Shown here: positions 1 through 64,000 of the stretch, one piece after another
How positions within the stretch are numbered: position 1 is the stretch's first letter
How the letters are laid out: every line of letters starts with the position of its first letter
Assembly (NCBI RefSeq): GCF_009858175.1
Contig: NZ_CP047393.1
Location: 1,550,001-1,614,000 of the forward strand
Reading direction: 5' to 3'
Source: Pontibacillus sp. HMF3514
Lineage (GTDB): Bacteria; Bacillota; Bacilli; Bacillales; BH030062
DNA length: 64,000 nucleotides
Program-made: the position numbers and the translations under genes
The notes under the pieces: model-generated
Databases searched by the model: none
Seen by the model: the letters and a program-made list of their open reading frames with translations, nothing else
Told to the model about the DNA's origin: nothing

Positions 1-935
1 CACGGAATTCTTGATAGGTTTGCTTCGATTGCCATTCACTTCCCAAAAGGGCATAAGCATTGATATAATCTCGCATTAATAAACTTTCGTTAAAATAGCC
101 ATATAAATAACGGGCGTCTTCTTTAAGTTGTTTAGGATCGATTTGAGTATTGGCATTTGCTTGACCATCATAATTTAGTTCTTGATTTTCAGCCTGGGCT
201 GACCATAATTCAATCTGATCCATGACGCTACTTAGTGGAATACTAAATCCAATACCAGCTTTTTCGGTGCCAGCGGAATTAATTGCGATCACTTTACCAG
301 ATGGTTTATGAATAAGTGGGCCACCACTATTCCCGTGCGTAATAGGGGCAGTGATCTGATAAACGTTTTCATATTTAAATTCATCAATAGCAAAGTCGCG
401 CTCAGTTCCGGAAATAATACCAGTAGTTACAGTATTCTGAAGGCCTAAAGGACTGCCTACTGCAATGATCTCATCTGTAACCTCAGCCACATTCTCGCCA
501 ATTTTCATAGGTGTTCTATTGGCGAGCTGGGGAACGCGGATGACAGCTATATCTGTTTCTTTACCAATTCCGATAAGTGCTGCGGGATACGTACGGGCAT
601 TTGCTGTTTTCACATAGATTGATTCGGAATCTTTTACGACATGGGCATTGGTAATGATGTCGCCTTTTTCATTGTATAGAAAGCCAGAACCGATACTGTT
701 ACCCCATTCAGCTTTAGCTTCAATTTGTACTACATTTTTTTCAGCTTCATGAATAAGCGATTTTAAATCCACTTCTCTAGGTTCATTATCGCTTTTTACT
801 TCTTCAGCAATGGAACTGCTAGCCTGAATAGGTTTTTGATAAATCTTTGCTGTCATCCAATATCCTGCTCCTCCAACAAGCCCTAGTAAAAGAATAGTTA
901 GGATGATTGGACCTAATATACGTCTTTTTCTCATA
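1..935 (-). CDS. Membrane-anchored trypsin-like serine protease (S1C/HtrA-type), 3' end outside window
   Basis: The 5' 311 codons of a minus-strand gene are visible; its 3' end lies beyond base 1. One N-terminal membrane segment (about residues 7-27) should anchor a protease domain outside the cell. The catalytic triad is readable: His98 in TNAHVV, Asp128 in ETDIAV and Ser203 in HGNSGGP. The part after about residue 240 does not look like a PDZ domain but like an acidic linker followed by an NTF2-like helical stretch, so this is not a textbook HtrA. The start is ATG behind GGAGTGAG. It lies 18 bases downstream of the zinc-ribbon gene on the same strand, so the two are probably co-transcribed. 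The family is clear; the substrate is unknown. Confidence 0.85.
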
Positions 936-953
936 AACTCACTCCATACGGGT

Positions 954-2117
954 CTAGTCTAAGAACCAGGTTGGTTTAATTTCTTCTTTTTTAATTTCTA
1001 ATTCTTCGTTTACATCATAATGGGTAAATTCAAATTTCCCAATCTCATCTGGATAAAGGGTATCAGGGTATGTGTACACGTCATTCTCTAAAACCATTTC
1101 TCCATCCTTGTTATATAATTTGTACTTAATGGAAACAGAACTGATCGGAACTGTTGCAACACTTTTAATTTTACCTTTAACGACAAGGTCACCATACTCA
1201 TCAAGTTTCGTTTCTACACTTACGATTTCTACTGCATCTTTTTTGTTTATTTCACGTTCTTTTTCTGCTGCTTCCATCGCCTGTTCAATTCGATCTTTCT
1301 GTGCTTCTTCAAATGCGGCTTTCTCTTTTTCGATAGTGATTTTCATACTTTGTAGTTTTTCACTATCAGGTGCGTAGCGCAGGCCTTCTTCAACGATAGA
1401 GCGTGCTTTGGTATATTGTTTTTGCTTGAGCTCTTCATTTGCTGTTGAAAAAGCATGAGAAACGATTCGCTTACGAATTTGGTTTGCAATTGTTTTAGCT
1501 TCCTCGTGTTGAATGGCTTCTGCACGCCATAACAACATTTTTTGCTCATCAATGGATGGTTGTTTTTTCATTAAAAATTGTAAATGAGATAATTTCGTTT
1601 GATTACGAGCTTTTGTAATGTCATTGACTAATTGCTCTACAGCATCACCATTATAGTTCTTGAGTCTCTTTTCAGCCTTATCTATAAATTCTAATGCTTT
1701 TTGAAACTTTTGCTCATCATTCATGTTTTTGGCTTCATTTAAGTCACGTTTGACTAATGTAGCAACCTTTAAAAATTGTTTGTTTTCTATCGCTGCAGGG
1801 AATTGGTAACTAAGGTCTAATGCATCATTAAAGTAATCTTGCGCCTCATCGTAATTACCTTTAAGTGCTAATGCTTCTCCTTGGTTAAACTTTTCTTTCG
1901 CTTGAGTAGTTTTTTGTTCAAAGAGAGCATACATACTTCCTAATGCAATAATAGAAAGAATAAACACACTTATAGGGAGGATCCACCAACGGTTAAATCC
2001 TTTAGATTGATATCCTTGTGATCGTTCTTTTAAGTCTGCTGGTAGGGACTTTCCACAATGAACGCAAAAGCTTTCATCTTCATTGGTTTTTGTCCCACAA
2101 TATGGACAATGAGCCAT
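954..2117 (-). CDS. Zinc-ribbon membrane protein, TcaA/YvbJ-like
   Basis: A protein of 387 residues. An N-terminal zinc ribbon has two CxxC pairs (Cys4/Cys7 and Cys18/Cys21). A single membrane segment follows at about 44-66, then a long Lys/Glu-rich, probably helical region with a TPR-like pattern of paired helices, and a C-terminal beta-rich domain (about 300-387) of the kind found outside the membrane in similar Firmicute proteins. The ATG at 2117 is preferred over a GTG three codons upstream because AAGG lies 8 bases before it. It precedes the protease gene in an apparent two-gene operon, which suggests a shared envelope-stress role. The biochemical function is unknown. Confidence 0.75.
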   Translation of the reverse strand: MAHCPYCGTKTNEDESFCVHCGKSLPADLKERSQGYQSKGFNRWWILPISVFILSIIALGSMYALFEQKTTQAKEKFNQGEALALKGNYDEAQDYFNDALDLSYQFPAAIENKQFLKVATLVKRDLNEAKNMNDEQKFQKALEFIDKAEKRLKNYNGDAVEQLVNDITKARNQTKLSHLQFLMKKQPSIDEQKMLLWRAEAIQHEEAKTIANQIRKRIVSHAFSTANEELKQKQYTKARSIVEEGLRYAPDSEKLQSMKITIEKEKAAFEEAQKDRIEQAMEAAEKEREINKKDAVEIVSVETKLDEYGDLVVKGKIKSVATVPISSVSIKYKLYNKDGEMVLENDVYTYPDTLYPDEIGKFEFTHYDVNEELEIKKEEIKPTWFLD

Positions 2118-2319
2118 ATGTTTCACCTTCTTTCAGCGAATCTCGATAGCTACTAAATATTTTATCATAGAAAGAAGTGCAGAAGTACCCATTTATTGTT
2201 AATGTAGGAAGGATCATCAGTTTTTTTAATTCATTTATTTTTGTAACAAAAAAACTAAATATTTTTGTTCAATTTTTGATAAAATAAAAATGAAAGTACA
2301 TAGTAGGGGGTGCTGCAAC

Positions 2320-2400
2320 ATGTATACAGCAGTCATGGGAACAATAGGTATACTAATCTTACTAGTTAATATTGGTTTTTGTATATTTGATCGAGGCTAA
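2320..2400 (+). CDS. Small hydrophobic peptide (26 aa)
   Basis: A 26-codon ORF that is almost entirely one predicted membrane helix (residues about 4-22, rich in Ile, Leu, Val and Gly) and ends FDRG. It has an ATG start, a TAGGGGG ribosome-binding site 9 bases upstream, and a strong hairpin terminator three bases after the stop. That arrangement supports a real transcription unit. No family is recognised. It could be a small membrane regulator or a toxin-like peptide; the sequence alone does not say. Confidence 0.5.
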   Translation: MYTAVMGTIGILILLVNIGFCIFDRG

Positions 2401-2403
2401 TTA

Positions 2404-2436
2404 AAAAAATCCTACCATTATATGGTAGGATTTTTA
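2404..2436. terminator. Bidirectional hairpin terminator
   Basis: A stem of AATCCTACCAT and ATGGTAGGATT with A and T runs on both sides. It directly follows the 26-residue peptide gene and faces the SLH remnant on the other strand. Confidence 0.8.
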
Positions 2437-2452
2437 AATGGTATAGAAAACA

Positions 2453-2560
2453 TTAATCTAATGAGCTTCTGGCTTTAAGGTATTGAAAGAACACTTGAGC
2501 AGCGTGTGCTCGGTTAATATTTTGTTTTGGATTAAACTCTTTATGATCTTGAATTAGAAG
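2453..2560 (-). pseudogene. Remnant of an SLH (S-layer homology) domain
   Basis: Read on the minus strand, the last 30 or so codons before a TAA give FNPKQNINRAHAAQVFF, which fits the SLH pattern of an FxP..xIxRAxAAxxF repeat. Upstream, the frame meets a TAG stop and no start codon or ribosome-binding site is found. Only the end of a domain remains, so this looks like the decayed 3' end of a surface-protein gene. The upstream boundary is approximate. Confidence 0.5.
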
Positions 2561-2728
2561 ACATAATGTCTAGATAATGGACGATAGACACATAACCCGC
2601 TGCTCCTCCCTTTCCATTTCTATATAGTTTGTCGTTTGAAGTGAGAAAACGTTACAAATTTTATAAAAAGAGCAACACCTCCTGACCAACTTCTAGTGAT
2701 TATATAAGTGAAAGGAGGTGAGGCAATC

Positions 2729-2959
2729 ATGGCTTTAGCTACTATGACGGATTCAAGATTACAGCTGATTTTTGAAGATGGTTTAGATGAAGAAGGCAAA
2801 CCCCTGTTCTCCAACAAGAACTTTAACAATGTGAAAACATCTTCTACAACGGACCAGTTGTACGCAGTGACGATGGCTTTGGTTCCTTTACAGCAACTAC
2901 AGCTGTCTGGAATTGAGCGTGATGACACTAGTGTTGTTACATCAGGTACATCAGTTTAA
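2729..2959 (+). CDS. DUF1659 family protein
   Basis: A small soluble protein of 76 residues starting MALATMTDSRLQL, typical of the DUF1659 family of Bacillaceae. The ATG at 2729 is chosen over a GTG seven codons upstream because a perfect AAAGGAGGTGA lies 8 bases before it. It is the first of three small genes in one direction: DUF1659, DUF2922, YvrJ. From memory this trio is commonly found together in Bacillaceae, often of unknown role. Nothing in the sequence indicates enzymatic activity. Confidence 0.85.
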   Translation: MALATMTDSRLQLIFEDGLDEEGKPLFSNKNFNNVKTSSTTDQLYAVTMALVPLQQLQLSGIERDDTSVVTSGTSV

Positions 2960-2993
2960 TCGAGTTAATCATTTATAGGAAGGGGGGAGACAC

Positions 2994-3209
2994 ATGGCGA
3001 AAAAGCTAGAGTTGAAATTTTACAATGAAGAAAATCGAACGGTAACGATTTCATTGGATCAACCTGTTGAACCAGCTGATCCAGTAGCCATTAATCAAGC
3101 TATGGATGAAATTATTACTCAAAATTGTTTTGCTTCAAGTGGTGGGGATTTAGTTGCCAAGAAAGAAGCTCGCATTGTAGAACGTAATGTATTTGAGATT
3201 GACCTATAA
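2994..3209 (+). CDS. DUF2922 family protein
   Basis: A 71-residue protein starting MAKKLELKFYNE, with the DUF2922 pattern (a beta-rich N-terminal half with VTISLDQPV and a C-terminal half ending in a hydrophobic strand). The start is ATG behind AGGAAGGGGGGAG. It lies 34 bases after the DUF1659 gene and is followed by a hairpin, so YvrJ may be less expressed than its two upstream partners. The function is unknown. Pairing with DUF1659 suggests that the two small proteins act together. Confidence 0.85.
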   Translation: MAKKLELKFYNEENRTVTISLDQPVEPADPVAINQAMDEIITQNCFASSGGDLVAKKEARIVERNVFEIDL

Positions 3210-3217
3210 TAATGGAA

Positions 3218-3245
3218 AGGGAGCAGAGGAAACTGCTCCCTTTTT
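3218..3245 (+). terminator. Hairpin terminator after the DUF2922 gene
   Basis: GGGAGCAG and CTGCTCCC arms with a 6-base loop and a T5 run. It lies inside the three-gene cassette, so it may attenuate yvrJ. Confidence 0.75.
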
Positions 3246-3276
3246 ATAAATCATGCTGAAAGAAAGGAGAGAGGAG

Positions 3277-3420
3277 ATGATGGAGAGTTGGATGACATGG
3301 CTTCCAGAGGTTGGCTTCCCGGTCGTAGTAACTTTTTATTTGCTACACCGAATGGAAGGCAAATTGGATATGTTAATATCAAGTATCCATAAAATCGCCG
3401 ATCAAATGAAGCCTTCTTGA
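3277..3420 (+). CDS. YvrJ family small protein
   Basis: A 47-residue protein. The N-terminal half is a hydrophobic segment (WLPEVGFPVVVTFYLLHRM) and the C-terminal half is amphipathic (KLDMLISSIHKIADQM). This is the layout of the YvrJ family, which resembles small holin-like or BhlA-like membrane peptides. It has two consecutive ATG codons (3277 and 3280) directly after GAGAGGAG; the second gives better spacing. It is the third gene of the DUF1659/DUF2922 cassette. Its activity is not established. Confidence 0.75.
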   Translation: MMESWMTWLPEVGFPVVVTFYLLHRMEGKLDMLISSIHKIADQMKPS

Positions 3421-3447
3421 GTTAGAAGTGCGGTAATAGAGTAGTAA

Positions 3448-3508
3448 GTAGTTCAGTTTAGCGGTTCAATACTTCGTTGCACTTCTTAATTGAACTGCTT
3501 TTTTTTAT
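3448..3508 (+). terminator. Terminator of yvrJ
   Basis: Imperfect 11-base arms (GTAGTTCAGTT and AATTGAACTGC, G-U pairs allowed) with a 29-base loop and a run of eight T. It ends about 25 bases before repeat copy A. Confidence 0.55.
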
Positions 3509-3533
3509 TTTAAAGGAGTGTAGGGGAGTGTTG

Positions 3534-4265
3534 TTCAACTATATGGCAGTTATGTTGAATAAGCTGGTGCGGGGGGGGGTTCCGTTGCTATTGTGGAGTG
3601 CGGTGGGCTTGGGAACGGGTTGCTTTCCCCGGACGAACGATCGAGCCTCCTCATCCGCTACGCTTCTTGCGGGGTCTCGCTCGCCCGTTTTTCCGGAGGA
3701 GTCAACCCGCTCCCAAGCCCACCTTAGCCGAATGGTGATTAACGGAACCGCAGCGATAAGAGGAGGTAATGCTTACGGACATTTGATCCGCTATTTCACC
3801 TTAAAATGGTTTTTCTAAAGAGCTTACGGACATTCATTCCGCTAATTGCTACAAATCACCTTAATAAAGAGCAATCTGTCATAAATAAGGTACCATATGT
3901 CCGTAACGACTCTCGAAATGCCTTAAAAGTTCAAAATAACGGAACAGATGTCCGTAAGGTTTAGAACTCACACACTAGGGTCCGTTATTCTCCATAAACG
4001 CAAAGGGGGGAAGGAAACGGCAAACTCCAGTGGTAGAAAGTGCAGATGAGACCCCACAGAGAACGTAGTGAACGAGGAGGCTGAAAGTAAATAATGAAGA
4101 TCGACTAAGACCGCCACATCGTGTGGCAACGTCGACCTACCCCACGTCGTGTGGGGCAGCAGGAGTATTGCCGTTTCACTGACCCCCTTACTCTCATACA
4201 AGCAACGGACTCCTCCGAACCTATATCTCGATTCCAAGTCTTCAAGATAAGGGGGCTATTATGGA
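3534..4265 (+). repeat. Composite intergenic repeat element, copy A
   Basis: About 730 bases closely matching copies B and D and the reverse complement of C. It runs from the TATATGGCAG end to the AAGGGGGCT end. It contains the left GC-rich hairpin module (about 3580-3760), the centre with four ACGGACAT-type motifs (3770-3960), and the right module (about 4000-4260). A roughly 50-base insert with palindromes CCACATCGTGTGG and CCCCACGTCGTGTGGGG sits in the right module. One arm base of the 20-bp left stem differs from the other copies. It lies between the yvrJ and signal peptidase terminators. Open frames inside it are not credible genes. Confidence 0.9.
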
Positions 4266-4274
4266 AGAAATAAT

Positions 4275-4315
4275 AATAAAAAAAGAACAGGGGAATCGCT
4301 ATGCGCTCCCTGTTC
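4275..4315 (-). terminator. Terminator of the signal peptidase gene
   Basis: GAACAGGG and CCCTGTTC arms followed, on the minus strand, by seven T and further T-rich sequence. Confidence 0.8.
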
Positions 4316-4331
4316 AAGTAGTTTTGTTTAT

Positions 4332-4853
4332 CTATCTTGTCCATGACCATTCGTCAAAAGGCGAAATAATTAACTCTGAGCGGCCTATAATTTCATCGTG
4401 TGAGATATATCCTAAACCTGTACGGCTATCTTTAGAAATATCTCGATTGTCTCCCATAACAAAATATTTATCTTTCGGGATTGTAACAGGGGAAAAGTCC
4501 CCAGTTTCTTTTATAGCTTCCTGATTCAAATATTCCTGATCCACTTTTTTATCATTTACATATAAAGTATGATCCCTTACTTCTACTTTATCTCCAGGTA
4601 AACCGACAACTCGTTTCACATAATTTTTAGTTGGTCGCTGAATAATGACGATGTCGCCTCTATCAGGTTCACCTACTAAATAAACCATCTTATTATATAA
4701 AACACGTTCTCCATCTTCTAATGTAGGTTCCATGCTCGTTCCTTCTACGATCGAAGTAGCGAATACAAAGTGACGTACAATGAAAGCTAATATTAGTGCT
4801 AAGGTGATGGCTTTTGTCCATTCCCAAGCTTCATTCTTTATTTTTTCTCTCAA
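4332..4853 (-). CDS. lepB: Type I signal peptidase
   Basis: A 173-residue membrane protease that removes signal peptides from exported proteins. It has one N-terminal membrane segment (about 13-33). The catalytic Ser40 lies in GTSMEPT and the general base Lys80 in YVKRVVGLPGD. The C-terminal box GDNRDISKDSR is present. The size is that of the short Bacillus Sip enzymes. It stands alone on the minus strand with its own terminator. Bacilli usually carry several paralogues, so the exact orthologue (SipS, SipT or another) cannot be named. Confidence 0.93.
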   Translation of the reverse strand: MREKIKNEAWEWTKAITLALILAFIVRHFVFATSIVEGTSMEPTLEDGERVLYNKMVYLVGEPDRGDIVIIQRPTKNYVKRVVGLPGDKVEVRDHTLYVNDKKVDQEYLNQEAIKETGDFSPVTIPKDKYFVMGDNRDISKDSRTGLGYISHDEIIGRSELIISPFDEWSWTR

Positions 4854-4995
4854 TTAGGATCATCCCCTCAAGTCTGTCTAAAAAACCTACTTTACTATCG
4901 TATCATATTTGTGAAGCGGCTAAATGTATATAGGTCTAATTTCCTTGTCTAAATTATTCCGAAAGAGCATAATACATAAAAAATATCCTATATTA

Positions 4996-5002
4996 TTCGA
5001 CA
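4996..5002 (-). promoter_or_regulatory. Candidate Spo0A box
   Basis: TTCGACA here is TGTCGAA on the minus strand, a perfect 0A-box core. Two one-mismatch copies (TGTCTAA) lie at about 4947 and 5038. All are upstream of the Spo0E-like gene promoter. A 7-base motif is common by chance, so this is only suggestive. Confidence 0.3.
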
Positions 5003-5047
5003 ATACCAAAAAATAGGGCGAAAGTTTTGTCTAATTTTGCGATTTCC

Positions 5048-5076
5048 TTTACTTTGCAATATGTATTTGGCATAAT
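5048..5076 (+). promoter_or_regulatory. Candidate sigma-A promoter of the first Spo0E-like gene
   Basis: TTTACT, a 17-base spacer, then CATAAT. It would place the transcription start about 35 bases before the first Spo0E-like start codon. Confidence 0.5.
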
Positions 5077-5118
5077 GAATAGCGGTTCAGTTACTTAGAA
5101 ATATGTAAGGAAGGGAAC

Positions 5119-5316
5119 TTGAGGGGTATGTTTGACAATAAACTAATAGAGTCTGATGAACACTTGGGAATTAAGATAAGAGAGAAGCGCAAGGAAATGT
5201 TAGATCGTGCTATGGAATTTGGGATAGAAAGTGATGAAACCTTGACTGTAAGCCAAGAGTTAGATCTATTAATTAATCAAAGTTTACATAAGCAAATTAA
5301 ATACAGAATGATGTAA
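5119..5316 (+). CDS. Spo0E-like aspartyl-phosphate phosphatase (first of two)
   Basis: A protein of 62 to 65 residues with the family signature SQELD (here VSQELDLLINQ) after a first helix IREKRKEMLDRA. Spo0E-type phosphatases form a two-helix hairpin that removes the phosphate from Spo0A~P and so delay sporulation. The start is either TTG at 5119 (after AAGGAAGGG) or ATG at 5128; spacing favours TTG slightly. A second, diverged Spo0E-like gene follows within 94 bases. Upstream lie candidate Spo0A boxes, which would fit feedback control. The target regulator is inferred from the family. Confidence 0.85.
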   Translation: MRGMFDNKLIESDEHLGIKIREKRKEMLDRAMEFGIESDETLTVSQELDLLINQSLHKQIKYRMM

Positions 5317-5409
5317 ACGACAATGTTTTCTACAATCTATGACTATTCATCACACCTTCTCTATGATAAAATGTTATTTATATCCATATTGCTGAGAGGA
5401 GGCCCTGCT

Positions 5410-5616
5410 GTGGCAGAAGACATTAGTACTCAGCATCTAATACAACGAATAGAGTCACTGCGTAAGCGAATGATTAAAACCGCTACAGTCCAAGGGTTCA
5501 CAAGTCATGAATCGCTAGAAATTAGTCAAGAATTAGATCGATTACTTAATATGTATGAGAATAGAAATAACCGTAACGTTTTGAGTTGTGATCATAAGGC
5601 GGTAAAAACTCGCTAA
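5410..5616 (+). CDS. Spo0E-like aspartyl-phosphate phosphatase (second of two)
   Basis: A 68-residue protein with the two-helix Spo0E plan: IQRIESLRKRMIKTA, a short turn, then LEISQELDRLLN with the SQELD signature. The GTG at 5410 is chosen because GAGAGGAGG lies 7 bases upstream; the longer in-frame reading from 5323 lacks a ribosome-binding site and adds an unrelated N-terminus. The basic tail (RNNRN to KTR) is longer than in its neighbour. Its end overlaps a hairpin terminator. It probably arose by tandem duplication, but similarity outside the signature is low. Confidence 0.83.
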   Translation: MAEDISTQHLIQRIESLRKRMIKTATVQGFTSHESLEISQELDRLLNMYENRNNRNVLSCDHKAVKTR

Positions 5617-5632
5617 TTAAGCGGGTTTTTTT
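5608..5632 (+). terminator. Terminator overlapping the stop of the second Spo0E-like gene
   Basis: CTCGCT and AGCGGG arms (one G-U pair) with a 5-base loop and a run of seven T. Confidence 0.6.
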
Positions 5633-5670
5633 AAAACCCTTTTAACTATATCGATATAATAATTAAATAA

Positions 5671-5706
5671 AATAAGACAGTGGAATAAACCACTGTCTTA
5701 TTTTTT
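5671..5706. terminator. Bidirectional terminator between convergent genes
   Basis: AATAAGACAGTGG and CCACTGTCTTATT arms with A and T runs on the two sides. It overlaps the stop codon of the small minus-strand gene. Confidence 0.85.
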
Positions 5707-5829
5707 GTCTTTCGTTTGTTGTTCATGCTCTTCAGTCAACTCTTCAAAGCTTTTCACTTTCCCATGTGGGGATTGTTTTTCTTTGCGCTGCCGAAGTGCT
5801 CGTTCTTTCCTTCTTTTTTGGTGGCTCAT
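5698..5829 (-). CDS. Small highly charged protein (43 aa)
   Basis: A 43-residue product beginning MSHQKRRKERALRQRKEKQ and ending in a Glu/Lys-rich tail, with no hydrophobic segment. The ribosome-binding site GAGGTGA lies 5 bases before the ATG. The basic N-terminal half could bind nucleic acid or ribosomes, but no family is recognised. It lies directly downstream of patA on the same strand (40-base gap) and ends in a bidirectional terminator. Confidence 0.6.
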   Translation of the reverse strand: MSHQKRRKERALRQRKEKQSPHGKVKSFEELTEEHEQQTKDKK

Positions 5830-5869
5830 ATCATTTCACCTCATCAATAGTATGTCTAGAAAGATGAAG

Positions 5870-7033
5870 TTATATGAATGATTTTTCCTTCAAAAATGCC
5901 TCCAAACGATCAAGTCCTTGTTCAAGTGTCTTCATGTCATAAGCATATGATATACGCATATATCCTTGACCATAAGAAGAAAAAGCATCACCTGGAACTA
6001 GAGCTAGACCTCCTTTTTCAACTAATTCAATACCCAAGTCAAAAGAAGTCATGTTTTCGATAGGGAAGCGAGGAAACACGTAAAATGCTCCTCCAGGTTT
6101 ATCCATTTCTAGGCCCATATCTTTCAAACGATTATAGACATAGTCTAGTCTCTGTTCGTATGCTTGTCTCATCACTTCAGTATCAGCTTTTCCATTTGTT
6201 AAGGCATCTAGTGCTGCATACTGACTTATAGATGAAGGGCAGGACACATTATATTGATGAACTTTTAACATATGCTTGGAAAGCCAAGCGGGAGCTAATG
6301 TATATCCGATTCGCCATCCCGTCATGGAATGAGACTTTGAAACACCATTGATGACTATCGTACGATCTTTCATTCCTTGAAATGTAGCAATTGATGTATG
6401 AGCTTCATCATAAGTCAACTGACTGTAAATCTCATCAGATAGTACAAAAAGGTTTTTATCGTGTAAATATTTAGCAAGGTCTGCTACTTCATCCTTCGAT
6501 AAAGTAGCACCAGTAGGGTTTGATGGATAAGGGAGAACGATACATTTTGTTTTTTCAGTAATATGACTTTGCAGTAATTCTTTGGTTAATTTGAAATGAT
6601 GATCTCTGGTATCTACATGTACAGGTGTGGCACCGGCCAGGCGAATTAATGGCTCATACCCTGGATAAACAGGTCCTGGGAGTATGACCTCATCACCAGG
6701 CGTTAATATCGTACGAAAAGTGATATCAATTGCTTGAGAAGCACCTACTGTTGAGATGATTTCTTCTTTAGGTTCATAATGTAAGCCGTATTGTTCATAG
6801 ACAAATGCAGAAATAGCTTCACGAAGGGGAAGCATTCCAGCGTTGTGTGTATAAGTCGTTTTATTTTGATCTATGGCAGATTTCCCAGCCTCTTTGACAT
6901 GATCAGGTGTAGGGAAGTCTGGTTGACCGATGGTTAGTGACACAACATCACTATAACCCGAAACCATATTAAAAAATTTTCGTATTCCAGATATTTCGAT
7001 TTGGGTTACATTGGGGTTTATTAAGTGCTGCAT
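5870..7033 (-). CDS. patA: Aminotransferase A (class I/II, PLP-dependent)
   Basis: A 387-residue fold-type I aminotransferase. Close stretches to B. subtilis PatA are seen from memory: EISGIRKF, SLTIGQPDFPTP, PGPVYPGYEP and VLPYPSNPTGATLS. The PLP lysine is in VSKSHSMTGWRIGY. PatA-type enzymes are reported to act on amino donors including N-acetyl-diaminopimelate precursors, which fits the dapH/dapL genes about 16 kb away. The ATG at 7033 is used because GAGGTGA precedes it; the GTG three codons upstream overlaps that site. In B. subtilis patA also precedes cheV and ykyB. Confidence 0.9.
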   Translation of the reverse strand: MQHLINPNVTQIEISGIRKFFNMVSGYSDVVSLTIGQPDFPTPDHVKEAGKSAIDQNKTTYTHNAGMLPLREAISAFVYEQYGLHYEPKEEIISTVGASQAIDITFRTILTPGDEVILPGPVYPGYEPLIRLAGATPVHVDTRDHHFKLTKELLQSHITEKTKCIVLPYPSNPTGATLSKDEVADLAKYLHDKNLFVLSDEIYSQLTYDEAHTSIATFQGMKDRTIVINGVSKSHSMTGWRIGYTLAPAWLSKHMLKVHQYNVSCPSSISQYAALDALTNGKADTEVMRQAYEQRLDYVYNRLKDMGLEMDKPGGAFYVFPRFPIENMTSFDLGIELVEKGGLALVPGDAFSSYGQGYMRISYAYDMKTLEQGLDRLEAFLKEKSFI

Positions 7034-7191
7034 GGAGTTCACCTCTAATTTGTAATTGAATTGTCAAATAATTTTAACAAATCATTGTTGTGTATTTGTT
7101 ACAATGGTATTGAATTCTTAGAGAAGTAAATAAAAATCTTTTGCTTTTCTTACAATTAGCTTTCTGATTTCACATGAAAGGAGAATTCATC

Positions 7192-7338
7192 ATGAAACCA
7201 AGAGTAAAATCTTTCGAAGAGCTGATAAACGAAAATAAACAAGCTATATTAAAGGATAAAGAAGAAATGTCTAAGCTTGAACAAAAAATTGACCAACGTC
7301 ATTCACAGTCTTCAACCTCAGAAAATAGAGCCAGTTAA
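7192..7338 (+). CDS. fbpB: FbpB-family small basic protein
   Basis: A 48-residue protein starting MKPRVKSFEELINENKQAIL, continuing with a Lys/Glu-rich helix and a polar tail. This matches the FbpB family of small basic proteins, which in B. subtilis are Fur-regulated and help the iron-sparing small RNA FsrA. AAAGGAG lies 8 bases before the ATG, and a strong terminator follows. No convincing Fur box was found by eye upstream, so iron control here is unproven. Confidence 0.7.
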   Translation: MKPRVKSFEELINENKQAILKDKEEMSKLEQKIDQRHSQSSTSENRAS

Positions 7339-7361
7339 CATGATTTGTTATATACAATAGA

Positions 7362-7393
7362 AATCCTATCCTATTTAAGGATAGGATTTTTTG
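7362..7393 (+). terminator. Terminator of the FbpB-like gene
   Basis: ATCCTATCCT and AGGATAGGAT arms, a 5-base loop and six T. Confidence 0.85.
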
Positions 7394-7527
7394 TTTCATA
7401 AATAGTTTATGCGTTATAAAGCTGTTCGTAAAGTGAAAGTCAATGCCAGTAAAACGTTCAACTTTATATCTATTATGTTCCATTGTTATAATTGACATAA
7501 ATCGTCAAAAGAATAGAGGAGGACTTC

Positions 7528-8406
7528 ATGGAAAATACGGGTTTAGTGCTAGAAGGAGGAGGCATGAGAGGGGCTTTTACAGCTGGTGTGCTCGACTTTT
7601 TTATGGATTATGATATGCATTTTCCATACGTTGTAGGTGCCTCTGCTGGTGCTTGTAATGGAAGCTCCTACATTGCTAAGCAAAGAGGACGTAATTATAA
7701 GGTTATCGTTGGGTATGGTAGCCATCCAGAATACATATCGTTAAAAAGAGCTATCACGAAAAGAGAGCTTTTTGGAATGGATTTCATTTTTGATAAGTTG
7801 CCGAATCAGCTGGTTCCTTTTCATTACGATCGTTTTTTTGAAAGTACAAATTATTCTCAGAAGTTTGTTGTCGGTACAACAGATGTGAACACTGGACGGC
7901 CTGTTTATTATGATCAATTTAATAGTGGAGAAGTTTTGCTTAAACTGATTCGTGCTTCTAGCTCTTTGCCATTAATTGCACCTATGATCGAGCATGGGGG
8001 GCAGCAACTATTAGATGGTGGGATTGCTGATCCTATTCCGATTAATCCATCCATAGAAGCTGGTAATCAAAAACATGTAGTCGTTCTAACGCGAAATGAA
8101 GGTTATGTGAAGCAGAAGATGAAATTTTCATGGTTTTTCCAAAAGAAATATAAAGATTATCCAAATTTACTAAAAGCCATGGAACTGAGACATGAGCGTT
8201 ATAATGAGACAATGAAGCGACTAGAAAAATTGAGAGAAGAGGGTAAGGTATTTATTATCCGCCCAGAAGAGCCCCTTGCTGTTAGTCGTATAGAAAGAAA
8301 TCAATCAAAGCTACATGCGTTGTATGAGCAAGGATACCAACAAGCTCAAGCTCAGGTTAGTGATCTACAATCCTTTCTTAAAGAGGAAGAGCCTGAATTT
8401 GCTTGA
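7528..8406 (+). CDS. Patatin-like phospholipase family protein
   Basis: A 292-residue predicted lipid acyl hydrolase with a Ser-Asp dyad. The oxyanion-hole motif GGGMRGAF is near the N-terminus, the nucleophile elbow GASAG at about 41-45, and the DGG/A-type aspartate motif LLDGGIADPIP at about 168-178. The C-terminal third (about 200-292) is a charged helical extension of the kind in YjjU-like bacterial patatins. The start is ATG after AGAGGAGG. It has no signal peptide, so it is probably cytoplasmic. The natural lipid substrate is unknown. Confidence 0.9.
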   Translation: MENTGLVLEGGGMRGAFTAGVLDFFMDYDMHFPYVVGASAGACNGSSYIAKQRGRNYKVIVGYGSHPEYISLKRAITKRELFGMDFIFDKLPNQLVPFHYDRFFESTNYSQKFVVGTTDVNTGRPVYYDQFNSGEVLLKLIRASSSLPLIAPMIEHGGQQLLDGGIADPIPINPSIEAGNQKHVVVLTRNEGYVKQKMKFSWFFQKKYKDYPNLLKAMELRHERYNETMKRLEKLREEGKVFIIRPEEPLAVSRIERNQSKLHALYEQGYQQAQAQVSDLQSFLKEEEPEFA

Positions 8407-8539
8407 GTTTGATCCTCCATAGATAGGGGAAAAGAAGATTAACCTGTTTCTTATCGTGTTGGCATGAATAGGTTTACCCTATGAGAAAAGATTTCGAAAT
8501 TCAAGGTGCAATTTCGTGTTTTTCTAAGGAGGTATCAAC

Positions 8540-9154
8540 ATGGGACTTCAATTAAATGAAATAGATCGATTTAATTTATTAAAGCAGTTAGTCAAAAAAC
8601 CTGATGTCTTTCAACAATATGATCCAACGGTTAAGGTACCTCGAGAAGAACTAGAAGATTTGATTGATGTAGCTATTCAAGCTCCATCTTCTTGGGAGAA
8701 ACAGCATTGGAAGTTTTTAATATTTGAAGATCCTAAAGTGAAAGAAGAACAATTATATCCTATTGCGGGTTCACAACCTTATATAAGAGATGCATCAGCA
8801 GTTGTGGCTGTGCTTGGAGATCGACAGGCGTATGAGCATATGAAACAAGTGGAAAACAGTTCGAATGTTTATAGCCTAGAAAGAATTCAAGGTGAACAAC
8901 TTTCCATACCTTCTGTAGAACAAAAGGATACTAAGGATTTAGCTACTCCGCCGTTAGCAGCTATTCAATTTATGATGGGAGCAGCTGCTAGAGGATATGA
9001 TACGTATCCAACTCTTCATTTTGATTCAACGCAATTGTCAGAAACATTTAATATCCCTAATCAATTTGTACCCGTTATGCTTATTGCTGTTGGAAAACGA
9101 AAGGAATCAAGTGGGACTACTTTTTCAAACGGAGTTATCAATGAATGGTTATAA
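8540..9154 (+). CDS. Nitroreductase family protein
   Basis: A 204-residue protein with the FMN-binding nitroreductase fold. The N-terminal part has the conserved AIQAPSSWEKQHWKF segment (phosphate and flavin contacts) and the C-terminal part has LAAIQFMMGAAARGYDTYP and VMLIAVGKR. The members of this family use NAD(P)H to reduce nitro groups, quinones or flavins. It is preceded by AAGGAGG 8 bases before the ATG and lies 133 bases after the patatin gene. The specific substrate cannot be told from sequence. Confidence 0.85.
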   Translation: MGLQLNEIDRFNLLKQLVKKPDVFQQYDPTVKVPREELEDLIDVAIQAPSSWEKQHWKFLIFEDPKVKEEQLYPIAGSQPYIRDASAVVAVLGDRQAYEHMKQVENSSNVYSLERIQGEQLSIPSVEQKDTKDLATPPLAAIQFMMGAAARGYDTYPTLHFDSTQLSETFNIPNQFVPVMLIAVGKRKESSGTTFSNGVINEWL

Positions 9155-9163
9155 GTGTGTTAT

Positions 9164-9201
9164 AGAAGGACTGCCTGATTAATAGAAGGCAGTTCTTTTT
9201 T
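9164..9201 (+). terminator. Terminator of the nitroreductase gene
   Basis: ACTGCCT and AGGCAGT arms, a 9-base loop and a T-rich tail. Confidence 0.75.
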
Positions 9202-9263
9202 ATTGTATAAATATCTCTCCTATTGCAAATACTAGTAGAAAAATTGTTAGAGGAGAGGATCGT

Positions 9264-9671
9264 TTGACTGAACATTTTCATTTAAACCTTATTGGAGGTC
9301 ATGATTGGATTGTTAAAACGGCTCAACTACTTCCACTGGGTATCACAGACCAACACCTGCACTTTTTCTTTGGAATGATATTGATTGCATTAATTTATGC
9401 ACTCATTCGCCCACTAATCTACTGGATGATTCTACTTAAATGGGAAAGAGTATTAACGTATCTGGTATCTGGATTATTCGTATTGTTTTTACTAGTCAGT
9501 TATGAAATGTATCAGGGTATAACGGGGTCGGGGAACGTGGAATTTAGAGATGTTGCGAATGGTGCGTTAGCTATGATCTTCTTTGGAAGCTTTATTGCTG
9601 TTATTTATTTAGTAGAACTGTTCTTTTCTTATATAAAGCAGTTAAAGAAACAAAAAGCGAAAAGTGCATAA
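9264..9671 (+). CDS. Integral membrane protein of unknown function
   Basis: A 135-residue protein with three predicted membrane segments (about 33-55, 63-85 and 96-120), a His-rich N-terminal stretch (GGHDW and DQHLHFFFG) and a Lys-rich cytoplasmic tail. The start is TTG, supported by AGAGGAGAGG 6 bases upstream. It has its own terminator and stands alone. The histidines might bind metal or haem, but no known family is recognised. Confidence 0.7.
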   Translation: MTEHFHLNLIGGHDWIVKTAQLLPLGITDQHLHFFFGMILIALIYALIRPLIYWMILLKWERVLTYLVSGLFVLFLLVSYEMYQGITGSGNVEFRDVANGALAMIFFGSFIAVIYLVELFFSYIKQLKKQKAKSA

Positions 9672-9675
9672 GATT

Positions 9676-9708
9676 AAGGCTCTCAATAATTTTTGAGGGC
9701 CTTTTTTT
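9676..9708 (+). terminator. Terminator of the membrane protein gene
   Basis: AAGGCTCTCAA and TTGAGGGCCTT arms (G-U pairs) with a T7 run. Confidence 0.75.
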
Positions 9709-9721
9709 AATATAATCAATT

Positions 9722-9729
9722 GCCGATAA
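9722..9729 (+). promoter_or_regulatory. Candidate sigma-D -10 element before the chemoreceptor gene
   Basis: GCCGATAA differs from the sigma-D -10 consensus GCCGATAT at one base. It lies about 85 bases before the start codon. The expected TAAA -35 element is not clear because this stretch overlaps the preceding terminator's T run. Confidence 0.35.
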
Positions 9730-9814
9730 ATTCCACTGTTTTCTATTTTTTGAATTTATATTAAAATAAAGAGAGTTTACATAAAATGACCGTTTAAACA
9801 ATAGGGGGAGTTTC

Positions 9815-11941
9815 ATGAAAAGGTTTAAAGGTTTGAAGGCAAAACTGATAGGAGCCATAGTGCTTCTTGTGAGTGTTATATTAATTGTTCAAGGTGGGGC
9901 TAGTCTAACATTATCTAAACGTGCATTAGAAGAAAATACGAAAGAGAATATGGCCCTACAAACAGAACAGCTTGGTACTATACTTACAAATAACAAAGTG
10001 AATTCGGATCGATTTCGAAATCGTTTGATGAGTCAAAATGACCTTAGTTTGAAAGGTCAAATTGATTCAGCATTAGGAATTATAGAATATTTTTATAAGA
10101 AGCAAGAAGAAAGCGCTTTAACAGAAGAGGAAGCCAAATCAAAAGCTAAAGAAGCATTATCGAAGCTTTTCTATGGGCGTGGAGGCTATTTTTGGATTGA
10201 TAATCATGATTATGAATTAGTCCTATATCCACCAGATCGCTCAAGAGAAGGGGAGAGTCGTGAAGATCTTAAAGCGGCTGATGGGAACACGATTGTAAAA
10301 AACATGGTGGATGAAGCTGTTTCAGAAGGTGAATCCGCTAAACGTTATGAAATGGCATCTGCAGATGGTGAAGATGTGCGCGCTTATGTGAAACACTTCA
10401 GCCCGTGGGGATGGATCGTTGGAACAAAACAGTCTCTAAGTGCAATTGATAGACAAGTAGAGATTACACAAGAGGATCAAGCCTATACGTTTCAAGAAAA
10501 AATAAAAGAATTAAGCGTTGATGGTAGTATTGGAGTTGTAGATTCATCAGGAGTCTTTACATATCACTCCAATGAAGATTGGAAAGGTAGTAAACAAGAA
10601 GTTATTGACCCAACAAATCAGGAAAATGTAATCTCTCAACTAATTCAAAAAGAAAATGGGTTTATGGAGTTTACATTGAATAAAGACGGTAAACAGACGA
10701 ATTATTTAGGCTATGTTCAGAAGTTACCTGAATTAGGCCAATATGTTTTCATGACTAAAAATCAAAATGCATTGTTTAGCCAAGTTCAAAAGCAAACTCA
10801 ATATCTATTTATGATCCTTGGCGGAGCTTTACTCATCACTTTGATTGTTACGTATTTTATAGCTTCATCATTCACGAAGCCGATTCAAACATTGAAAGAA
10901 GCAAGTCTACGAATTCGTGAAGGAGATTTAACGGTTGAAGTACCAGTGAAACGAAAAGATGAAATAGGGCAGTTAGGACAAGCCTTTAATGATATGACTA
11001 CCCATTTAAGGCAGCTTGTACAAAGATCTCAACAGATTAGTGATTATGTAGAACAAACATCTAGCGGACTCAATCAAACGATTGAACAGACAGCTGCTTC
11101 ACTTGATCAAGTATCTGGCGCAGTAGATGAAATAGCAAGTGGTACAACAAACCAAACGCATAAAACTCAAGAAGGAGTAGAAGTTATTAATTCTTTCGGG
11201 GATATTGCAGCTAATATCAGAGAAACATCAGAGCATATTCAAACCTCTTCTAAACAAGTACAAGTGAAAAGTGTAGAAGGTAGCGAAATCATTTCAACTC
11301 TAAATTCTAAGCAAACAGATAGTCAGTCTGCGATGAAGCAATTAGAACAGGTTATGGAGACGTTTACAACTCAGATTAGTGAAATCCAATCATTCACACA
11401 AGTCATTACAGATATTAGTGAAAAAACCAATCTTTTAGCTCTAAATGCTGCAATTGAAGCAGCACGTGCAGGAGAACATGGTAAAGGTTTCGCTGTTGTA
11501 GCAAGTGAAGTTCGTAAATTAGCTGAACAATCAACGAATGCGGCAGAAGACGTAGATAAGGTCATTAAACAGATCTATGATGAAGCCGTAGCTGCTAGTG
11601 AGGTGATGAAACAAACATCACAAACATTTGAGGAACAGAGTGACGCTGTTAATCAAACGAGTACCATCTTTAATACACTCCAAGACACAATTCAGGTAAC
11701 AACAGAGCACTTTGATATGATCCATGATCAAATCCAGGAGTTATATGGGATTAAAGAACAAATTACTCATATGATGACTGAAATTAATGTCGTTACAGAA
11801 CAGACAGCAGCCTCATCAGAAGAAGTTTCTGCTTCAGTAGAAGAACAATCCTCATCCATGAATGAGGTTCAGAACAGCATGAATCAGTTGCATGATCAAG
11901 CACAAGAGTTAAAGCAAGCCATCCAACAATTTAAGTTATAA
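9815..11941 (+). CDS. Methyl-accepting chemotaxis protein with Cache sensor
   Basis: A 708-residue transmembrane chemoreceptor. Membrane segment 1 is at about 11-30. The extracellular region to about 325 contains an sCache-type unit ([20 protein letters not shown], then [12 protein letters not shown]) and probably a second, related unit. Membrane segment 2 is at about 330-350 and HAMP at about 350-403. A long coiled-coil signalling domain carries the highly conserved tip (about 535-562) with [19 protein letters not shown] and [18 protein letters not shown]. It passes ligand state to CheA/CheW. The start is ATG after AGGGGGAG. Cache receptors often sense small organic acids or amino acids; the ligand here is unknown. 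cheV follows about 490 bases downstream. Confidence 0.95.
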
Positions 11942-11949
11942 TAAGGGAA

Positions 11950-11984
11950 GCCTATTCTGCTATACTAAGCAGGGTGGGCTTTTT
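11950..11984 (+). terminator. Terminator of the chemoreceptor gene
   Basis: GCCTATTCTGCT and AGCAGGGTGGGC arms (several G-U pairs), a 6-base loop and T5. Confidence 0.75.
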
Positions 11985-12094
11985 ACGTTATGAAAGAAAA
12001 TTACGTGATGTTTCAATTATTTTAGAAAAAGGGTAAACAAATGTGAAACTTTTTTATTGAAGAGTCGTATAACATAAGTGAAGGAGGAATGATT

Positions 12095-12298
12095 ATGGAA
12101 TTAGCTGGTGCTATTATAGGTATATTTATATTTGTTGGGTTAGTAATTTTTCTACTAAATATTATCACAAGTATTTGGGCCTATCGTGATTCACAACGTA
12201 AAGGAAAAAGTAAAGAGTATGCGCTTGTCGTATTAATCGGTACATTGTTTTTCCCGATTATTGGTCTTATTATATACTTGATCATTCGAAATGATTAA
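12095..12298 (+). CDS. Small membrane protein, PLDc_N-like
   Basis: A 67-residue protein with two membrane segments (about 5-28 and 42-63) joined by a basic loop SIWAYRDSQRKGKSKEYAL. The layout resembles the phospholipase-D N-terminal (PLDc_N) two-helix module found as stand-alone small proteins in Firmicutes. The ATG at 12095 is chosen because AAGGAGG lies 7 bases before it; an ATG two codons earlier is too close to that site. The function is unknown. Confidence 0.65.
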   Translation: MELAGAIIGIFIFVGLVIFLLNIITSIWAYRDSQRKGKSKEYALVVLIGTLFFPIIGLIIYLIIRND

Positions 12299-12300
12299 TA

Positions 12301-12331
12301 AGCTAATGGTCTTATCCATTAGCTATTTTTT
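12301..12331 (+). terminator. Terminator of the small membrane protein gene
   Basis: AGCTAATGG and CCATTAGCT arms followed by six T. Confidence 0.8.
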
Positions 12332-12365
12332 ATGTAATTTTCATGAACATTTGTATCTAGTAGTT

Positions 12366-12390
12366 TAAAAATTTCCTTAAACCCCGATAT
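12366..12390 (+). promoter_or_regulatory. Candidate sigma-D promoter of cheV
   Basis: TAAA, a 13-base spacer (shorter than the usual 14-16), then CCCGATAT, one base from the GCCGATAT consensus, about 40 bases before the cheV start. The cheV gene of B. subtilis belongs to the motility regulon, which makes this plausible. Confidence 0.4.
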
Positions 12391-12429
12391 AATAGATAGT
12401 AAGTTCTACATAAAAAAGGGGATAAACAT

Positions 12430-13338
12430 ATGAATGAACAAGAGCGAGGAATCCTACTAGAAAGTGGCACAAATGAATTAGAGGTTGTTGAGTTTGGAAT
12501 TGGCAAGAATCGTTTTGGGATAAATGTTATTAAGGTTAAAGAAATTTTAACACCATTACCAATTACCCAAATCCCACATTCCCATCCTTCTGTTGAAGGT
12601 ATTATAGATATCAGAGGCGAAGTGGTGCCAGTCGTTGATGTAGCACATGCATTAGGACTCCCTTCATCAGAAAATCCAGATCATGATAAATTCATATTAG
12701 CTGAATTTAACAAAACGAGAATTGTTTTTCATGTTCACGAAGTAACCCAAATTCATCGTATTTCATGGGAGAATATTCATAAGCCTGAAAAAATGTATCA
12801 GGGACTTGAAACACAAGTGACTGGTGTTATTCAGATGAATGAAGAAATGCTCCTTCTTTTAGACTTTGAAAAAATGATGGCAGATATTAACCCTGAATCT
12901 AGTGTACATAAAGACCAATTGAAAGTGTTGGGGACTCGTGAACGTTCTATGAAAAAAGTTTTAGTAGCTGAGGATTCAGCGCTACTGCGAGCTCTATTAG
13001 AAGAAACGCTTCATGAAGCAGGTTATACGAATTTGCAGTTATTTGAAGATGGGAAAGCAGCTATTGAGCACCTTGAACAACTAAAGGATGATGGGAAACA
13101 AATTGATGAAGAATATCAGTTAGTTATAACAGATATAGAAATGCCTCGTATGGACGGTCATCATCTGACAAAGCGAATCAAAGATGATGAACAATTATCC
13201 AAGCTTCCTGTTATCATTTTCTCTTCATTAATTACTGAAGATTTGCGTCATAAAGGTGAAATGGTTGGGGCAGATGCTCAAGTCTCAAAACCTGAGATTG
13301 TTGAGCTTGTTCAGTTGATTGATAGTAAAATTCTATAA
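12430..13338 (+). CDS. cheV: Chemotaxis coupling protein CheV
   Basis: A 302-residue two-domain adaptor that links chemoreceptors to CheA and is tuned by phosphorylation. A CheW-like domain fills about 15-160 (VVEFGIGKNRFGINVIKVKE, IIDIRGEVVPVVDV). A receiver domain fills about 178-300 with the acidic pocket AEDS, the phospho-acceptor Asp235 in VITDIEMPRMDG, and the conserved Lys in VSKPE. Length and the Asp235 position fit B. subtilis CheV. It sits next to a chemoreceptor gene and has a possible sigma-D promoter. A bidirectional terminator follows. Confidence 0.95.
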   Translation: MNEQERGILLESGTNELEVVEFGIGKNRFGINVIKVKEILTPLPITQIPHSHPSVEGIIDIRGEVVPVVDVAHALGLPSSENPDHDKFILAEFNKTRIVFHVHEVTQIHRISWENIHKPEKMYQGLETQVTGVIQMNEEMLLLLDFEKMMADINPESSVHKDQLKVLGTRERSMKKVLVAEDSALLRALLEETLHEAGYTNLQLFEDGKAAIEHLEQLKDDGKQIDEEYQLVITDIEMPRMDGHHLTKRIKDDEQLSKLPVIIFSSLITEDLRHKGEMVGADAQVSKPEIVELVQLIDSKIL

Positions 13339-13350
13339 AGTAAATACAAA

Positions 13351-13380
13351 AAAAGAATCGGTGGAAACACCGATTCTTTT
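13351..13380. terminator. Bidirectional terminator between cheV and a convergent gene
   Basis: AAAAGAATCGGTG and CACCGATTCTTTT arms around a 4-base loop. Confidence 0.85.
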
Positions 13381-13579
13381 AATTTCTATGCTTATGGACT
13401 TGATCATACCATTTCGTAATTTCCCTATTTAACGTTTCAGGGTTCTCAGAGAAAGGGGCATATTTGTTAACCATTTCTTTCTCACCTTCAGATAAACGCT
13501 GATAAGCATCTTTCATTTCTTCTGACCACTTCATCAGGTGGAATAGTTGATAGTTAAAGTCTTTCAATTCATTATTCAA
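13379..13579 (-). CDS. Small acidic/aromatic protein of unknown function (66 aa)
   Basis: A 66-residue soluble protein, helical by appearance, with conserved-looking aromatic and charged residues (YQLFHLMKWSEEMKDAYQRL and NREITKWYDQVHKHRN). The start is TTG at 13579, supported by AAGGAGG 8 bases upstream. It follows ykyB on the same strand with a 72-base gap and is probably co-transcribed. No named family is recognised. Confidence 0.65.
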   Translation of the reverse strand: MNNELKDFNYQLFHLMKWSEEMKDAYQRLSEGEKEMVNKYAPFSENPETLNREITKWYDQVHKHRN

Positions 13580-13651
13580 GAGAGGTCCCTCCTTAATAAG
13601 AGGTATTCCTTTTCATGAAATAACTGAAACCATGAGGAGCACATTCGTAAC

Positions 13652-14146
13652 TTATCTTTTTCTTCTGTGTGTCTGTTGACTCCATGTTGTAAATTGTCCC
13701 CAAGGTGAAAAAGCACTTGATGGTTGATAGCTATATGATTTCTTTTTACTGTTTTGTTGCTGTTTAGAAGGGTCTTTCCAATCCAAGTACTGATATAAAA
13801 CATTTTTGGCTTTTGATAAGGAAAGGTTGGTTTTGGGATTTCGAAAAGTCTGATCAACGTTTCCTAAATGGCTTAATGTTTGAAAGTCCTGTTTCGTAGG
13901 TGGGATATGGAAATAATAGTCGGCAACTTGCACTAAGAGCGTGGAATGTTGATGGCTATATTTTGGGTGGTCGGAAAAGTGAAGGCCAATCTTTTTGGCT
14001 TGCTTTTTCTGTAGCAATTGTTGGATGGCTTTCTTCTTTAAGGTATATAAGTGTCTTGGGTCTGGAGCAGTCTTTGCATGGCGATTTACGACATACAATG
14101 CTTGTGCAATATTCTCTACAGACACTTTAGGGGTTGATTCCTTCAA
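13652..14146 (-). CDS. ykyB: YkyB family protein
   Basis: A 164-residue protein of the YkyB family. The signature stretch VENIAQALYVVNRHAKTAP, then KKIGLHFSDHPKYSHQHS and YYFHIPPTKQDF, agrees with B. subtilis YkyB as remembered. The TTG at 14146 is the likely start because AAAGGAGG stands 7 bases upstream; the ATG at 14221 lacks a site. The C-terminal 40 residues are a low-complexity Ser/Gln/Lys tail. Its position just after cheV matches B. subtilis. The function is unknown. Confidence 0.85.
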   Translation of the reverse strand: MKESTPKVSVENIAQALYVVNRHAKTAPDPRHLYTLKKKAIQQLLQKKQAKKIGLHFSDHPKYSHQHSTLLVQVADYYFHIPPTKQDFQTLSHLGNVDQTFRNPKTNLSLSKAKNVLYQYLDWKDPSKQQQNSKKKSYSYQPSSAFSPWGQFTTWSQQTHRRKR

Positions 14147-14271
14147 AAAACTTCCTCCTTTTATGGTTTGTCTTTCACTATGTGTTGATTTCATCGTACA
14201 AAAGGTTCTGGAAAAAAGCAACCATCAGAAAGAAATGAGCGTCTATCTTCTGAAGACGCTCATTAACTAGG

Positions 14272-14910
14272 TTACTTAATATATTCTTTAAGATCTTTTA
14301 CCATATTTTCTACAACACTTGGATCCATTGTATTCCCGTTATACTTTTTAATTGCTTTTCCATTAGGTGAAACGATATACAAGCTGGATGAATGGACGTA
14401 GTTATAATCAGGCTGTCCTTCAGCAGGGTCTTGAACTTCTGTCCGTTTTAGAAATGCCTTAAATGATTCAATAGAAAGCTTTTTAATTTCTTCTTGGCTA
14501 TACCCTGTTAATAAATCCCAGTTTGTAAATTCAGCATCAAACTTCTGTGCGTAATCTTTTAAAACCTTTGGAGAATCGTGGTTTGGATCCATCGTAAATG
14601 AAACAAGTCGCACTTTATCGTTTAAACCTGCTTTTTTAAGTTCAGATTGTAATTTTGACATGTTTGCTGTCATAGGAGGGCATGCTGATGTACAGTTGGT
14701 GAAAATGAAATCTGCAACCCAAAACTTCCCCTTTAAATCTTCTGATGAGACCATCTCTCCGTCTTGGTTTTTATATTCAAAGTCTTGAATATCGTAAGAA
14801 AAATCACCTTCATATGTTTTAGGTTCTTCTGACGTCTGAGGTTGATCAGCACAAGCACTTAGAACACCTATAATCATAGCAAAGCCTAGTAGTAATACAC
14901 GTTTTTTCAT
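14272..14910 (-). CDS. ypmQ: Sco1/SenC family copper chaperone lipoprotein
   Basis: A 212-residue membrane-anchored thioredoxin-fold protein. The N-terminus is a lipoprotein signal (lipobox LSAC at about 16-20). The copper-binding CxxxC is in TNCTSACPPM, and the third ligand is the His in NYVHSSSLY. Sco proteins deliver copper to the CuA site of cytochrome c oxidase. The only haem-copper oxidase in this window (qox) lacks CuA, so the client lies elsewhere or the role is thiol-disulfide exchange. It ends without an obvious terminator before a convergently read region. Confidence 0.9.
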   Translation of the reverse strand: MKKRVLLLGFAMIIGVLSACADQPQTSEEPKTYEGDFSYDIQDFEYKNQDGEMVSSEDLKGKFWVADFIFTNCTSACPPMTANMSKLQSELKKAGLNDKVRLVSFTMDPNHDSPKVLKDYAQKFDAEFTNWDLLTGYSQEEIKKLSIESFKAFLKRTEVQDPAEGQPDYNYVHSSSLYIVSPNGKAIKKYNGNTMDPSVVENMVKDLKEYIK

Positions 14911-15002
14911 GCTTATTTCCTCCGATTTTATGTAATGCCATTCCTAAACTGTATTTTATCATGCAAGCTTATAGAAAAGCTATGAACAAAACGTGAATAA
15001 AC

Positions 15003-15034
15003 ACCCCAAAGCCCTATATGCTTTAGGGTGTTTT
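15003..15034. terminator. Hairpin terminator of the Tyr/Pro-rich gene
   Basis: ACACCC(C)AAAGC and GCTTTAGGGTGT arms; on the minus strand it follows the stop codon and ends in T-rich sequence. Confidence 0.6.
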
Positions 15035-15036
15035 CA

Positions 15037-15342
15037 TTACTGGTTATAACCACTTTGACTTCCATATGGATAGTTAAGCTGTTCCTGGTTGCTTGGGTTT
15101 ACATAGTAGATATTCTCTTGATAATACGGACTCGGTTGTTGGTAATACGGTTGATAGTACGGCGGATAGTAAGGATATGGTGGATATGGGTAATAGTAAG
15201 GTCGAAAAGCACCGTAAAGTAACGGACCTACCACTAGACCTGTTAAAAAGGGTAAAAATGGACCTGCAAAACGTTGATCGTCATGGTGTTGAAAATCTTG
15301 ATTTCGATCAGTTTGAGATGTGTACACTGGGTAGTAATACAT
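15037..15342 (-). CDS. Tyr/Pro/Gln-rich low-complexity protein
   Basis: A 101-residue protein with a short glycine-containing hydrophobic segment (about 27-45, FAGPFLPFLTGLVVGPLLYG) followed by repeats of YYPYPPYPYYPP type, then an Asn/Gln-rich tail. About a quarter of the residues are Tyr. AAAGGAG lies 7 bases before the ATG. Such composition is typical of spore coat or surface-matrix proteins of bacilli, where Tyr may be cross-linked. That role is inferred from composition and the sporulating host, not from homology. Confidence 0.65.
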   Translation of the reverse strand: MYYYPVYTSQTDRNQDFQHHDDQRFAGPFLPFLTGLVVGPLLYGAFRPYYYPYPPYPYYPPYYQPYYQQPSPYYQENIYYVNPSNQEQLNYPYGSQSGYNQ

Positions 15343-15433
15343 GATAACACTCCTTTACAAATAGGCTTCTATAACATGTTATGAGAACGTGTGCCGAAAT
15401 GAGCTTGTTTTTGCTAAGTTTTTATACATAAAA

Positions 15434-15458
15434 AGAGTCAAGCTAAATAGCCTGACTC
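15434..15458 (-). terminator. Terminator of ykuE
   Basis: GAGTCA(A)GCT and AGC(C)TGACTC arms, loop AAAT, then a T5 run on the minus strand; it touches the ykuE stop codon. Confidence 0.7.
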
Positions 15459-16329
15459 ATGAATTTGGTGACTTTAGTGTATGAATTGTAAATTCTGGTT
15501 TGCATAAAAACCTGTACGGTAAACGAGTGGTTCCGATTCCCCGACTGATATATAGGGAGAGGGGAGTAGGGCCAATTTCATGCCAACCTTCTACAAATTG
15601 TTGGGCCATAGGAGGAGTAATGACATATCCGAAGAAAGGAATTTGTATTTGCCCTCCATGACTATGACCAGAAAGCTGAACGTCAACTGGGTAAGGAGCA
15701 ACCTTAGTAGCGTAGTCAGGTTCATGACACATTAGAAGTGTAAAGAGTTCTGAAGAGCTATCTCTTAGTGTTTCTTCTATATTTGGCTTCCCTAACATTG
15801 CATCGTCAAGCCCTGCTAGAACAATGGAGTCTCCATCTATTTGAATCGTAGCATGTTGATTTTGTAGCAGGGTAAAGCCACCAAGCTTCATAACACTTGC
15901 GATCTTTTCTGTTCCATACCCACCATGGTCATGGTTTCCGTATATCCAATACTTCCCTAAAGGAGCTTCAATTGTTTGTAGTAGATTTGCGGCCTGTTCT
16001 AAAATACGATTTGAAACTTGATCTGGTGCATCAACTAAATCACCAGTAAATAATATAAGATCAGCTTGCTCTTCTTTAATCCGATTTACTAATGCTCGAA
16101 ACTGATCTATGTCATAGTGAAATCCTAAGTGTGTATCACTGAACTGTAATACCTTCACATTTGTAAAAGATGACGGAATCTTAGATGAAGAAATGGTTTC
16201 TTCATTCACAGTAAGCATGGAAGGCTCAATATGTTTAGCATAGTAATATGTCCCACCACTTATACCAAAGAGACTAAGCAAGCTGCCGAATATCCGTTTT
16301 ATAAATTTTCTGCGACTCATTGGTTTCAT
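15457..16329 (-). CDS. ykuE: Tat-exported metallophosphoesterase YkuE
   Basis: A 290-residue calcineurin-like phosphoesterase. The N-terminus carries a twin-arginine signal (MSRRKFIKR) and a hydrophobic stretch to about residue 30. Metal-binding motifs appear in order: FSDTHLG, TGDLVD, YGNHDH, CHEPD and SGHSHGGQ. B. subtilis YkuE is a known Tat substrate of the cell wall. The ATG at 16329 is favoured over an upstream GTG that overlaps the ribosome-binding site. It is divergent from fadH. Its physiological substrate is not known. Confidence 0.92.
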   Translation of the reverse strand: MKPMSRRKFIKRIFGSLLSLFGISGGTYYYAKHIEPSMLTVNEETISSSKIPSSFTNVKVLQFSDTHLGFHYDIDQFRALVNRIKEEQADLILFTGDLVDAPDQVSNRILEQAANLLQTIEAPLGKYWIYGNHDHGGYGTEKIASVMKLGGFTLLQNQHATIQIDGDSIVLAGLDDAMLGKPNIEETLRDSSSELFTLLMCHEPDYATKVAPYPVDVQLSGHSHGGQIQIPFFGYVITPPMAQQFVEGWHEIGPTPLSLYISRGIGTTRLPYRFLCKPEFTIHTLKSPNS

Positions 16330-16534
16330 TAGGTCCACGCCTTTAAAAGTTGTATTTCTAGAGCTAGTATTAATCTATGAATCTATTCTAAAGATTTCAT
16401 GTAATAGCATTATAGCACGGAATTTTCCTTTTAAAAGACTATATGACTACTTGAAACAAAAATGAAAATTTCTATTCTATGAAAGGGTTTTCTATTACAA
16501 ATCAAGAACATTATTAAAAAAGGAGGAGTATAAC

Positions 16535-17302
16535 ATGAAAGATCAAGTAGTGATTGTTACAGGTGGGTCTAGTGGAATGGGGAAATACATGGCCCAAAAA
16601 TTTGTTCAAGAAGATTGTAAGGTTGTTATTACTGGGCGAAACGAAGAGCGGTTGGCAGAAACGAAAAAGGAAATTGCAGGTGACAAGCTGGACAATTTAC
16701 ATACGATTGTTATGGATGTTCGTGAGCCTGAAGATGTTGAAAGAATGGTGCGGGAAACTGTAGATCATTTCGGAGCAATTCATCATTTGATTAATAATGC
16801 AGCAGGTAATTTTATTTGCCCAGCTGAGAAAATGTCTATAAACGGTTGGAATTCTGTTATTGATATTGTGTTAAATGGAACATTTTACTGTAGTCGTGAA
16901 GTGGGGAACTATTGGATTAAAGAAGGAATCAAAGGAACGATCTTAAATATGGTAGCTACATATGCTTGGGATGCTGGCGCTGGTGTTATGCATTCCGCTG
17001 CTGCTAAAGCTGGTGTTCTATCTATGACTCGTACATTGGCGGTTGAGTGGGGCCATAAATACCAAATCCGTACCAATGCAATCGCTCCAGGACCAATTGA
17101 GCGTACAGGCGGTGCAGATAAGTTGTTTGAATCTGAAGAAGCAGCTAAGCGTACGTTAAACTCAGTTCCTTTGAAGAGGTTGGGTAAGCCTGAAGAAATT
17201 GCTGAACTAGCTTATTTCATAACATCCGAAAAAGCTTCTTATATGAATGGAGAAGTTGTCACACTTGATGGCGGGCAGTATCTAAATAACTTCCCATTTT
17301 AA
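16535..17302 (+). CDS. fadH: 2,4-dienoyl-CoA reductase-like short-chain dehydrogenase
   Basis: A 255-residue SDR with the NADP(H) motif TGGSSGMGKYMA, the structural motif NNAAGNF, and the region HSAAAKAGV in place of the usual YxxxK. The loss of the catalytic Tyr is shared with B. subtilis YkuF/FadH and with dienoyl-CoA reductases, so it does not mean inactivity. The enzyme reduces 2,4-dienoyl-CoA during oxidation of unsaturated fatty acids. The start is ATG after AAAGGAGGAG. Its place after ykuE matches B. subtilis. Repeat copy B follows its terminator. Confidence 0.9.
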   Translation: MKDQVVIVTGGSSGMGKYMAQKFVQEDCKVVITGRNEERLAETKKEIAGDKLDNLHTIVMDVREPEDVERMVRETVDHFGAIHHLINNAAGNFICPAEKMSINGWNSVIDIVLNGTFYCSREVGNYWIKEGIKGTILNMVATYAWDAGAGVMHSAAAKAGVLSMTRTLAVEWGHKYQIRTNAIAPGPIERTGGADKLFESEEAAKRTLNSVPLKRLGKPEEIAELAYFITSEKASYMNGEVVTLDGGQYLNNFPF

Positions 17303-17324
17303 GGACGTTATATTTTGTAATATT

Positions 17325-17361
17325 GAAGAGGCGAAATCAATTGTGGTTTCGCTTCTTTTTT
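17325..17361 (+). terminator. Terminator of fadH
   Basis: GAGGCGAAATCA and TGGTTTCGCTTC arms followed by T6. It ends about 20 bases before repeat copy B. Confidence 0.75.
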
Positions 17362-17382
17362 AATGTTTAGAAAAAATTGTTA

Positions 17383-18057
17383 TTCAATTATATGGCAGTT
17401 ATGTGGAATAACTGTTTTAGTGAGAGAGGCGGTTCCGTTGCTATTGTGGAGTGCGGTGGGCTTGGGAACGGGTTGCTTTCCCCGGACGAACGATCGAGCC
17501 TCCTCATACGCTACGCTTCTTGCGGGGTCTCGCTCGCCCGTTATTCCGGAGGAGTCAACCCGTTCCCAAGCCCACCTTAGCCGAATGGTGATGAACGGAA
17601 CCGCAGCGATATGAGGAGGTAATGCTTACGGACATTTGATCCGCTATTTCACCTTAAAATGGTTTTTCTAAAGAGCTTACGGACATTCATTCCGCTAATT
17701 GCTACAAATCACCTTATTAAAGAGCAATCTGTCACAAATAAGGTACCATATGTCCGTAACGACTCTCGAAATGCCTTAAAAGTTCAAAATAACGGAACAG
17801 ATGTCCGTAAGGTTTAGAACTCACACACTAGGTTTCCGTTATTCTCCATAAACGCAAAGGGGGGGAAGGAAACGGCAAACTCCAGTGGTAGAAAGGGCAG
17901 ATGAGACCCCACAGAGAACGGAGTGAACGAGGAGGCTCAGCTGGTCTTCCACAGGAGTATTGCCGTTTCACTGACCCCCTTACTCTCATACAAGCAACGG
18001 ACTCCTCCGAACCTATATCTCGAATCCAAGTCTTCCAGATAAGGGGGCTTTAATGGA
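17383..18057 (+). repeat. Composite intergenic repeat element, copy B
   Basis: About 675 bases. The left module has a perfect 11-bp outer stem (GCGGTTCCGTT with AACGGAACCGC) and a perfect 20-bp inner stem (GTGGGCTTGGGAACGGGTTG with its complement). The centre has two forward and two reverse ACGGACAT-type motifs. The right module has a stem AACGGCAAACTCC with GGAGTATTGCCGTT and lacks the insert seen in A and D. Its ends are TATATGGCAG and AAGGGGGCTTTAATGG. It lies between the fadH and hemolysin III terminators. Confidence 0.9.
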
Positions 18058-18070
18058 ACAGTCACAGTAA

Positions 18071-18098
18071 AAAAGCTCAGAGCATAAACTCTAAGCTT
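18071..18098 (-). terminator. Terminator of the hemolysin III gene
   Basis: AAGCTTAGAG and CTCTGAGCTT arms (minus strand) with a T6 run. It begins 14 bases after repeat copy B. Confidence 0.8.
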
Positions 18099-18112
18099 GG
18101 AAGTATCTTTTA

Positions 18113-18748
18113 TTAAATCACATATTTAAAAATCGCGAAGAAGTGTACAACGGAACCGGCTATCACGAACAAGTGCCAAACTGCATGGTGGAATGTGAAG
18201 CTTCTCCAAACATAAAAGATTGCCCCAATGGAATACAATAAACCGCCGACAACAAGTAAAACAATGCCTCCGAAAGCGAATGTTGCCACTAATGGTCCCC
18301 ATGCAAGAACGATAATCCATCCCATTAATACATAAAATAACGTCGATAACACAACGAAGCGTTTAACAAAGAACATTTTAAAGATAACCCCTGAAATCGC
18401 AAGTCCCCAAACAATTCCAAATAACGTCCAACCTAATGTACCTCGAAGGTTTACTAATAATATAGGGGTGTAAGTCCCAGCAATAAACAAATATATGGCT
18501 GCATGATCAAAAATTTCAAAGATGTCTTTCCATTTACCTGGCGGAAAGCTATGCACTAATGTAGAACAAGTGTATAAAATAATCATAGTGGCCCCATAAA
18601 TGGAGACAGCTACAATTTCCCAAGGGTTTCCTTCTAAGCTAGCAAAAACAACAAGGAGAACAAGCGCTGCAATACTTAACAGAACACCAATACCGTGCGT
18701 AATTGCATTAGCGATTTCTTCTTTTTTCGTAAAAGTATGTGTTTCCAA
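18113..18748 (-). CDS. yplQ: Hemolysin III / PAQR family membrane protein
   Basis: A 211-residue protein with seven predicted membrane segments. Conserved family residues are visible: the early ANAITHGIG, STLVHSF, the FDHAAIYLFIAGTYTP block and the C-terminal HHAVWHLFVIAGSVVHFF, whose His and Asp residues form a metal site in PAQR proteins. The TTG at 18748 is preferred because AGGAAGAGG precedes it; the ATG at 18781 lacks a site. Despite the name, most members are not proven haemolysins and may be membrane hydrolases. It is divergent from ykuI. Confidence 0.9.
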   Translation of the reverse strand: METHTFTKKEEIANAITHGIGVLLSIAALVLLVVFASLEGNPWEIVAVSIYGATMIILYTCSTLVHSFPPGKWKDIFEIFDHAAIYLFIAGTYTPILLVNLRGTLGWTLFGIVWGLAISGVIFKMFFVKRFVVLSTLFYVLMGWIIVLAWGPLVATFAFGGIVLLVVGGLLYSIGAIFYVWRSFTFHHAVWHLFVIAGSVVHFFAIFKYVI

Positions 18749-18944
18749 GAGACAAAACCTCTTCCTAACCGTTTTCTTCATTATAGCTTTTTTTGGTTAA
18801 ATAAGCCAAAACATATCTATAAAAATTTTTAAACGACTGTGAAGAATATGAATGCAAAAGCAATGAATCCTACAGTTTTTATGCCAACTCTATTATAATA
18901 AAAAGTGATTCCAAACAGAGATTGAACATAACGGGGGAATGTAA

Positions 18945-20159
18945 ATGGATCCATTAGATATCGTCGGAAATCTCAGCAACATTAAACCTGCCTATCAACC
19001 CGTATTTTCAGCGGTCAAACATGACATAATCGGATATGAAGTTCTTGGACGAATTGACCATGAGGGTGTTTGGAAGAGTCTTGGAGGCTTTTTTCAGGAT
19101 TCACAAGTGCCGGATGAATTTAAACTAGAAGTCGATACACACATTTTATCTATTGCAATAGAGGATATCATGAAACATGATGACAAAAAGCTTCTATTTA
19201 TCAATCGAAATGCTAAAGAGCTAATGGTTGAAGATGGAGAAACATTTATTGAAGCCCTTCAACCCTTTGTAGAGAGAGGATTTTCCCTGAATCGAATTGT
19301 TCTTGAAATAACAGAACATGACTTTGATGAAGACTTTGAATCTCTGAATCATTTATTACTTTATTATAAGACGTATGGAATTCAAATTGCTGTTGATAAT
19401 GTTGGAGCGAAAAGTTCTAACCTGGATCGTCTGCGTCAATTAGAACCTCATATCTTAAAAGTTGACTCCAAAGTCTTGCGTGATAACGATTCGAGTGGTT
19501 ATCAGGATATTATTTATTCTCTGTCTATGCTAGCAAGAAGAATTGGTGCAGCCTTATTATTTGAAAATATTGAGGACTCTTTCCAACTTTACTATGCATG
19601 GAAACATGGGGGACGTTTTTATCAAGGCTTCTACTTAGGAGAACCTTCTTATCACTTCTTGGATCCTTTTGAAAAGGAATTTCTCATTAAAGATCAGGTG
19701 AATTCTTTTATAAGAAGAGAAAAAGGGGTAATCGAAAAACGACTTGAATTTGTTCTGAAATGGGATCAGTGTTTAAGAGAATTACTTGTTCATTGGGATG
19801 GACCTAAGCGTGCTGATTCCTTTCTCGATAAGGTTACTTCTAACTTTAATTTTGAAAGTTTCCGTATGTACATTTGTGATAGTAATGGGAAGCAAATCTC
19901 ATCTAACTTTCGACAAAGAAATGATGAGTGGATTAAAGAACCAGAAATTTTAGGTACAAACTGGGCGTTTCGTCCATACTTTTTAGAGAATATGATGCAA
20001 ATGAAAATTTGGAATAAAGGGCGTTTATCTGACCTTTATTCAGATATTGAAACAAGAGAAATGGTTCGAACATTTAGTTTTCCTTTATCAGATCATCATT
20101 TTATTTTTATAGATATACGATACGATTTCATATATGAAAATGAATCCTTATTGATGTAA
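18945..20159 (+). CDS. ykuI: EAL-domain protein YkuI
   Basis: A 404-residue cytoplasmic protein. An EAL domain covers about 12-245 and a PAS-like YkuI_C domain about 255-400. The signature is GYEVLGR (EVL at 32-34 instead of EAL), then LEITEHD and, at Asp151-Asn152, DN in place of the usual DD; LKVDSKVL and QGFYLG are kept. B. subtilis YkuI binds cyclic di-GMP but has weak or no measured hydrolysis, so this may be a c-di-GMP sensor and not an enzyme. The start is ATG after ACGGGGG. A strong terminator follows. Confidence 0.9.
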   Translation: MDPLDIVGNLSNIKPAYQPVFSAVKHDIIGYEVLGRIDHEGVWKSLGGFFQDSQVPDEFKLEVDTHILSIAIEDIMKHDDKKLLFINRNAKELMVEDGETFIEALQPFVERGFSLNRIVLEITEHDFDEDFESLNHLLLYYKTYGIQIAVDNVGAKSSNLDRLRQLEPHILKVDSKVLRDNDSSGYQDIIYSLSMLARRIGAALLFENIEDSFQLYYAWKHGGRFYQGFYLGEPSYHFLDPFEKEFLIKDQVNSFIRREKGVIEKRLEFVLKWDQCLRELLVHWDGPKRADSFLDKVTSNFNFESFRMYICDSNGKQISSNFRQRNDEWIKEPEILGTNWAFRPYFLENMMQMKIWNKGRLSDLYSDIETREMVRTFSFPLSDHHFIFIDIRYDFIYENESLLM

Positions 20160-20161
20160 AA

Positions 20162-20199
20162 AAGGCTGACCTCACTTTAGTGTGAGGTCAGCTTTTTTT
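20162..20199 (+). terminator. Terminator of ykuI
   Basis: AAGGCTGACCTCAC and GTGAGGTCAGCTT arms, a short loop and seven T. Confidence 0.9.
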
Positions 20200-20414
20200 C
20201 CCTAAAAAGATACATCGCTTGTCTATTTGAGCGTGTTTTGTCTAAAAAAGATGTATACCAATTAAAGATTCGTCATATCTTTTCAAAGAGTGCATAAAAC
20301 TGTGTTAATGCTCGCAATACTTGTCTCTTCTTGGTGTGATTTTACGAACGATTAGCACTCTGTTGCATAAAATATATTGATAGAATATGAGGTAAGAAAG
20401 GAAAGTTGCATACC

Positions 20415-20537
20415 ATGAACTATCATTGTTTACATTGTTGTTTCATTACACAACAAGAAGATTACTGTCCAGCTTGTGGCCAAAACAATTTAATCCCAAT
20501 TCACATCGAAGTTCATTCCAACAAAGATGCAAAATAA
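20415..20537 (+). CDS. Small zinc-ribbon protein (40 aa)
   Basis: A 40-codon ORF with two Cys pairs, CLHC near the N-terminus and CPAC after 12 residues, as in a minimal rubredoxin-like zinc ribbon; the tail is polar. The upstream site AAGGAAAG is only moderate, 9 bases before the ATG. A hairpin follows the stop. No named family is recognised; it may be a regulator or an assembly factor. Confidence 0.55.
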   Translation: MNYHCLHCCFITQQEDYCPACGQNNLIPIHIEVHSNKDAK

Positions 20538-20547
20538 GAAAATCATG

Positions 20548-20584
20548 AAGAGAGGCCATTCCTTTTATGTAAGGAGTCTCTCTT
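20548..20584 (+). terminator. Hairpin terminator after the zinc-ribbon ORF
   Basis: AAGAGAGGC(C) and GTCTCTCTT outer arms with an inner stem CCTT/AAGG, then a short T run. Confidence 0.55.
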
Positions 20585-20610
20585 TGGTTTAAAAGAAGGT
20601 GGAGGGATAT

Positions 20611-21096
20611 ATGAAGAGTAGAATGATGTTAGTTATTTTAAGTTTCGCTTTATTTATGGGGGTTCCTAGTGTACAAGCAACTAAAAAAGTAGATCAGCCT
20701 GATTGGGAATCATTAATGGAACAAGCTCACAACGTTCAAGCAAAATACTCAAATAAATCAGTTGAGTACACAACGATTCGAAAAGACTTCCGCAAGGTGT
20801 TCACAAAAGCAGCAATGATGACCATATTCATGGAGCATATTCTCATTCATGAGGAATTATTCCGTTTAGCATCAACAGACTTTTCGCCTTACATTATTCC
20901 GAGTTTGGAGTGGACAAGTTTTCATGTTCAAAAATCAAGTGATAATGAAGTTGTCTTATTGGAAGACCATAGAGAACCTACAGAATTAATGGGACCTCAA
21001 CGAATTCTAAGAAAGGTTACCATTACTCAAACAGAAGAAGGCTGGAGAATCAGTCATTTAGATTGGGTGCAAAAAGAAGAGTCCAATAAAGAATAA
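20611..21096 (+). CDS. Secreted protein of unknown function
   Basis: A 161-residue protein with a cleavable-looking signal peptide (MKSRMMLVILSFALFMGVPSVQA, cleavage after AQA-type residues at about 23). The mature part is mixed alpha/beta, with a C-terminal half of strands ending VTITQTEEGWRISHLDWVQ, reminiscent of an NTF2-like fold but not assignable. The ATG at 20611 follows GGTGGAGGG; the GTG four codons earlier overlaps that site. It lies just before darB. No function can be given. Confidence 0.65.
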   Translation: MKSRMMLVILSFALFMGVPSVQATKKVDQPDWESLMEQAHNVQAKYSNKSVEYTTIRKDFRKVFTKAAMMTIFMEHILIHEELFRLASTDFSPYIIPSLEWTSFHVQKSSDNEVVLLEDHREPTELMGPQRILRKVTITQTEEGWRISHLDWVQKEESNKE

Positions 21097-21216
21097 TGTT
21101 TTTTGATAAGCCGATACAAATAACATTTTTTTCAGGTGAAAATATGTTACAATGTTTTTTGGGATGAAAAAAACAATAATGACTCCTCATGTGTTCTTCA
21201 GAAGGAGTGTAAGACA

Positions 21217-21660
21217 ATGTTAAGTATTGAACGAGAAGAACTAGATGAGTATTCAGTAGAAGACCTTATGATTCCATCCGAAAAAGTAGCCCACGTTCAA
21301 GGTGGCAACCCAATGGAACATGCTTTATTAGTACTAGTTAAATCCGGGTATTCTGCTGTGCCTGTATTAGATGCTCAATATAAACTAAAAGGAATTATTA
21401 GCAAGACGATTATTATCGATAACATACTCGGAGTTGAACAGTTTGAATTAGACAAATTATCCTCGATATGTGTTGAAGAAGTGATGGATACTGAAATTCC
21501 ATACTTAAAACGCGGAAATTCTTTTGTTGATGGACTTCGATCTGTAATTGATCATCCTTTCGTGTGTGTCATCGATGAAGAAGGTCACTTTGATGGCATT
21601 TTAACGAGACGTGCCATCCTAAAAAGAACAAATCAGTATTTAGACTTAAAAAAATCATAA
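21217..21660 (+). CDS. darB: CBS-domain protein, DarB/CbpB
   Basis: A 147-residue protein made of two CBS domains (about 15-70 and 85-140), the same length as B. subtilis DarB (YkuL). It has VEDLMIPSEKVAHV, the Ser/Ala-rich GYSAVPVLD strand and a C-terminal FDGILTRRAILK. DarB binds cyclic di-AMP and in its free form stimulates Rel (ppGpp synthesis) and pyruvate carboxylase, so it couples potassium status to metabolism. The ATG at 21217 follows AGAAGGAG; the longer upstream reading lacks a site. ktrC, another c-di-AMP-linked gene, lies about 20 kb away. Confidence 0.88.
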   Translation: MLSIEREELDEYSVEDLMIPSEKVAHVQGGNPMEHALLVLVKSGYSAVPVLDAQYKLKGIISKTIIIDNILGVEQFELDKLSSICVEEVMDTEIPYLKRGNSFVDGLRSVIDHPFVCVIDEEGHFDGILTRRAILKRTNQYLDLKKS

Positions 21661-21672
21661 TATGAACGTTAT

Positions 21673-21707
21673 AAATTGTTGGCTTATTGATTAAGCCAAC
21701 AATTTTT
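21673..21707 (+). terminator. Terminator of darB
   Basis: AAATTGTTGGCTTA and TAAGCCAACAATTT arms with T5. Confidence 0.85.
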
Positions 21708-21738
21708 CTGTGCAAAAGTTTCTTAGGTTTGGGGGGAT

Positions 21739-23241
21739 ATGATGGAGCAATCTATCCATCAGCAGAAGAGTCAGACTTATTCAAAACGCCCTCTTGTACT
21801 TGCGGCGATTATGCTGGCGATGTTTCTTGCTGCTATTGAAGCAACCATTGTTTCAACTGCAATGCCAAGCATTGCATCAGATCTTGGTGGATTTTCATTA
21901 TATAGCTGGGTGTTTTCTGCTTATTTACTAACGAATGCGAGCACGGTACTCATTTTTGGGAAGCTTTCAGATATTTTTGGTCGTAAACCAATCTTTTTGA
22001 TGGGAATAAGCTTGTTTTTAACAGGATCATTATTATGTGGCTTTTCAACATCCATGGAAATGCTTATTGTATTCAGATTTATTCAAGGTATTGGTGCTGG
22101 TGCGTTAATGCCTATAGCATCAACGATTGTTGGTGATATATATACAAAAGAAGAACGAGCTCAAATACAAGGGTACCTGGCAAGTGTCTGGGGGATTTCA
22201 GCTGTAACAGGTCCAGCACTAGGTGGCTTCTTTGTCGATGTTTTAAACTGGAAGTATGTATTCTGGATGAACCTACCTTTAGGCTTTTTAGCGATTATTG
22301 GTATCGTGTTGTTTTTCAAAGAGGACATTGAAAAAGAAAAACGATCAATTGATTACATAGGATCTCTTCTTCTGATCGTAAGTGTATCTTCGTTAATGAT
22401 GATTCTTGTTGAGGGTGGGGTAGCCATTCCATGGAATTCCAATACCATGTTCCTATTAATCATGTTCTCACTCATTGCTTTCCTTATGTTTATCTTTCAA
22501 GAACGAAGAGCTAAAGATCCTATGATGCCTTTTTCCATTTGGACCTATAGATCGATCACGGTTGCCAATATAACCTCTTTAACTACTGGAATGATTTTAA
22601 TTGGGGTATCCAGTTTTTTACCGGCTTTTGTCCAAGGGGTTATGGAGCAATCAGCGACAGTTGCTGGATTTACATTGACCGCGATGTCTATTGGCTGGCC
22701 GATTTCATCTACAATTGCAGGGCGACTTTTATTAAAGATAGGGTTTCGAACGACTTCTATTTTAGGAGGATTAGCTCTCATTATCGGCGGAATCTTCTTC
22801 TTCATGCTAACTCCAGAAAAAGGTCCTTTTTGGGCAGCAATAGGTTCATTTTTTATTGGAGTAGGTATGGGACTATCAACAACTTCTTTTATTGTTTCCA
22901 TTCAAAACACGGTAGACTGGAAACAGAGAGGTATTGCAACAGCCACAAATATGTTTATGCGGACGTTAGGCAGTGCACTTGGTGCAGCGCTTCTAGGTGG
23001 AATTCTGAATGGGAAGATACAATCTGTTATTGAGGAAAGAGGACTTGAAGATCAAGCTTCAGTAGATACAACAAATATCCTTTTAGACGCTAAAAAAAGA
23101 GGGTCGCTCCCCCAGGAAGTGTTACATACTCTACAAGATGCATTAACTATTGGATTACATCAGGTTTATATAGGTTTACTCCTACTAGCGATTCTCTCTT
23201 TTGCCTTAATTATATTTTTACCTAAAGGTGACAAAGCATGA
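21739..23241 (+). CDS. MFS multidrug exporter, DHA2 (EmrB/QacA) family
   Basis: A 500-residue protein with 14 predicted membrane segments, as in the DHA2 proton-drug antiporters. Motif D1 (MFLAAIEATIVSTAMPSIASDLG) is in helix 1, motif A (GKLSDIFGRKP) is between helices 2 and 3, and motif C (SAVTGPALGGFF) is in helix 5. The start is one of two consecutive ATG codons after GGGGGGAT. B. subtilis has ccpC and ykuN/O/P at this place between ykuL and dapH, so this gene is a local replacement. The substrate is unknown. Confidence 0.92.
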   Translation: MMEQSIHQQKSQTYSKRPLVLAAIMLAMFLAAIEATIVSTAMPSIASDLGGFSLYSWVFSAYLLTNASTVLIFGKLSDIFGRKPIFLMGISLFLTGSLLCGFSTSMEMLIVFRFIQGIGAGALMPIASTIVGDIYTKEERAQIQGYLASVWGISAVTGPALGGFFVDVLNWKYVFWMNLPLGFLAIIGIVLFFKEDIEKEKRSIDYIGSLLLIVSVSSLMMILVEGGVAIPWNSNTMFLLIMFSLIAFLMFIFQERRAKDPMMPFSIWTYRSITVANITSLTTGMILIGVSSFLPAFVQGVMEQSATVAGFTLTAMSIGWPISSTIAGRLLLKIGFRTTSILGGLALIIGGIFFFMLTPEKGPFWAAIGSFFIGVGMGLSTTSFIVSIQNTVDWKQRGIATATNMFMRTLGSALGAALLGGILNGKIQSVIEERGLEDQASVDTTNILLDAKKRGSLPQEVLHTLQDALTIGLHQVYIGLLLLAILSFALIIFLPKGDKA

Positions 23242-23310
23242 ATTCTTGTCACGGGGAACTCACTTTGATAAAGTAAAAAAGAGTCTTACATATGAAGGAG
23301 GAGCAATCCC

Positions 23311-24030
23311 ATGGAAATGATGGACGCAAATGAGATTATTTCATTTATTTCAAACAGTAAAAAATCAACACCAGTGAAAGTATATATTAAAGGTGAAAAC
23401 CTTAAGACGATTGACTTTGGTGAAGACGTTAAGGATTTCGTTCATAACGAATCAGGTGTATTATTCGGTGAGTGGAAGGATATCGAACCTTTACTTAAAG
23501 AAAACAAAGATTCAATCGCAGATTATGTTGTAGAAAATGACCGTCGTAACTCTGCTATTCCAACTCTTGATCTTAAGAACGTAAACGCTCGTATTGAACC
23601 AGGTGCAACAATCCGTGATCAGGTTGAAATCGGTGATGGTGCAGTTATCATGATGGGCGCGACAATTAACATTGGTTCTGTTGTAGGCGAAGGTACAATG
23701 ATCGATATGAACGTTGCACTTGGTGGACGTGCTACTGTCGGTAAGAACTGCCACATTGGTGCTGGAACAGTATTAGCTGGCGTAATTGAGCCACCATCCG
23801 CTAAGCCAGTTGTTGTAGAAGACGAAGTAGTAATCGGAGCTAATGTTGTTGTACTTGAAGGTGTAACAGTTGGGAAAGGCTCTGTAGTTGCTGCAGGAGC
23901 TGTTGTTACACAAGATGTACCTCCAAATTCTGTAGTTGCAGGAACACCTGCAAAAGTCATCAAAGAAATTGATGAGCAGACAAAAGGTAAAACAGAGATT
24001 AAACAGGAACTACGTAAGTTAGATCAATAA
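23311..24030 (+). CDS. dapH: Tetrahydrodipicolinate N-acetyltransferase
   Basis: A 239-residue enzyme that acetylates tetrahydrodipicolinate in the acetylase branch of lysine and meso-diaminopimelate synthesis. An N-terminal alpha/beta domain (about 1-85) precedes a left-handed beta-helix of hexapeptide repeats (about 88-215: [37 protein letters not shown]). The active-site region [14 protein letters not shown] is present. AAGGAGGAG lies 8 bases before the ATG. A strong hairpin lies between it and dapL, so expression of the two may be uncoupled. Confidence 0.95.
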
Positions 24031-24037
24031 AGAATTA

Positions 24038-24066
24038 AAGCAGGAGTGCTATGCTCCTGCTTTTTT
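24038..24066 (+). terminator. Hairpin terminator or attenuator between dapH and dapL
   Basis: AGCAGGAG and CTCCTGCT arms, a 6-base loop and T6. It ends about 12 bases before the dapL ribosome-binding site, leaving no room for a separate promoter. Confidence 0.8.
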
Positions 24067-24090
24067 CATAAAGAAATTGAGGTGAATCAG

Positions 24091-25206
24091 TTGAATCTAG
24101 AACAATTGCAAAGCATTCGAAGAGATTTACACCAAATTCCTGAGCTTGGTTTCCAAGAGAAAAAAACACAACAATATCTTCTTGAATACCTCCATCGTAT
24201 TAATAATGAAAATATGGAGATTCAAACTTGGAAAACCGGGGTATTAGTTAAAATCAAAGGTAAAAATGCCGAAGAAACAATTGCGTACCGTGCAGATATT
24301 GATGCTCTTCCTATTACAGAAGAAACAAACTACTCGTTTGAGTCTCAACACAAAGGGAAGATGCATGCATGTGGGCATGATTTTCATATGACGATTGCAC
24401 TTGGTGCGCTAACTCGAATAGCAGAGAACCCTCCACGTAACAATGTAGTATTTATATTCCAACCTGCTGAGGAGAACCCTGGTGGGGCACTTCCTATGCT
24501 GCAAAGTGAGGAGTTAAAAGCATGGTGGCCTGATCGAATTTTTGCCTTACATATTGCACCTGAATACCCGGTTGGAACGATCGCTTCACGAAGCGGGTTG
24601 CTATTCGCAAATACGAGCGAACTCTTTATGGACTTTAAAGGCAAAGGTGGACATGCAGCTTATCCGCATACAGCAAAAGATATGGTGTTAGCGGCTAGTT
24701 CTTTTAACGTACAGGCCCAACACATTGTTGCTCGTACAGTAGATCCACTCGATTCAGCTGTACTTACGGTAGGGAAGATGACAGCAGGTTTTGTTCAAAA
24801 TGGTATTGCTGAAAATGCTCGTTTAGAAGGAACGATGAGAGCATTTAAAGCCGAAACAATGTCAGGTATGAAGCAGAATGTTGAAGGATTAGCTAAAGCA
24901 ATCGAATTGGCCTATGAATGTACCGTATCTATTGATTATGGTTCGAACTATTATCAAGTATTTAATCATGAGCAGTTTATGGAACCATTTCAGCAGATTG
25001 TAGAAAAACGAGGGTTTAACTATGTAGAATGTCCACCTGCCATGACAGGTGAAGACTTCGGCTATATGCTCCGAGATATTCCGGGCTTTATGTTCTGGCT
25101 CGGTGTGGATTCTCCTTATGGACTTCACCATAGTCAATTACAGCCAAAGGAAGAGGCTTTAGAAGTGGGTGTTCAAGTCGTTGAATCGACAATTCGTGAG
25201 CTCTAA
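24091..25206 (+). CDS. dapL: N-acetyldiaminopimelate deacetylase
   Basis: A 371-residue M20-family metallo-amidohydrolase that removes acetate from N-acetyl-LL-diaminopimelate. Metal-site motifs are visible: [19 protein letters not shown] and TGEDFGYM, with a lid domain in between (about 180-290). The TTG at 24091 is chosen: GAGGTGAATCAG precedes it, and the product length then matches the 374 residues of B. subtilis YkuR. It follows dapH after a hairpin; some readthrough must be assumed. Confidence 0.92.
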
Positions 25207-25286
25207 CAGTCGTGCATACCCTTCTAGGAAGAGGATACACTAACGGTTGAAGGACTGTGTCCTGAGATTAGAAGGAGGTATGAATT

Positions 25287-25532
25287 GTGGCTCGAATTGG
25301 AGTTGAAGGAACATTAACAGATGTAAAAAATGCGCTACAATCAAAAGGTCATGATTGCGTAGATTTACGTAATGAAGACGACGCAAATGGATGCGACTGC
25401 TGCGTAATATCTGGTCAGGATAAAGATGTTATGGGGATGGCAGATGCTTCTATTCAAGGTTCAGTTATCAATGCCGATGGAATGACAGCAGATGAGGTTT
25501 GTCAGGCTGTTGAGGCACGTGGACAACAATAG
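25287..25532 (+). CDS. ykuS: UPF0180 family protein YkuS
   Basis: An 81-residue protein matching the UPF0180 family: [10 protein letters not shown], the central [18 protein letters not shown] with three clustered Cys, and a C-terminal helix. The start is GTG, supported by AAGGAGGTATG. Order dapH-dapL-ykuS is as in B. subtilis. The function is unknown; the CDCC stretch could bind metal. Confidence 0.88.
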
Positions 25533-25541
25533 AGTGTCCCT

Positions 25542-25577
25542 AAGCTGGCTCAATGGAGTTGAGTCAGCTTTCTTTTT
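25542..25577 (+). terminator. Terminator of ykuS
   Basis: AAGCTGGCTCAA and TTGAGTCAGCTT arms, a 5-base loop and T-rich tail. Confidence 0.8.
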
Positions 25578-25641
25578 ATTCATTCAGTTAATTGTATTCA
25601 TCTTTTTACATAAGGTTTTAATGGTTTAGGGGAGAGGTTGT

Positions 25642-26925
25642 ATGATTACGTTAAAAATTTTATTAGTCGTGGTTTTAATCATTGCGACTGCTTTTTTCGT
25701 AGCTAGTGAATTTGCTATTGTCAAAGTAAGAAAAAGTCGCATAGAATCATTATCACAAAACGGGAACAAGAAAGCTGATCAAGTATTACATCTAATTAAA
25801 AATCTTGATAATTACTTATCTGCCTGCCAACTAGGAATTACGATTACATCCCTAGGTCTAGGTTGGTTAGGTGAGCCAACAGTAGATAAGTTGCTAAGAC
25901 CAGTTTTTGAATCATTTGGCTTACCTGATCCATTAAGCCATACTATTTCATTTGCTGTTTCATTCTTTATCATTACATTTCTCCATGTGGTTTTAGGAGA
26001 GTTAGCACCAAAAACATTTGCCATTCAAAAAGCCGAGTCCATTTCGCTTATGTTAGCTCGACCATTGATTTGGTTTCACCGCATAATGTATCCATTTATT
26101 TGGTTGTTAAACGGTTCTGCTAATATGTTTGTTCGTCTATTTGGTTATCAAACCACTAAAGAACAAGAAGAGGTTCACTCTGAAGAGGAATTACGCTATA
26201 TCTTGACACAAAGCTATCAGCAGGGGGAAATTACACCTTCTGAATATAAATATGTAGATCGTATTTTTGAATTTGATAATCGTTCAGCCAAGGAAATTAT
26301 GATTCCACGAACAGAAGTGGTTGTCGTTGATGTTAATGATTCGATGACGGATATTATGGAGGTAATGCGTGCGGAACGCTATTCAAGATATCCGGTTATT
26401 AATGAGGACAAAGACGATATTGTCGGAGTTATTCATATGAAAGAACTGTTTTATGATAACTGTGATGATACAAGCCATATTCGGGATTATATTCGACCAG
26501 TTCCAAAAATTTTCGAAAACGTTCCTCTAAAAGACTTGCTCTTGAAAATGCAAAAAGAACATATTCATATGGCTATTTTAACGGATGAGTATGGAGGAAC
26601 ATCTGGTATTGCTACAGTAGAGGATATTTTAGAAGAGATTGTCGGTGAAATACGAGATGAATTCGATGAAGGTGAAGAATTACCGATGGAGAAACTTGAT
26701 GACGGTACAAGGCTGCTAGACGGTAAAATGTCTATTCAAGATGTAAATGATTTCTTTAACTTAAACCTTGATCACGATGAAGTAGACACGATTTCAGGTT
26801 GGGTTTTAACACAAGACATTGATGCCGAAGTAGGTACAGAAATCGAGGTTGATCCTTATCAATTCAGGGTTGAAGAGATGGAAGATTCTTATATCAGAAA
26901 GATAAAAGTGTGGAAGAAGGAATAA
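25642..26925 (+). CDS. CNNM/HlyC-CorC family membrane protein
   Basis: A 427-residue protein of the hemolysin C / CNNM family. A DUF21 membrane domain with three or four helices fills about 1-190 (FVASEFAIVKVRKSRIE, LGITITSLGLGWLGEPTV, HVVLGELAPKTFA). A CBS pair is at about 215-335 (IMIPRTEVVVVDV, ILTDEYGGTSGIATVEDIL) and a CorC_HlyC domain at about 350-425. Related proteins such as MpfA export magnesium. It lies between ykuS and ykuT, where B. subtilis has none. The transport role is a family inference. Confidence 0.92.
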   Translation: MITLKILLVVVLIIATAFFVASEFAIVKVRKSRIESLSQNGNKKADQVLHLIKNLDNYLSACQLGITITSLGLGWLGEPTVDKLLRPVFESFGLPDPLSHTISFAVSFFIITFLHVVLGELAPKTFAIQKAESISLMLARPLIWFHRIMYPFIWLLNGSANMFVRLFGYQTTKEQEEVHSEEELRYILTQSYQQGEITPSEYKYVDRIFEFDNRSAKEIMIPRTEVVVVDVNDSMTDIMEVMRAERYSRYPVINEDKDDIVGVIHMKELFYDNCDDTSHIRDYIRPVPKIFENVPLKDLLLKMQKEHIHMAILTDEYGGTSGIATVEDILEEIVGEIRDEFDEGEELPMEKLDDGTRLLDGKMSIQDVNDFFNLNLDHDEVDTISGWVLTQDIDAEVGTEIEVDPYQFRVEEMEDSYIRKIKVWKKE

Positions 26926-26962
26926 AAAAGGTTTGAGGGGTAAAGCCCTCAAACCTTTTTTT
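26924..26962. terminator. Bidirectional terminator between convergent genes
   Basis: AAAAAAGGTTTGAGGG and CCCTCAAACCTTTTTT arms around a 6-base loop. Confidence 0.9.
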
Positions 26963-26964
26963 GT

Positions 26965-27807
26965 TTAGTCTTCTTTCTTTTCAATATAAACCTGATGTGG
27001 GAACGGAATTTCAATTCCAGCAGCATCAAGTGCTTCTTTCATACGTTTGCGAAGGTCACGTTCAACAGCCCATTGCTGCATGTTTTCAGTGTGTCCTAAT
27101 ACACGCAGGACTACATCAGAAGAGCCTAATGTTTGTACACCTAATACATTTGGACCATCCTTGAAGCGGTTATCGTTTTGAGCAAATTCATCACAAACTT
27201 GTTGTAACACTTTCATAGCTTCATCAATGTTTTCACCGTAAGCTATGCCGATATCAACAAGTGCACGCATGTTTCCTCGAGAGTGGTTGCTTACTGTGCT
27301 GATGTGACGGTTCGGTACAAAATTTAATGTTCCGTCAAAGCTGCGGATTTGAGTCGTTCTTAATCCAATTTCTTCAACAACACCATTCATACCACCAGCC
27401 GTTACGTACTCATCTACTTCAATTTGCTTTTCAATTAACAGAAAGAAACCTGTTACGATATCACTTACGAGCCCTTGAGCACCAAAGCCGATCGCAAGTC
27501 CAATAATTCCTGCACCTGCAATAAGTGGTGCTAGGTCAATGTTTAATAATCCAAAGATTGTAGCAATAAGGATAAAGCCTAAAACGTATGAATAAACATT
27601 TATGCTTAATTTTTCTAATGTTTTAGAACGTCCTTCGGAAATTTTCTGCTTCTTACCTGCCTTTTGAATAGAAGAAGTAATAATTTTCTTGCCAATAGGA
27701 GATACGATTAAGAAAACAATCAGTACAAGGCCAATTTTAAGTCCACCTGTTATAACAGCTTCTAAAAGGCCTCCCATATTAAATTCACCGTCTTTCATAA
27801 AATCCAT
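26965..27807 (-). CDS. ykuT: Small-conductance mechanosensitive channel, YkuT
   Basis: A 280-residue MscS-type channel that opens on osmotic downshock. Three membrane helices occur in the first 130 residues. The pore helix and neck are rich in Gly/Ala (LIAGAGIIGLAIGFGAQGLVSDIVTGFF), and the beta domain (VDEYVTAGGMNGVVEEIGLRTTQIR) follows. The ATG at 27807 follows AAAGGAG at 7 bases; an upstream in-frame ATG at 27891 has no site. It is divergent from ykuU, as in B. subtilis. It complements the betaine transporter in osmotic balance. Confidence 0.92.
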   Translation of the reverse strand: MDFMKDGEFNMGGLLEAVITGGLKIGLVLIVFLIVSPIGKKIITSSIQKAGKKQKISEGRSKTLEKLSINVYSYVLGFILIATIFGLLNIDLAPLIAGAGIIGLAIGFGAQGLVSDIVTGFFLLIEKQIEVDEYVTAGGMNGVVEEIGLRTTQIRSFDGTLNFVPNRHISTVSNHSRGNMRALVDIGIAYGENIDEAMKVLQQVCDEFAQNDNRFKDGPNVLGVQTLGSSDVVLRVLGHTENMQQWAVERDLRKRMKEALDAAGIEIPFPHQVYIEKKED

Positions 27808-28059
27808 GTAATAGCTCCTTTCAGTGTCTCTTATGTAAGTATTCGTTTTTCTATAAAATCTACTATACTTTATTTGGACATCAGATTTCAATTAATAGGA
27901 AAGAAGAGGTGGGTACACCCTTAAAATCATCATAAGCATATCATTTTCAATCTCTTTGATTTTATTGTTTAATGAAAATAGGTTTTGGGAAACATGAATA
28001 AGGGTGTTCTTTGGTGTGAGGGGATTTCATCTCCAGATTACATTAATTTTAATATAACA

Positions 28060-28088
28060 TTGACTATTAATAGTGGCTTGGTTATAAT
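28060..28088 (+). promoter_or_regulatory. Sigma-A promoter of ykuU
   Basis: TTGACT, a 17-base spacer and TATAAT, one of the best promoter matches in the window, about 90 bases before the ykuU start. Confidence 0.75.
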
Positions 28089-28178
28089 ATCTATTGTGTT
28101 TAATACCACACCAAATGTTGGTTATATGAGCAAAAAATTGCTCTATTAAATACTTACTCAATTATGGAGGGATCACTT

Positions 28179-28721
28179 ATGGCAGAACGTCTAGTAGGAA
28201 AACAAGCTCCACGCTTTGAAATGGATGCTGTAATGCCTAACAAAGAATTCGAAAAAGTAAGTCTTGAGAACATTATGAAAGAAGACAAATGGACAGTCCT
28301 ATTCTTCTATCCAATGGACTTCACTTTCGTATGCCCAACAGAAATCACTGCATTGTCTGACCGTTATGACGAATTTGAAGATCTTGATGCTGAGGTTATT
28401 GGCGTATCTACAGATACCGTTCACACTCACAAAGCATGGATCAACACTTCTCGTGAAGATAACGGATTAGGTGATCTTGCTTATCCATTAGCAGCTGACA
28501 CGAACCACAAAGTTTCTACTGAATATGGTGTGCTTCTTGAGGATGAAGGTGTTGCACTTCGTGGACTATTCATCATCAGCCCTGAAGGTGAATTAAAGCA
28601 TGCAACAATTAACCACAATGATGTAGGCCGTGACGTAGACGAAACACTTCGTGTACTACAAGCACTACAAACTGGCGGACTTTGCCCAGCAAACTGGAAG
28701 CCGGGTCAAGAAACTCTATAA
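28179..28721 (+). CDS. ykuU: 2-Cys peroxiredoxin YkuU
   Basis: A 180-residue thiol peroxidase (AhpC/Prx1 group) that reduces hydrogen peroxide and organic peroxides. The peroxidatic Cys is in FTFVCPTE at about 50 and the resolving Cys in GGLCPANWKPG near the C-terminus. The length equals B. subtilis YkuU. The ATG at 28179 follows GGAGGGAT; an ATG five codons upstream overlaps that site. A strong promoter lies upstream and ykuV follows; a hairpin between them may lower ykuV expression. Confidence 0.94.
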   Translation: MAERLVGKQAPRFEMDAVMPNKEFEKVSLENIMKEDKWTVLFFYPMDFTFVCPTEITALSDRYDEFEDLDAEVIGVSTDTVHTHKAWINTSREDNGLGDLAYPLAADTNHKVSTEYGVLLEDEGVALRGLFIISPEGELKHATINHNDVGRDVDETLRVLQALQTGGLCPANWKPGQETL

Positions 28722-28736
28722 TATAAACAACATCAG

Positions 28737-28763
28737 GGTCTAACCATAGCGTTAGACCTTTTT
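28737..28763 (+). terminator. Hairpin between ykuU and ykuV
   Basis: GGTCTAAC and GTTAGACC arms, loop CATAGC, then T5. It probably gives partial termination ahead of ykuV. Confidence 0.75.
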
Positions 28764-28811
28764 CCTATCTACACACAACACAGAAACTCCAAACCTAAGG
28801 AGGGTGATCAA

Positions 28812-29255
28812 ATGAAGCTAAGAGCACCAATGCCTGAATTATCAGGTGCAACTGAATGGTTAAATGGTGAAGTGACTAAAGATGATCTTTTAGGTGACAA
28901 ACCAACATTAATTCACTTCTGGTCTGTAAGCTGTGGCTTATGTAAAGAAGCGATGCCGAATGTGAATGAGTTCCGAGATCGTTATAGTGACGAGTTAAAC
29001 GTTGTAGCTGTTCACATGCCTCGTTCAGAAAAAGACCTTGATCTTGATAAGATTAAGGAAACGGCTGAAGAGCATGGTATTACACAGCCGATTTTCGTTG
29101 ATAACAAGCACGCTCTTACAGATGCATTCGAAAATCAATACGTTCCAGCTTACTATGTATTTGATGAAGAAGGAAACCTTCGTCACTTCCAAGCTGGTGG
29201 CGGCGGTATGAAAATGCTTGAGAAACGCGTAAACCGTGTACTAGGCAATAAATAA
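28812..29255 (+). CDS. ykuV: Thioredoxin-fold thiol-disulfide oxidoreductase YkuV
   Basis: A 147-residue TlpA-like protein with the redox motif CGLC in WSVSCGLCKEAMP at about 40-43 (CHLC in B. subtilis, from memory), and the cis-Pro region VPAYYVFDEEG. It has no signal peptide, so it should work in the cytoplasm. It probably recycles the peroxiredoxin encoded just upstream, though that pairing is inferred from gene order. AAGGAGGGTGA precedes the ATG. Confidence 0.92.
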   Translation: MKLRAPMPELSGATEWLNGEVTKDDLLGDKPTLIHFWSVSCGLCKEAMPNVNEFRDRYSDELNVVAVHMPRSEKDLDLDKIKETAEEHGITQPIFVDNKHALTDAFENQYVPAYYVFDEEGNLRHFQAGGGGMKMLEKRVNRVLGNK

Positions 29256-29266
29256 GGTGATGATGG

Positions 29267-29295
29267 AAGCTCCGGTCTTTTAGGCTGGGGCTTTT
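29267..29295 (+). terminator. Weak terminator of ykuV
   Basis: AAGCTCCGGTC and GGCTGGGGCTT arms with G-U pairs and one mismatch, then TTTTC. Confidence 0.5.
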
Positions 29296-29517
29296 CTTTA
29301 TGCTTGAATACCTTTAAAGTTTGATTTCAAATACCACGAGTAGGTCTAAAGGTACGTTTTTATTTCATAAATGTAGTTATATCCCTATCTATCAGCCTAA
29401 ATTGAAGAAAGCATTTAAAATTTTAAAAAAATTTATGCAAATGGGTGGAAATTTATTTCGGAACTCGATATATTTATAAATACGTAAAAAAATTACAAAG
29501 AAAAAGGAGGGGGCACT

Positions 29518-31275
29518 TTGGATACGTTCAAGAAGTTGAAGATGTACTATCTACCATTTACGAAGTATTTCTTCATATCATTAGTGTTTCTGCTGTTAGT
29601 TACTGGGATCACGGTTGTTTATCCGGTCGTATTACAGAAAACGATTGATGATGTTGTAGAACCAGAGCGCTATGAATTAATACCATATTTAGCATTGGCA
29701 TTTATTGGGTTAATGTTAATTAAAGGAATTGCTACTTATTTACATCAATACTTAGGTGATTTATTTGGAATTAAATCAGTATATACATTAAGAGACGGTT
29801 TATATCAAAAGCTACAACGTCTCCCGTTTCGCTATTATGATAATGCAAGAACTGGAGACTTAATGTCACGTCTTACAGCAGATGTAGAAGCGTTCCGTTT
29901 CTTCTTATCATTTGGGTTCTCGGAATTTATTCGGATCACTTCATTAATCCTCATTAGTTTAAGTGTTATGTTTTATTATTCTGTACCACTTGCATTGGTC
30001 ACAATGGCTGCGATGCCTTTCTTGGCCGTTGTTGTTTTTCAGTTTGACCGACGTGTACACCCAGCATTCCGAGGCATCAGAAAAGCATTTGGCCGCTTAA
30101 ATACACGTGTACAAGAGAATATAAGCGGAATGAACACGGTTAAATCACTATCTCGTGAGGATTTTGAGATCGGCCGATTTGTTGATAAAAACGATGACTA
30201 CCGACAGAACTACTTAACAACAGCAACCATTTGGGCTAAGTATTTTCCTTTAATGGAGTTTATCGGAAACATTTGTGTGGTTGCTTTGTTAGCATTTGGT
30301 GGTCATTTAGTTATCACTGAGCAGTTAAATCCAGGGGAACTCGTGGCATTCTTTAGTCTCGTATGGTACATTCTTGGACCTCTTATGAACTTTGGTTTCG
30401 TTATTAACTTGTTCTCTCAATCGAAAGCTTCGGGAGAGCGTTTATTAGAAATTCTAGAAGCTAAAGAAGATATTCAAGAGATTGAAGAACCGAATCGAAA
30501 AGCTCGTATGGATGGTCACGTAACGTTTAAGAATGTAACCCTTTCCTATGAGGAAGATGATGATTCAGCCTTGAAGGATATTAGTTTTGATGCCCCTCCA
30601 GGCAAAACAATTGGTTTGATCGGTGCAACAGGTTCGGGAAAAACAAGTATTACGCAGTTGATTACGCGATTCTATGAACCGCAAGAGGGGGAGGTACTTG
30701 TTGATAATAAGCCTGTTGATCATTATGGCTTAAAAGAGCTTAGAAGTAACATAGGTTTTGTTTTACAAGAGTCGTTCTTGTTCTCAACTACCATTAAAGA
30801 GAACATTGCATATGGAAATCCTGAAGCTTCTATGGATGATATTATCGATGCCGCAAAACGTGCACAAGCACATGACTTCATTATGGATATGCCAAATGGC
30901 TACGATACATTGCTAGGTGAGCGTGGTATGGGGCTTTCTGGAGGTCAAAAACAGCGTGTTGCTATTGCTCGAGCGATTTTAATAGATCCAAGTATTCTTG
31001 TTTTAGATGACGCAACCTCAGCAGTTGATATGGAAACAGAACTACGTATTCAAAAAGCACTAAGAGAGGTAATGGTTGGCCGAACGACATTTATCATTGC
31101 CCATAGAATATCATCACTTAAACATGCTGATGAAATCCTTGTTTTAGAGGATGGAAAGATTGTAGAACGTGGTGTACATGATGATCTGCTTAGTAATGGA
31201 GGGCCATACCAACGTATTTACGATATACAATACCAAGATAAAGAAGCGATTATGCAAGCTTCTAAGAACGCATAA
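29518..31275 (+). CDS. yknU: ABC exporter half-transporter, YknU-like
   Basis: A 585-residue type IV ABC exporter subunit: six membrane helices (about 15-310), then an ATPase domain (about 340-575). Walker A is GATGSGKTS and the signature LSGGQ is canonical, but Walker B reads LVLDDATS, with Asp in place of the catalytic Glu. Together with the next gene it should form a heterodimer with one competent ATP site. The start is TTG behind AAAGGAGGGGG. The lengths and position after ykuV suggest B. subtilis YknU. The cargo is unknown. Confidence 0.88.
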   Translation: MDTFKKLKMYYLPFTKYFFISLVFLLLVTGITVVYPVVLQKTIDDVVEPERYELIPYLALAFIGLMLIKGIATYLHQYLGDLFGIKSVYTLRDGLYQKLQRLPFRYYDNARTGDLMSRLTADVEAFRFFLSFGFSEFIRITSLILISLSVMFYYSVPLALVTMAAMPFLAVVVFQFDRRVHPAFRGIRKAFGRLNTRVQENISGMNTVKSLSREDFEIGRFVDKNDDYRQNYLTTATIWAKYFPLMEFIGNICVVALLAFGGHLVITEQLNPGELVAFFSLVWYILGPLMNFGFVINLFSQSKASGERLLEILEAKEDIQEIEEPNRKARMDGHVTFKNVTLSYEEDDDSALKDISFDAPPGKTIGLIGATGSGKTSITQLITRFYEPQEGEVLVDNKPVDHYGLKELRSNIGFVLQESFLFSTTIKENIAYGNPEASMDDIIDAAKRAQAHDFIMDMPNGYDTLLGERGMGLSGGQKQRVAIARAILIDPSILVLDDATSAVDMETELRIQKALREVMVGRTTFIIAHRISSLKHADEILVLEDGKIVERGVHDDLLSNGGPYQRIYDIQYQDKEAIMQASKNA

Positions 31276-31289
31276 AGGGGGGAGAGAAC

Positions 31290-33134
31290 TTGGCAAAACG
31301 TCCACAAGAAGAGAAAAAAGTGAGTCCTCATTTAAAACGGTTTAAATATACTCAAGACCAAGCCATCGAAAAACCATTTAACTGGCAACAGATGGTACGT
31401 ATGTTGCAATACCTTAAACCTTACTCTAAGAGATTATTGCCGTTAGCCATTTTAGCTATGCTTGTTTCTACGGCAGTCCGCTTAGCAGTTCCAATTCTTA
31501 TTGGTAAAGTAGCGATTGATGTAGCCATTGAAGGAAAGGATACAACCTTACTAACTTGGCTTGTTGTAGCTATTGGTGTTCTCTACTTATTTAGCTATGT
31601 AGGGAACGCTCTGCGAATAAGATGGGTAAATGTTTTAGGGCAAAATGTGATTTATGACTTAAGAAAACATTTATTTTCCCACGTCCAACGTTTGTCCCAT
31701 AAATTCTTTGATTCGAAATCAGCTGGTTCCATTCTAGTTCGAATTATGAACGATATTAATTCCCTTCAAGAGCTATTTACAAATGGAATTATCAACCTAT
31801 TAATGGATGTAGTTACACTGTTCGGTATTGTTGTGATTTTGCTTGTGTTAAGTCCAAAGCTTGCCCTTGCAATCATGGTTATCTTACCAATCATGTTTTA
31901 TATTTCTACAAAGCTACGTAGGAAGATCCGTCGTTCCTGGCAGCAGGTACGTATTCAGCAATCTCGATTGAACTCTCACTTGAATGAAAGTATTCAAGGT
32001 ATTCGTATTACGCAATCTTTTTCACAGGAAAAAGAGAATACAGAGTACTTTGATGGTGTAAATACGGACAACTTTGAAAGTTGGAGAAACGCAACGAAAA
32101 AAAGTGCAATGTTCCGTCCTTTTGTAGAAATGAGTAATGCAGTGGGGACTGTGATCTTAATTTCATTTGGTGCTTATTTAATTATTCAGGGTCCAGAAAA
32201 TGGCGGGATTGAATTAGGTACATTTGTTACGTTTGCCTTTTTCTTAGGTATGTTCTGGGAGCCAATCTCCCGCCTTGGTCAAATGTACAATCAGCTTCTC
32301 ATGGCAATGGCAGCATCTGAACGTATTTTTGAATTTCTAGATGAAGAGCCAAATGTCGAAGAACGTCAAGACGCCATTAAGCTTCAAGATATGAAAGGCC
32401 ATATTGAATTTGATCATGTTCAGTTTGCTTATGATGAAGAACGTATTGCCCTTCATGATATCTCATTAGAAATGAAAGCCGGTCAAACCGTAGCTTTAGT
32501 AGGTCATACAGGTAGTGGTAAATCCACGATCGCAAATTTAATTAGTCGATTCTATGATCCAACCAAAGGTTCTGTAAAAATCGATGGTCATGATTTAAGA
32601 GACTTAACACTAAATAGTGTACGTCAACAAATTAGTGTTGTCTTACAGGATACATTTATTTTCTCAGGTACTATTAAGGAAAACATTCGATTTGGTCGCC
32701 CTGATGCTAGCGATGAAGAAGTAATGGAAGCAGCAAAAGTCGTAGGTGCTGATGACTTCATTCAGCGACTAGCTAATGGATACGAAACAGAGGTAGAAGA
32801 ACGAGGAAATATTCTATCAGCTGGTGAACGTCAGCTTCTATCCTTTGCTCGTGCGTTACTAGCCGATCCGAAGATATTAATCTTAGATGAGGCGACATCA
32901 AGCATTGATACGGAAACCGAAGTGAAGATCCAAGAGGCTCTCCAACGTTTATTAAAAGGACGCACAGCGATCATTATCGCTCACCGTCTATCAACCATTC
33001 GTGAGTCTGACAATATCTTTGTCCTTGAACACGGTAAGATTCTTGAACAAGGAAACCATGCTGAGTTAATGGAGCAACGTGGAGAGTACTTTGACTTAGT
33101 TAAAACTCAATTCCAAATGCTCGATGCAATGTAA
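31290..33134 (+). CDS. yknV: ABC exporter half-transporter, YknV-like
   Basis: A 614-residue partner of the preceding gene, 14 bases downstream in the same operon. Six membrane helices occur at about 45-330 and an ATPase domain at about 370-605. Walker A is GHTGSGKST and Walker B LILDEATS has the catalytic Glu, but the signature motif is LSAGE instead of LSGGQ. Its good Walker B and the partner's good signature combine in one composite site. The start is TTG after AAAGGGGGGAG. A charged N-terminal extension of about 40 residues precedes helix 1. Confidence 0.88.
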   Translation: MAKRPQEEKKVSPHLKRFKYTQDQAIEKPFNWQQMVRMLQYLKPYSKRLLPLAILAMLVSTAVRLAVPILIGKVAIDVAIEGKDTTLLTWLVVAIGVLYLFSYVGNALRIRWVNVLGQNVIYDLRKHLFSHVQRLSHKFFDSKSAGSILVRIMNDINSLQELFTNGIINLLMDVVTLFGIVVILLVLSPKLALAIMVILPIMFYISTKLRRKIRRSWQQVRIQQSRLNSHLNESIQGIRITQSFSQEKENTEYFDGVNTDNFESWRNATKKSAMFRPFVEMSNAVGTVILISFGAYLIIQGPENGGIELGTFVTFAFFLGMFWEPISRLGQMYNQLLMAMAASERIFEFLDEEPNVEERQDAIKLQDMKGHIEFDHVQFAYDEERIALHDISLEMKAGQTVALVGHTGSGKSTIANLISRFYDPTKGSVKIDGHDLRDLTLNSVRQQISVVLQDTFIFSGTIKENIRFGRPDASDEEVMEAAKVVGADDFIQRLANGYETEVEERGNILSAGERQLLSFARALLADPKILILDEATSSIDTETEVKIQEALQRLLKGRTAIIIAHRLSTIRESDNIFVLEHGKILEQGNHAELMEQRGEYFDLVKTQFQMLDAM

Positions 33135-33138
33135 TGAC

Positions 33139-33172
33139 AATCCTGTCCCACATTATGGGGCGGGATTTTTTA
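33139..33172 (+). terminator. Terminator of the ABC exporter operon
   Basis: AATCCTGTCCC and GGGGCGGGATT arms followed by T6. Confidence 0.8.
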
Positions 33173-33437
33173 TTGTTTTCCATAAATGATCTGAGATATA
33201 CCTCTAAACAACCCAACCTTCCCCCTTAAAAGAGGTTCTAAGCTCACTTCCAATTCCACCATTGTTTTCTAATTTGGTGACGTTTTTTTGACACATTTTC
33301 ATGAAATCGGTCTCAATAAAACATGATCTGATATGATGATCAAACATGCGAGACCAATAGAACATGGTATGTGATTGACTGAACAATCCAGTGAACTTTG
33401 TACTTAAAAATATTAACATCTAGGTAGGTGACCTCAT

Positions 33438-34322
33438 ATGAGAATTTTTAAAGCATTCGTGCTAGCAAGTTTTTTGCTAGTCTTTCTTAGTGGGTGTAGC
33501 GCATTGCCTGTCTTGGATCCTAAGGGTCCGGTTGGTGAGGCGCAGAAGGACTTAATTTTCTGGTCCATTGCGCTCATGTTATTTATTGTTGCAGTTGTAT
33601 TTGCGCTATTTACATTCATGGTAGTTCGTTACAGAGAGCGACCTGGTTACGAAACACATGAACCAGAAGAGATGGAAGGAAACACATGGTTAGAATTGCT
33701 TTGGACAGGAGTTCCCGTCATCATTGTTGTACTTCTTGCTGTACCGACTGTAAATACGATTTATCAATTAGAAGAACCACCAAGTAGCACGAAAGAAAAG
33801 GAGCCTCTTGTCATTCATGCTACTTCTGCAGATTGGAAATGGTTCTTTAGTTATCCTGAACAAGGTATAGAGACGGTAAACTATTTGCATATTCCAGAAG
33901 ATCGACCAATTCTTTTTAAACTTACTTCAGCTGATTCCATGGCTGCTCTATGGATTCCTCGTTTAGGTGGACAGGAATACAATATGAATGGCATGCGTAC
34001 TGAACTATTTTTACAAGCTGATGAGCCAGGCGTATATAATGGTCGTAATGCAAACTTCACAGGTAGAGGCTTTACGGAGCAGACGTTTAAGGTTTATGCA
34101 CAAAAACCTGAGGAGTTCCAACAGTGGGTTGATAAAACCCTAGAAAAAGCACCTAAGCTAACAAAAGATAAATATGATCATATGCTACTTCCTGGTCATG
34201 TCGAACGACAAACGTTCTCTTCAACGCATTTACAATATGTTGATCACGCAAAAAATGCGGAATACACAGTAAACGTTCGAGAACGCTTGGGCTATGACCC
34301 TGAAGAGGAAAGCTCACATTAA
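33438..34322 (+). CDS. qoxA: Cytochrome aa3 quinol oxidase subunit II
   Basis: A 294-residue lipoprotein subunit of a haem-copper quinol oxidase. It has a lipobox (LSGC at about 17-20), two membrane helices (about 40-65 and 85-105) and an extracellular cupredoxin domain. The CuA ligands (CxxxC and His) expected in cytochrome c oxidase are absent; the corresponding stretch reads GGQEYNMNGMRTEL. That marks a quinol oxidase. It heads a four-gene qoxABCD operon with 3 to 18 base gaps. The start is ATG after TAGGTAGGTG. Confidence 0.94.
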   Translation: MRIFKAFVLASFLLVFLSGCSALPVLDPKGPVGEAQKDLIFWSIALMLFIVAVVFALFTFMVVRYRERPGYETHEPEEMEGNTWLELLWTGVPVIIVVLLAVPTVNTIYQLEEPPSSTKEKEPLVIHATSADWKWFFSYPEQGIETVNYLHIPEDRPILFKLTSADSMAALWIPRLGGQEYNMNGMRTELFLQADEPGVYNGRNANFTGRGFTEQTFKVYAQKPEEFQQWVDKTLEKAPKLTKDKYDHMLLPGHVERQTFSSTHLQYVDHAKNAEYTVNVRERLGYDPEEESSH

Positions 34323-34340
34323 GATTGGAGGCGGACAGAA

Positions 34341-36293
34341 TTGAAACTAGATGAATTTTTTGTCACCGGTGATCCGTTAATCTATGGAGCTGATGTGTCT
34401 ATCATCCTATCCATGATTGGAATTGTCTTCGTTTTAACGAAATATAAAAAATGGGGATGGCTCTGGAAAGAATGGCTCACGACAGTTGACCATAAAAAAT
34501 TAGGCATTATGTACATCCTTTCAGCTGTACTTATGCTATTTCGAGGCGGAGTTGATGCACTTTTAATGCGTGCACAGCTAACCATGCCTGAAGCTGAATT
34601 TTTGGACTCCACACACTACAATGAAATTTTTACAACGCACGGAACTATCATGATTATTTTCATGGCTATGCCATTCTTAATTGGCCTTATGAACGTGGTT
34701 GTACCCTTACAAATTGGAGCAAGAGACGTTGCTTATCCATTCTTGAATGCCGTCAGCTTTTGGACATTCTTCATGGGTGCCATGCTCTTTAATATATCCT
34801 TCGTTATCGGAGGCTCACCTGAAGCGGGGTGGACATCTTACGTACCGCTAGCAGGAAATGAGCTAAGTCCTGGACCAGGGCAAAACTATTACTTACTCGG
34901 TCTACAGGTGGCCGGAATTGGTACGTTATTAACGGGGATAAACTTCCTTGTTACGATTTTAAAAATGCGTGCACCTGGTATGACATTGATGCGTATGCCG
35001 ATGTTCACGTGGTCGAGTGCGATTACATGTATTATTATTATTTTCGCATTCCCCGTCTTAACTGTAGCGCTAGCGCTTATGACACTTGACCGTATTTTTG
35101 AAACACATTTCTTCACAATGGTGGATGGCGGAATGCCGATGCTTTGGGCGAACTTGTTCTGGTTATGGGGTCACCCTGAAGTGTATATCGTTATCCTACC
35201 TGCCTTTGGTATTTTCTCAGAGGTTATCTCAACGTTTTCACGAAAAAATCTATTTGGTTATAAAGCTATGGTTTATTCCATGGTTATCATTGCAGCACTA
35301 AGTTTCGTTGTATGGGTACATCACTTCTTTACCATGGGTGCTGATGCAAGTGTAAACTCATTCTTCTCTGTTACAACAATGGCGATATCCATACCAACGG
35401 GTGTTAAAGTCTTTAACTGGCTCTTTACTATGTATAAAGGGCGGATCAAGATTAACACAGCCATGCTTTGGTCATTAGCCTTTATTCCGAACTTTGTTAT
35501 CGGTGGTGTAACAGGGGTTATGCTTGCTATGGCAGCAGCTGACTATCAGTATCACAATACCTACTTCCTTGTAGCACACTTCCACTATGTGTTGATCTCT
35601 GGAACGGTATTTGCTTGTTTCTCAGGATTGTATTACTGGTATCCTAAACTATTTAATCACAAATTAAATGAGAGATTAGGAAAGTGGAGTTTTTGGTTAT
35701 TCATGATCGGATTCAACGTATGTTTCTTCCCTATGTATTTCTTAGGGTTCGCAGGTATGCCACGTCGTGTTCACACATACGCAGAAGGATCTGGATGGTT
35801 CGAACTGAACGCAGTTGCTTCAGTCGGTGGCGTCATGATGGGAATCGGCTTTGTTATTCTAGTTTATAATATCTATTACTCTATTCGTTACGAGCCTAGA
35901 TTGACAACAGGCGATCCATGGGATGCACGTAACCTAGAATGGGCAACACCTTCACCAGTTCCGTACTACAACTTTGCAAAAATTCCTGAGGTTCGTGGAC
36001 TAGATGAATTCTGGCGTATGAAGCAAGAGGGTAAGAAAGACCTTGATCTTAAGAAAGACAAGCTTGAACCAATTCATATGCCTGACTACTCAGGAGTTCC
36101 TGTTATTATGTCTACATTTTTATTTATCTCAGGTTTCGGTCTTGTATTTGAATGGATGTGGATGGGGATTGCTGGTGCTATAGGCGTTGTCATTACGATG
36201 ATTATGCGTTCCTTTGATCCTGATGAAGGCTATCATGTTGAAGTAGAAGAGATAAAAGAAATTGAAGAAAATGTTCGTAGAGAGGAGGCGTAA
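34341..36293 (+). CDS. qoxB: Cytochrome aa3 quinol oxidase subunit I
   Basis: A 650-residue catalytic subunit with about 14-15 membrane helices. It reduces oxygen to water with electrons from menaquinol and pumps protons. Haem and CuB ligands are visible: His in TTHGTIMI (low-spin haem), the [11 protein letters not shown] motif with the cross-linked His-Tyr pair, the HH pair in [10 protein letters not shown], and the HFHYVL His ligands. The start is TTG after GGAGGCGG, 18 bases past qoxA. Confidence 0.95.
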
Positions 36294-36296
36294 GAC

Positions 36297-36908
36297 ATGG
36301 GACACACAGAAGCAATTGATCCAAACAAACCATTAGAATATCAAACCGAAAAAAGTCGATTAAACATTCTAGGTTTCTGGATTTTCCTTGGAGCTGAGGT
36401 AGCACTTTTTGCGACATTATTTGCTACGTATTTTGTTCTGACCGGTAGACTTGCAGATGGACCAGGTCCTGGTGAGTTATTTGAAATCAAAGGTGTTTTG
36501 ATTGAGACGTTTATCCTTTTAACAAGTAGTTTCACGTGTGGAATTGCAATTCATGAAATGAGAAGAGGAAGTAAGAAAGGATTAATGATCTGGTTCGGCC
36601 TTACGCTTCTTCTCGGGTTAGGCTTTCTTTACTTTGAGATAGAAGAGTTTATCCACTATGTACATGAGGGTGCTACAATCCAAACAAGTGCATTTTGGTC
36701 TAGTTTCTTTACTTTACTAGGGACGCACGGTGCACACGTGTCACTTGGTATCGGGTGGATGATTATGATTTTGATTCAAGTTGCACGTCATGGTTTAAAT
36801 ACTACAACAACAAGAAAAGCCTTTATCATTTCCCTATATTGGCACTTCCTTGATGTTGTCTGGATCTTTATCTTCACAGGCGTGTATTTAATGGGGATGG
36901 TGATGTAA
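36297..36908 (+). CDS. qoxC: Cytochrome aa3 quinol oxidase subunit III
   Basis: A 203-residue subunit with five membrane helices, characteristic of the shorter quinol-oxidase form of subunit III. The conserved LGFWIFLGAEVALFATLFATY and GTHGAHVSLGIGWM stretches are present. It stabilises proton pumping by subunit I. It begins 3 bases after qoxB and ends 1 base before qoxD, so the genes are translationally close. The start is ATG after GAGAGGAGG. Confidence 0.95.
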   Translation: MGHTEAIDPNKPLEYQTEKSRLNILGFWIFLGAEVALFATLFATYFVLTGRLADGPGPGELFEIKGVLIETFILLTSSFTCGIAIHEMRRGSKKGLMIWFGLTLLLGLGFLYFEIEEFIHYVHEGATIQTSAFWSSFFTLLGTHGAHVSLGIGWMIMILIQVARHGLNTTTTRKAFIISLYWHFLDVVWIFIFTGVYLMGMVM

Positions 36909-36909
36909 T

Positions 36910-37215
36910 ATGGCAGGAAACAGTCACAATAAATTTCCGTGGAATCACGTTTTAGGATTTATTTTTTCGATTGTTTTAACGTTAATCGCTGTGTGGGCAG
37001 CTTTATATTCAAGCCTATCTTTAACAGCTATCGTATGGACAATCGTTACCTTGGCACTTCTTCAAGCTGCTGTACAATTATTTATGTTCATGCACATTGG
37101 AGAAGGAGAAGGAAAAGCACAAAAAGGTACGATTTATTTCAGTGCTTTCATCGCTGTTGTAATCGTAGCTGGATCCATTTGGGTTATGAACGCGATGATG
37201 CATTCTATGATGTAA
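36910..37215 (+). CDS. qoxD: Cytochrome aa3 quinol oxidase subunit IV
   Basis: A 101-residue small subunit with three membrane helices (about 15-35, 45-65 and 77-97) and the typical Bacillus QoxD sequence NKFPWNHVLGFIFSIVLT and FMFMHIGEGEG. It closes the qox operon and is followed by a strong terminator and then repeat copy C. Confidence 0.93.
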   Translation: MAGNSHNKFPWNHVLGFIFSIVLTLIAVWAALYSSLSLTAIVWTIVTLALLQAAVQLFMFMHIGEGEGKAQKGTIYFSAFIAVVIVAGSIWVMNAMMHSMM

Positions 37216-37219
37216 GTTT

Positions 37220-37253
37220 AAAAGAGCTTGGAATATTCCAAGCTCTTTTTTTC
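37220..37253 (+). terminator. Terminator of the qox operon
   Basis: AAAGAGCTTGGAAT and ATTCCAAGCTCTTT arms with seven T. It ends about 20 bases before repeat copy C. Confidence 0.9.
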
Positions 37254-37273
37254 TTTTAAAGTGTGATTTATTT

Positions 37274-37930
37274 CATTAAAGCCACCTTATCTGGAAGACT
37301 TGGAATCGAGATAATGTGCGTATGGTTCCGTTGCTTTTGTGAGAGTTAGGGGTTCAGTGAAACGGCAATACTCCTGCGGAAGACCAGCTGAGCCTCCTCG
37401 TTCACTACGTTCTCTGTGGGGTCGCATCTGCCCTTTCTACCGCGGGAGTTTGCCGTTTCCCTCACCCCTTTGCTTTTATGGAGATTAACGGACCCTAGTT
37501 ACTTGAGATCTAAACGTTACGGACATCGGTTCCGTTATTTTGAACTTTTAAGGCATTTCGAGAGTCGTTACGGACATATGGTACCTTATTTATGACAAAT
37601 TGGGCTTTTTCAATGTGATTTGATGCAAATAACGGAATAAATGTCCGTAAGAAAGTCATTTTAAGGTCAAATAACGGAACAATTGTCCGCAAGCATTTCC
37701 TCACATTATCGCTGCGGTTCCGTTAATCACCATTCGGCTAAGGTGGGCTTGGGAACGGGTTGACTCCTCCGGGAAAACGGGCGAGCGAGACCCCGCAAGA
37801 AGCGTAGCGGATGAGGAGGCTCGATCGTTCGTCCGGGGAAAGCAACCCGTTCCCAAGCCCACCGTACTCCACAATAGCAACGGAACCGCCTCTCTCACTA
37901 AAACAGTTATTCCACATAACTGCCATATAA
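37274..37930 (-). repeat. Composite intergenic repeat element, copy C (inverted)
   Basis: About 657 bases in the orientation opposite to A, B and D. Its AAGG(T)GGCTTTAATG end is at the left and its TATATGGCAG end at the right. It keeps the perfect 20-bp inner stem of the GC-rich module (37742-37862 region) and ACGGACAT-type motifs in the centre. Its right-end module is shorter and more diverged than in the other copies. It lies between the qox terminator and the terminator of the convergent small membrane protein gene. Confidence 0.88.
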
Positions 37931-38026
37931 AGGAATAAAAACATACTCTCTTCATTGGCAGTGTGTTGATTATAAAAGGCAATAATTCATCACAATCATA
38001 ATCCTGATATCTCCATAATAAAAATA

Positions 38027-38051
38027 ACCGAGACTGCTTTAGCTCGGTTAC
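38027..38051 (-). terminator. Terminator of the small membrane protein gene
   Basis: TAACCGAG and CTCGGTTA arms; T5 on the minus-strand side. Confidence 0.75.
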
Positions 38052-38065
38052 CAACTTAATTATGT

Positions 38066-38359
38066 TTATGAAGTTCGACTAACAGCTTTAGACATATCAT
38101 CTAATTTTCCACGCATTTTTGAATCATTGACTAAACCAACAACCAGACCTGCATGTGCATAAAGAATGTTTATGACAAGTAGGGAGAGTGATAGTCCGTA
38201 TATGATTGGGTGCACAGTTAAGGCTCCGATTTCAATAATCAAAAAGCTCCACATTCCTACGATAAGTGGCAGTTGAATGATCGCCATTTTTCGGTATTCA
38301 ATCCATAGAAATAGTGGGGTGAATGTTGCAAAAAGCGCATAAACCATCAATACATCCAT
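38066..38359 (-). CDS. Small membrane protein of unknown function
   Basis: A 97-residue protein with three predicted membrane segments (about 3-22, 27-45 and 52-75) and a basic cytoplasmic tail (DSKMRGKLDDMSKAVSR). The ATG at 38359 follows AAGGAG at 8 bases; a GTG three codons upstream overlaps that site. It is divergent from the bd-type oxidase genes, and the shared upstream region carries TTGTGA repeats. It may be linked to respiration, but no family is recognised. Confidence 0.65.
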   Translation of the reverse strand: MDVLMVYALFATFTPLFLWIEYRKMAIIQLPLIVGMWSFLIIEIGALTVHPIIYGLSLSLLVINILYAHAGLVVGLVNDSKMRGKLDDMSKAVSRTS

Positions 38360-38529
38360 ATCAAACACTCCTTAATGTTTGTGACAAAATTGTGAACATT
38401 TCTTAATCCCTACTATACCAGTATCGATTAACAATGAAAACCCTTACATAAAAATTTTGTTAATAATTGAAAGTACAAAAGGCTTGTTCAAAGATTCATA
38501 GGTTCGTATACTCGAAGTACAGAAAAAGT

Positions 38530-38547
38530 TTGTGAAGTATGTCACAA
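38530..38547. promoter_or_regulatory. Candidate Rex operator
   Basis: TTGTGAAGTATGTCACAA fits the Rex palindrome TTGTGAA-N4-TTCACAA with a single mismatch in the right arm. It stands 133 bases before the bd-type oxidase gene. Rex represses bd oxidase and fermentation genes when the NADH/NAD ratio is low. Extra half-sites TTGTGAC and TTGTGAA lie at about 38377-38395. Confidence 0.55.
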
Positions 38548-38679
38548 AAGTGTCATGATCTTCGGAACACAAAACAAATCACAGCGTTTATACTGTACTC
38601 ATAGTGGATATAGGAGAAAGAATGAACAATCAGATATGAAATGAATTTAACTAGATAAAAATTGAAGGGGGTTGCGGGT

Positions 38680-40035
38680 ATGATGGGATTGGATAGTGTC
38701 ATAATGAGTCGAATGTTGACCTCATTAACGCTGGCATTTCACATAATTTTCGCTACAGTCGGTGTAGGAATTCCAGTTATGGTATCCATAGCAGAATTCA
38801 TTGGAATCAAAAAGAAAGATGCCCACTACACCTTGCTAGCTCGACGCTGGACTAGAGGATTTGTCATTACTGTTGCTGTAGGTGTTGTAACGGGTACAGC
38901 AATTGGTCTGCAATTATCCTTATTATGGCCAAGCTTTATGCAGGTCGCAGGAAATGTGATCAGTTTACCTTTATTTTTAGAAACATTCGCGTTTTTCTTT
39001 GAAGCGATCTTCTTAGGCGCTTATTTATATACTTGGGACCGATTTAAAAACCCAATTTATCACTGGTTACTATCGATTCCTATTATTATTGGGTCAAGCA
39101 TGTCTGCCTTTTTCATCACAACAGTAAATGCATTTATGAATACACCACAAGGTTTTGAACTAGAGGGGCGAACGATCACATCAATTGATCCACTTGCTGC
39201 TATGTTTAACCCTGCGACGCCAACAAAAGTGTTCCATGTAATTTCATCAAGTTATTTAACTTCAGCTGCCATTCTAGCAGCGATCACAGCTTTTTATATT
39301 ATAAAGAAAAAAGCAACACCTTATCATAAGAAAGCTTTAAAACTAACGATGATGGCTACGTTCATCTTTGCTATTACTACTGCAGTAGCAGGGGACTTAT
39401 CAGCAAAATTCCTTGCTAAAGAACAACCTGAAAAACTAGCTGCTGCTGAATGGCACTTTGAAACAGAAAAGGGAGCAGACCTTATCCTCTTTGGAACATT
39501 GAATGAAGAGAATGAAGTAGAAAATGCCATTCGCATACCAAATGCATTAAGCTTTCTTGCGCATGGATCATTTGATAGTGAGGTGAAGGGCTTAGATAAA
39601 ATTGAGGAAGATGTAACACCGCCATTATGGATCCACTATATGTTTGATCTTATGGTTATGCTTGGAATGTATACTATGGGTGTGTCGTTCCTATATATTG
39701 TACTTTCCAAGTTGAAAAGGTGGAATGAAAATAATAAATGGTTACTGTGGTTAATCGTTCTCAATGGACCTTTTGCCATGCTTGCGATTGAATTTGGTTG
39801 GATCTTTGCGGAAGTTGGTCGTCAACCATGGATCCTAAGAGGTTATATGAAAGTAGCAGAAGGGGCAACCACATCTCCTCATGTGGACTGGATGTTCCTA
39901 TTGTTTCTAGGGCTATATATTTTACTAGGCGTATTTTGTGTGACTGTTCTACGTAAGTTATTCCGTCATAATCCAGTAGAGTTAGAGCTTGAACAACGTT
40001 ATCCGAACATCTCGAATAGAGGTGATGATGAATGA
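38680..40035 (+). CDS. cydA: Cytochrome bd-type quinol oxidase subunit I
   Basis: A 451-residue membrane protein with about nine helices. It carries the cytochrome bd subunit I hallmarks: the N-terminal His in TLAFHIIFATVG, the GRQPWILRGYM block after a short Q-loop, and the FLETFAFFFEAIFLGAYLY helix. The short Q-loop and sequence resemble the YthA/CIO-like branch and not classical B. subtilis CydA. The ATG at 38680 is chosen because GAAGGGGG lies 8-9 bases upstream. A Rex-like site suggests induction under low oxygen. Confidence 0.9.
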   Translation: MMGLDSVIMSRMLTSLTLAFHIIFATVGVGIPVMVSIAEFIGIKKKDAHYTLLARRWTRGFVITVAVGVVTGTAIGLQLSLLWPSFMQVAGNVISLPLFLETFAFFFEAIFLGAYLYTWDRFKNPIYHWLLSIPIIIGSSMSAFFITTVNAFMNTPQGFELEGRTITSIDPLAAMFNPATPTKVFHVISSSYLTSAAILAAITAFYIIKKKATPYHKKALKLTMMATFIFAITTAVAGDLSAKFLAKEQPEKLAAAEWHFETEKGADLILFGTLNEENEVENAIRIPNALSFLAHGSFDSEVKGLDKIEEDVTPPLWIHYMFDLMVMLGMYTMGVSFLYIVLSKLKRWNENNKWLLWLIVLNGPFAMLAIEFGWIFAEVGRQPWILRGYMKVAEGATTSPHVDWMFLLFLGLYILLGVFCVTVLRKLFRHNPVELELEQRYPNISNRGDDE

Positions 40036-41045
40036 GTTATGAATTGATCGGAATAACCGTACTATGGATTTTTCTTTATGGTTATTTAATTGTAGCGTCG
40101 ATTGATTTTGGCGCAGGCTTCTTTGCTTACTATGCTAAAATCACCAAGCAGGATCATATCATCAATAAGCTAATCTCTAGGTATCTATCACCTGTATGGG
40201 AAGTAACCAACGTGTTTTTCGTATTTTTCTTCGTAGGTTTAGTTGGGTTCTTTCCGGATGCTGCGTATTATTATGGTCAAACGCTACTGATACCAGGTAG
40301 TATAGCCATCGTGCTACTGGCGATCCGTGGTTCCTTCTATGCATTCGAAAACTATGGATCGAAAAAAAGTTCAACCTATATGTTTTTGTATGGTGCAACA
40401 GGGTTGTTAATTCCAGCTTCACTTTCAACAGCCCTCACCATTTCTGAGGGAGGCTTTATTGAAGAATCGAATGGACAGGTTCGTTTGTTAACCCAAGAGC
40501 TTCTTACAAGCCCTTATTCTTGGAGTGTAGTATTCCTGGCGATCGTTTCAGTGTTATTTATCTCAGCTGCATTTTTAACGTTTTACGCAAATCGTGCAAA
40601 TGATAAGCCAGCCTTAGAATTAATGAGGAAGTATACATTGTTCTGGAGTTCACCGACGATCATAGCTTCGTTAACAACGTTCATTGCTATGAGTCAGCAT
40701 AATCAACGTCATTTCGAAAATATGCTTGATTTATGGTGGATGTTTGGCTTGTCGGTAGCGTTTTTCTTAGGAGCTATATTCTTCATTTATCAACAGAAGC
40801 GTTTTGGTTTAGCCTTTATTATGGTGATGTTCCAGTTCTTCTTTGCCTTCTTTGGATATGGAGCAGGACATCTACCGTACTTGCTAGATCCATTCATTAC
40901 AATTGAGAGCAGTGTTGTGAACGATACAATGGGCTTGGCATTAGTTATTGCCTTTATCGCAGGACTATTCTTGTTAATTCCATCACTGATCCTTCTCATG
41001 CGTATGTTCCTGTTTGATGCGGATTATGTAAAAGGTAAGAAATAA
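40032..41045 (+). CDS. cydB: Cytochrome bd-type quinol oxidase subunit II
   Basis: A 337-residue subunit with eight or nine membrane helices. It overlaps the subunit I gene by four bases (ATGA), a sign of translational coupling. The N-terminal YLIVASIDFGAGFFAYY and the SPVWEVTNVFFVFFFVG segments are typical of CydB/AppB proteins. Subunit II stabilises the haem-bearing subunit. No cydCD assembly genes are adjacent, unlike the B. subtilis cydABCD operon; the ythAB-type pair also lacks them. Confidence 0.9.
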   Translation: MSYELIGITVLWIFLYGYLIVASIDFGAGFFAYYAKITKQDHIINKLISRYLSPVWEVTNVFFVFFFVGLVGFFPDAAYYYGQTLLIPGSIAIVLLAIRGSFYAFENYGSKKSSTYMFLYGATGLLIPASLSTALTISEGGFIEESNGQVRLLTQELLTSPYSWSVVFLAIVSVLFISAAFLTFYANRANDKPALELMRKYTLFWSSPTIIASLTTFIAMSQHNQRHFENMLDLWWMFGLSVAFFLGAIFFIYQQKRFGLAFIMVMFQFFFAFFGYGAGHLPYLLDPFITIESSVVNDTMGLALVIAFIAGLFLLIPSLILLMRMFLFDADYVKGKK

Positions 41046-41052
41046 ATGACAG

Positions 41053-41091
41053 AAGGAAACTTTGGGTTCTTTTGCCCAGGTTTCCTTTTTC
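41053..41091 (+). terminator. Terminator of the bd-type oxidase genes
   Basis: GGAAAC(TT)TGGG and CCCAGGTTTCC arms with T5. Confidence 0.7.
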
Positions 41092-41145
41092 TTTTTGTAT
41101 ATGATAGACTTATGAAAGTAATCGAGAATGATGGGGGATAGTGGT

Positions 41146-41817
41146 ATGAAGAAAGAATATGCCGTTATTGGGCTAGGCCGTTTTGGTGGATCGATTTGTA
41201 AAGAATTGAGTCGTGAAGGTATGGAAGTACTAGCCATCGATGTTGATGAAGATAAAGTAAATGAATATAAAGATATTGCTTCACACGCCGTTATTGCAGA
41301 TTCTACGGATGAGAGTGTGTTGAAAGAACTTGGGATACGTAACATTGATCACGTAATCGTTGCCATCGGTGATAACATTCAAGCGAGTATTCTAAGCACG
41401 CTTATGCTTAAAGAACTTGGTATTAAGAAAATCACGGTTAAGGCACAAAACGATTATCATGAAAAAGTATTAAATAAAATCGGAGCTGACCAAGTTGTTC
41501 ACCCTGAGCGAGATATGGGTAAACGAATTGCTCACAATATCATTTCGAACAACGTATTGGATTACTTAGAGCTTTCTGATGATCACTCTGTGGTTGAGGT
41601 GAAAGCAGGGGAGAAGATGATCGGTAAAACATTAGTGGACTTGGATATCCGCGCTCGTTATGGCTGTAACGTTGTAGCCATAAAGCGTGACAGAGAAATC
41701 AATGTCTCCCCAATGGCAACAGAAACTATAGTAGAAGGTGACATTCTAATCATTATTGGTGAGGACAAAGACATTTCTCGATTTGAGAAGCATTTAGTCG
41801 TTGAAGATGATGATTAA
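41146..41817 (+). CDS. ktrC: Potassium channel gating subunit KtrC (RCK protein)
   Basis: A 223-residue cytosolic protein that gates a Ktr-type potassium transporter. An RCK_N nucleotide-binding fold (GLGRFGGSI, then VLAIDVDEDKVNEY) is followed at about 140 by an RCK_C domain (VVEVKAGEKMIGKTLVDLDIR). The family binds ATP/ADP and cyclic di-AMP. Strings such as STDESVLKELG and VKAQNDYHEKVL match B. subtilis KtrC closely from memory, and it neighbours rnjA there too. The ATG at 41146 is used; the earlier ATG at 41128 would leave a poor site. Confidence 0.92.
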   Translation: MKKEYAVIGLGRFGGSICKELSREGMEVLAIDVDEDKVNEYKDIASHAVIADSTDESVLKELGIRNIDHVIVAIGDNIQASILSTLMLKELGIKKITVKAQNDYHEKVLNKIGADQVVHPERDMGKRIAHNIISNNVLDYLELSDDHSVVEVKAGEKMIGKTLVDLDIRARYGCNVVAIKRDREINVSPMATETIVEGDILIIIGEDKDISRFEKHLVVEDDD

Positions 41818-41824
41818 ACTCGTA

Positions 41825-41856
41825 ACGCTTAGCTCTTTTTAGGGCTAGGCGTTTTG
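41825..41856 (+). terminator. Terminator of ktrC
   Basis: AACGCTTAGCTC and GGGCTAGGCGTT arms (G-U pairs) with a T run. Confidence 0.7.
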
Positions 41857-41941
41857 TTTATGGAATAAAGATCAAGCACCTCTTCTTGATAAGTACGTAT
41901 ATGAACAACTAAAAGTGACTGTTCTAATAATAGAGCATAAT

Positions 41942-41975
41942 AAAAATCCCATGTCGTTATGACATGGGATTTTTG
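41942..41975. terminator. Bidirectional terminator, mainly of rnjA
   Basis: AAAAATCCCATGTC and GACATGGGATTTTT arms around GTTAT; T-rich on both strands. Confidence 0.88.
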
Positions 41976-41996
41976 TATAGGAAGGAGAACGTAATC

Positions 41997-43664
41997 TTAC
42001 ACTTCCATAATGATTGGCAGAATCATTGGTTTGCGCTTTGTTTTTTCATAAAGGAAAGGAGCAATGGTATCTGTGATCTCATTTTTAATCTCAGACCATT
42101 GAGTTGTGCGGCGTTCCATGACTTTGTCTAAATGTTTTGCCACAATTTTTTGTGCTTCGTTGATCAGGTCTTCTGATTCGCGCATATAAACGAACCCACG
42201 GGAAATGATGTCTGGTCCGGCAGCAATTTTGAACTCTTTCATGTTGATGCTAACAACAACCATTACAAGGCCTTCTTCGGAAAGAATGCGACGATCTCTT
42301 AAAACAATGTTTCCAATGTCACCGACTCCACTTCCGTCTACATAAACAGAGCCAGAAGGTATTTTACCAGCGATCATTGCATTATCTTTACCGAGGGCTA
42401 GAACGTCACCGTTATCCATGATAAAGCAGTTACTTGGATCCATTTCAATATCTTGAGCTAAATGGGTATGCATTTTTAACATACGGTATTCACCGTGTAT
42501 TGGCATAAAGTACTTCGGTTGGATTAAGCGAAGCATCAGCTTCTGCTCCTGCTGACCACCGTGACCAGATGTGTGGATATCATTTAGAGATCCGTGAATC
42601 ACTTCTGCGCCAGCACGATAAAGCATGTTGATCACTCGACTTACGCTCACTGTATTACCCGGAATTGGGGAAGATGAGAATACAACCGTATCACCAGGAA
42701 TAATCTGAATTTGACGGTGAGTACCATTTGCAATACGGGATAGGGCAGCCATAGGCTCTCCTTGAGACCCAGTACATAAAATGGTTACTTCATGACTTGG
42801 TAAACGGTTAATTTGAGAATGATCAATAAACGTATCTTTTGGAGCGTTGATATAACCGAGCTCCAAACCAATATTAATAGATGCTTCCATACTACGTCCA
42901 AAAACGGCTACTTTTCGACCATGTTGCACCGAGGCTTCTACGACTTGTTGAAGCCTATGGATGTTTGATGCAAATGTAGCAAAGATAACGCGTCCTTTAA
43001 CTTTGCCGAAAATGTCATTAATACTTTCGCCTACGCGTCGTTCAGACATCGTAAACTCAGGTATTTCACTGTTTGTACTATCTGAAAGGAGGCATAGCAC
43101 GCCTTCTTTACCAATTTCAGCCATCTTTTGAAGGTTTGCTGGTTCTCCAACAGGCGTGAAATCAAATTTGAAATCTCCAGTATGAACTACGTTTCCTGGA
43201 GGGGTTTTTACAACGATACCGAAGGAGTCAGGAATACTGTGTGTTGTACGGAAGAAAGTCACAGATGTTTTACGGAATTTCACCACTTCATCCTCTTCAA
43301 TGGAATGAAGTTTTGCATTTCGTAAAAGGCCGTGCTCTTCCAGTTTATTTCGAATAAGTCCGATCGCTAATTTTCCACCATAAATCGGAATGTTCATCTC
43401 TCTTAAAAGATAAGGAATTCCGCCAATGTGGTCTTCGTGTCCATGAGTAATAAATAAGCCTTTAATTTTATCTTGGTTTTGCACTAAATAGGTGTAATCT
43501 GGAATTACGTAATCGATTCCCAGTAATTCATCTTCTGGGAACTTAATACCGGCATCGATAAGGATGATTTCATCCTGGAATTGCACACCGTACGTATTTT
43601 TTCCGATTTCCCCTAGACCGCCGAGTGCAAATACAGCAGTCTGATCATTTTTTACGAATTTCAT
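41997..43664 (-). CDS. rnjA: Ribonuclease J1
   Basis: A 555-residue metallo-beta-lactamase/beta-CASP nuclease with 5'-3' exo- and endonuclease activity, essential for RNA turnover in bacilli. The zinc motif is HGHEDHIGG at about 74-82. Further ligands are in [10 protein letters not shown] and in the beta-CASP region, with [10 protein letters not shown] and HTSGHG. The C-terminal domain runs from about 450. It lies 3 bases after rpoY on the same strand, as in B. subtilis. The start is ATG. Confidence 0.97.
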
Positions 43665-43667
43665 CTG

Positions 43668-43877
43668 TTAGATACTCTCCACTTGGAAATCTTCAGATTG
43701 TTTTTCGTATTTTAGATGATCTTCATCTAAGGCTTGGATATACTCAATGTTTAACTTGCGATCGGCTAATTTTTTACGAACTTCACGTTCTGTTTCGGCT
43801 TCGATATATAAACTTGTTGTCCGTTCACGAACAGGTACTTCTTCTGACCTCTCCTGATAAAGTACTTTAAATATCAT
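43668..43877 (-). CDS. rpoY: RNA polymerase epsilon subunit (RpoY, YkzG)
   Basis: A 69-residue protein of the DUF1447/RpoY family: [20 protein letters not shown] followed by an alternating helix and strand, and a C-terminus rich in acidic residues. Epsilon binds core RNA polymerase near the downstream DNA channel in Firmicutes. It is co-transcribed with rnjA, coupling transcription and decay functions in one operon. The ATG follows GGAGAGATC. Confidence 0.94.
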
Positions 43878-43930
43878 GGGTAGATCTCTCCTAACTTGCT
43901 AATAATTTCCGTATTCTTGTCCTGCATCCA

Positions 43931-43960
43931 ATAATAGCACGTTTTTGTTTAGTATGGTAA
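43931..43960 (-). promoter_or_regulatory. Candidate sigma-A promoter of rpoY-rnjA
   Basis: On the minus strand TTACCA, an 18-base spacer and TATTAT, about 55 bases before the rpoY start. Confidence 0.4.
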
Positions 43961-44013
43961 TAATACTTCTTACTTATCCAAGAGAAGGTATGTTCAAACG
44001 ATGTTAACCAAAT

Positions 44014-44097
44014 TTATGCATACGATTTTCGACTCAAGATATCTTTCCAACGATTTTTAAGCTTTTTCTTCAAACGTTTTAACATTATGTCAAACAT
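44014..44097 (-). CDS. Possible 27-residue basic peptide
   Basis: An ORF reading MFDIMLKRLKKKLKNRWKDI and then a short tail, with net charge near +8 and an amphipathic helical pattern. GGGAAGGAG lies directly before the first ATG; using the second ATG, four codons later, spacing is about 12 bases. No family is recognised and it may be a chance ORF. Confidence 0.3.
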   Translation of the reverse strand: MFDIMLKRLKKKLKNRWKDILSRKSYA

Positions 44098-44374
44098 CTC
44101 CTTCCCTTATACGAAGAAAAGCTATAAAAAACGAACTGCCGACCATTTCCCTCTTATCTCTAGTATAGTATCTTTTGAGCAAGAAATGAATAGATAGGTA
44201 TAAGAGAATTTATATTTTTTTCATGTTGTATAGAAAGAGAAGCTATTTTTATATATTTTGCCCACTATTATATGGATGCATTCAGAATAGAAGTTGAAAT
44301 AATTTCTAAAAGTTATTGCGTAAATAAATATGTTCACTTTACAGTATATAAAGAGGTAGAAGGGAGATAGCATT

Positions 44375-45283
44375 GTGAAGAAACTATATAGTGGTTTAAT
44401 TGCTTTATCTTGCATATGGGGAACTTCCTTTTTATTTATTAAAATTCTGGTTGACTCCTTATCTGTATGGGAAGTTGTCTTTTGGAGGTGCCTATTTGGG
44501 GCGGTAGTTTTATGGGGGATCTATCTTTGGAAGGAAAAAGTTCAGTTATCTTCGTTACCTTGGGGAAAACTTGCTTTAATAGGATTGACGAATAATGCAA
44601 TTCCTTGGGGGATGATTGCTTTAAGTGAAACCGTCATCTCATCCAGCCTGGCATCTGTACTCAATGCAACTACACCAATTTTTACAGCTATTATAGGTTT
44701 GCTATTTTTCTCACGTCGCTTGAAAGGCATGCAGTGGATAGGTATCCTAATTGGATTTATTGGTATATTTATTTTGTCAGATGTAAGTGGAAATCAATTT
44801 ACTTCTAGTACCTTTATTGGAGTAGGGACCATGTTAGTTGCAACGGTTTGCTACGGTTTCTCCTCTCAATTTACAAAGAAAAAATTAACTCATGTTTCTT
44901 CTGTTGCGCTAGCAGCAGTTACATTAACATTTGCATCATTTTATAGCCTTTTCTTTGCCATGGTTCGTGGTACAATGAATTGGTCTGCCATTCTAGCTCC
45001 AGAAGTATTTGGGTCTTTTATTGGCTTAGGAGCATTTGGTTCAGGTATTGCAATCTTCTTGTTGTATTTTTTAATCCAAGAAGGTACAGCCGAATTTGCT
45101 ATGACTGTAACCTATTTAGTACCTATTACAGCTATACTATGGGGAGCTATATTTCTACAAGAAACCATAACAATGAATATGTTGGTTGGACTCCTATTTG
45201 TATTTTTAGGTGTCTATTTATCAGGGGAGAAGAAAAAGAGAAAGCGAGGCATACAACATGACAAATCCTATAGTGTTTCTTGA
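44375..45283 (+). CDS. DMT superfamily (EamA) transporter
   Basis: A 302-residue protein with ten predicted membrane helices in two EamA repeats (about 1-140 and 150-290). The repeat signature LNATTPIFTAIIGLLFF and the second-half TYLVPITAILWGAIFLQETI are typical. Members export amino acids or metabolites. The start is GTG after AGAAGGGAG. The 3' end overlaps the next gene by 26 bases, so the two are co-expressed. The substrate is unknown. Confidence 0.9.
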   Translation: MKKLYSGLIALSCIWGTSFLFIKILVDSLSVWEVVFWRCLFGAVVLWGIYLWKEKVQLSSLPWGKLALIGLTNNAIPWGMIALSETVISSSLASVLNATTPIFTAIIGLLFFSRRLKGMQWIGILIGFIGIFILSDVSGNQFTSSTFIGVGTMLVATVCYGFSSQFTKKKLTHVSSVALAAVTLTFASFYSLFFAMVRGTMNWSAILAPEVFGSFIGLGAFGSGIAIFLLYFLIQEGTAEFAMTVTYLVPITAILWGAIFLQETITMNMLVGLLFVFLGVYLSGEKKKRKRGIQHDKSYSVS

Positions 45284-46037
45284 TATTGATGGAACCATAC
45301 TAGATCATGAAAAAGAAGTTCCTCAAGCATCAAGAGAATCCATACAAAAATTAAAAGACAATGGTGTACACGTTGCGATTGCAACAGGGCGTGCGCCTTT
45401 TATGTTTGAAGATTTACGTAAAGAGTTAGATATACACTCTTATATTAGTTTTAATGGACAATATGTCGTATTTGAAGATGAAGTGGTATATGAAAATCCT
45501 TTATCTAAAGATGATTTAGATCATCTATTTAATAAGGCTCAGGGAATAGGTCATCCTATGGTTTTCTTAAATAATAAAGGGATGAGAGCAACAGAAAAAG
45601 ATTATACTCATATTCGTAAGAGTCTAGGTAGCTTAAAGTTTGATCACCCTGAGATCGATTCCAACTTTTATAAAGAGAACCCCATTTACCAGGCGCTTTT
45701 ATTTTGTGAGAGTCATGAGGAAGAGCAGTATCACAAATCCTATGATACAATGCACTTCTTACGCTGGCACGATTATTCAATGGATGTACTTCCTATGGGA
45801 GGATCGAAAGCAATCGGAATCCAAAAGTTTATTGAACGCGTTGGAATCCCTCATGAACATACGTATGCATTTGGAGATGGCTTAAACGACCGTGAAATGC
45901 TACAGTATGTTGCAAATGGTATTGCGATGGGGAATGCTTCTGATGAAGTGAAAAAGCTTGCAAACCATGTGACAAAGGATGTTAGTGAAGATGGTCTTTC
46001 TCATGGTTTTAGAATGGTAGGATTATTAGACAAATAA
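45258..46037 (+). CDS. ykrA: Cof-type HAD hydrolase YkrA
   Basis: A 259-residue phosphatase of the HAD superfamily, Cof/IIB cap type. Motif I is FLDIDGTIL (nucleophile Asp), motif II is AIATGR, the motif III lysine is in GGSKAIGI, and motif IV is FGDGLNDREML. The cap domain fills about 85-185. Such enzymes dephosphorylate sugar phosphates or flavin precursors. The ATG at 45258 lies inside the end of the transporter gene. B. subtilis has ykrA between rpoY-rnjA and def, as here. Confidence 0.9.
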   Translation: MTNPIVFLDIDGTILDHEKEVPQASRESIQKLKDNGVHVAIATGRAPFMFEDLRKELDIHSYISFNGQYVVFEDEVVYENPLSKDDLDHLFNKAQGIGHPMVFLNNKGMRATEKDYTHIRKSLGSLKFDHPEIDSNFYKENPIYQALLFCESHEEEQYHKSYDTMHFLRWHDYSMDVLPMGGSKAIGIQKFIERVGIPHEHTYAFGDGLNDREMLQYVANGIAMGNASDEVKKLANHVTKDVSEDGLSHGFRMVGLLDK

Positions 46038-46045
46038 TATGTGAA

Positions 46046-46076
46046 AAAGGAGCCTAATTTTAGGCTTCTTTTTTTA
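46046..46076 (+). terminator. Terminator of ykrA
   Basis: AGCCTAA and TTAGGCT arms followed by a long T run. Confidence 0.75.
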
Positions 46077-46079
46077 TAT

Positions 46080-46383
46080 CTAGAAGATTATAATATTCGT
46101 GGCTTGCGTATAACTCATTTATGAGAGCGTGGCCACATCAAGCTCCTCCGTTCGATAAGTTAACATCAAATTATCTCACAATTTGTGTTTCCTTAATACG
46201 TTTGTGACATGAAATTTTAACAATGAAGGAACTCGACGTAGTTAAAATTTCTAGGTAAAAGTACCACGGCAACTAAGCTTCTATCTGCGCCTTTCGGCTT
46301 GCTAATCAGCAAGTTTGGTTATTCTCACTACGGGCTCAGTCCAGTCCCTTCGCTACTAAACGGGCGCTTGAGCTTTTGTTCTT
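46080..46383. repeat. Candidate second type of intergenic repeat (single copy here)
   Basis: About 300 bases between the ykrA and def terminators. The 3' part (46275-46380) contains CTGCGCCTTTCGGCTTGC, CCAGTCCCTTCGCTACTAAA and GGGCGCTTGAGCTTTTG, a style of GC-richer repeat that I recall from other bacilli. It is not present elsewhere in this window, so the call rests on composition and context only. Confidence 0.35.
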
Positions 46384-46419
46384 AAAAAACGTATGAACTA
46401 GAGAAAGTTCATACGTTTC
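46384..46419. terminator. Terminator of def
   Basis: AAAACGTATGAACT and AGTTCATACGTTT arms, a short loop, A and T runs on both sides. Confidence 0.85.
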
Positions 46420-46432
46420 TGTTACTTTTCTT

Positions 46433-46987
46433 TTATTGATCAGCTGGTTTTGCGTTTTCCGGTTCCTGAAATGGGTTATCTACATTAATATGATCATAAA
46501 ACATAATGCCGTTCAAATGATCAATTTCATGTTGTAATACAATGGCTGCAAATCCTTTAAGACGTAGTTTCACTTCGTTGCCTTCTAGATCGGTTGCTTT
46601 TACAGTGATACGTGCATAACGAGGAACATAACCAGGAACATCACGATCAACAGATAAGCAACCTTCTCCTGAAGTTAAGTATGTTTTTTCAATGGAGTGA
46701 CTTACGATTCTTGGATTAACTAGACCATAGCTGTAAAACTTGTCATTAAAGTCGGAAAAATGTACAGCAAGCATACGTTTTGAAATATTAATTTGCGGGG
46801 CTGCTAATCCAACTCCTGGTCTAAGGTTGTATTTTTCAGCCATTTCATCATCTTGGGAGTTTTCTAAGTATTGAAGCATTTGCTCTAATGTGTCGCGATC
46901 TTCCTTACTAAGGGGGAGTGGAACTTCATCGGCTACTTCACGTAAAACCGGGTGACCTTCACGAACGACATCATCCATGGTAATCAT
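46433..46987 (-). CDS. def: Peptide deformylase
   Basis: A 184-residue metalloenzyme that removes the N-formyl group from new proteins. All three motifs are present: [15 protein letters not shown] (metal Cys) and QHEIDHLNG (two metal His and the catalytic Glu). The insertion between motifs 1 and 2 and the length mark a type II deformylase as in Firmicutes (B. subtilis DefB/YkrB). It is transcribed away from ykyA. Confidence 0.96.
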
Positions 46988-47335
46988 ATTTACACAATCC
47001 TTTCTTATCTCATTACATCTATACCTTTTCTAATATATATGATAGGTATTTGGTAAAATTTCTTATTAAATCATAATCAATAGTTTAACACAAACGGGTT
47101 GGTTTAGGGAATATATCACAAATGTGAAGAAATGATTCTAAATGGTAATTTTTCGTGATATAAATAGATTGTAAACAGACAATAGTGAGATTATGACAAG
47201 TAAAGAAATTATTTACATCTGGACAGACATATCAAACAATACAAAAAGACACGTGCCATGGGCTTTGATATGTTATACTAATGAACATAAATAATGATTA
47301 ATAATGGTGGAATAACCATAAGGAGGAAATAGACA
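46988..47335. other. Intergenic region between def and ykyA
   Basis: About 350 AT-rich bases with the divergent promoters of def and ykyA; one candidate for ykyA is listed. No ORF or repeat is supported. Confidence 0.6.
47265..47293 (+). promoter_or_regulatory. Candidate sigma-A promoter of ykyA
   Basis: TTGATA, a 17-base spacer and TAAATA, about 45 bases before the start codon. Confidence 0.4.
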
Positions 47336-48043
47336 TTGCGCTTAGGGAAAATTTTAGTAGTCATTCTTGCATCAACGTTACTCCTTGCGGCATGTAACAA
47401 TGGGCCAACCGCTGCTGAAAAAATGTACGATCATTTAGAAAAAGCCGTTACACTTGAAGATGCTTTCAAAGACCAACAGGATCCATTAGTACAGTTAGAA
47501 CAAGAAGAGAAAAAGCTTTATGATCAAATCATTGATTTAGGAATGAAAGACTTTGAAAAAATCAAAGAGTTATCAAATGAGGCGCTAGACTTAATTGAAC
47601 AACGTAAACAAAAGCTAGAAGTTGAAAAAGAAAGCATTGAATCTGCCAAAACAGAATTCGATAAGATTAAGCCACTTACTGAAGATCTTGAAAATGAAGA
47701 AGCTAAAAAGAAAGCAGAAAAAATGATAGAAGTTTTTGATAAACGTTACCAAGCTTATCAGGACCTATATAATGCTTATCAAGATGCTATGAAACTAGAC
47801 AAAGAGTTGTATCAGATGTTACAAGATAAAGAATTGACAGAAGAGAAACTAAAAGCACAAATTGATAAGATTAACAAAAGCTATGAAAAAGTGATTAAAG
47901 CGAACACAACATTTAATAAGTACACAAAAGAGTACAATGATTTGAAGAGAGCATTTTATGAAGCGGCTGAATTAAATGTTGAGTATGATGAACAGAATCA
48001 AAAAGATGAAACAGAGAATCAAAAAGAAGATCAAAACGACTAA
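47336..48043 (+). CDS. ykyA: YkyA family lipoprotein, putative cell-wall binding
   Basis: A 235-residue lipoprotein. The signal peptide ends in a lipobox (LAAC at about 17-20). The mature protein is almost wholly Lys/Glu-rich coiled coil with a polar Gln/Asn/Glu tail. YkyA homologues sit between def and pdhA in bacilli, as here, and are described as putative cell-wall binding lipoproteins. The start is TTG, supported by AAGGAGG 8 bases upstream. The molecular role is unknown. Confidence 0.88.
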   Translation: MRLGKILVVILASTLLLAACNNGPTAAEKMYDHLEKAVTLEDAFKDQQDPLVQLEQEEKKLYDQIIDLGMKDFEKIKELSNEALDLIEQRKQKLEVEKESIESAKTEFDKIKPLTEDLENEEAKKKAEKMIEVFDKRYQAYQDLYNAYQDAMKLDKELYQMLQDKELTEEKLKAQIDKINKSYEKVIKANTTFNKYTKEYNDLKRAFYEAAELNVEYDEQNQKDETENQKEDQND

Positions 48044-48069
48044 AAGCTGTCCTTTAGGGCAGCTTTTTT
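48042..48069 (+). terminator. Terminator of ykyA
   Basis: AAAAGCTGTCC and GGGCAGCTTTT arms with a 3-4 base loop. Confidence 0.85.
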
Positions 48070-49504
<1,435 letters not shown>

Positions 49505-49507
49505 ACC

Positions 49508-50485
49508 ATGGCACAAATGACAATGATCCAAGCCATCACTAATGCGATGCAAACAGAGCTTAAAAATGATGAAAATGTTCTAATCTTCGGCGAAGACGTA
49601 GGTCAAAACGGTGGTGTTTTCCGTGCGACTGAAGGACTTCAAAAAGAATTTGGAGAAGATCGTGTATTTGACACGCCACTTGCTGAGTCAGGTATCGGCG
49701 GTATGTCTATCGGTCTAGCTCTACAAGGCTTCCGTCCAGTACCAGAGATTCAATTCTTTGGTTTCGTATTTGAAACAATGGACGCTATTAGTGGTCAAAT
49801 GGCTCGTATCCGTTACCGTACAGGTAATACGTACAACATGCCAATCACTGTACGTTCACCATTCGGTGGCGGCGTTCACACACCAGAACTTCACGCAGAC
49901 TCCTTAGAAGGACTTATGGCGCAACAGCCAGGACTTCGCGTTGTGATTCCATCAACTCCATATGATGCAAAAGGTCTTCTAATTCAGTCTATCCGTGAAA
50001 ATGACCCAGTTATTTTCTTAGAGCACATGAAACTTTACCGTTCATTCCGTGCTGAAGTACCTGAAGAAGAATACACAATTGACTTAGGTAAAGCGGACAT
50101 AAAACGTGAAGGTAGTGACGTAACACTAGTTGCTTACGGAGCTATGGTTCACTCTGCACTTAAAGCAGCTGAACAATTAGAAAAAGACGGTGTACAAGCA
50201 GAAGTTATTGACTTACGTACAATCAGTCCAGTTGACTACGAAACAATTATCAACTCAGTTGAAAAAACAAACCGTGTGGTTGTTATTCAAGAAGCTCAAA
50301 AGCAAGCTGGAATCGCTGCATCTGTTGCATCTGAAATTCAAGAGCGTGCAATTCTGCACCTTGAAGCTCCAGTACTTCGTGTAGCAGCACCTGACACAGT
50401 ATACCCATTCTCTTCTGCAGAGGAAGTTTGGTTACCAAATCATAATGACATCTTAGATAAAGTCAACAAAGTAATGAACTTTTAA
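49508..50485 (+). CDS. pdhB: Pyruvate dehydrogenase E1 beta subunit
   Basis: A 325-residue E1 beta subunit (transketolase pyrimidine-binding and C-terminal domains). Conserved stretches are [19 protein letters not shown] with the ThDP Glu, [18 protein letters not shown] and [11 protein letters not shown]. Together with PdhA it forms an alpha2-beta2 E1 that transfers the acetyl group to E2 lipoyl. It lies 28 bases before pdhC. The start is ATG after AGGAGTC. Confidence 0.97.
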
Positions 50486-50512
50486 TGCAACCAACGATAG
50501 GAGGTAATTGTT

Positions 50513-51832
50513 GTGGCTTACAATTTTAAGCTGCCGGATATCGGTGAAGGTATCCACGAAGGTGAAATCGCGAAATGGTTTGTAAAAGAAGGCGATGAAG
50601 TAAAAGAAGACGACGTTCTTTGTGAAGTACAAAACGATAAAGCTGTTGTAGAAATCCCATCTGCTGTAGAAGGTACAGTACAAAAGCTTCATGTAGGTGA
50701 AGGAGAAGTTGCGACAGTTGGTACGACAATTATTACATTAGACGCTCCTGGTTACGAAGGTAACGATGAAGAAGAGGATGCAGGCGAAGAAGAAGAAGCA
50801 TCTCAAGAAGAGTCTAAACAAGAAGAGTCTAAAGATGATTCTCAAGAAAAAGCAGATCAGAAGCAAGAGCCTGCTGCTAAGCAACAGGATGATGCTGAAG
50901 CTGATGACAAGCTTGTTATCGCTATGCCATCTGTTCGTAAATACGCTCGTGAAAATGGCGTAAACATTAATCAGGTATCAGGCACAGGCAAGAATGGCCG
51001 TGTATTAAAAGATGATATCGATGCTTACCTAAATGGTGATACTCAAGCTGCTGAGCAAACAGAACAGCAAGCTGAAGAAACACCAGCACAAGAGGAAGCT
51101 ACACAACAACAAGCAGCTCCACAAGGTCAATACCCTGAGACTCGTGAGAAGATGAGCGGTATGCGTAAGGCTATTGCTAAAGCAATGTCTAACTCTAAGC
51201 AAACAGCTCCTCACGTAACACTTATGGATGAAGTTGACGTTACTGAACTTGTTGCACACCGTAAGAAGTTCAAACAAGCAGCTGCAGATCAAGACATCAA
51301 GCTAACGTATCTTCCATACGTAGTACGTGCATTAGTTTCTACACTGAAGAAGTATCCAATCTTGAACACTTCTCTAGATGATGAAACACAAGAGATTGTT
51401 CATAAGCATTACTACAACATCGGTATTGCTGCTGACACAGACAAAGGTCTAGTCGTACCAGTTGTTAAAGATGCTGACCGTAAGTCTATTTTCGATATCT
51501 CTTCTGAAATTAATGAATTGGCAGGAAAAGCTCGTGATGGTAAACTAACTTCAGAGGAGATGAAAGGCGCTTCTTGCACAATCACAAACATTGGTTCTGC
51601 AGGTGGACAGTGGTTCACACCAGTTATCAACCACCCAGAAGTTGCGATCCTTGGTATCGGCCGTATCGCAGAAAAGCCAGTTGTGCGTGATGGAGAAGTT
51701 GTCGTTGCTCCGGTTCTTGCAATTTCCCTAAGCTTTGACCATCGTCTAATTGATGGTGCAACAGCTCAACATGCTATGAACCAAATTAAACGTTTACTGA
51801 ACGATCCACAATTAATTATGATGGAGGCGTAA
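50513..51832 (+). CDS. pdhC: Dihydrolipoyl acetyltransferase (E2)
   Basis: A 439-residue core of the complex. One lipoyl domain is at about 1-80 with the lipoylated Lys in [14 protein letters not shown] Glu/Gln/Lys linker (about 85-135) precedes a peripheral-subunit-binding domain at about 140-175 ([14 protein letters not shown] to [12 protein letters not shown]). A second linker precedes the acyltransferase domain at about 215-439, with the active site [12 protein letters not shown] near the end. The linker repeats EES/KQEESK are low complexity. The start is GTG after AGGAGGTAATTGTT. Confidence 0.97.
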
Positions 51833-51835
51833 CGT

Positions 51836-53242
51836 ATGGTAGTAGGAGATTTTCCAATTGAACTAGACACACTTGTTGTTGGTGCGGGACCTGGTGGCTA
51901 CGTAGCTGCAATCCGTGCTGCACAAGAAGGTCAAAACGTAACAATTGTCGACAAAGGGAACCTTGGTGGCGTGTGCCTTAACGTCGGATGTATCCCATCT
52001 AAAGCGTTAATTCAAGCGGGTCACCGTTATGAGCACGCTCAAGGTGCAGACGACATGGGTATTCAAACAGAGAACGTATCCATTGACTTTTCCAAGACAC
52101 AAGAATGGAAAGGCCAAGTTGTTAACAAACTTACTGGCGGTGTTGAAAGCCTTCTTAAGGGGAACAAAGTAGACATCGTTAAAGGTGAAGTATATTTCGT
52201 AGACAAAAACACTGTAAAAGTTATGGATGAGAAAAACTCTCAGACATACACGTTCAACAACTGTATTATCGGAACAGGTTCTCGCCCAATTGAACTTCCG
52301 AACTTCAAGTACTCTGATCGTGTAATTAACTCTACTGGTGCGCTAAACCTTAGTGAAATTCCAGAGAAGATGGTTGTAATCGGTGGCGGTTATATCGGTA
52401 CTGAACTTGGTACTGCATACGCGAACTTCGGTACAGAAGTAACAATCCTTGAAGGTCAAGAAGACATTTTATTAGGTTTTGAAAAACAAATGCGTCAGCT
52501 TGTTAAGAAGAAGCTTAAGAAAAAAGGCGTTAACGTTGTAACAAACGCTATGGCTCAAGGTGTTGAAGAAAAAGAAGACGGCGTAACTGTAACGTATGAA
52601 GCTAAAGGTGAATCACAAACAATTGATGCTGACTACGTACTTGTAACAGTGGGGCGTAAGCCAAACACAGATGAGCTTGGTCTTGAGCAAGTAGGTGTTG
52701 AAATGTCTGACAAAGGTCTTATCCAAATCGATAAGCAATGTCGTACAAACATCGATAACATCTATGCAATTGGTGATATCGTTGATGGACCTCCACTAGC
52801 TCACAAAGCATCTTATGAAGGTAAGATTGCTGCAGAGGCTATCAGTGGACATGCATCTGAAATCGACTACCTTGGCATCCCAGCAGTTGTATTCTCTGAA
52901 CCTGAGCTTGCAACAGTTGGTCACACTGAGGAAAGTGCGAAAGAAGCAGGTTTCGATGTGAAAGCAGCTAAGTTCCCATTTGCAGCTAATGGTCGTGCAC
53001 TATCTCTTAACGAAACTGAAGGCTTCTTGAAGCTTGTTACTCGTAAAGAAGATGGTGTAGTACTTGGTGGTCAAATCGCTGGTGCAAATGCTAGTGACAT
53101 GATTGCTGAGGTTGGTCTTGCAATCGAATCTGGTATGACAGCTGAAGATCTTGCCCTAACTATCCATGCTCACCCTTCACTTGGTGAGATTACAATGGAA
53201 GCTGCAGAAGTAGCTCTTGGCAAACCAATTCACACTGTTTAA
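51836..53242 (+). CDS. pdhD: Dihydrolipoamide dehydrogenase (E3)
   Basis: A 468-residue FAD disulfide oxidoreductase. The FAD motif is [15 protein letters not shown], the redox disulfide is in [15 protein letters not shown], the NAD motif is [13 protein letters not shown] motif 2 is IYAIGDIV, and the dimer-interface active site [14 protein letters not shown] carries the His-Glu dyad. It starts 3 bases after pdhC, closing the operon before a strong terminator. It re-oxidises lipoyl groups of E2. Confidence 0.97.
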
Positions 53243-53250
53243 TAATGATT

Positions 53251-53292
53251 GAAAAATCCCCTAAGTGTTTTTAAGCCACTTAGGGGATTTTT
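53251..53292 (+). terminator. Terminator of the pdh operon
   Basis: AAAAATCCCCTAAGTG and CACTTAGGGGATTTTT arms, a long perfect stem. Confidence 0.92.
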
Positions 53293-53366
53293 AATAGGTT
53301 GATGATCGAAGTGAGGAAAGTAGTAAGAAGGTCATTTCAACATAAACATTGCGGTGATTATAATCA

Positions 53367-53412
53367 AAAACCAAGGAGACACCTGGGGGAAGGGTGTGTC
53401 CTTGGTTTTTTA
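53367..53412. terminator. Terminator of the slp-like gene (bidirectional)
   Basis: AAAACCAAGGACACACC-type arms (AACCAAGGAGACACC with GGTGTGTCCTTGGTT), T6 on the plus side and A-rich on the other. Confidence 0.85.
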
Positions 53413-53414
53413 GC

Positions 53415-53789
53415 TTAATACGAAATATTCTCTTGTAATATCTTTAAAATATCCTGCTTACTCCGCTTTCCTTTAATCGAAGCAATGGTTTTACCATTCT
53501 GTTGAATAATGAGGGCAGGATATTGAGATATATCAGGAAAATCTTGAGTATTGTTTCCTTTTTGAGTTAAGGAAATGTCACTTAACTGTTCAGGATATTT
53601 GAGCTTTAACTCAAGGATCGCATCAATATATTCCTTTTCTGATTCTTCGTTATTTTTTTCGGATAATAAGAGGATCTCATAATTAGAAGGGTTCATTTGA
53701 TAAATATTCACGGAACCTGCTTGTTGGGCTGAGCATGAGCCAGTTAATAATACTAAAGCAAATGCTAAGGGAAGCCATTTCATGTGCAT
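53415..53789 (-). CDS. slp: Small lipoprotein, Slp-like
   Basis: A 124-residue exported protein. The signal peptide ends around LLTGSCSAQ; the Cys fits a lipobox only loosely because Leu is at -4 and not -3. The mature part has a thioredoxin-like C-terminal half (YPALIIQQNGKTIASIKG) without an active CxxC. The ATG at 53789 is chosen over an upstream GTG that overlaps GGTGGAG. In B. subtilis the small lipoprotein Slp follows pdhD, which supports the name by position; sequence identity is not established. Confidence 0.6.
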   Translation of the reverse strand: MHMKWLPLAFALVLLTGSCSAQQAGSVNIYQMNPSNYEILLLSEKNNEESEKEYIDAILELKLKYPEQLSDISLTQKGNNTQDFPDISQYPALIIQQNGKTIASIKGKRSKQDILKILQENISY

Positions 53790-53948
53790 ACAGAGCTCCA
53801 CCTACCTAAATCTTATGTTTGTCTTATTGTATCAAACAAAACCTTGAAATCAGGCTTTGTTATTGAAATGTTACAAAAATGAAAAATACTCGTTTAATGT
53901 TGTTCATATAATGAAATAAAGCACGTCCATAAAGGTAGGAGAGCTACA

Positions 53949-54191
53949 ATGAAATATTTGTTGTTGTATAATGGTTTAGGCGTTTTGTGGAGTCTATATT
54001 TACTTGTGATTCATGTATCGAAGAAAGATCATTGGTCATTTCAAGCTATATTGTTCTGTCTCTCGTTTATGTTATTCGTGAGGTTGTTAAGAAAGTACTC
54101 TTTTTCTACAGGGCAGGCATGTACTCATTTGATCATTAGTTTTGCTGCGATATATGGCGGTCATTGGCTGTTTACATGGCTCGTGTATTAA
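53949..54191 (+). CDS. Small membrane protein of unknown function (80 aa)
   Basis: An 80-residue protein with three predicted membrane segments (about 5-22, 32-47 and 57-78), short charged loops (HVSKKDHW and RLLRKYSF). The start is ATG after GGTAGGAG. It has a shared terminator with the convergent transporter gene. No family is recognised. Confidence 0.6.
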   Translation: MKYLLLYNGLGVLWSLYLLVIHVSKKDHWSFQAILFCLSFMLFVRLLRKYSFSTGQACTHLIISFAAIYGGHWLFTWLVY

Positions 54192-54228
54192 AAAAACCTT
54201 GATCAATCAGTGATTGATCAAGGTTTTT
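54190..54228. terminator. Bidirectional terminator between convergent genes
   Basis: AAACCTTGATCAATC and GATTGATCAAGGTTT arms, 3-base loop, T6 and A runs. Confidence 0.92.
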
Positions 54229-54230
54229 TA

Positions 54231-55775
54231 TTAATCATTTTCTTTTGGTTTCCGTTTTTGACGTGTTAACGGATATTTTCTTCCCTCTTCTTGGAATGAT
54301 TTAAGTAAAGAGAAAACCATTAAGATCATAAGCATCGTAAATGGGAAAGCGGCTATAATCGAAGCTGTTTGGAGAGCTCCTAGTCCACCTTGCCAAATAA
54401 GGATAGCTGCTGCAGAAGATTGTACAAGTCCCCAAATGAATTTTACCTGGTTAGGTGGGTGTAAGCTTCCGTTTGTCGTTTGCATCCCTAATACAAATGT
54501 AGCGGAGTCTGCTGATGTAATAAAGAATGTGGAGATGAGCAATATGGCGATAAATGACATAATCCCGCCTAACGGCATGTTCTCCAATACGCTGAATAAA
54601 GCTACTTCAGAACCATGTTCACTTACTAATTGATTGATATTTGTACCTTCAAAATATTCTAAGTGCATAGCAGTTCCTCCGAAAACAGAGAACCATAAAC
54701 CACCAAAGATCGTTGGAACTAATAGTACACCAAGAATGAACTCTCGTACTGTACGCCCTTTTGATACACGTGCAATAAATGTTCCAACAAATGGAGCCCA
54801 GGCAATCCACCATGCCCAATAGAATACGGTCCAATCTTGGGTCCAAGAGCTTTGTTCAAATGGACTCAACTTAAAACTCATTAGAGGAAGGTTTTGAACA
54901 TAACTTCCAAGTGTTGTTGTAAATAAGTCCATAATGAAGTTTGTCGGCCCTACGAACAAAAGAAAGACCATTAGACCAATTGCGAGAACGATGTTTGTGT
55001 TACTTAGATATTTAATCCCTTTATTTAATCCCGTTTGAGCTGAAATCATATACAGGAAGGTAACTATTAAAATGATGATAAGCTGAAGGGTAAACGTATC
55101 AGCTAATCCATCAAACATATAGGCTACTCCACCTGAGATTTGTTTAGCCCCAAATCCTAAGGAAGTGGCCACTCCAAAAATAGTGGCAAAAACAGCGATA
55201 AAATCAACTAAAGTTCCAATACCACCACTTGTTCTTTCTTCACCCAACAATGGGGTTAAGATCGAACTTATTAAACCTGGTGCTTCCTTTCTAAACTGAA
55301 AATAGGCTATTGCAAGAGCAATTATTGCGTAAATCCCCCAGGGGTGGAGACCCCAGTGGAAAAAGCTATACCGTAATGCTTCACGGGCTGCGTTTGCTGT
55401 CTCAGGATCGGAAGTAGGTGGATTGTAATAATGAGAAATAGGTTCAGCTGCTCCCCAGAAAATCAATCCAATACCCATACCTGCACTAAATAACATCGCA
55501 AACCAGGTTAAATAAGAGTATTCTGGTTTATCTCCTTCTTTACCAAGAACAATATTTCCATATTTCGAAAAAATTAAGAACAAGGCAAAGATTAAAAATC
55601 CTGTTGCGGATAATAAGTAAAACCAACCAAACTTGTTGACTAAAAACTGTTGTACTTTCCCTGTTACAGTGTCTAAATTGTAATCTGGTAATACTTCTTT
55701 AGGGATGATACCCCAAATAATGAAAATGATAGCCACAACAAGAGAAAGGAAAAATACCTTCGTTACACTTTTCAT
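54231..55775 (-). CDS. opuD: BCCT family betaine/choline transporter, OpuD-like
   Basis: A 514-residue sodium-coupled transporter with 12 membrane helices. The BCCT signatures GMGIGLIFWGAAEPISHY (helix 4 region) and the Trp-rich box WTVFYWAWWIAWAPFVGTFIARVSKGRT (helix 8) are clear. The charged N- and C-terminal tails are short. OpuD-type carriers import glycine betaine as an osmoprotectant, in keeping with a halotolerant host. The substrate (betaine, choline or ectoine) cannot be fixed from sequence. It follows the ArAE-like gene on the same strand by 68 bases. Confidence 0.9.
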   Translation of the reverse strand: MKSVTKVFFLSLVVAIIFIIWGIIPKEVLPDYNLDTVTGKVQQFLVNKFGWFYLLSATGFLIFALFLIFSKYGNIVLGKEGDKPEYSYLTWFAMLFSAGMGIGLIFWGAAEPISHYYNPPTSDPETANAAREALRYSFFHWGLHPWGIYAIIALAIAYFQFRKEAPGLISSILTPLLGEERTSGGIGTLVDFIAVFATIFGVATSLGFGAKQISGGVAYMFDGLADTFTLQLIIILIVTFLYMISAQTGLNKGIKYLSNTNIVLAIGLMVFLLFVGPTNFIMDLFTTTLGSYVQNLPLMSFKLSPFEQSSWTQDWTVFYWAWWIAWAPFVGTFIARVSKGRTVREFILGVLLVPTIFGGLWFSVFGGTAMHLEYFEGTNINQLVSEHGSEVALFSVLENMPLGGIMSFIAILLISTFFITSADSATFVLGMQTTNGSLHPPNQVKFIWGLVQSSAAAILIWQGGLGALQTASIIAAFPFTMLMILMVFSLLKSFQEEGRKYPLTRQKRKPKEND

Positions 55776-55843
55776 GATGACTCCATTCCTTTCTGAATTT
55801 CATGTAGTTTCAATCATGCGCTTTGTAACGAGGTTTTCCGACA

Positions 55844-56905
55844 TTACGATTTACATTCGATGAGATGGTATCGATCCTTAGATATGTCACGAAGCTCTTC
55901 TAACACATCATGGAGACAGAGCAACTCATAGATCACAATCGTTTGCGGAGGGAAGTGATGGCGATATTTGGTTGTATGTTCGATGTGGTCTTCCTTCCAG
56001 TGCCAAAATTCCTCGTCCAATTGCTCAATGCGCTGAAAATGTTCATTTGATATTTCATGTGATGGTGTTCTTAATATTTCCGCGATCGAAGAAATGATAC
56101 TCTTTATTAAGGTTTTTTCTTCATGCGTAAACGCATTTTGTTCTAATTGAACGTATTGCAGGTTTCCTAGGTGATAAGTAATTTGCTGCAACATATTTAG
56201 TTTCTTTTGAGCATACTGGAAGGCTTTCATTTCTTTCGTAGAGTGACGATGATATTGCCACTCTTCACGTTGGAATTGGGACAGTTGATACGTTTTCTCT
56301 AACTGAAATGTAAGTTGTCGATAAGCTTTTTGCATCGATTTCACTTTAGGATTGTCAGCGTCTACTAATTTTGGAAATGTGCACTCTAAAATATCCGCAG
56401 CTTCATGATATAGGTTGCGAACGTTTTGAAAAATTCTTTCCGAGTAATTAGGTGGAAGTAAGACGTAATTGACTAAAGTTGAAACGACGATCCCGATAGA
56501 TGTGGTGCCTAATCGAATAAAAAATGATGCAATATAATGGCTATCAAAATTCGGAATCATCGCAACAGCAGTTAACGTTGCAACTAGAATTCCATCGTAA
56601 AGCTTTAATTTATTACATATAGCAATGGTTAGCGTTGCTGCTAATGCATAGGTGATTGCAGTTTTACCAAGGGTTGCAAAAGAGGTTACTGCAATGAATG
56701 CACCGATAGCAGAAGCAGGAAACCTTACAACCGCTTTTTTAATGGAATCAGCTGCTGTGTTCTCAACTGTTACAATTGCCGTTATCACGGCAAAGATTAC
56801 GGGTAAGTCAAACAATAAACATATAAAAGAAGTGATAAGTACAGAAACCCCAGTCTTTAGGGTTCGTCCCCCAAATAGTTGGAGGTTTTTTAACGCAGAT
56901 AACAT
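55844..56905 (-). CDS. Aromatic acid exporter family protein (ArAE/FUSC-like)
   Basis: A 353-residue membrane protein with six N-terminal helices (about 8-150) of the ArAE/FUSC type (SVLITSFICLLFDLPVIFAVITAIVTVENTAADSIKKA) and a C-terminal cytoplasmic helical domain (about 160-350) rich in His, Gln and Glu. The ATG at 56905 follows AAAGGTGAGG; an ATG six codons upstream has no site. Members are thought to export aromatic acids or related compounds, but the substrate is unproven. It is divergent from the deacetylase gene. Confidence 0.85.
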   Translation of the reverse strand: MLSALKNLQLFGGRTLKTGVSVLITSFICLLFDLPVIFAVITAIVTVENTAADSIKKAVVRFPASAIGAFIAVTSFATLGKTAITYALAATLTIAICNKLKLYDGILVATLTAVAMIPNFDSHYIASFFIRLGTTSIGIVVSTLVNYVLLPPNYSERIFQNVRNLYHEAADILECTFPKLVDADNPKVKSMQKAYRQLTFQLEKTYQLSQFQREEWQYHRHSTKEMKAFQYAQKKLNMLQQITYHLGNLQYVQLEQNAFTHEEKTLIKSIISSIAEILRTPSHEISNEHFQRIEQLDEEFWHWKEDHIEHTTKYRHHFPPQTIVIYELLCLHDVLEELRDISKDRYHLIECKS

Positions 56906-57055
56906 AATCCTCACCTTTATCATTTTTATAGGAAGTTAAATAGTCCTAATTTTTATTGTATAGAAAAAATTTGTTAAAAACCAATAGGATAAGAGACTTT
57001 TCTCTTATATAATAAATGTAACATCAAGTACATACCAGATCAGGAGGAACTTTAC

Positions 57056-57973
57056 ATGAAAAAATGGGGAAGCTTTGTATTATTATCTTTAATCTTGTTG
57101 TTAACCGCTTGCAGTCAATCTGAAACAACCAGCAACACAAAGCAAGATAACAATGACCAAAATTCAACAGAACAAGAAAATCAACAAGAAGAAAATGGTC
57201 AGAACACTAGTCAAGATAACAATACAGAAGGTTCAGAGCAAGAGGGTCAAGAGACAGAACAAAAGGAAAATGAAAAAAGTGACAAACAAGATCAAAAAGA
57301 TAAGGAAGAATCAGATAAAGAAGAAGTAAAAGAACCGAAATATAAAGTGACAGGGAATTGGAGTATTAAACCAATTGGTGATGCTAATGAAAAAGTTGTA
57401 CTTCTAACCATTGATGATACCCCTGATAAAAACGGACTTGAAATGGCAAAAACCCTAAAAGAATTAAATGCGCCAGCCATCTTTTTTGTGAATGGACATT
57501 TTATTAACACCGAAGAAGAAAAGGAAACGTTAAAGAAAATCCATGAGATGGGCTTTGCAATCGGAAATCATACGATGAATCACAAAGCTTTAAAATCAAA
57601 TGGTAACCCAATAGCTGAAGACATCCAAAAGGAGCAAATCTTAGGTTTAAGCGATTTAATTGAGGAAGTAATAGGAGAGCGACCGAAGTTTTTCCGTGCT
57701 CCACATGGCTTAAACACGGACTATTCTATGGAGTTAGCTAAACAAGAGAAAATGGCAGTCATGAACTGGTCATACGGTTATGATTGGAATCAAAAGTATA
57801 TGAGTGAGGATGCCATTGCTGATATTATGGTGAACACTCCTTATCTAAGTAATGGTTCTAACCTTCTTATGCATGACCGTGAGTGGACTGCAAAAGCCTT
57901 GGACGATATTGTGAAAGGTTTGCGTGAAAAAGGTTATGAATTAGTTGATCCGGAAGAGATTAAGACACCATAA
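57056..57973 (+). CDS. Polysaccharide deacetylase family lipoprotein
   Basis: A 305-residue lipoprotein. A lipobox (LTAC at about 17-20) precedes a roughly 75-residue Gln/Asn/Glu/Lys spacer and a NodB domain at about 105-300. NodB motif 1 is LTIDDTPD (Gly replaced by Thr in the usual DDGP), motif 2 is GNHTMNH with the two metal His, and motif 3 is FRAPHGLN. The acidic spacer would hold the enzyme in the wall. It probably deacetylates peptidoglycan or a wall glycan. The variant motif 1 keeps both Asp residues, so activity is likely. The start is ATG after AGGAGGA. Confidence 0.88.
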   Translation: MKKWGSFVLLSLILLLTACSQSETTSNTKQDNNDQNSTEQENQQEENGQNTSQDNNTEGSEQEGQETEQKENEKSDKQDQKDKEESDKEEVKEPKYKVTGNWSIKPIGDANEKVVLLTIDDTPDKNGLEMAKTLKELNAPAIFFVNGHFINTEEEKETLKKIHEMGFAIGNHTMNHKALKSNGNPIAEDIQKEQILGLSDLIEEVIGERPKFFRAPHGLNTDYSMELAKQEKMAVMNWSYGYDWNQKYMSEDAIADIMVNTPYLSNGSNLLMHDREWTAKALDDIVKGLREKGYELVDPEEIKTP

Positions 57974-57978
57974 TCGTT

Positions 57979-58011
57979 AAAAGGAGCTTGAATATTCAAG
58001 CTCCTTTTTTT
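57979..58011. terminator. Bidirectional terminator after the deacetylase gene
   Basis: AAAAGGAGCTTGAA and TTCAAGCTCCTTTT arms with T7. Confidence 0.88.
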
Positions 58012-58016
58012 AACGT

Positions 58017-58448
58017 TTATTTTCTTTTATAGAAGTACATAACTCTTTCATTAAACAAATGCAATTCCCCCTGTAATTGCTTCGCTAAAAACTTTCCCAT
58101 CTCATTTCCTTTACCAACATCACCCTGACTAGCGCTATCGGGGAGGGTGATTTGAATATATGGAGTTTCTCCGTTATCTTTAAGTGATTTTTGGCTAACA
58201 CCCATTAATAAATAGCGATATTTTGGATCGTTACCACGTAGAATTAAGTAATGACCGTTTTCATCTTGTTTTTCTTCAATATCATATGGGAATGCTCGTT
58301 GATCATAAGGCCAACCTAACTGTTTCCCTGTCTTCGATGTAATATCAATATAATAAGTAAGTAATTCTTTAACCTGCTCGATGGATATGTCTTGTTGCTT
58401 ACTGTTCTCTACCAAATAAACAAAAGCATGTTTGCCCACTATATCCAA
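58017..58448 (-). CDS. DUF1885-like protein
   Basis: A 143-residue soluble alpha/beta protein with KHAFVYLVENSKQQDISIEQVKELL at the N-terminus and the ending FNERVMYFYKRK. It fits the DUF1885 family of Bacillaceae, for which a FKBP-like fold was described, though I rely on memory. No active-site residues can be named. It is transcribed toward the deacetylase gene and ends at their shared terminator. Confidence 0.65.
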   Translation of the reverse strand: MDIVGKHAFVYLVENSKQQDISIEQVKELLTYYIDITSKTGKQLGWPYDQRAFPYDIEEKQDENGHYLILRGNDPKYRYLLMGVSQKSLKDNGETPYIQITLPDSASQGDVGKGNEMGKFLAKQLQGELHLFNERVMYFYKRK

Positions 58449-58615
58449 CTCCTATCACGTATCGTACGTTCATCGTAGCATGAACTTGTCCGATAGCCAA
58501 TAAAATTTTCCGTATTGTACCAATCATTGTATGATGGAAAATGTGAAGTATGTTACGAAAATAGAGGTTTTACTTCATGAGTCAGTGGAAATATAAGTAT
58601 AACAAAAAAATTAAT

Positions 58616-58657
58616 TGTGTCACACTAATTTATGGTTGAATAATTTAGTATGACACA
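58616..58657. promoter_or_regulatory. Inverted repeat over the SR1 promoter, possible CcpN operator
   Basis: TGTGTCACACTAA (58616-58628) and TTAGTATGACACA (58645-58657) are 12/13 complementary and flank the -35 box. The right half (TATGACACATT) agrees at 10 of 11 positions with the CcpN half-site TRTGHYATAYW as I remember it. CcpN represses SR1 in B. subtilis on glycolytic carbon sources. Confidence 0.45.
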
Positions 58658-58664
58658 TTATAAT
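58636..58664 (+). promoter_or_regulatory. Sigma-A promoter of SR1
   Basis: TTGAAT, a 17-base spacer and a perfect TATAAT; transcription should start near 58671. Confidence 0.7.
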
Positions 58665-58673
58665 TAAATTATA

Positions 58674-58689
58674 TTGAAAGCGTTATCAA
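58674..58689. promoter_or_regulatory. cre site (CcpA operator) at the SR1 start
   Basis: TTGAAAGCGTTATCAA matches the cre consensus WTGNAARCGNWWWCAW at all 16 positions. It lies from about +4 onward relative to the predicted start, where CcpA binding would block transcription. Confidence 0.7.
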
Positions 58690-58718
58690 AAAAACACTTA
58701 AAGGGAGTTGAATCAACG

Positions 58719-58841
58719 ATGGGTACAATTATTTGTCAAGACTGTCAGCGTGTGATCGAACATTTTGAAGATGAGAAGGTCTCAACTCTTTATGGAAACT
58801 GCTGCTCCAGCTGTAAAAGTAAAAACAAACATAAAGCATAA
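58719..58841 (+). CDS. sr1P: SR1P, GapA-binding peptide
   Basis: A 40-residue peptide, MGTIICQDCQRVIEHFEDEK followed by VSTLYGNCCSSCK and a Lys-rich tail. It matches the SR1P family: the N-terminal CxxC, the EKVxTLYGxC core and a second Cys pair. In B. subtilis SR1P binds glyceraldehyde-3-phosphate dehydrogenase GapA and promotes its interaction with RNase J1. rnjA is also in this window. The ribosome-binding site is AAAGGGAG, 11 bases before the ATG, somewhat long spacing. Confidence 0.85.
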   Translation: MGTIICQDCQRVIEHFEDEKVSTLYGNCCSSCKSKNKHKA

Positions 58842-58845
58842 AAGA

Positions 58846-58882
58846 AAAAGCTAACCAGCCGAGGCTGCGTTAGCTTTTTTTA
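58846..58882. terminator. Terminator of SR1, shared with speA
   Basis: AAAAGCTAAC and GTTAGCTTTT arms with an inner CAGCC/GGCTG stem and seven T. It probably also stops speA transcription from the other side. Confidence 0.9.
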
Positions 58883-58886
58883 GTTA

Positions 58887-60359
58887 TCATCTAAATGCAC
58901 GATGCTCTTTAATTACTTTTATATGTTCTAATGTTTCGTCCTCTGGGCCTTGTACAGGTAAACCGGCATCTAAATTCTTGTAGATATACTGAATGTTTTC
59001 ATCGGTGATGATTTCTCCAGGTAGGAAGATTGGAATACCAGGAGGGTAAACCATTACAAACTCGGCACTAATTCTCCCTGCAGCATCTTTCATTGGAATC
59101 AGTTCCGTCTCAGAATAGAAAGCATCTCTAGGAGACAATGAAAGTAAAGGTATCTCAGGAACTTCTACAAGAATAGGTTGGGACTCTTGATCTTGTTCTT
59201 GGTGAGCTTCAGATAGTTCTCTAAGAGCATTGACTAACAAGGATGTCTGTTCCTCTGAGTCTCCAGGTGTAATAATACATAAAATGTTATATAAGTCTGA
59301 TAGTTCTACTTCAATATTGTAATGTTCACGAAGCCAGAGCTCGACATCATACCCTGTAATACCAAGGTGCTTGACAGATACAATGATTTTCGTTGGATCA
59401 TAGTCGTAAGTTGCTTTTGTCCCTAGGATTTCGTCTCCTACACAATAAAGGTGAGGGATTTTATTTATCGCATTACGTGTGCGACGTGCTAATTGAATCG
59501 TTTCTTCTAAGATCTCTTCACCTTTAGTAGCTAAATGCATTCGAGCTACGTCTAAAGAAGCTAATAGAATATAGGAAGTAGACGTTGTTGTTAGCATTGA
59601 AAGAACAGTCTGCACACGTTCATGAGATATTAGCTCGCCTCTCATATTTAAAACGGAACTTTGTGTTAAAGAACCTCCAAGTTTATGAACACTGGTGGCA
59701 GCAATGTCTGCTCCTGCTTGCATAGCTGATAGGGGCAGGTCACCATGGAAGTGAATATGAACACCGTGTGCTTCATCCACTAATACAGGTATATCATAAG
59801 AGTGAGATATATCCACTATACGCTTTAAATCAGCTGATATCCCGAAATATGTGGGGTTGATGACCAATACCCCTTTTGCATCAGGATGAGCTTCTAAGGC
59901 CTTCTCAACAGCGTCTGGTGTGATGCCGTGTGATATCCCTAATGTATCGTCTAATTCGGGGTGAATGAAAATTGGCGTTGCTCCTGAGAAGATAATTGCT
60001 GCTGTAACAGATTTATGTACGTTACGAGGCACAATGATTTTGTCTCCAGGTGAGCATACCGCCATAATCATCGTCATAATTGCTCCACTCGTTCCTTGAA
60101 CGGAAAAGAAGGTGTAGTCAGCTCCAAATGCTTCAGCAGCTAATTGCTGTGCTTCTTTTATCATCCCGTGTGGATGGTGCAGGTCATCAAGTGGACTTAT
60201 ATTAATTAAATCAATTGATAAAGCATTGTCTCCAATAAAATTACGAAAAGATGCATCCATACCAAGTCCTTTTTTATGGCCAGGAATATGAAATTGGACA
60301 GGCTGTTTGGATGCGTGATTTAAAAGCCCTGTATATAAGGGCGTGTTTTGTTGTGTCAA
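58887..60359 (-). CDS. speA: Arginine decarboxylase SpeA
   Basis: A 490-residue PLP fold-type I decarboxylase, the exact length of B. subtilis SpeA. Conserved stretches include TPLYTGLLNHASKQPVQFHIPGHKKG, FFSVQGTSGAIMTM, LVDEAHGVH and the PLP Lys in SVHKLGGSLTQSS. It makes agmatine for polyamine synthesis. The TTG at 60359 is favoured over an ATG 11 codons upstream because GAGGTG precedes it and length then matches. It is convergent with SR1, whose partner regulates arginine metabolism. Confidence 0.93.
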   Translation of the reverse strand: MTQQNTPLYTGLLNHASKQPVQFHIPGHKKGLGMDASFRNFIGDNALSIDLINISPLDDLHHPHGMIKEAQQLAAEAFGADYTFFSVQGTSGAIMTMIMAVCSPGDKIIVPRNVHKSVTAAIIFSGATPIFIHPELDDTLGISHGITPDAVEKALEAHPDAKGVLVINPTYFGISADLKRIVDISHSYDIPVLVDEAHGVHIHFHGDLPLSAMQAGADIAATSVHKLGGSLTQSSVLNMRGELISHERVQTVLSMLTTTSTSYILLASLDVARMHLATKGEEILEETIQLARRTRNAINKIPHLYCVGDEILGTKATYDYDPTKIIVSVKHLGITGYDVELWLREHYNIEVELSDLYNILCIITPGDSEEQTSLLVNALRELSEAHQEQDQESQPILVEVPEIPLLSLSPRDAFYSETELIPMKDAAGRISAEFVMVYPPGIPIFLPGEIITDENIQYIYKNLDAGLPVQGPEDETLEHIKVIKEHRAFR

Positions 60360-60511
60360 AGAAACACCTCGTTTTTCTATATATCGCTTCATAAAACATA
60401 GAAATTATAGCAGAAGCGCATCGTTCTGGCTAGCTTTTCATAACAATATGTCAGAGATTTTTGGTAGGATATAAGTAGATATTATGCTAGGGGAGAGAGG
60501 AGAGGGTTTGA

Positions 60512-61471
60512 ATGTCATATCAAACACGTGTAACAGATCTATTAGGAATTCAATATCCCATTATACAGGGAGGCTTAGCGTACTTAGCTTATGCAGATCT
60601 CGCAGCAGCTGTTTCTAACGCTGGTGGCTTAGGTCAAATAACGGCAATGAGTTTAGATAGTCCAGAAAAGCTACGTGAAGAAATACATAAAGTAAAAAAA
60701 CTCACAAATCAACCTTTTGGTGTAAACTATGCTATTGGCCAGCATGGGAGACCATTTGAGGATATGGTACAAGTGGCGATTGACGAAGAGGTTCCGGTTA
60801 TTTCCGTAACAGGTGGGAATCCGAAGCCAGTTCTAGATATGGTAAAAGACTATCCAATAAAAACCTTAATCCTTGTTGCTGCCAAGAGACAAGCAGTAAA
60901 AGCAGAAGAACTTGGTGCTGACGCAGTTATGGTTGTTGGACAAGAGGGTGGAGGACATCTTGGACGTGGAGATATTGGCACTTTTGTTTTAACGCCACAA
61001 GTTGTAGATGCTGTTGATATTCCTGTTATTTCTTCAGGTGGAATAGGAGATGGGCGAGGTTTTATGGCTGCACTAGCTCTTGGTGCTGAAGGAATAGAGA
61101 TGGGGACGAGGTTTATTGCGACAAAAGAGTGTAAGCATGCCCATGAAGCTTATCAACAAGCGTTATTACAAGGTGATGAGCAATCTACTGTAGTCATTAA
61201 ACGATCCCTAGGAACACCTGCTAGAGCGATTAAAAACCCATGGACGGATAAAATTCTTGAATTAGAAAAAGACGCTCCTGGTTATGACGTGTTAAAATCG
61301 TATATCAGCGGGCAAGCAAACAAACGCTATATTTATGAAGGACAGGATGAGCAAGGTTTTGGCTGGGCAGGTCAGATTTTAGGTCGAATCAACGATATCC
61401 CGTCCGTAGCTGAACTATTTAACCGGATGATTCAAGAAGCGGATGATATTCGGAACAAATGGTCAACGTGA
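60512..61471 (+). CDS. Nitronate monooxygenase / enoyl-ACP reductase II-like flavoenzyme
   Basis: A 319-residue FMN-dependent TIM-barrel protein. The N-terminal IQYPIIQGGLAYLAYADLAAAVSNAGGLG, GQEGGGHLGRGDIGTFVL and the phosphate-binding ISSGGIGDGRG are the hallmarks of the 2-nitropropane dioxygenase/FabK family. FabK-type enzymes reduce enoyl-ACP; nitronate monooxygenases oxidise nitronates. Sequence alone does not separate the two here. It is followed 15 bases later by yktA. The start is ATG after GGAGAGGAGAGGG. Confidence 0.88.
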   Translation: MSYQTRVTDLLGIQYPIIQGGLAYLAYADLAAAVSNAGGLGQITAMSLDSPEKLREEIHKVKKLTNQPFGVNYAIGQHGRPFEDMVQVAIDEEVPVISVTGGNPKPVLDMVKDYPIKTLILVAAKRQAVKAEELGADAVMVVGQEGGGHLGRGDIGTFVLTPQVVDAVDIPVISSGGIGDGRGFMAALALGAEGIEMGTRFIATKECKHAHEAYQQALLQGDEQSTVVIKRSLGTPARAIKNPWTDKILELEKDAPGYDVLKSYISGQANKRYIYEGQDEQGFGWAGQILGRINDIPSVAELFNRMIQEADDIRNKWST

Positions 61472-61486
61472 GAGGAGATTATTGAA

Positions 61487-61765
61487 ATGAGTTCAAATTA
61501 CAACTATCCCTTAGATACAGAATATTGGTCTACAGAAGAAATTATTGATGTTGTTAACTTTTATCACTTAGTGGAACAAGCCTATGAAAAAGGGGTGAAA
61601 CAAGACGACCTCATGTTAGCTTATAAACGGTTTAAGCAGATTGTTCCTTCTAAAAGTGAGGAGAAGAAACTAGGCTCTCAATTTGAAGAAGAGTCTGGTT
61701 ATTCCATTTATCGTGTAATGAAAGAAGCTCGCAATGCTTCTTCTGGTCAAAAGGTAAAAATGTAA
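61487..61765 (+). CDS. yktA: UPF0223 family protein YktA
   Basis: A 92-residue helical protein of the UPF0223 family (YPLDTEYWSTEEIIDVVNFY, YEKGVKQDDLMLAYKRFKQIVPSKSEEKK, SGYSIYRVMKEAR). It is very close to B. subtilis YktA, which also lies after speA. The start is ATG after AGAGGAGAT. Its function is unknown. It closes a two-gene unit with the flavoenzyme. Confidence 0.9.
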   Translation: MSSNYNYPLDTEYWSTEEIIDVVNFYHLVEQAYEKGVKQDDLMLAYKRFKQIVPSKSEEKKLGSQFEEESGYSIYRVMKEARNASSGQKVKM

Positions 61766-61768
61766 GAG

Positions 61769-61804
61769 AGCAGCAAAACCTGTGATAGGTTTTGCTGTTT
61801 TTTT
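61769..61804 (+). terminator. Terminator of yktA
   Basis: CAGCAAAACC and GGTTTTGCTG arms followed by T7. It ends about 10 bases before repeat copy D. Confidence 0.9.
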
Positions 61805-61813
61805 ATAAGTTTT

Positions 61814-62500
61814 ATTCAGTTATATGGCAGTAATCTGGAATAACTGTTTTAGTGAGAGAGGCGGTTCCGTTGCTATTGTGGAGTGCGGTGGGCTTGGGAA
61901 CGGGTTGCTTTCCCCGGACGAACGATCGAGCCTCCTCATCCGCTACGCTTCTTGCGGGGTCTCGCTCGCCCGTTTTTCCGGAGGAGTCAACCCGTTCCCA
62001 AGCCCACCTTAGCCGAATGGTGATTAACGGAACCGCAGCGATAATGTGAGGAAATGCTTGCGGACATTTGTTCCGCTATTTCACCTTAAAATGGTTTTTC
62101 TTAAGAGTTTACGGACATTCATTCCGCTAATTGCTGCAAATCACCTTAATAAAGAGCAATCTGTCACAAATAAGGTACCATATGTCCGTAAGGTTTAGAA
62201 CTCACACACTAGAGTCCGTTATTCTCCATAAACGCAAAGGGGGGAAGGAAACGGCAAACTCCAGTGGTAGAAAGGGCAGATGAGACCCTACAGAGAACGG
62301 AGTGAACGAGGAGGCTCAAAGTAAACAAGGAAGATCGACTAAGACCGCCACATCGTGTGGCAACGTCGACCTACCCCACGTCGTGTGAGGCAACAGGAGT
62401 ATTGCCGTTTCACTGACCCCCCTTACTCTCATACAAGCAACGGACTCCTCCGAACCTATATCTCGAATCCAAGTCTTCAACATAAGGGGGCTTTAATGGA
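61814..62500 (+). repeat. Composite intergenic repeat element, copy D
   Basis: About 687 bases, same orientation as A and B. It keeps the perfect 20-bp left stem and the CCACATCGTGTGG insert, but lacks the roughly 50 bases that A and B carry between two direct ATGTCCGTAA motifs in the centre. That deletion explains most of its shorter length compared with A. It lies between the yktA and typA terminators. Confidence 0.9.
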
Positions 62501-62521
62501 ATAAGAGTTTAAAAACTAATT

Positions 62522-62557
62522 AAAAAAACCGCCCAGAGCACTAGGCTCTGAGCGGTT
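62522..62557 (-). terminator. Terminator of typA
   Basis: AACCGCTCAGAGC and GCTCTGGGCGGTT arms (minus strand), one mismatch, T7. Confidence 0.85.
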
Positions 62558-62568
62558 GAAATGTTTGC

Positions 62569-64000
62569 TTATTTATTTTTCTTCTTGTCAGCTCTCTCGC
62601 GTTCGCTCTTGTTAAGGATTTGCTTACGTAGGCGAACGTTTTCTGGTGTTACTTCACAGAACTCGTCATCATCAAGGTACTGAATCGCTTCTTCAAGCGT
62701 CATCTTACGTGTACCTTTGATTGTGTTTGTCTGATCTTTCGTAGCAGAACGGACGTTTGTTAGGTGTTTTTCTTTTGTGATGTTAACAGTTAAGTCATTT
62801 TCACGGTTGTGCTCACCAACAATCATGCCTGCGTAAACTTCTGTGGTTGGCTCTACGAAGATTGTTCCGCGATCTTCTAATTGCATGATTCCATAAGTGG
62901 AAGCTTTACCATTCTCAAGTGCCACAAGTACACCACGACGTCGGCCACCTACAGTACCTTCAACAACAGGCTCATAACCATCGAATGTGTGGTTGATGAT
63001 ACCGTAACCACGGGTTTGAGACATGAACTCTGTCGCATAACCAATTAGGCCGCGGGAAGGTACTTTGAATTCTAAACGAACTTGGCCATTACCATCGTTC
63101 ATCATGTCGACCATTTCACCTTTACGATAACCAAGGGATTCCATAACTGTACCTTGATAATCCTCTGGAACGTCGATTTGAACGCGCTCAACTGGTTCAC
63201 ACTTCACGCCATCGATCTCTTTAATGATAACTTGCGGCTTAGAAAGCTGAAGTTCAAAACCTTCACGGCGCATGTTTTCAATCAAGATAGAAAGGTGAAG
63301 CTCTCCGCGTCCACTTACGATCCATTTATCTGGAGACTCAGTCTCTTCAACACGTAAACTTACATCCGTTTCAAGCTGAGTTAATAAACGTTCTTCAATT
63401 TTACGTGCTGTGATGAATTTACCTTCTTTACCAGCAAAAGGACTGTTATTAACAAGGAATGTCATCTGAAGTGTTGGCTCATCAATACGTGGGATAGGAA
63501 GAGCTTCTTGATGATCAACAGGTGTAACTGTTTCACCAACGTTAATGCCTTCCATACCAGCTATTGCTACAATGTCTCCAGCTTTAGCTTCTTGAATTTC
63601 AATACGTTTAAGACCGATAAATCCGAATAACTTCGAAATTCTAAAGTTTTGTACGGAACCATCTTTCTTCATAAGGGCTACTTGTTGTCCGACGCTAATT
63701 GAGCCTCTAAACACACGTCCAATACCAATACGTCCAACATATTCGTTGTAATCAAGTAGAGTGATTTGGAATTGAAGCGGGTCTTCAGCGTTATCAATAG
63801 GGCCAGGGATATGGTCAAGAATTGTTGTGAAGATTGGATCCATTGTTTCATTTTGTTCTTCAGGTTCATGACCGGAAGTACCTTGAAGGGCGGATGCATA
63901 GACAACAGGGAATTCGCACTGGTCATCGTCCGCTCCTAGTTCAATGAATAAGTCCAATACTTCGTCTACCACTTCTTCTGGACGGGCATTCGGACGGTCA
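62569..64000 (-). CDS. typA: Ribosome-associated GTPase TypA/BipA, 5' part outside window
   Basis: The C-terminal 476 or so residues of a translational GTPase; the gene continues past base 64000, where the reading is DRPNARPEEVVDEV (just after the G-domain switch regions). Visible are the beta-barrel domain II (GRIGIGRVFRGSI), EF-G-like domains III and V (GRGELHLSILIENMRREG, then VPSRGLIGYATEFMSQTRG) and the BipA-specific C-terminal domain ending in a Lys/Arg tail. TypA supports ribosome assembly and stress growth. In B. subtilis it is ylaG, not far after yktA. The G1 motif cannot be checked here. Confidence 0.95.
   Translation of the reverse strand, partial: DRPNARPEEVVDEVLDLFIELGADDDQCEFPVVYASALQGTSGHEPEEQNETMDPIFTTILDHIPGPIDNAEDPLQFQITLLDYNEYVGRIGIGRVFRGSISVGQQVALMKKDGSVQNFRISKLFGFIGLKRIEIQEAKAGDIVAIAGMEGINVGETVTPVDHQEALPIPRIDEPTLQMTFLVNNSPFAGKEGKFITARKIEERLLTQLETDVSLRVEETESPDKWIVSGRGELHLSILIENMRREGFELQLSKPQVIIKEIDGVKCEPVERVQIDVPEDYQGTVMESLGYRKGEMVDMMNDGNGQVRLEFKVPSRGLIGYATEFMSQTRGYGIINHTFDGYEPVVEGTVGGRRRGVLVALENGKASTYGIMQLEDRGTIFVEPTTEVYAGMIVGEHNRENDLTVNITKEKHLTNVRSATKDQTNTIKGTRKMTLEEAIQYLDDDEFCEVTPENVRLRKQILNKSERERADKKKNK

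Follow-up and report, generated by a model that had tools for sequence, protein, structure and literature searches.

The bd-type oxidase promoter of Pontibacillus sp. HMF3514 probably contains a composite operator, at which ResD would activate cydAB and Rex, bound to an overlapping site, would keep the operon off. We analysed a 64,000-nucleotide stretch of this genome (the window; C1:1550001-1614000). Upstream of cydAB are an inverted repeat and a direct repeat. The two motifs overlap, are conserved, and lie at the usual distance from a -10 element.

Genes and promoters around the overlapping motifs

The genes cydA (38680-40035; PF01654, 445.6 bits) and cydB (40032-41045; PF02322, 147.3 bits) encode cytochrome bd oxidase subunits I and II, both on the plus strand. 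Among named relatives, Pontibacillus marinus is closest (CydA 98%). On the same strand, the operon has a predicted -10 element, TATACT, at 38589-38594 and a weak predicted -35 element, AACACA, at 38566-38571. The latter was read by eye and the spacer is 17 nt. Note that the cydA promoter is absent from the output of the promoter scan for the window. Divergent from cydAB is a ywcE-like gene (38066-38359, minus strand), encoding a small membrane protein of 97 amino acids (PF17368 (YwcE), 51.8 bits, cut-off 25). By reading, its start is most likely the ATG at 38359; the open reading frame list starts at a GTG, at 38368. Further left is a haem-copper oxidase operon (33438-37215, plus strand), which, from its proteins, we take to be qoxABCD-like; only two of these proteins were scanned against Pfam, matching COX3 and COX4_pro.

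Other elements were also seen. Four copies of a dispersed repeat, each about 300 bp long, are in the window (3540-3834, 17377-17687, 37640-37945, and 61810-62103). They are 89-96% similar to the one at 37640 and give rise to spurious short open reading frames. Further copies, some shorter, are in stretches L018, L021, and L025 of the same genome. The Rfam Bacillaceae-1 RNA has two matches (4089-4155 and 62323-62389). Both lie 200-260 bases past a repeat copy, and this pairing may be more than chance. The SR1 small RNA family matches at 58663-58879 (62.4 bits).

A Rex-type palindrome with one unusual base

The inverted repeat TTGTGAA-GTAT-GTCACAA, with A7/G12 asymmetry, is the exact 18-mer TTGTGAAGTATGTCACAA at 38530-38547. 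No strand is assigned to this element, which is marked by its sequence, a pattern search, conservation, and a matrix. Its centre is at about -62 relative to the predicted cydA transcription start. A sequence-only reading of the window had described a Rex-like operator here, with one mismatch to the Rex palindrome, in the divergent region between a small membrane protein gene and cydAB. The location and gene order are correct. So is the single mismatch, compared to TTGTGAAN4TTCACAA, where G replaces T at position 12. Against TTGTGAAW4TTCACAA, the form of the Staphylococcus aureus Rex operator given in PMC2883068, mismatches number two, at positions 8 and 12. The palindrome has the inverted repeat of a Rex operator, TTGTGA-N6-TCACAA, but not the combination of A at position 7 and T at position 12.

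With up to two mismatches allowed, TTGTGA-N6-TCACAA matches the window twice. One of these matches, the palindrome at 38530-38547, is exact and is the sole match with fewer than two mismatches. Because shuffles average 5.67 matches at this tolerance, only the exactness of the palindrome is notable. A Rex-type matrix, derived from sites elsewhere, scores the palindrome at 22.8 and the next place in the window at 5.4; since this matrix was made from exact palindromes, its score partly repeats the pattern search. Of the 37 sites behind the matrix, 31 outscore the cyd palindrome. Across the whole genome (3.98 Mb) TGTGA-N6-TCACA is found at 12 places, versus 3 for a reversed control pattern.

The palindrome and its asymmetry are conserved at cydA loci

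We collected 80 cydA loci from named genomes by CydA search (the best 80 of 321). These loci are related to each other, so counts are not independent. Up to 400 nt upstream of cydA was searched with the pattern [AT]TGTGA-N6-TCACA[AT], leaving the six inner bases free. The palindrome is present in 55 of these best 80 loci. The sequence-only reading had held that lack of conservation before orthologous cydA genes would count against an operator; conservation is what we found. Among the 55 palindromes A7 is present in all and G12 in 54, with L032 the exception. The outer T/A pair is nearly constant. The remaining 25 loci have no palindrome, and 17 of them also lack the pattern GTCA-N7-KTCA (see below).

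To compare flanking DNA, we aligned 56 rows, comprising the window and 55 loci, with L051 replacing L032. The predicted -10 element, picked automatically, lies exactly 41 nt past the palindrome in 40 of the 56 rows, as it does in the window. Columns between the two are mostly poorly conserved. Note that the pattern used to choose rows contained A7, G12, and TCACA, so only the remaining columns are informative.

Palindromes elsewhere are mostly symmetric

In 25 genomes, TTGTGA-N6-TCACAA occurs at 67 places, of which 23 are at cydA and 44 are not. We fetched 38 stretches around the non-cydA palindromes. Many precede genes for L-lactate dehydrogenase, lactate permease, an NADH-oxidase-like flavoprotein, or a DoxX-like protein, judging the proteins by eye; some have no clear target gene. 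For counting, 37 sites were used, including two before ldh in the HMF3514 genome. The seven left out were L226 (inside a gene), L233 (no gene near), L258 (nar-type cluster), L228 (roxS), L240 (antiporter-like gene), and two of a nitrate-type cluster (one in the HMF3514 genome and one in G009). Writing the second inner base as its complement, 29 of the 37 sites are symmetric (A7, T12), 6 are A/T, 1 is A/G, 1 is G/T, and none is A/C. Conversely, the A/C pair (A7/G12) is found in 54 of 55 cyd sites (Fisher p 5e-25, relatedness ignored). Counting every non-cydA palindrome, A7/G12 occurs in 2 of 44 (L228 and L240).

According to PMC2883068, S. aureus Rex binds less well when position 7 is altered, and mismatches at this position do occur among confirmed Rex sites, mostly those of lower affinity. 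Judged by its inner bases, the cyd palindrome is not an ordinary Rex operator. Hence, the description of a Rex-like operator holds in part: the site is conserved before cydA and Rex is encoded, but the fixed A7/G12 sets it apart from other such palindromes.

One recurrent neighbour of TTGTGA-N6-TCACAA, in several genera, is a small membrane protein gene that we take to be DoxX-like (L224, L227, L229, L232, L237, L241, L243-L245, L252, and L255). This gene is a possible Rex target.

An 11-bp direct repeat overlaps the palindrome

The departure at A7/G12 can be understood because a ResD-type direct repeat overlaps the palindrome. On the minus strand, at 38541-38555, is TGACACTTTTGTGAC, of the form TGAC-N7-TGAC, which has 7 bp (38541-38547) in common with the palindrome. 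An 11-bp direct repeat is a layout typical of PhoB/OmpR-type response regulators.

The repeat can also be seen where the palindrome is missing. Reading the coding strand, GTCA-N7-KTCA is found in 8 of the 25 cydA loci without palindrome. In the same loci, spacings of 0-6 and 8-14 were not found, nor was any match on the opposite strand. Spacings of 15-18 occurred 1-2 times each, and 100 shuffles reached at most 2. In four of the eight (L059, L064, L077, and L100) the repeat is 48 nt from the -10 element, the distance in the window from GTCA at 38541 to TATACT at 38589. Hence, the right half of the palindrome doubles as the first half of an 11-bp repeat. The second half, KTCA at positions 23-26, is present in 46 of the 55 palindromic loci and missing in nine.

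We then examined how the outer bases of the palindrome behave when repeats are chosen by GTCA-N7-KTCA alone. Searching the regions before all 80 cydA genes gave 56 repeats in 54 loci. Of these, 45 have a left half (6 or 7 of TTGTGAA) together with CAA at positions 16-18, and 9 have neither. Mixed cases number two, one with CAA only and one with the left half only. Similarly, choosing by [AT]TGTGAA alone, GTCACAA follows at positions 12-18 in 53 of 60 cases. The left half and CAA are coupled; hence, the outer bases would act as one dimer site, superimposed on a repeat that also exists without them.

The asymmetry need not stem from the overlap. Two loci, L063 and L065, retain a palindrome with G12 although their best ResD-type box is 33 bp farther upstream than its usual place.

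The repeat resembles a putative ResD element of other respiratory promoters

In the HMF3514 genome, the pattern KTCACAAAANNKTCA has four matches. The cyd site is the only one in an upstream region; the other three fall inside reading frames or at their edges. Because this gave a single upstream match, the box was rebuilt from the roxS, qoxA, and ctaA promoters. Passages of PMC4409812 report that Bacillus subtilis roxS is activated by ResDE, and that a conserved element near -65 resembles a validated ResD site. Our use of roxS as an anchor follows the text of that paper. Of 37 genomes searched for the roxS RNA (RsaE, RF01820), 27 have a match at E 0.001 and 16 have one above Rfam's cut-off. The same Rfam search gave no match in the HMF3514 genome. 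In 25 of the 27 relatives TGAM-N7-TGAM is 60-67 nt before the RNA start, and N7 is the peak spacing. The same spacing peaks before qoxA in relatives (14 of 24, with 0-5 for other spacings) and before ctaA (13 of 22, with 0-4 for others). The qoxA set is 24 of 25 loci, omitting one at a contig edge; the ctaA set is 22 of 30 ctaA-family loci, omitting 8 that were weak or partial. TGAM-N7-TGAM is not elevated in 850 kb of cydA loci outside upstream regions.

A matrix was made solely from the 25 roxS boxes of other species, chosen by TGAM-N7-TGAM. When the window was scored on both strands, the cyd box ranked first and a box at 38382-38396 second, with 22.7 bits each. The third scores 14.5. Within 260 nt upstream of cydA, the best-scoring box is on the minus strand, at the same offset in the palindrome, in 51 of 55 palindromic loci. 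Scores of at least 12 bits were obtained for 34 of 55 palindromic loci, 5 of the 25 other cydA loci, and none of 374 background stretches. The box resembles the roxS element in being an 11-bp direct repeat, and is common to other respiratory promoters in relatives. Within HMF3514 itself this is weaker: the direct repeat TGACGTTTTTTTGAC upstream of the qoxABCD-like operon (33278-33292, plus strand) ranks 12, with 9.95 bits, and the sole N7 repeat near ctaA is about 435 nt upstream. Orientation differs, since the cyd box is inverted relative to its promoter compared to the boxes of roxS, qoxA, and ctaA. The genome encodes resA-resB-resC-resD-resE; ResB was identified by PF05140, and its neighbours, read from L198, are presumably the other four.

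At what is likely a roxS promoter (L228 1501-1518 / L287), the genome of P. litoralis, which holds L034, has the composite of palindrome and ResD-type box. Its roxS RNA match is below Rfam's cut-off, and a Rex-type site with two mismatches in the right half is at the RNA start.

Two simpler readings can be weighed against these data. One is the plain Rex operator of the sequence-only reading, with the direct repeat incidental. In its favour, no other place in the window is a strong Rex-type match, 44 of 45 genomes have Rex, and L063 and L065 retain the palindrome without overlap. We consider it very unlikely given the inner bases (54 of 55 cyd sites against 2 of 44 others), the occurrence of the direct repeat without palindrome, and the top rank of the repeat with a matrix from another promoter. 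The position near -62 is also not where a repressor directly blocks polymerase. The other is that ResD acts alone and Rex does not bind, the palindrome being an inverted ResD half-site, TTGTGAA, beside a ResD direct repeat. TTGTGAA does resemble half of a ResD-type box, G12 suits ResD rather than the Rex consensus, and 10 of the 56 repeats have no left half. However, the left half and CAA end are gained and lost together (both in 45 repeats, neither in 9, one of them in 2), as expected of one two-fold symmetric site with Rex geometry. In addition, L063 and L065 keep the palindrome while their ResD-type box is elsewhere, and passages of two papers place B. subtilis cydA in the Rex regulon (PMC5419742) and list Listeria cydABCD as Rex-regulated (PMC8389512). 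ResD alone is thus unlikely, if less so than a plain Rex operator, and a composite of both sites remains our preferred reading.

Rex is a better candidate than Fnr for the palindrome

TGTGA-N6-TCACA, the Fnr consensus, is contained in the palindrome. We compared the gene content of relatives. Rex is encoded in the HMF3514 genome, and a Rex DNA-binding domain was detected in 44 of the 45 related genomes searched, including all 29 with the palindrome. The HMF3514 Fnr-like protein was used as a query (E 0.001) against the same 29 genomes, many of which are drafts. Six had no match, 8 had only matches of at most 30% identity, and 15 had one of at least 42%. On this genome content, Fnr was rejected as the conserved binder. 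Because 6 of 29 palindrome genomes have no Fnr-like match, while all 29 have Rex, Rex is the better candidate. This agrees with passages of PMC5419742, where cydA is named as a Rex regulon member in B. subtilis, and of PMC8389512, where a table of Rex-regulated Listeria genes includes cydABCD, with a value for cydA of 13.99 that we read as fold change. The single genome without a detectable Rex domain (L070, a draft) also has no cyd palindrome.

An Fnr (Crp/Fnr family) site, in a class-I-like position near -62, is hence highly improbable at cydAB, even if the consensus fits and the HMF3514 genome has four Crp/Fnr-type regulators. Five of the 12 TGTGA-N6-TCACA sites in this genome are at 3584-3602 kb, beside two Crp/Fnr-type genes. 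Yet, four of those five lack the outer T/A pair that is near-constant at cyd loci. The genomes with no Fnr-like match, or with only distant ones, also argue against Fnr, although drafts may miss genes. We had also considered one Fnr-type site common to both divergent genes, at -41/-62. This was dropped; the divergent gene has its own conserved promoter at 38412-38440.

The five TGTGA-N6-TCACA sites of that cluster (L018 6153-6168, 6710-6725, and 15810-15825; L019 422-437 and 4971-4986) surround the two Crp/Fnr genes and respiratory genes that are presumably of nitrate/NO type. This cluster is possibly an Fnr/Dnr-type regulon.

The divergent ywcE-like gene

The sequence-only reading had noted TTGTGA half-sites in the leader of the divergent gene and suggested joint redox control. 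The half-sites are present, at 38379-38384 and 38390-38395, but belong to a ResD-type direct repeat and are not Rex half-sites. This second box, TGACAAAATTGTGAA, is on the plus strand at 38382-38396 (roxS matrix rank 2, 22.7 bits). Relative to the predicted transcription start of ywcE, it spans about +10 to +24. In L028 and L031 (P. yanchengensis) the box is conserved, directly after a conserved extended -10 element. In the window, the predicted extended -10 is TATAGT, preceded by TG, at 38412-38417, and the -35 is TTTTCA, at 38435-38440, both on the minus strand. These elements rest on the promoter scan and conservation together; the scan found 3 promoter-like sites against 4.1 expected and, taken alone, is weak.

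By tblastn, ywcE neighbours cydA in just two of the 80 loci (L028 and L031); 4 of the 80 have less than 1 kb of upstream DNA, and a diverged copy could escape detection. Since ywcE adjoins cydA so rarely, the palindrome would serve cydAB, and joint control of both genes through Rex is unsupported. Joint control would be, at most, ResD control of both. From its position, the TGACAAAATTGTGAA box would more likely mediate repression of the ywcE-like gene by ResD.

A model for two-input control of cydAB

We infer the identity of the binding proteins, their mutual exclusion, and the sign of each effect from the arrangement of sites. A ResD-type regulator, bound at 38541-38555 just upstream of the weak -35 element (AACACA), would activate cydAB in response to low oxygen or to nitric oxide. 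At low NADH, Rex would hold 38530-38547 and exclude ResD. As NADH rises, Rex would leave the operator. The operon would be fully on only if both signals agree. Note that a position near -62 would suit Rex poorly for blocking polymerase, but well for excluding an activator.

We tentatively extend this to many Bacillaceae, where it is possible, though on balance doubtful, that a 26-bp two-input element is used, with Rex as an anti-activator that excludes ResD rather than polymerase, and A7/G12 kept in the half common to both sites. As part of the same proposal, ResD in Pontibacillus would raise expression of cydAB and lower that of the ywcE-like gene, because the second box is just past the predicted transcription start of the latter.

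Comparison with known systems

For cytochrome bd genes of B. subtilis, Rex (YdiH) reportedly has a direct negative role and ResD a positive one, going by the titles of Puri-Taneja 2007 and Schau 2004. The likeness to cydABCD is one of regulators. At roxS/RsaE, ResD activates, with a conserved element near -65, and Rex represses, shown for B. subtilis with a gel shift, according to passages of PMC4409812 and PMC5419742. The Rex site reported there is directly downstream of the transcription start, apart from the ResD element, whereas the sites at cydAB overlap. One Pontibacillus roxS does have the overlap seen at cydAB. In S. aureus, Rex and ResD/SrrA sites overlap at srrAB, and passages of PMC8593685 suggest possible interference. 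That case is autoregulation of a regulator and is described there as recent, unlike the conserved oxidase promoter studied here. A Rex motif overlapping ResD and Fnr motifs is also reported, in passages of PMC4162614, for Bacillus cereus ldhA. This is a different gene, and the likeness is in the reported overlap.

Overlap of Rex and ResD/SrrA sites has thus been reported, for srrAB and ldhA. Our literature search, which did not take in the ResD/CcpA paper on B. subtilis cyd, found no report of a conserved Rex/ResD composite at cydAB, and this aspect may be new.

The 11-bp repeat provides a description of the ResD box that could be used to find ResD targets in Bacillaceae. At the oxidase promoter, the composite operator would show, at the DNA level, how the inputs of an NADH sensor and an oxygen/NO response regulator are combined. 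It would also explain why a Rex-like site retains the 'wrong' base across a long evolutionary distance.
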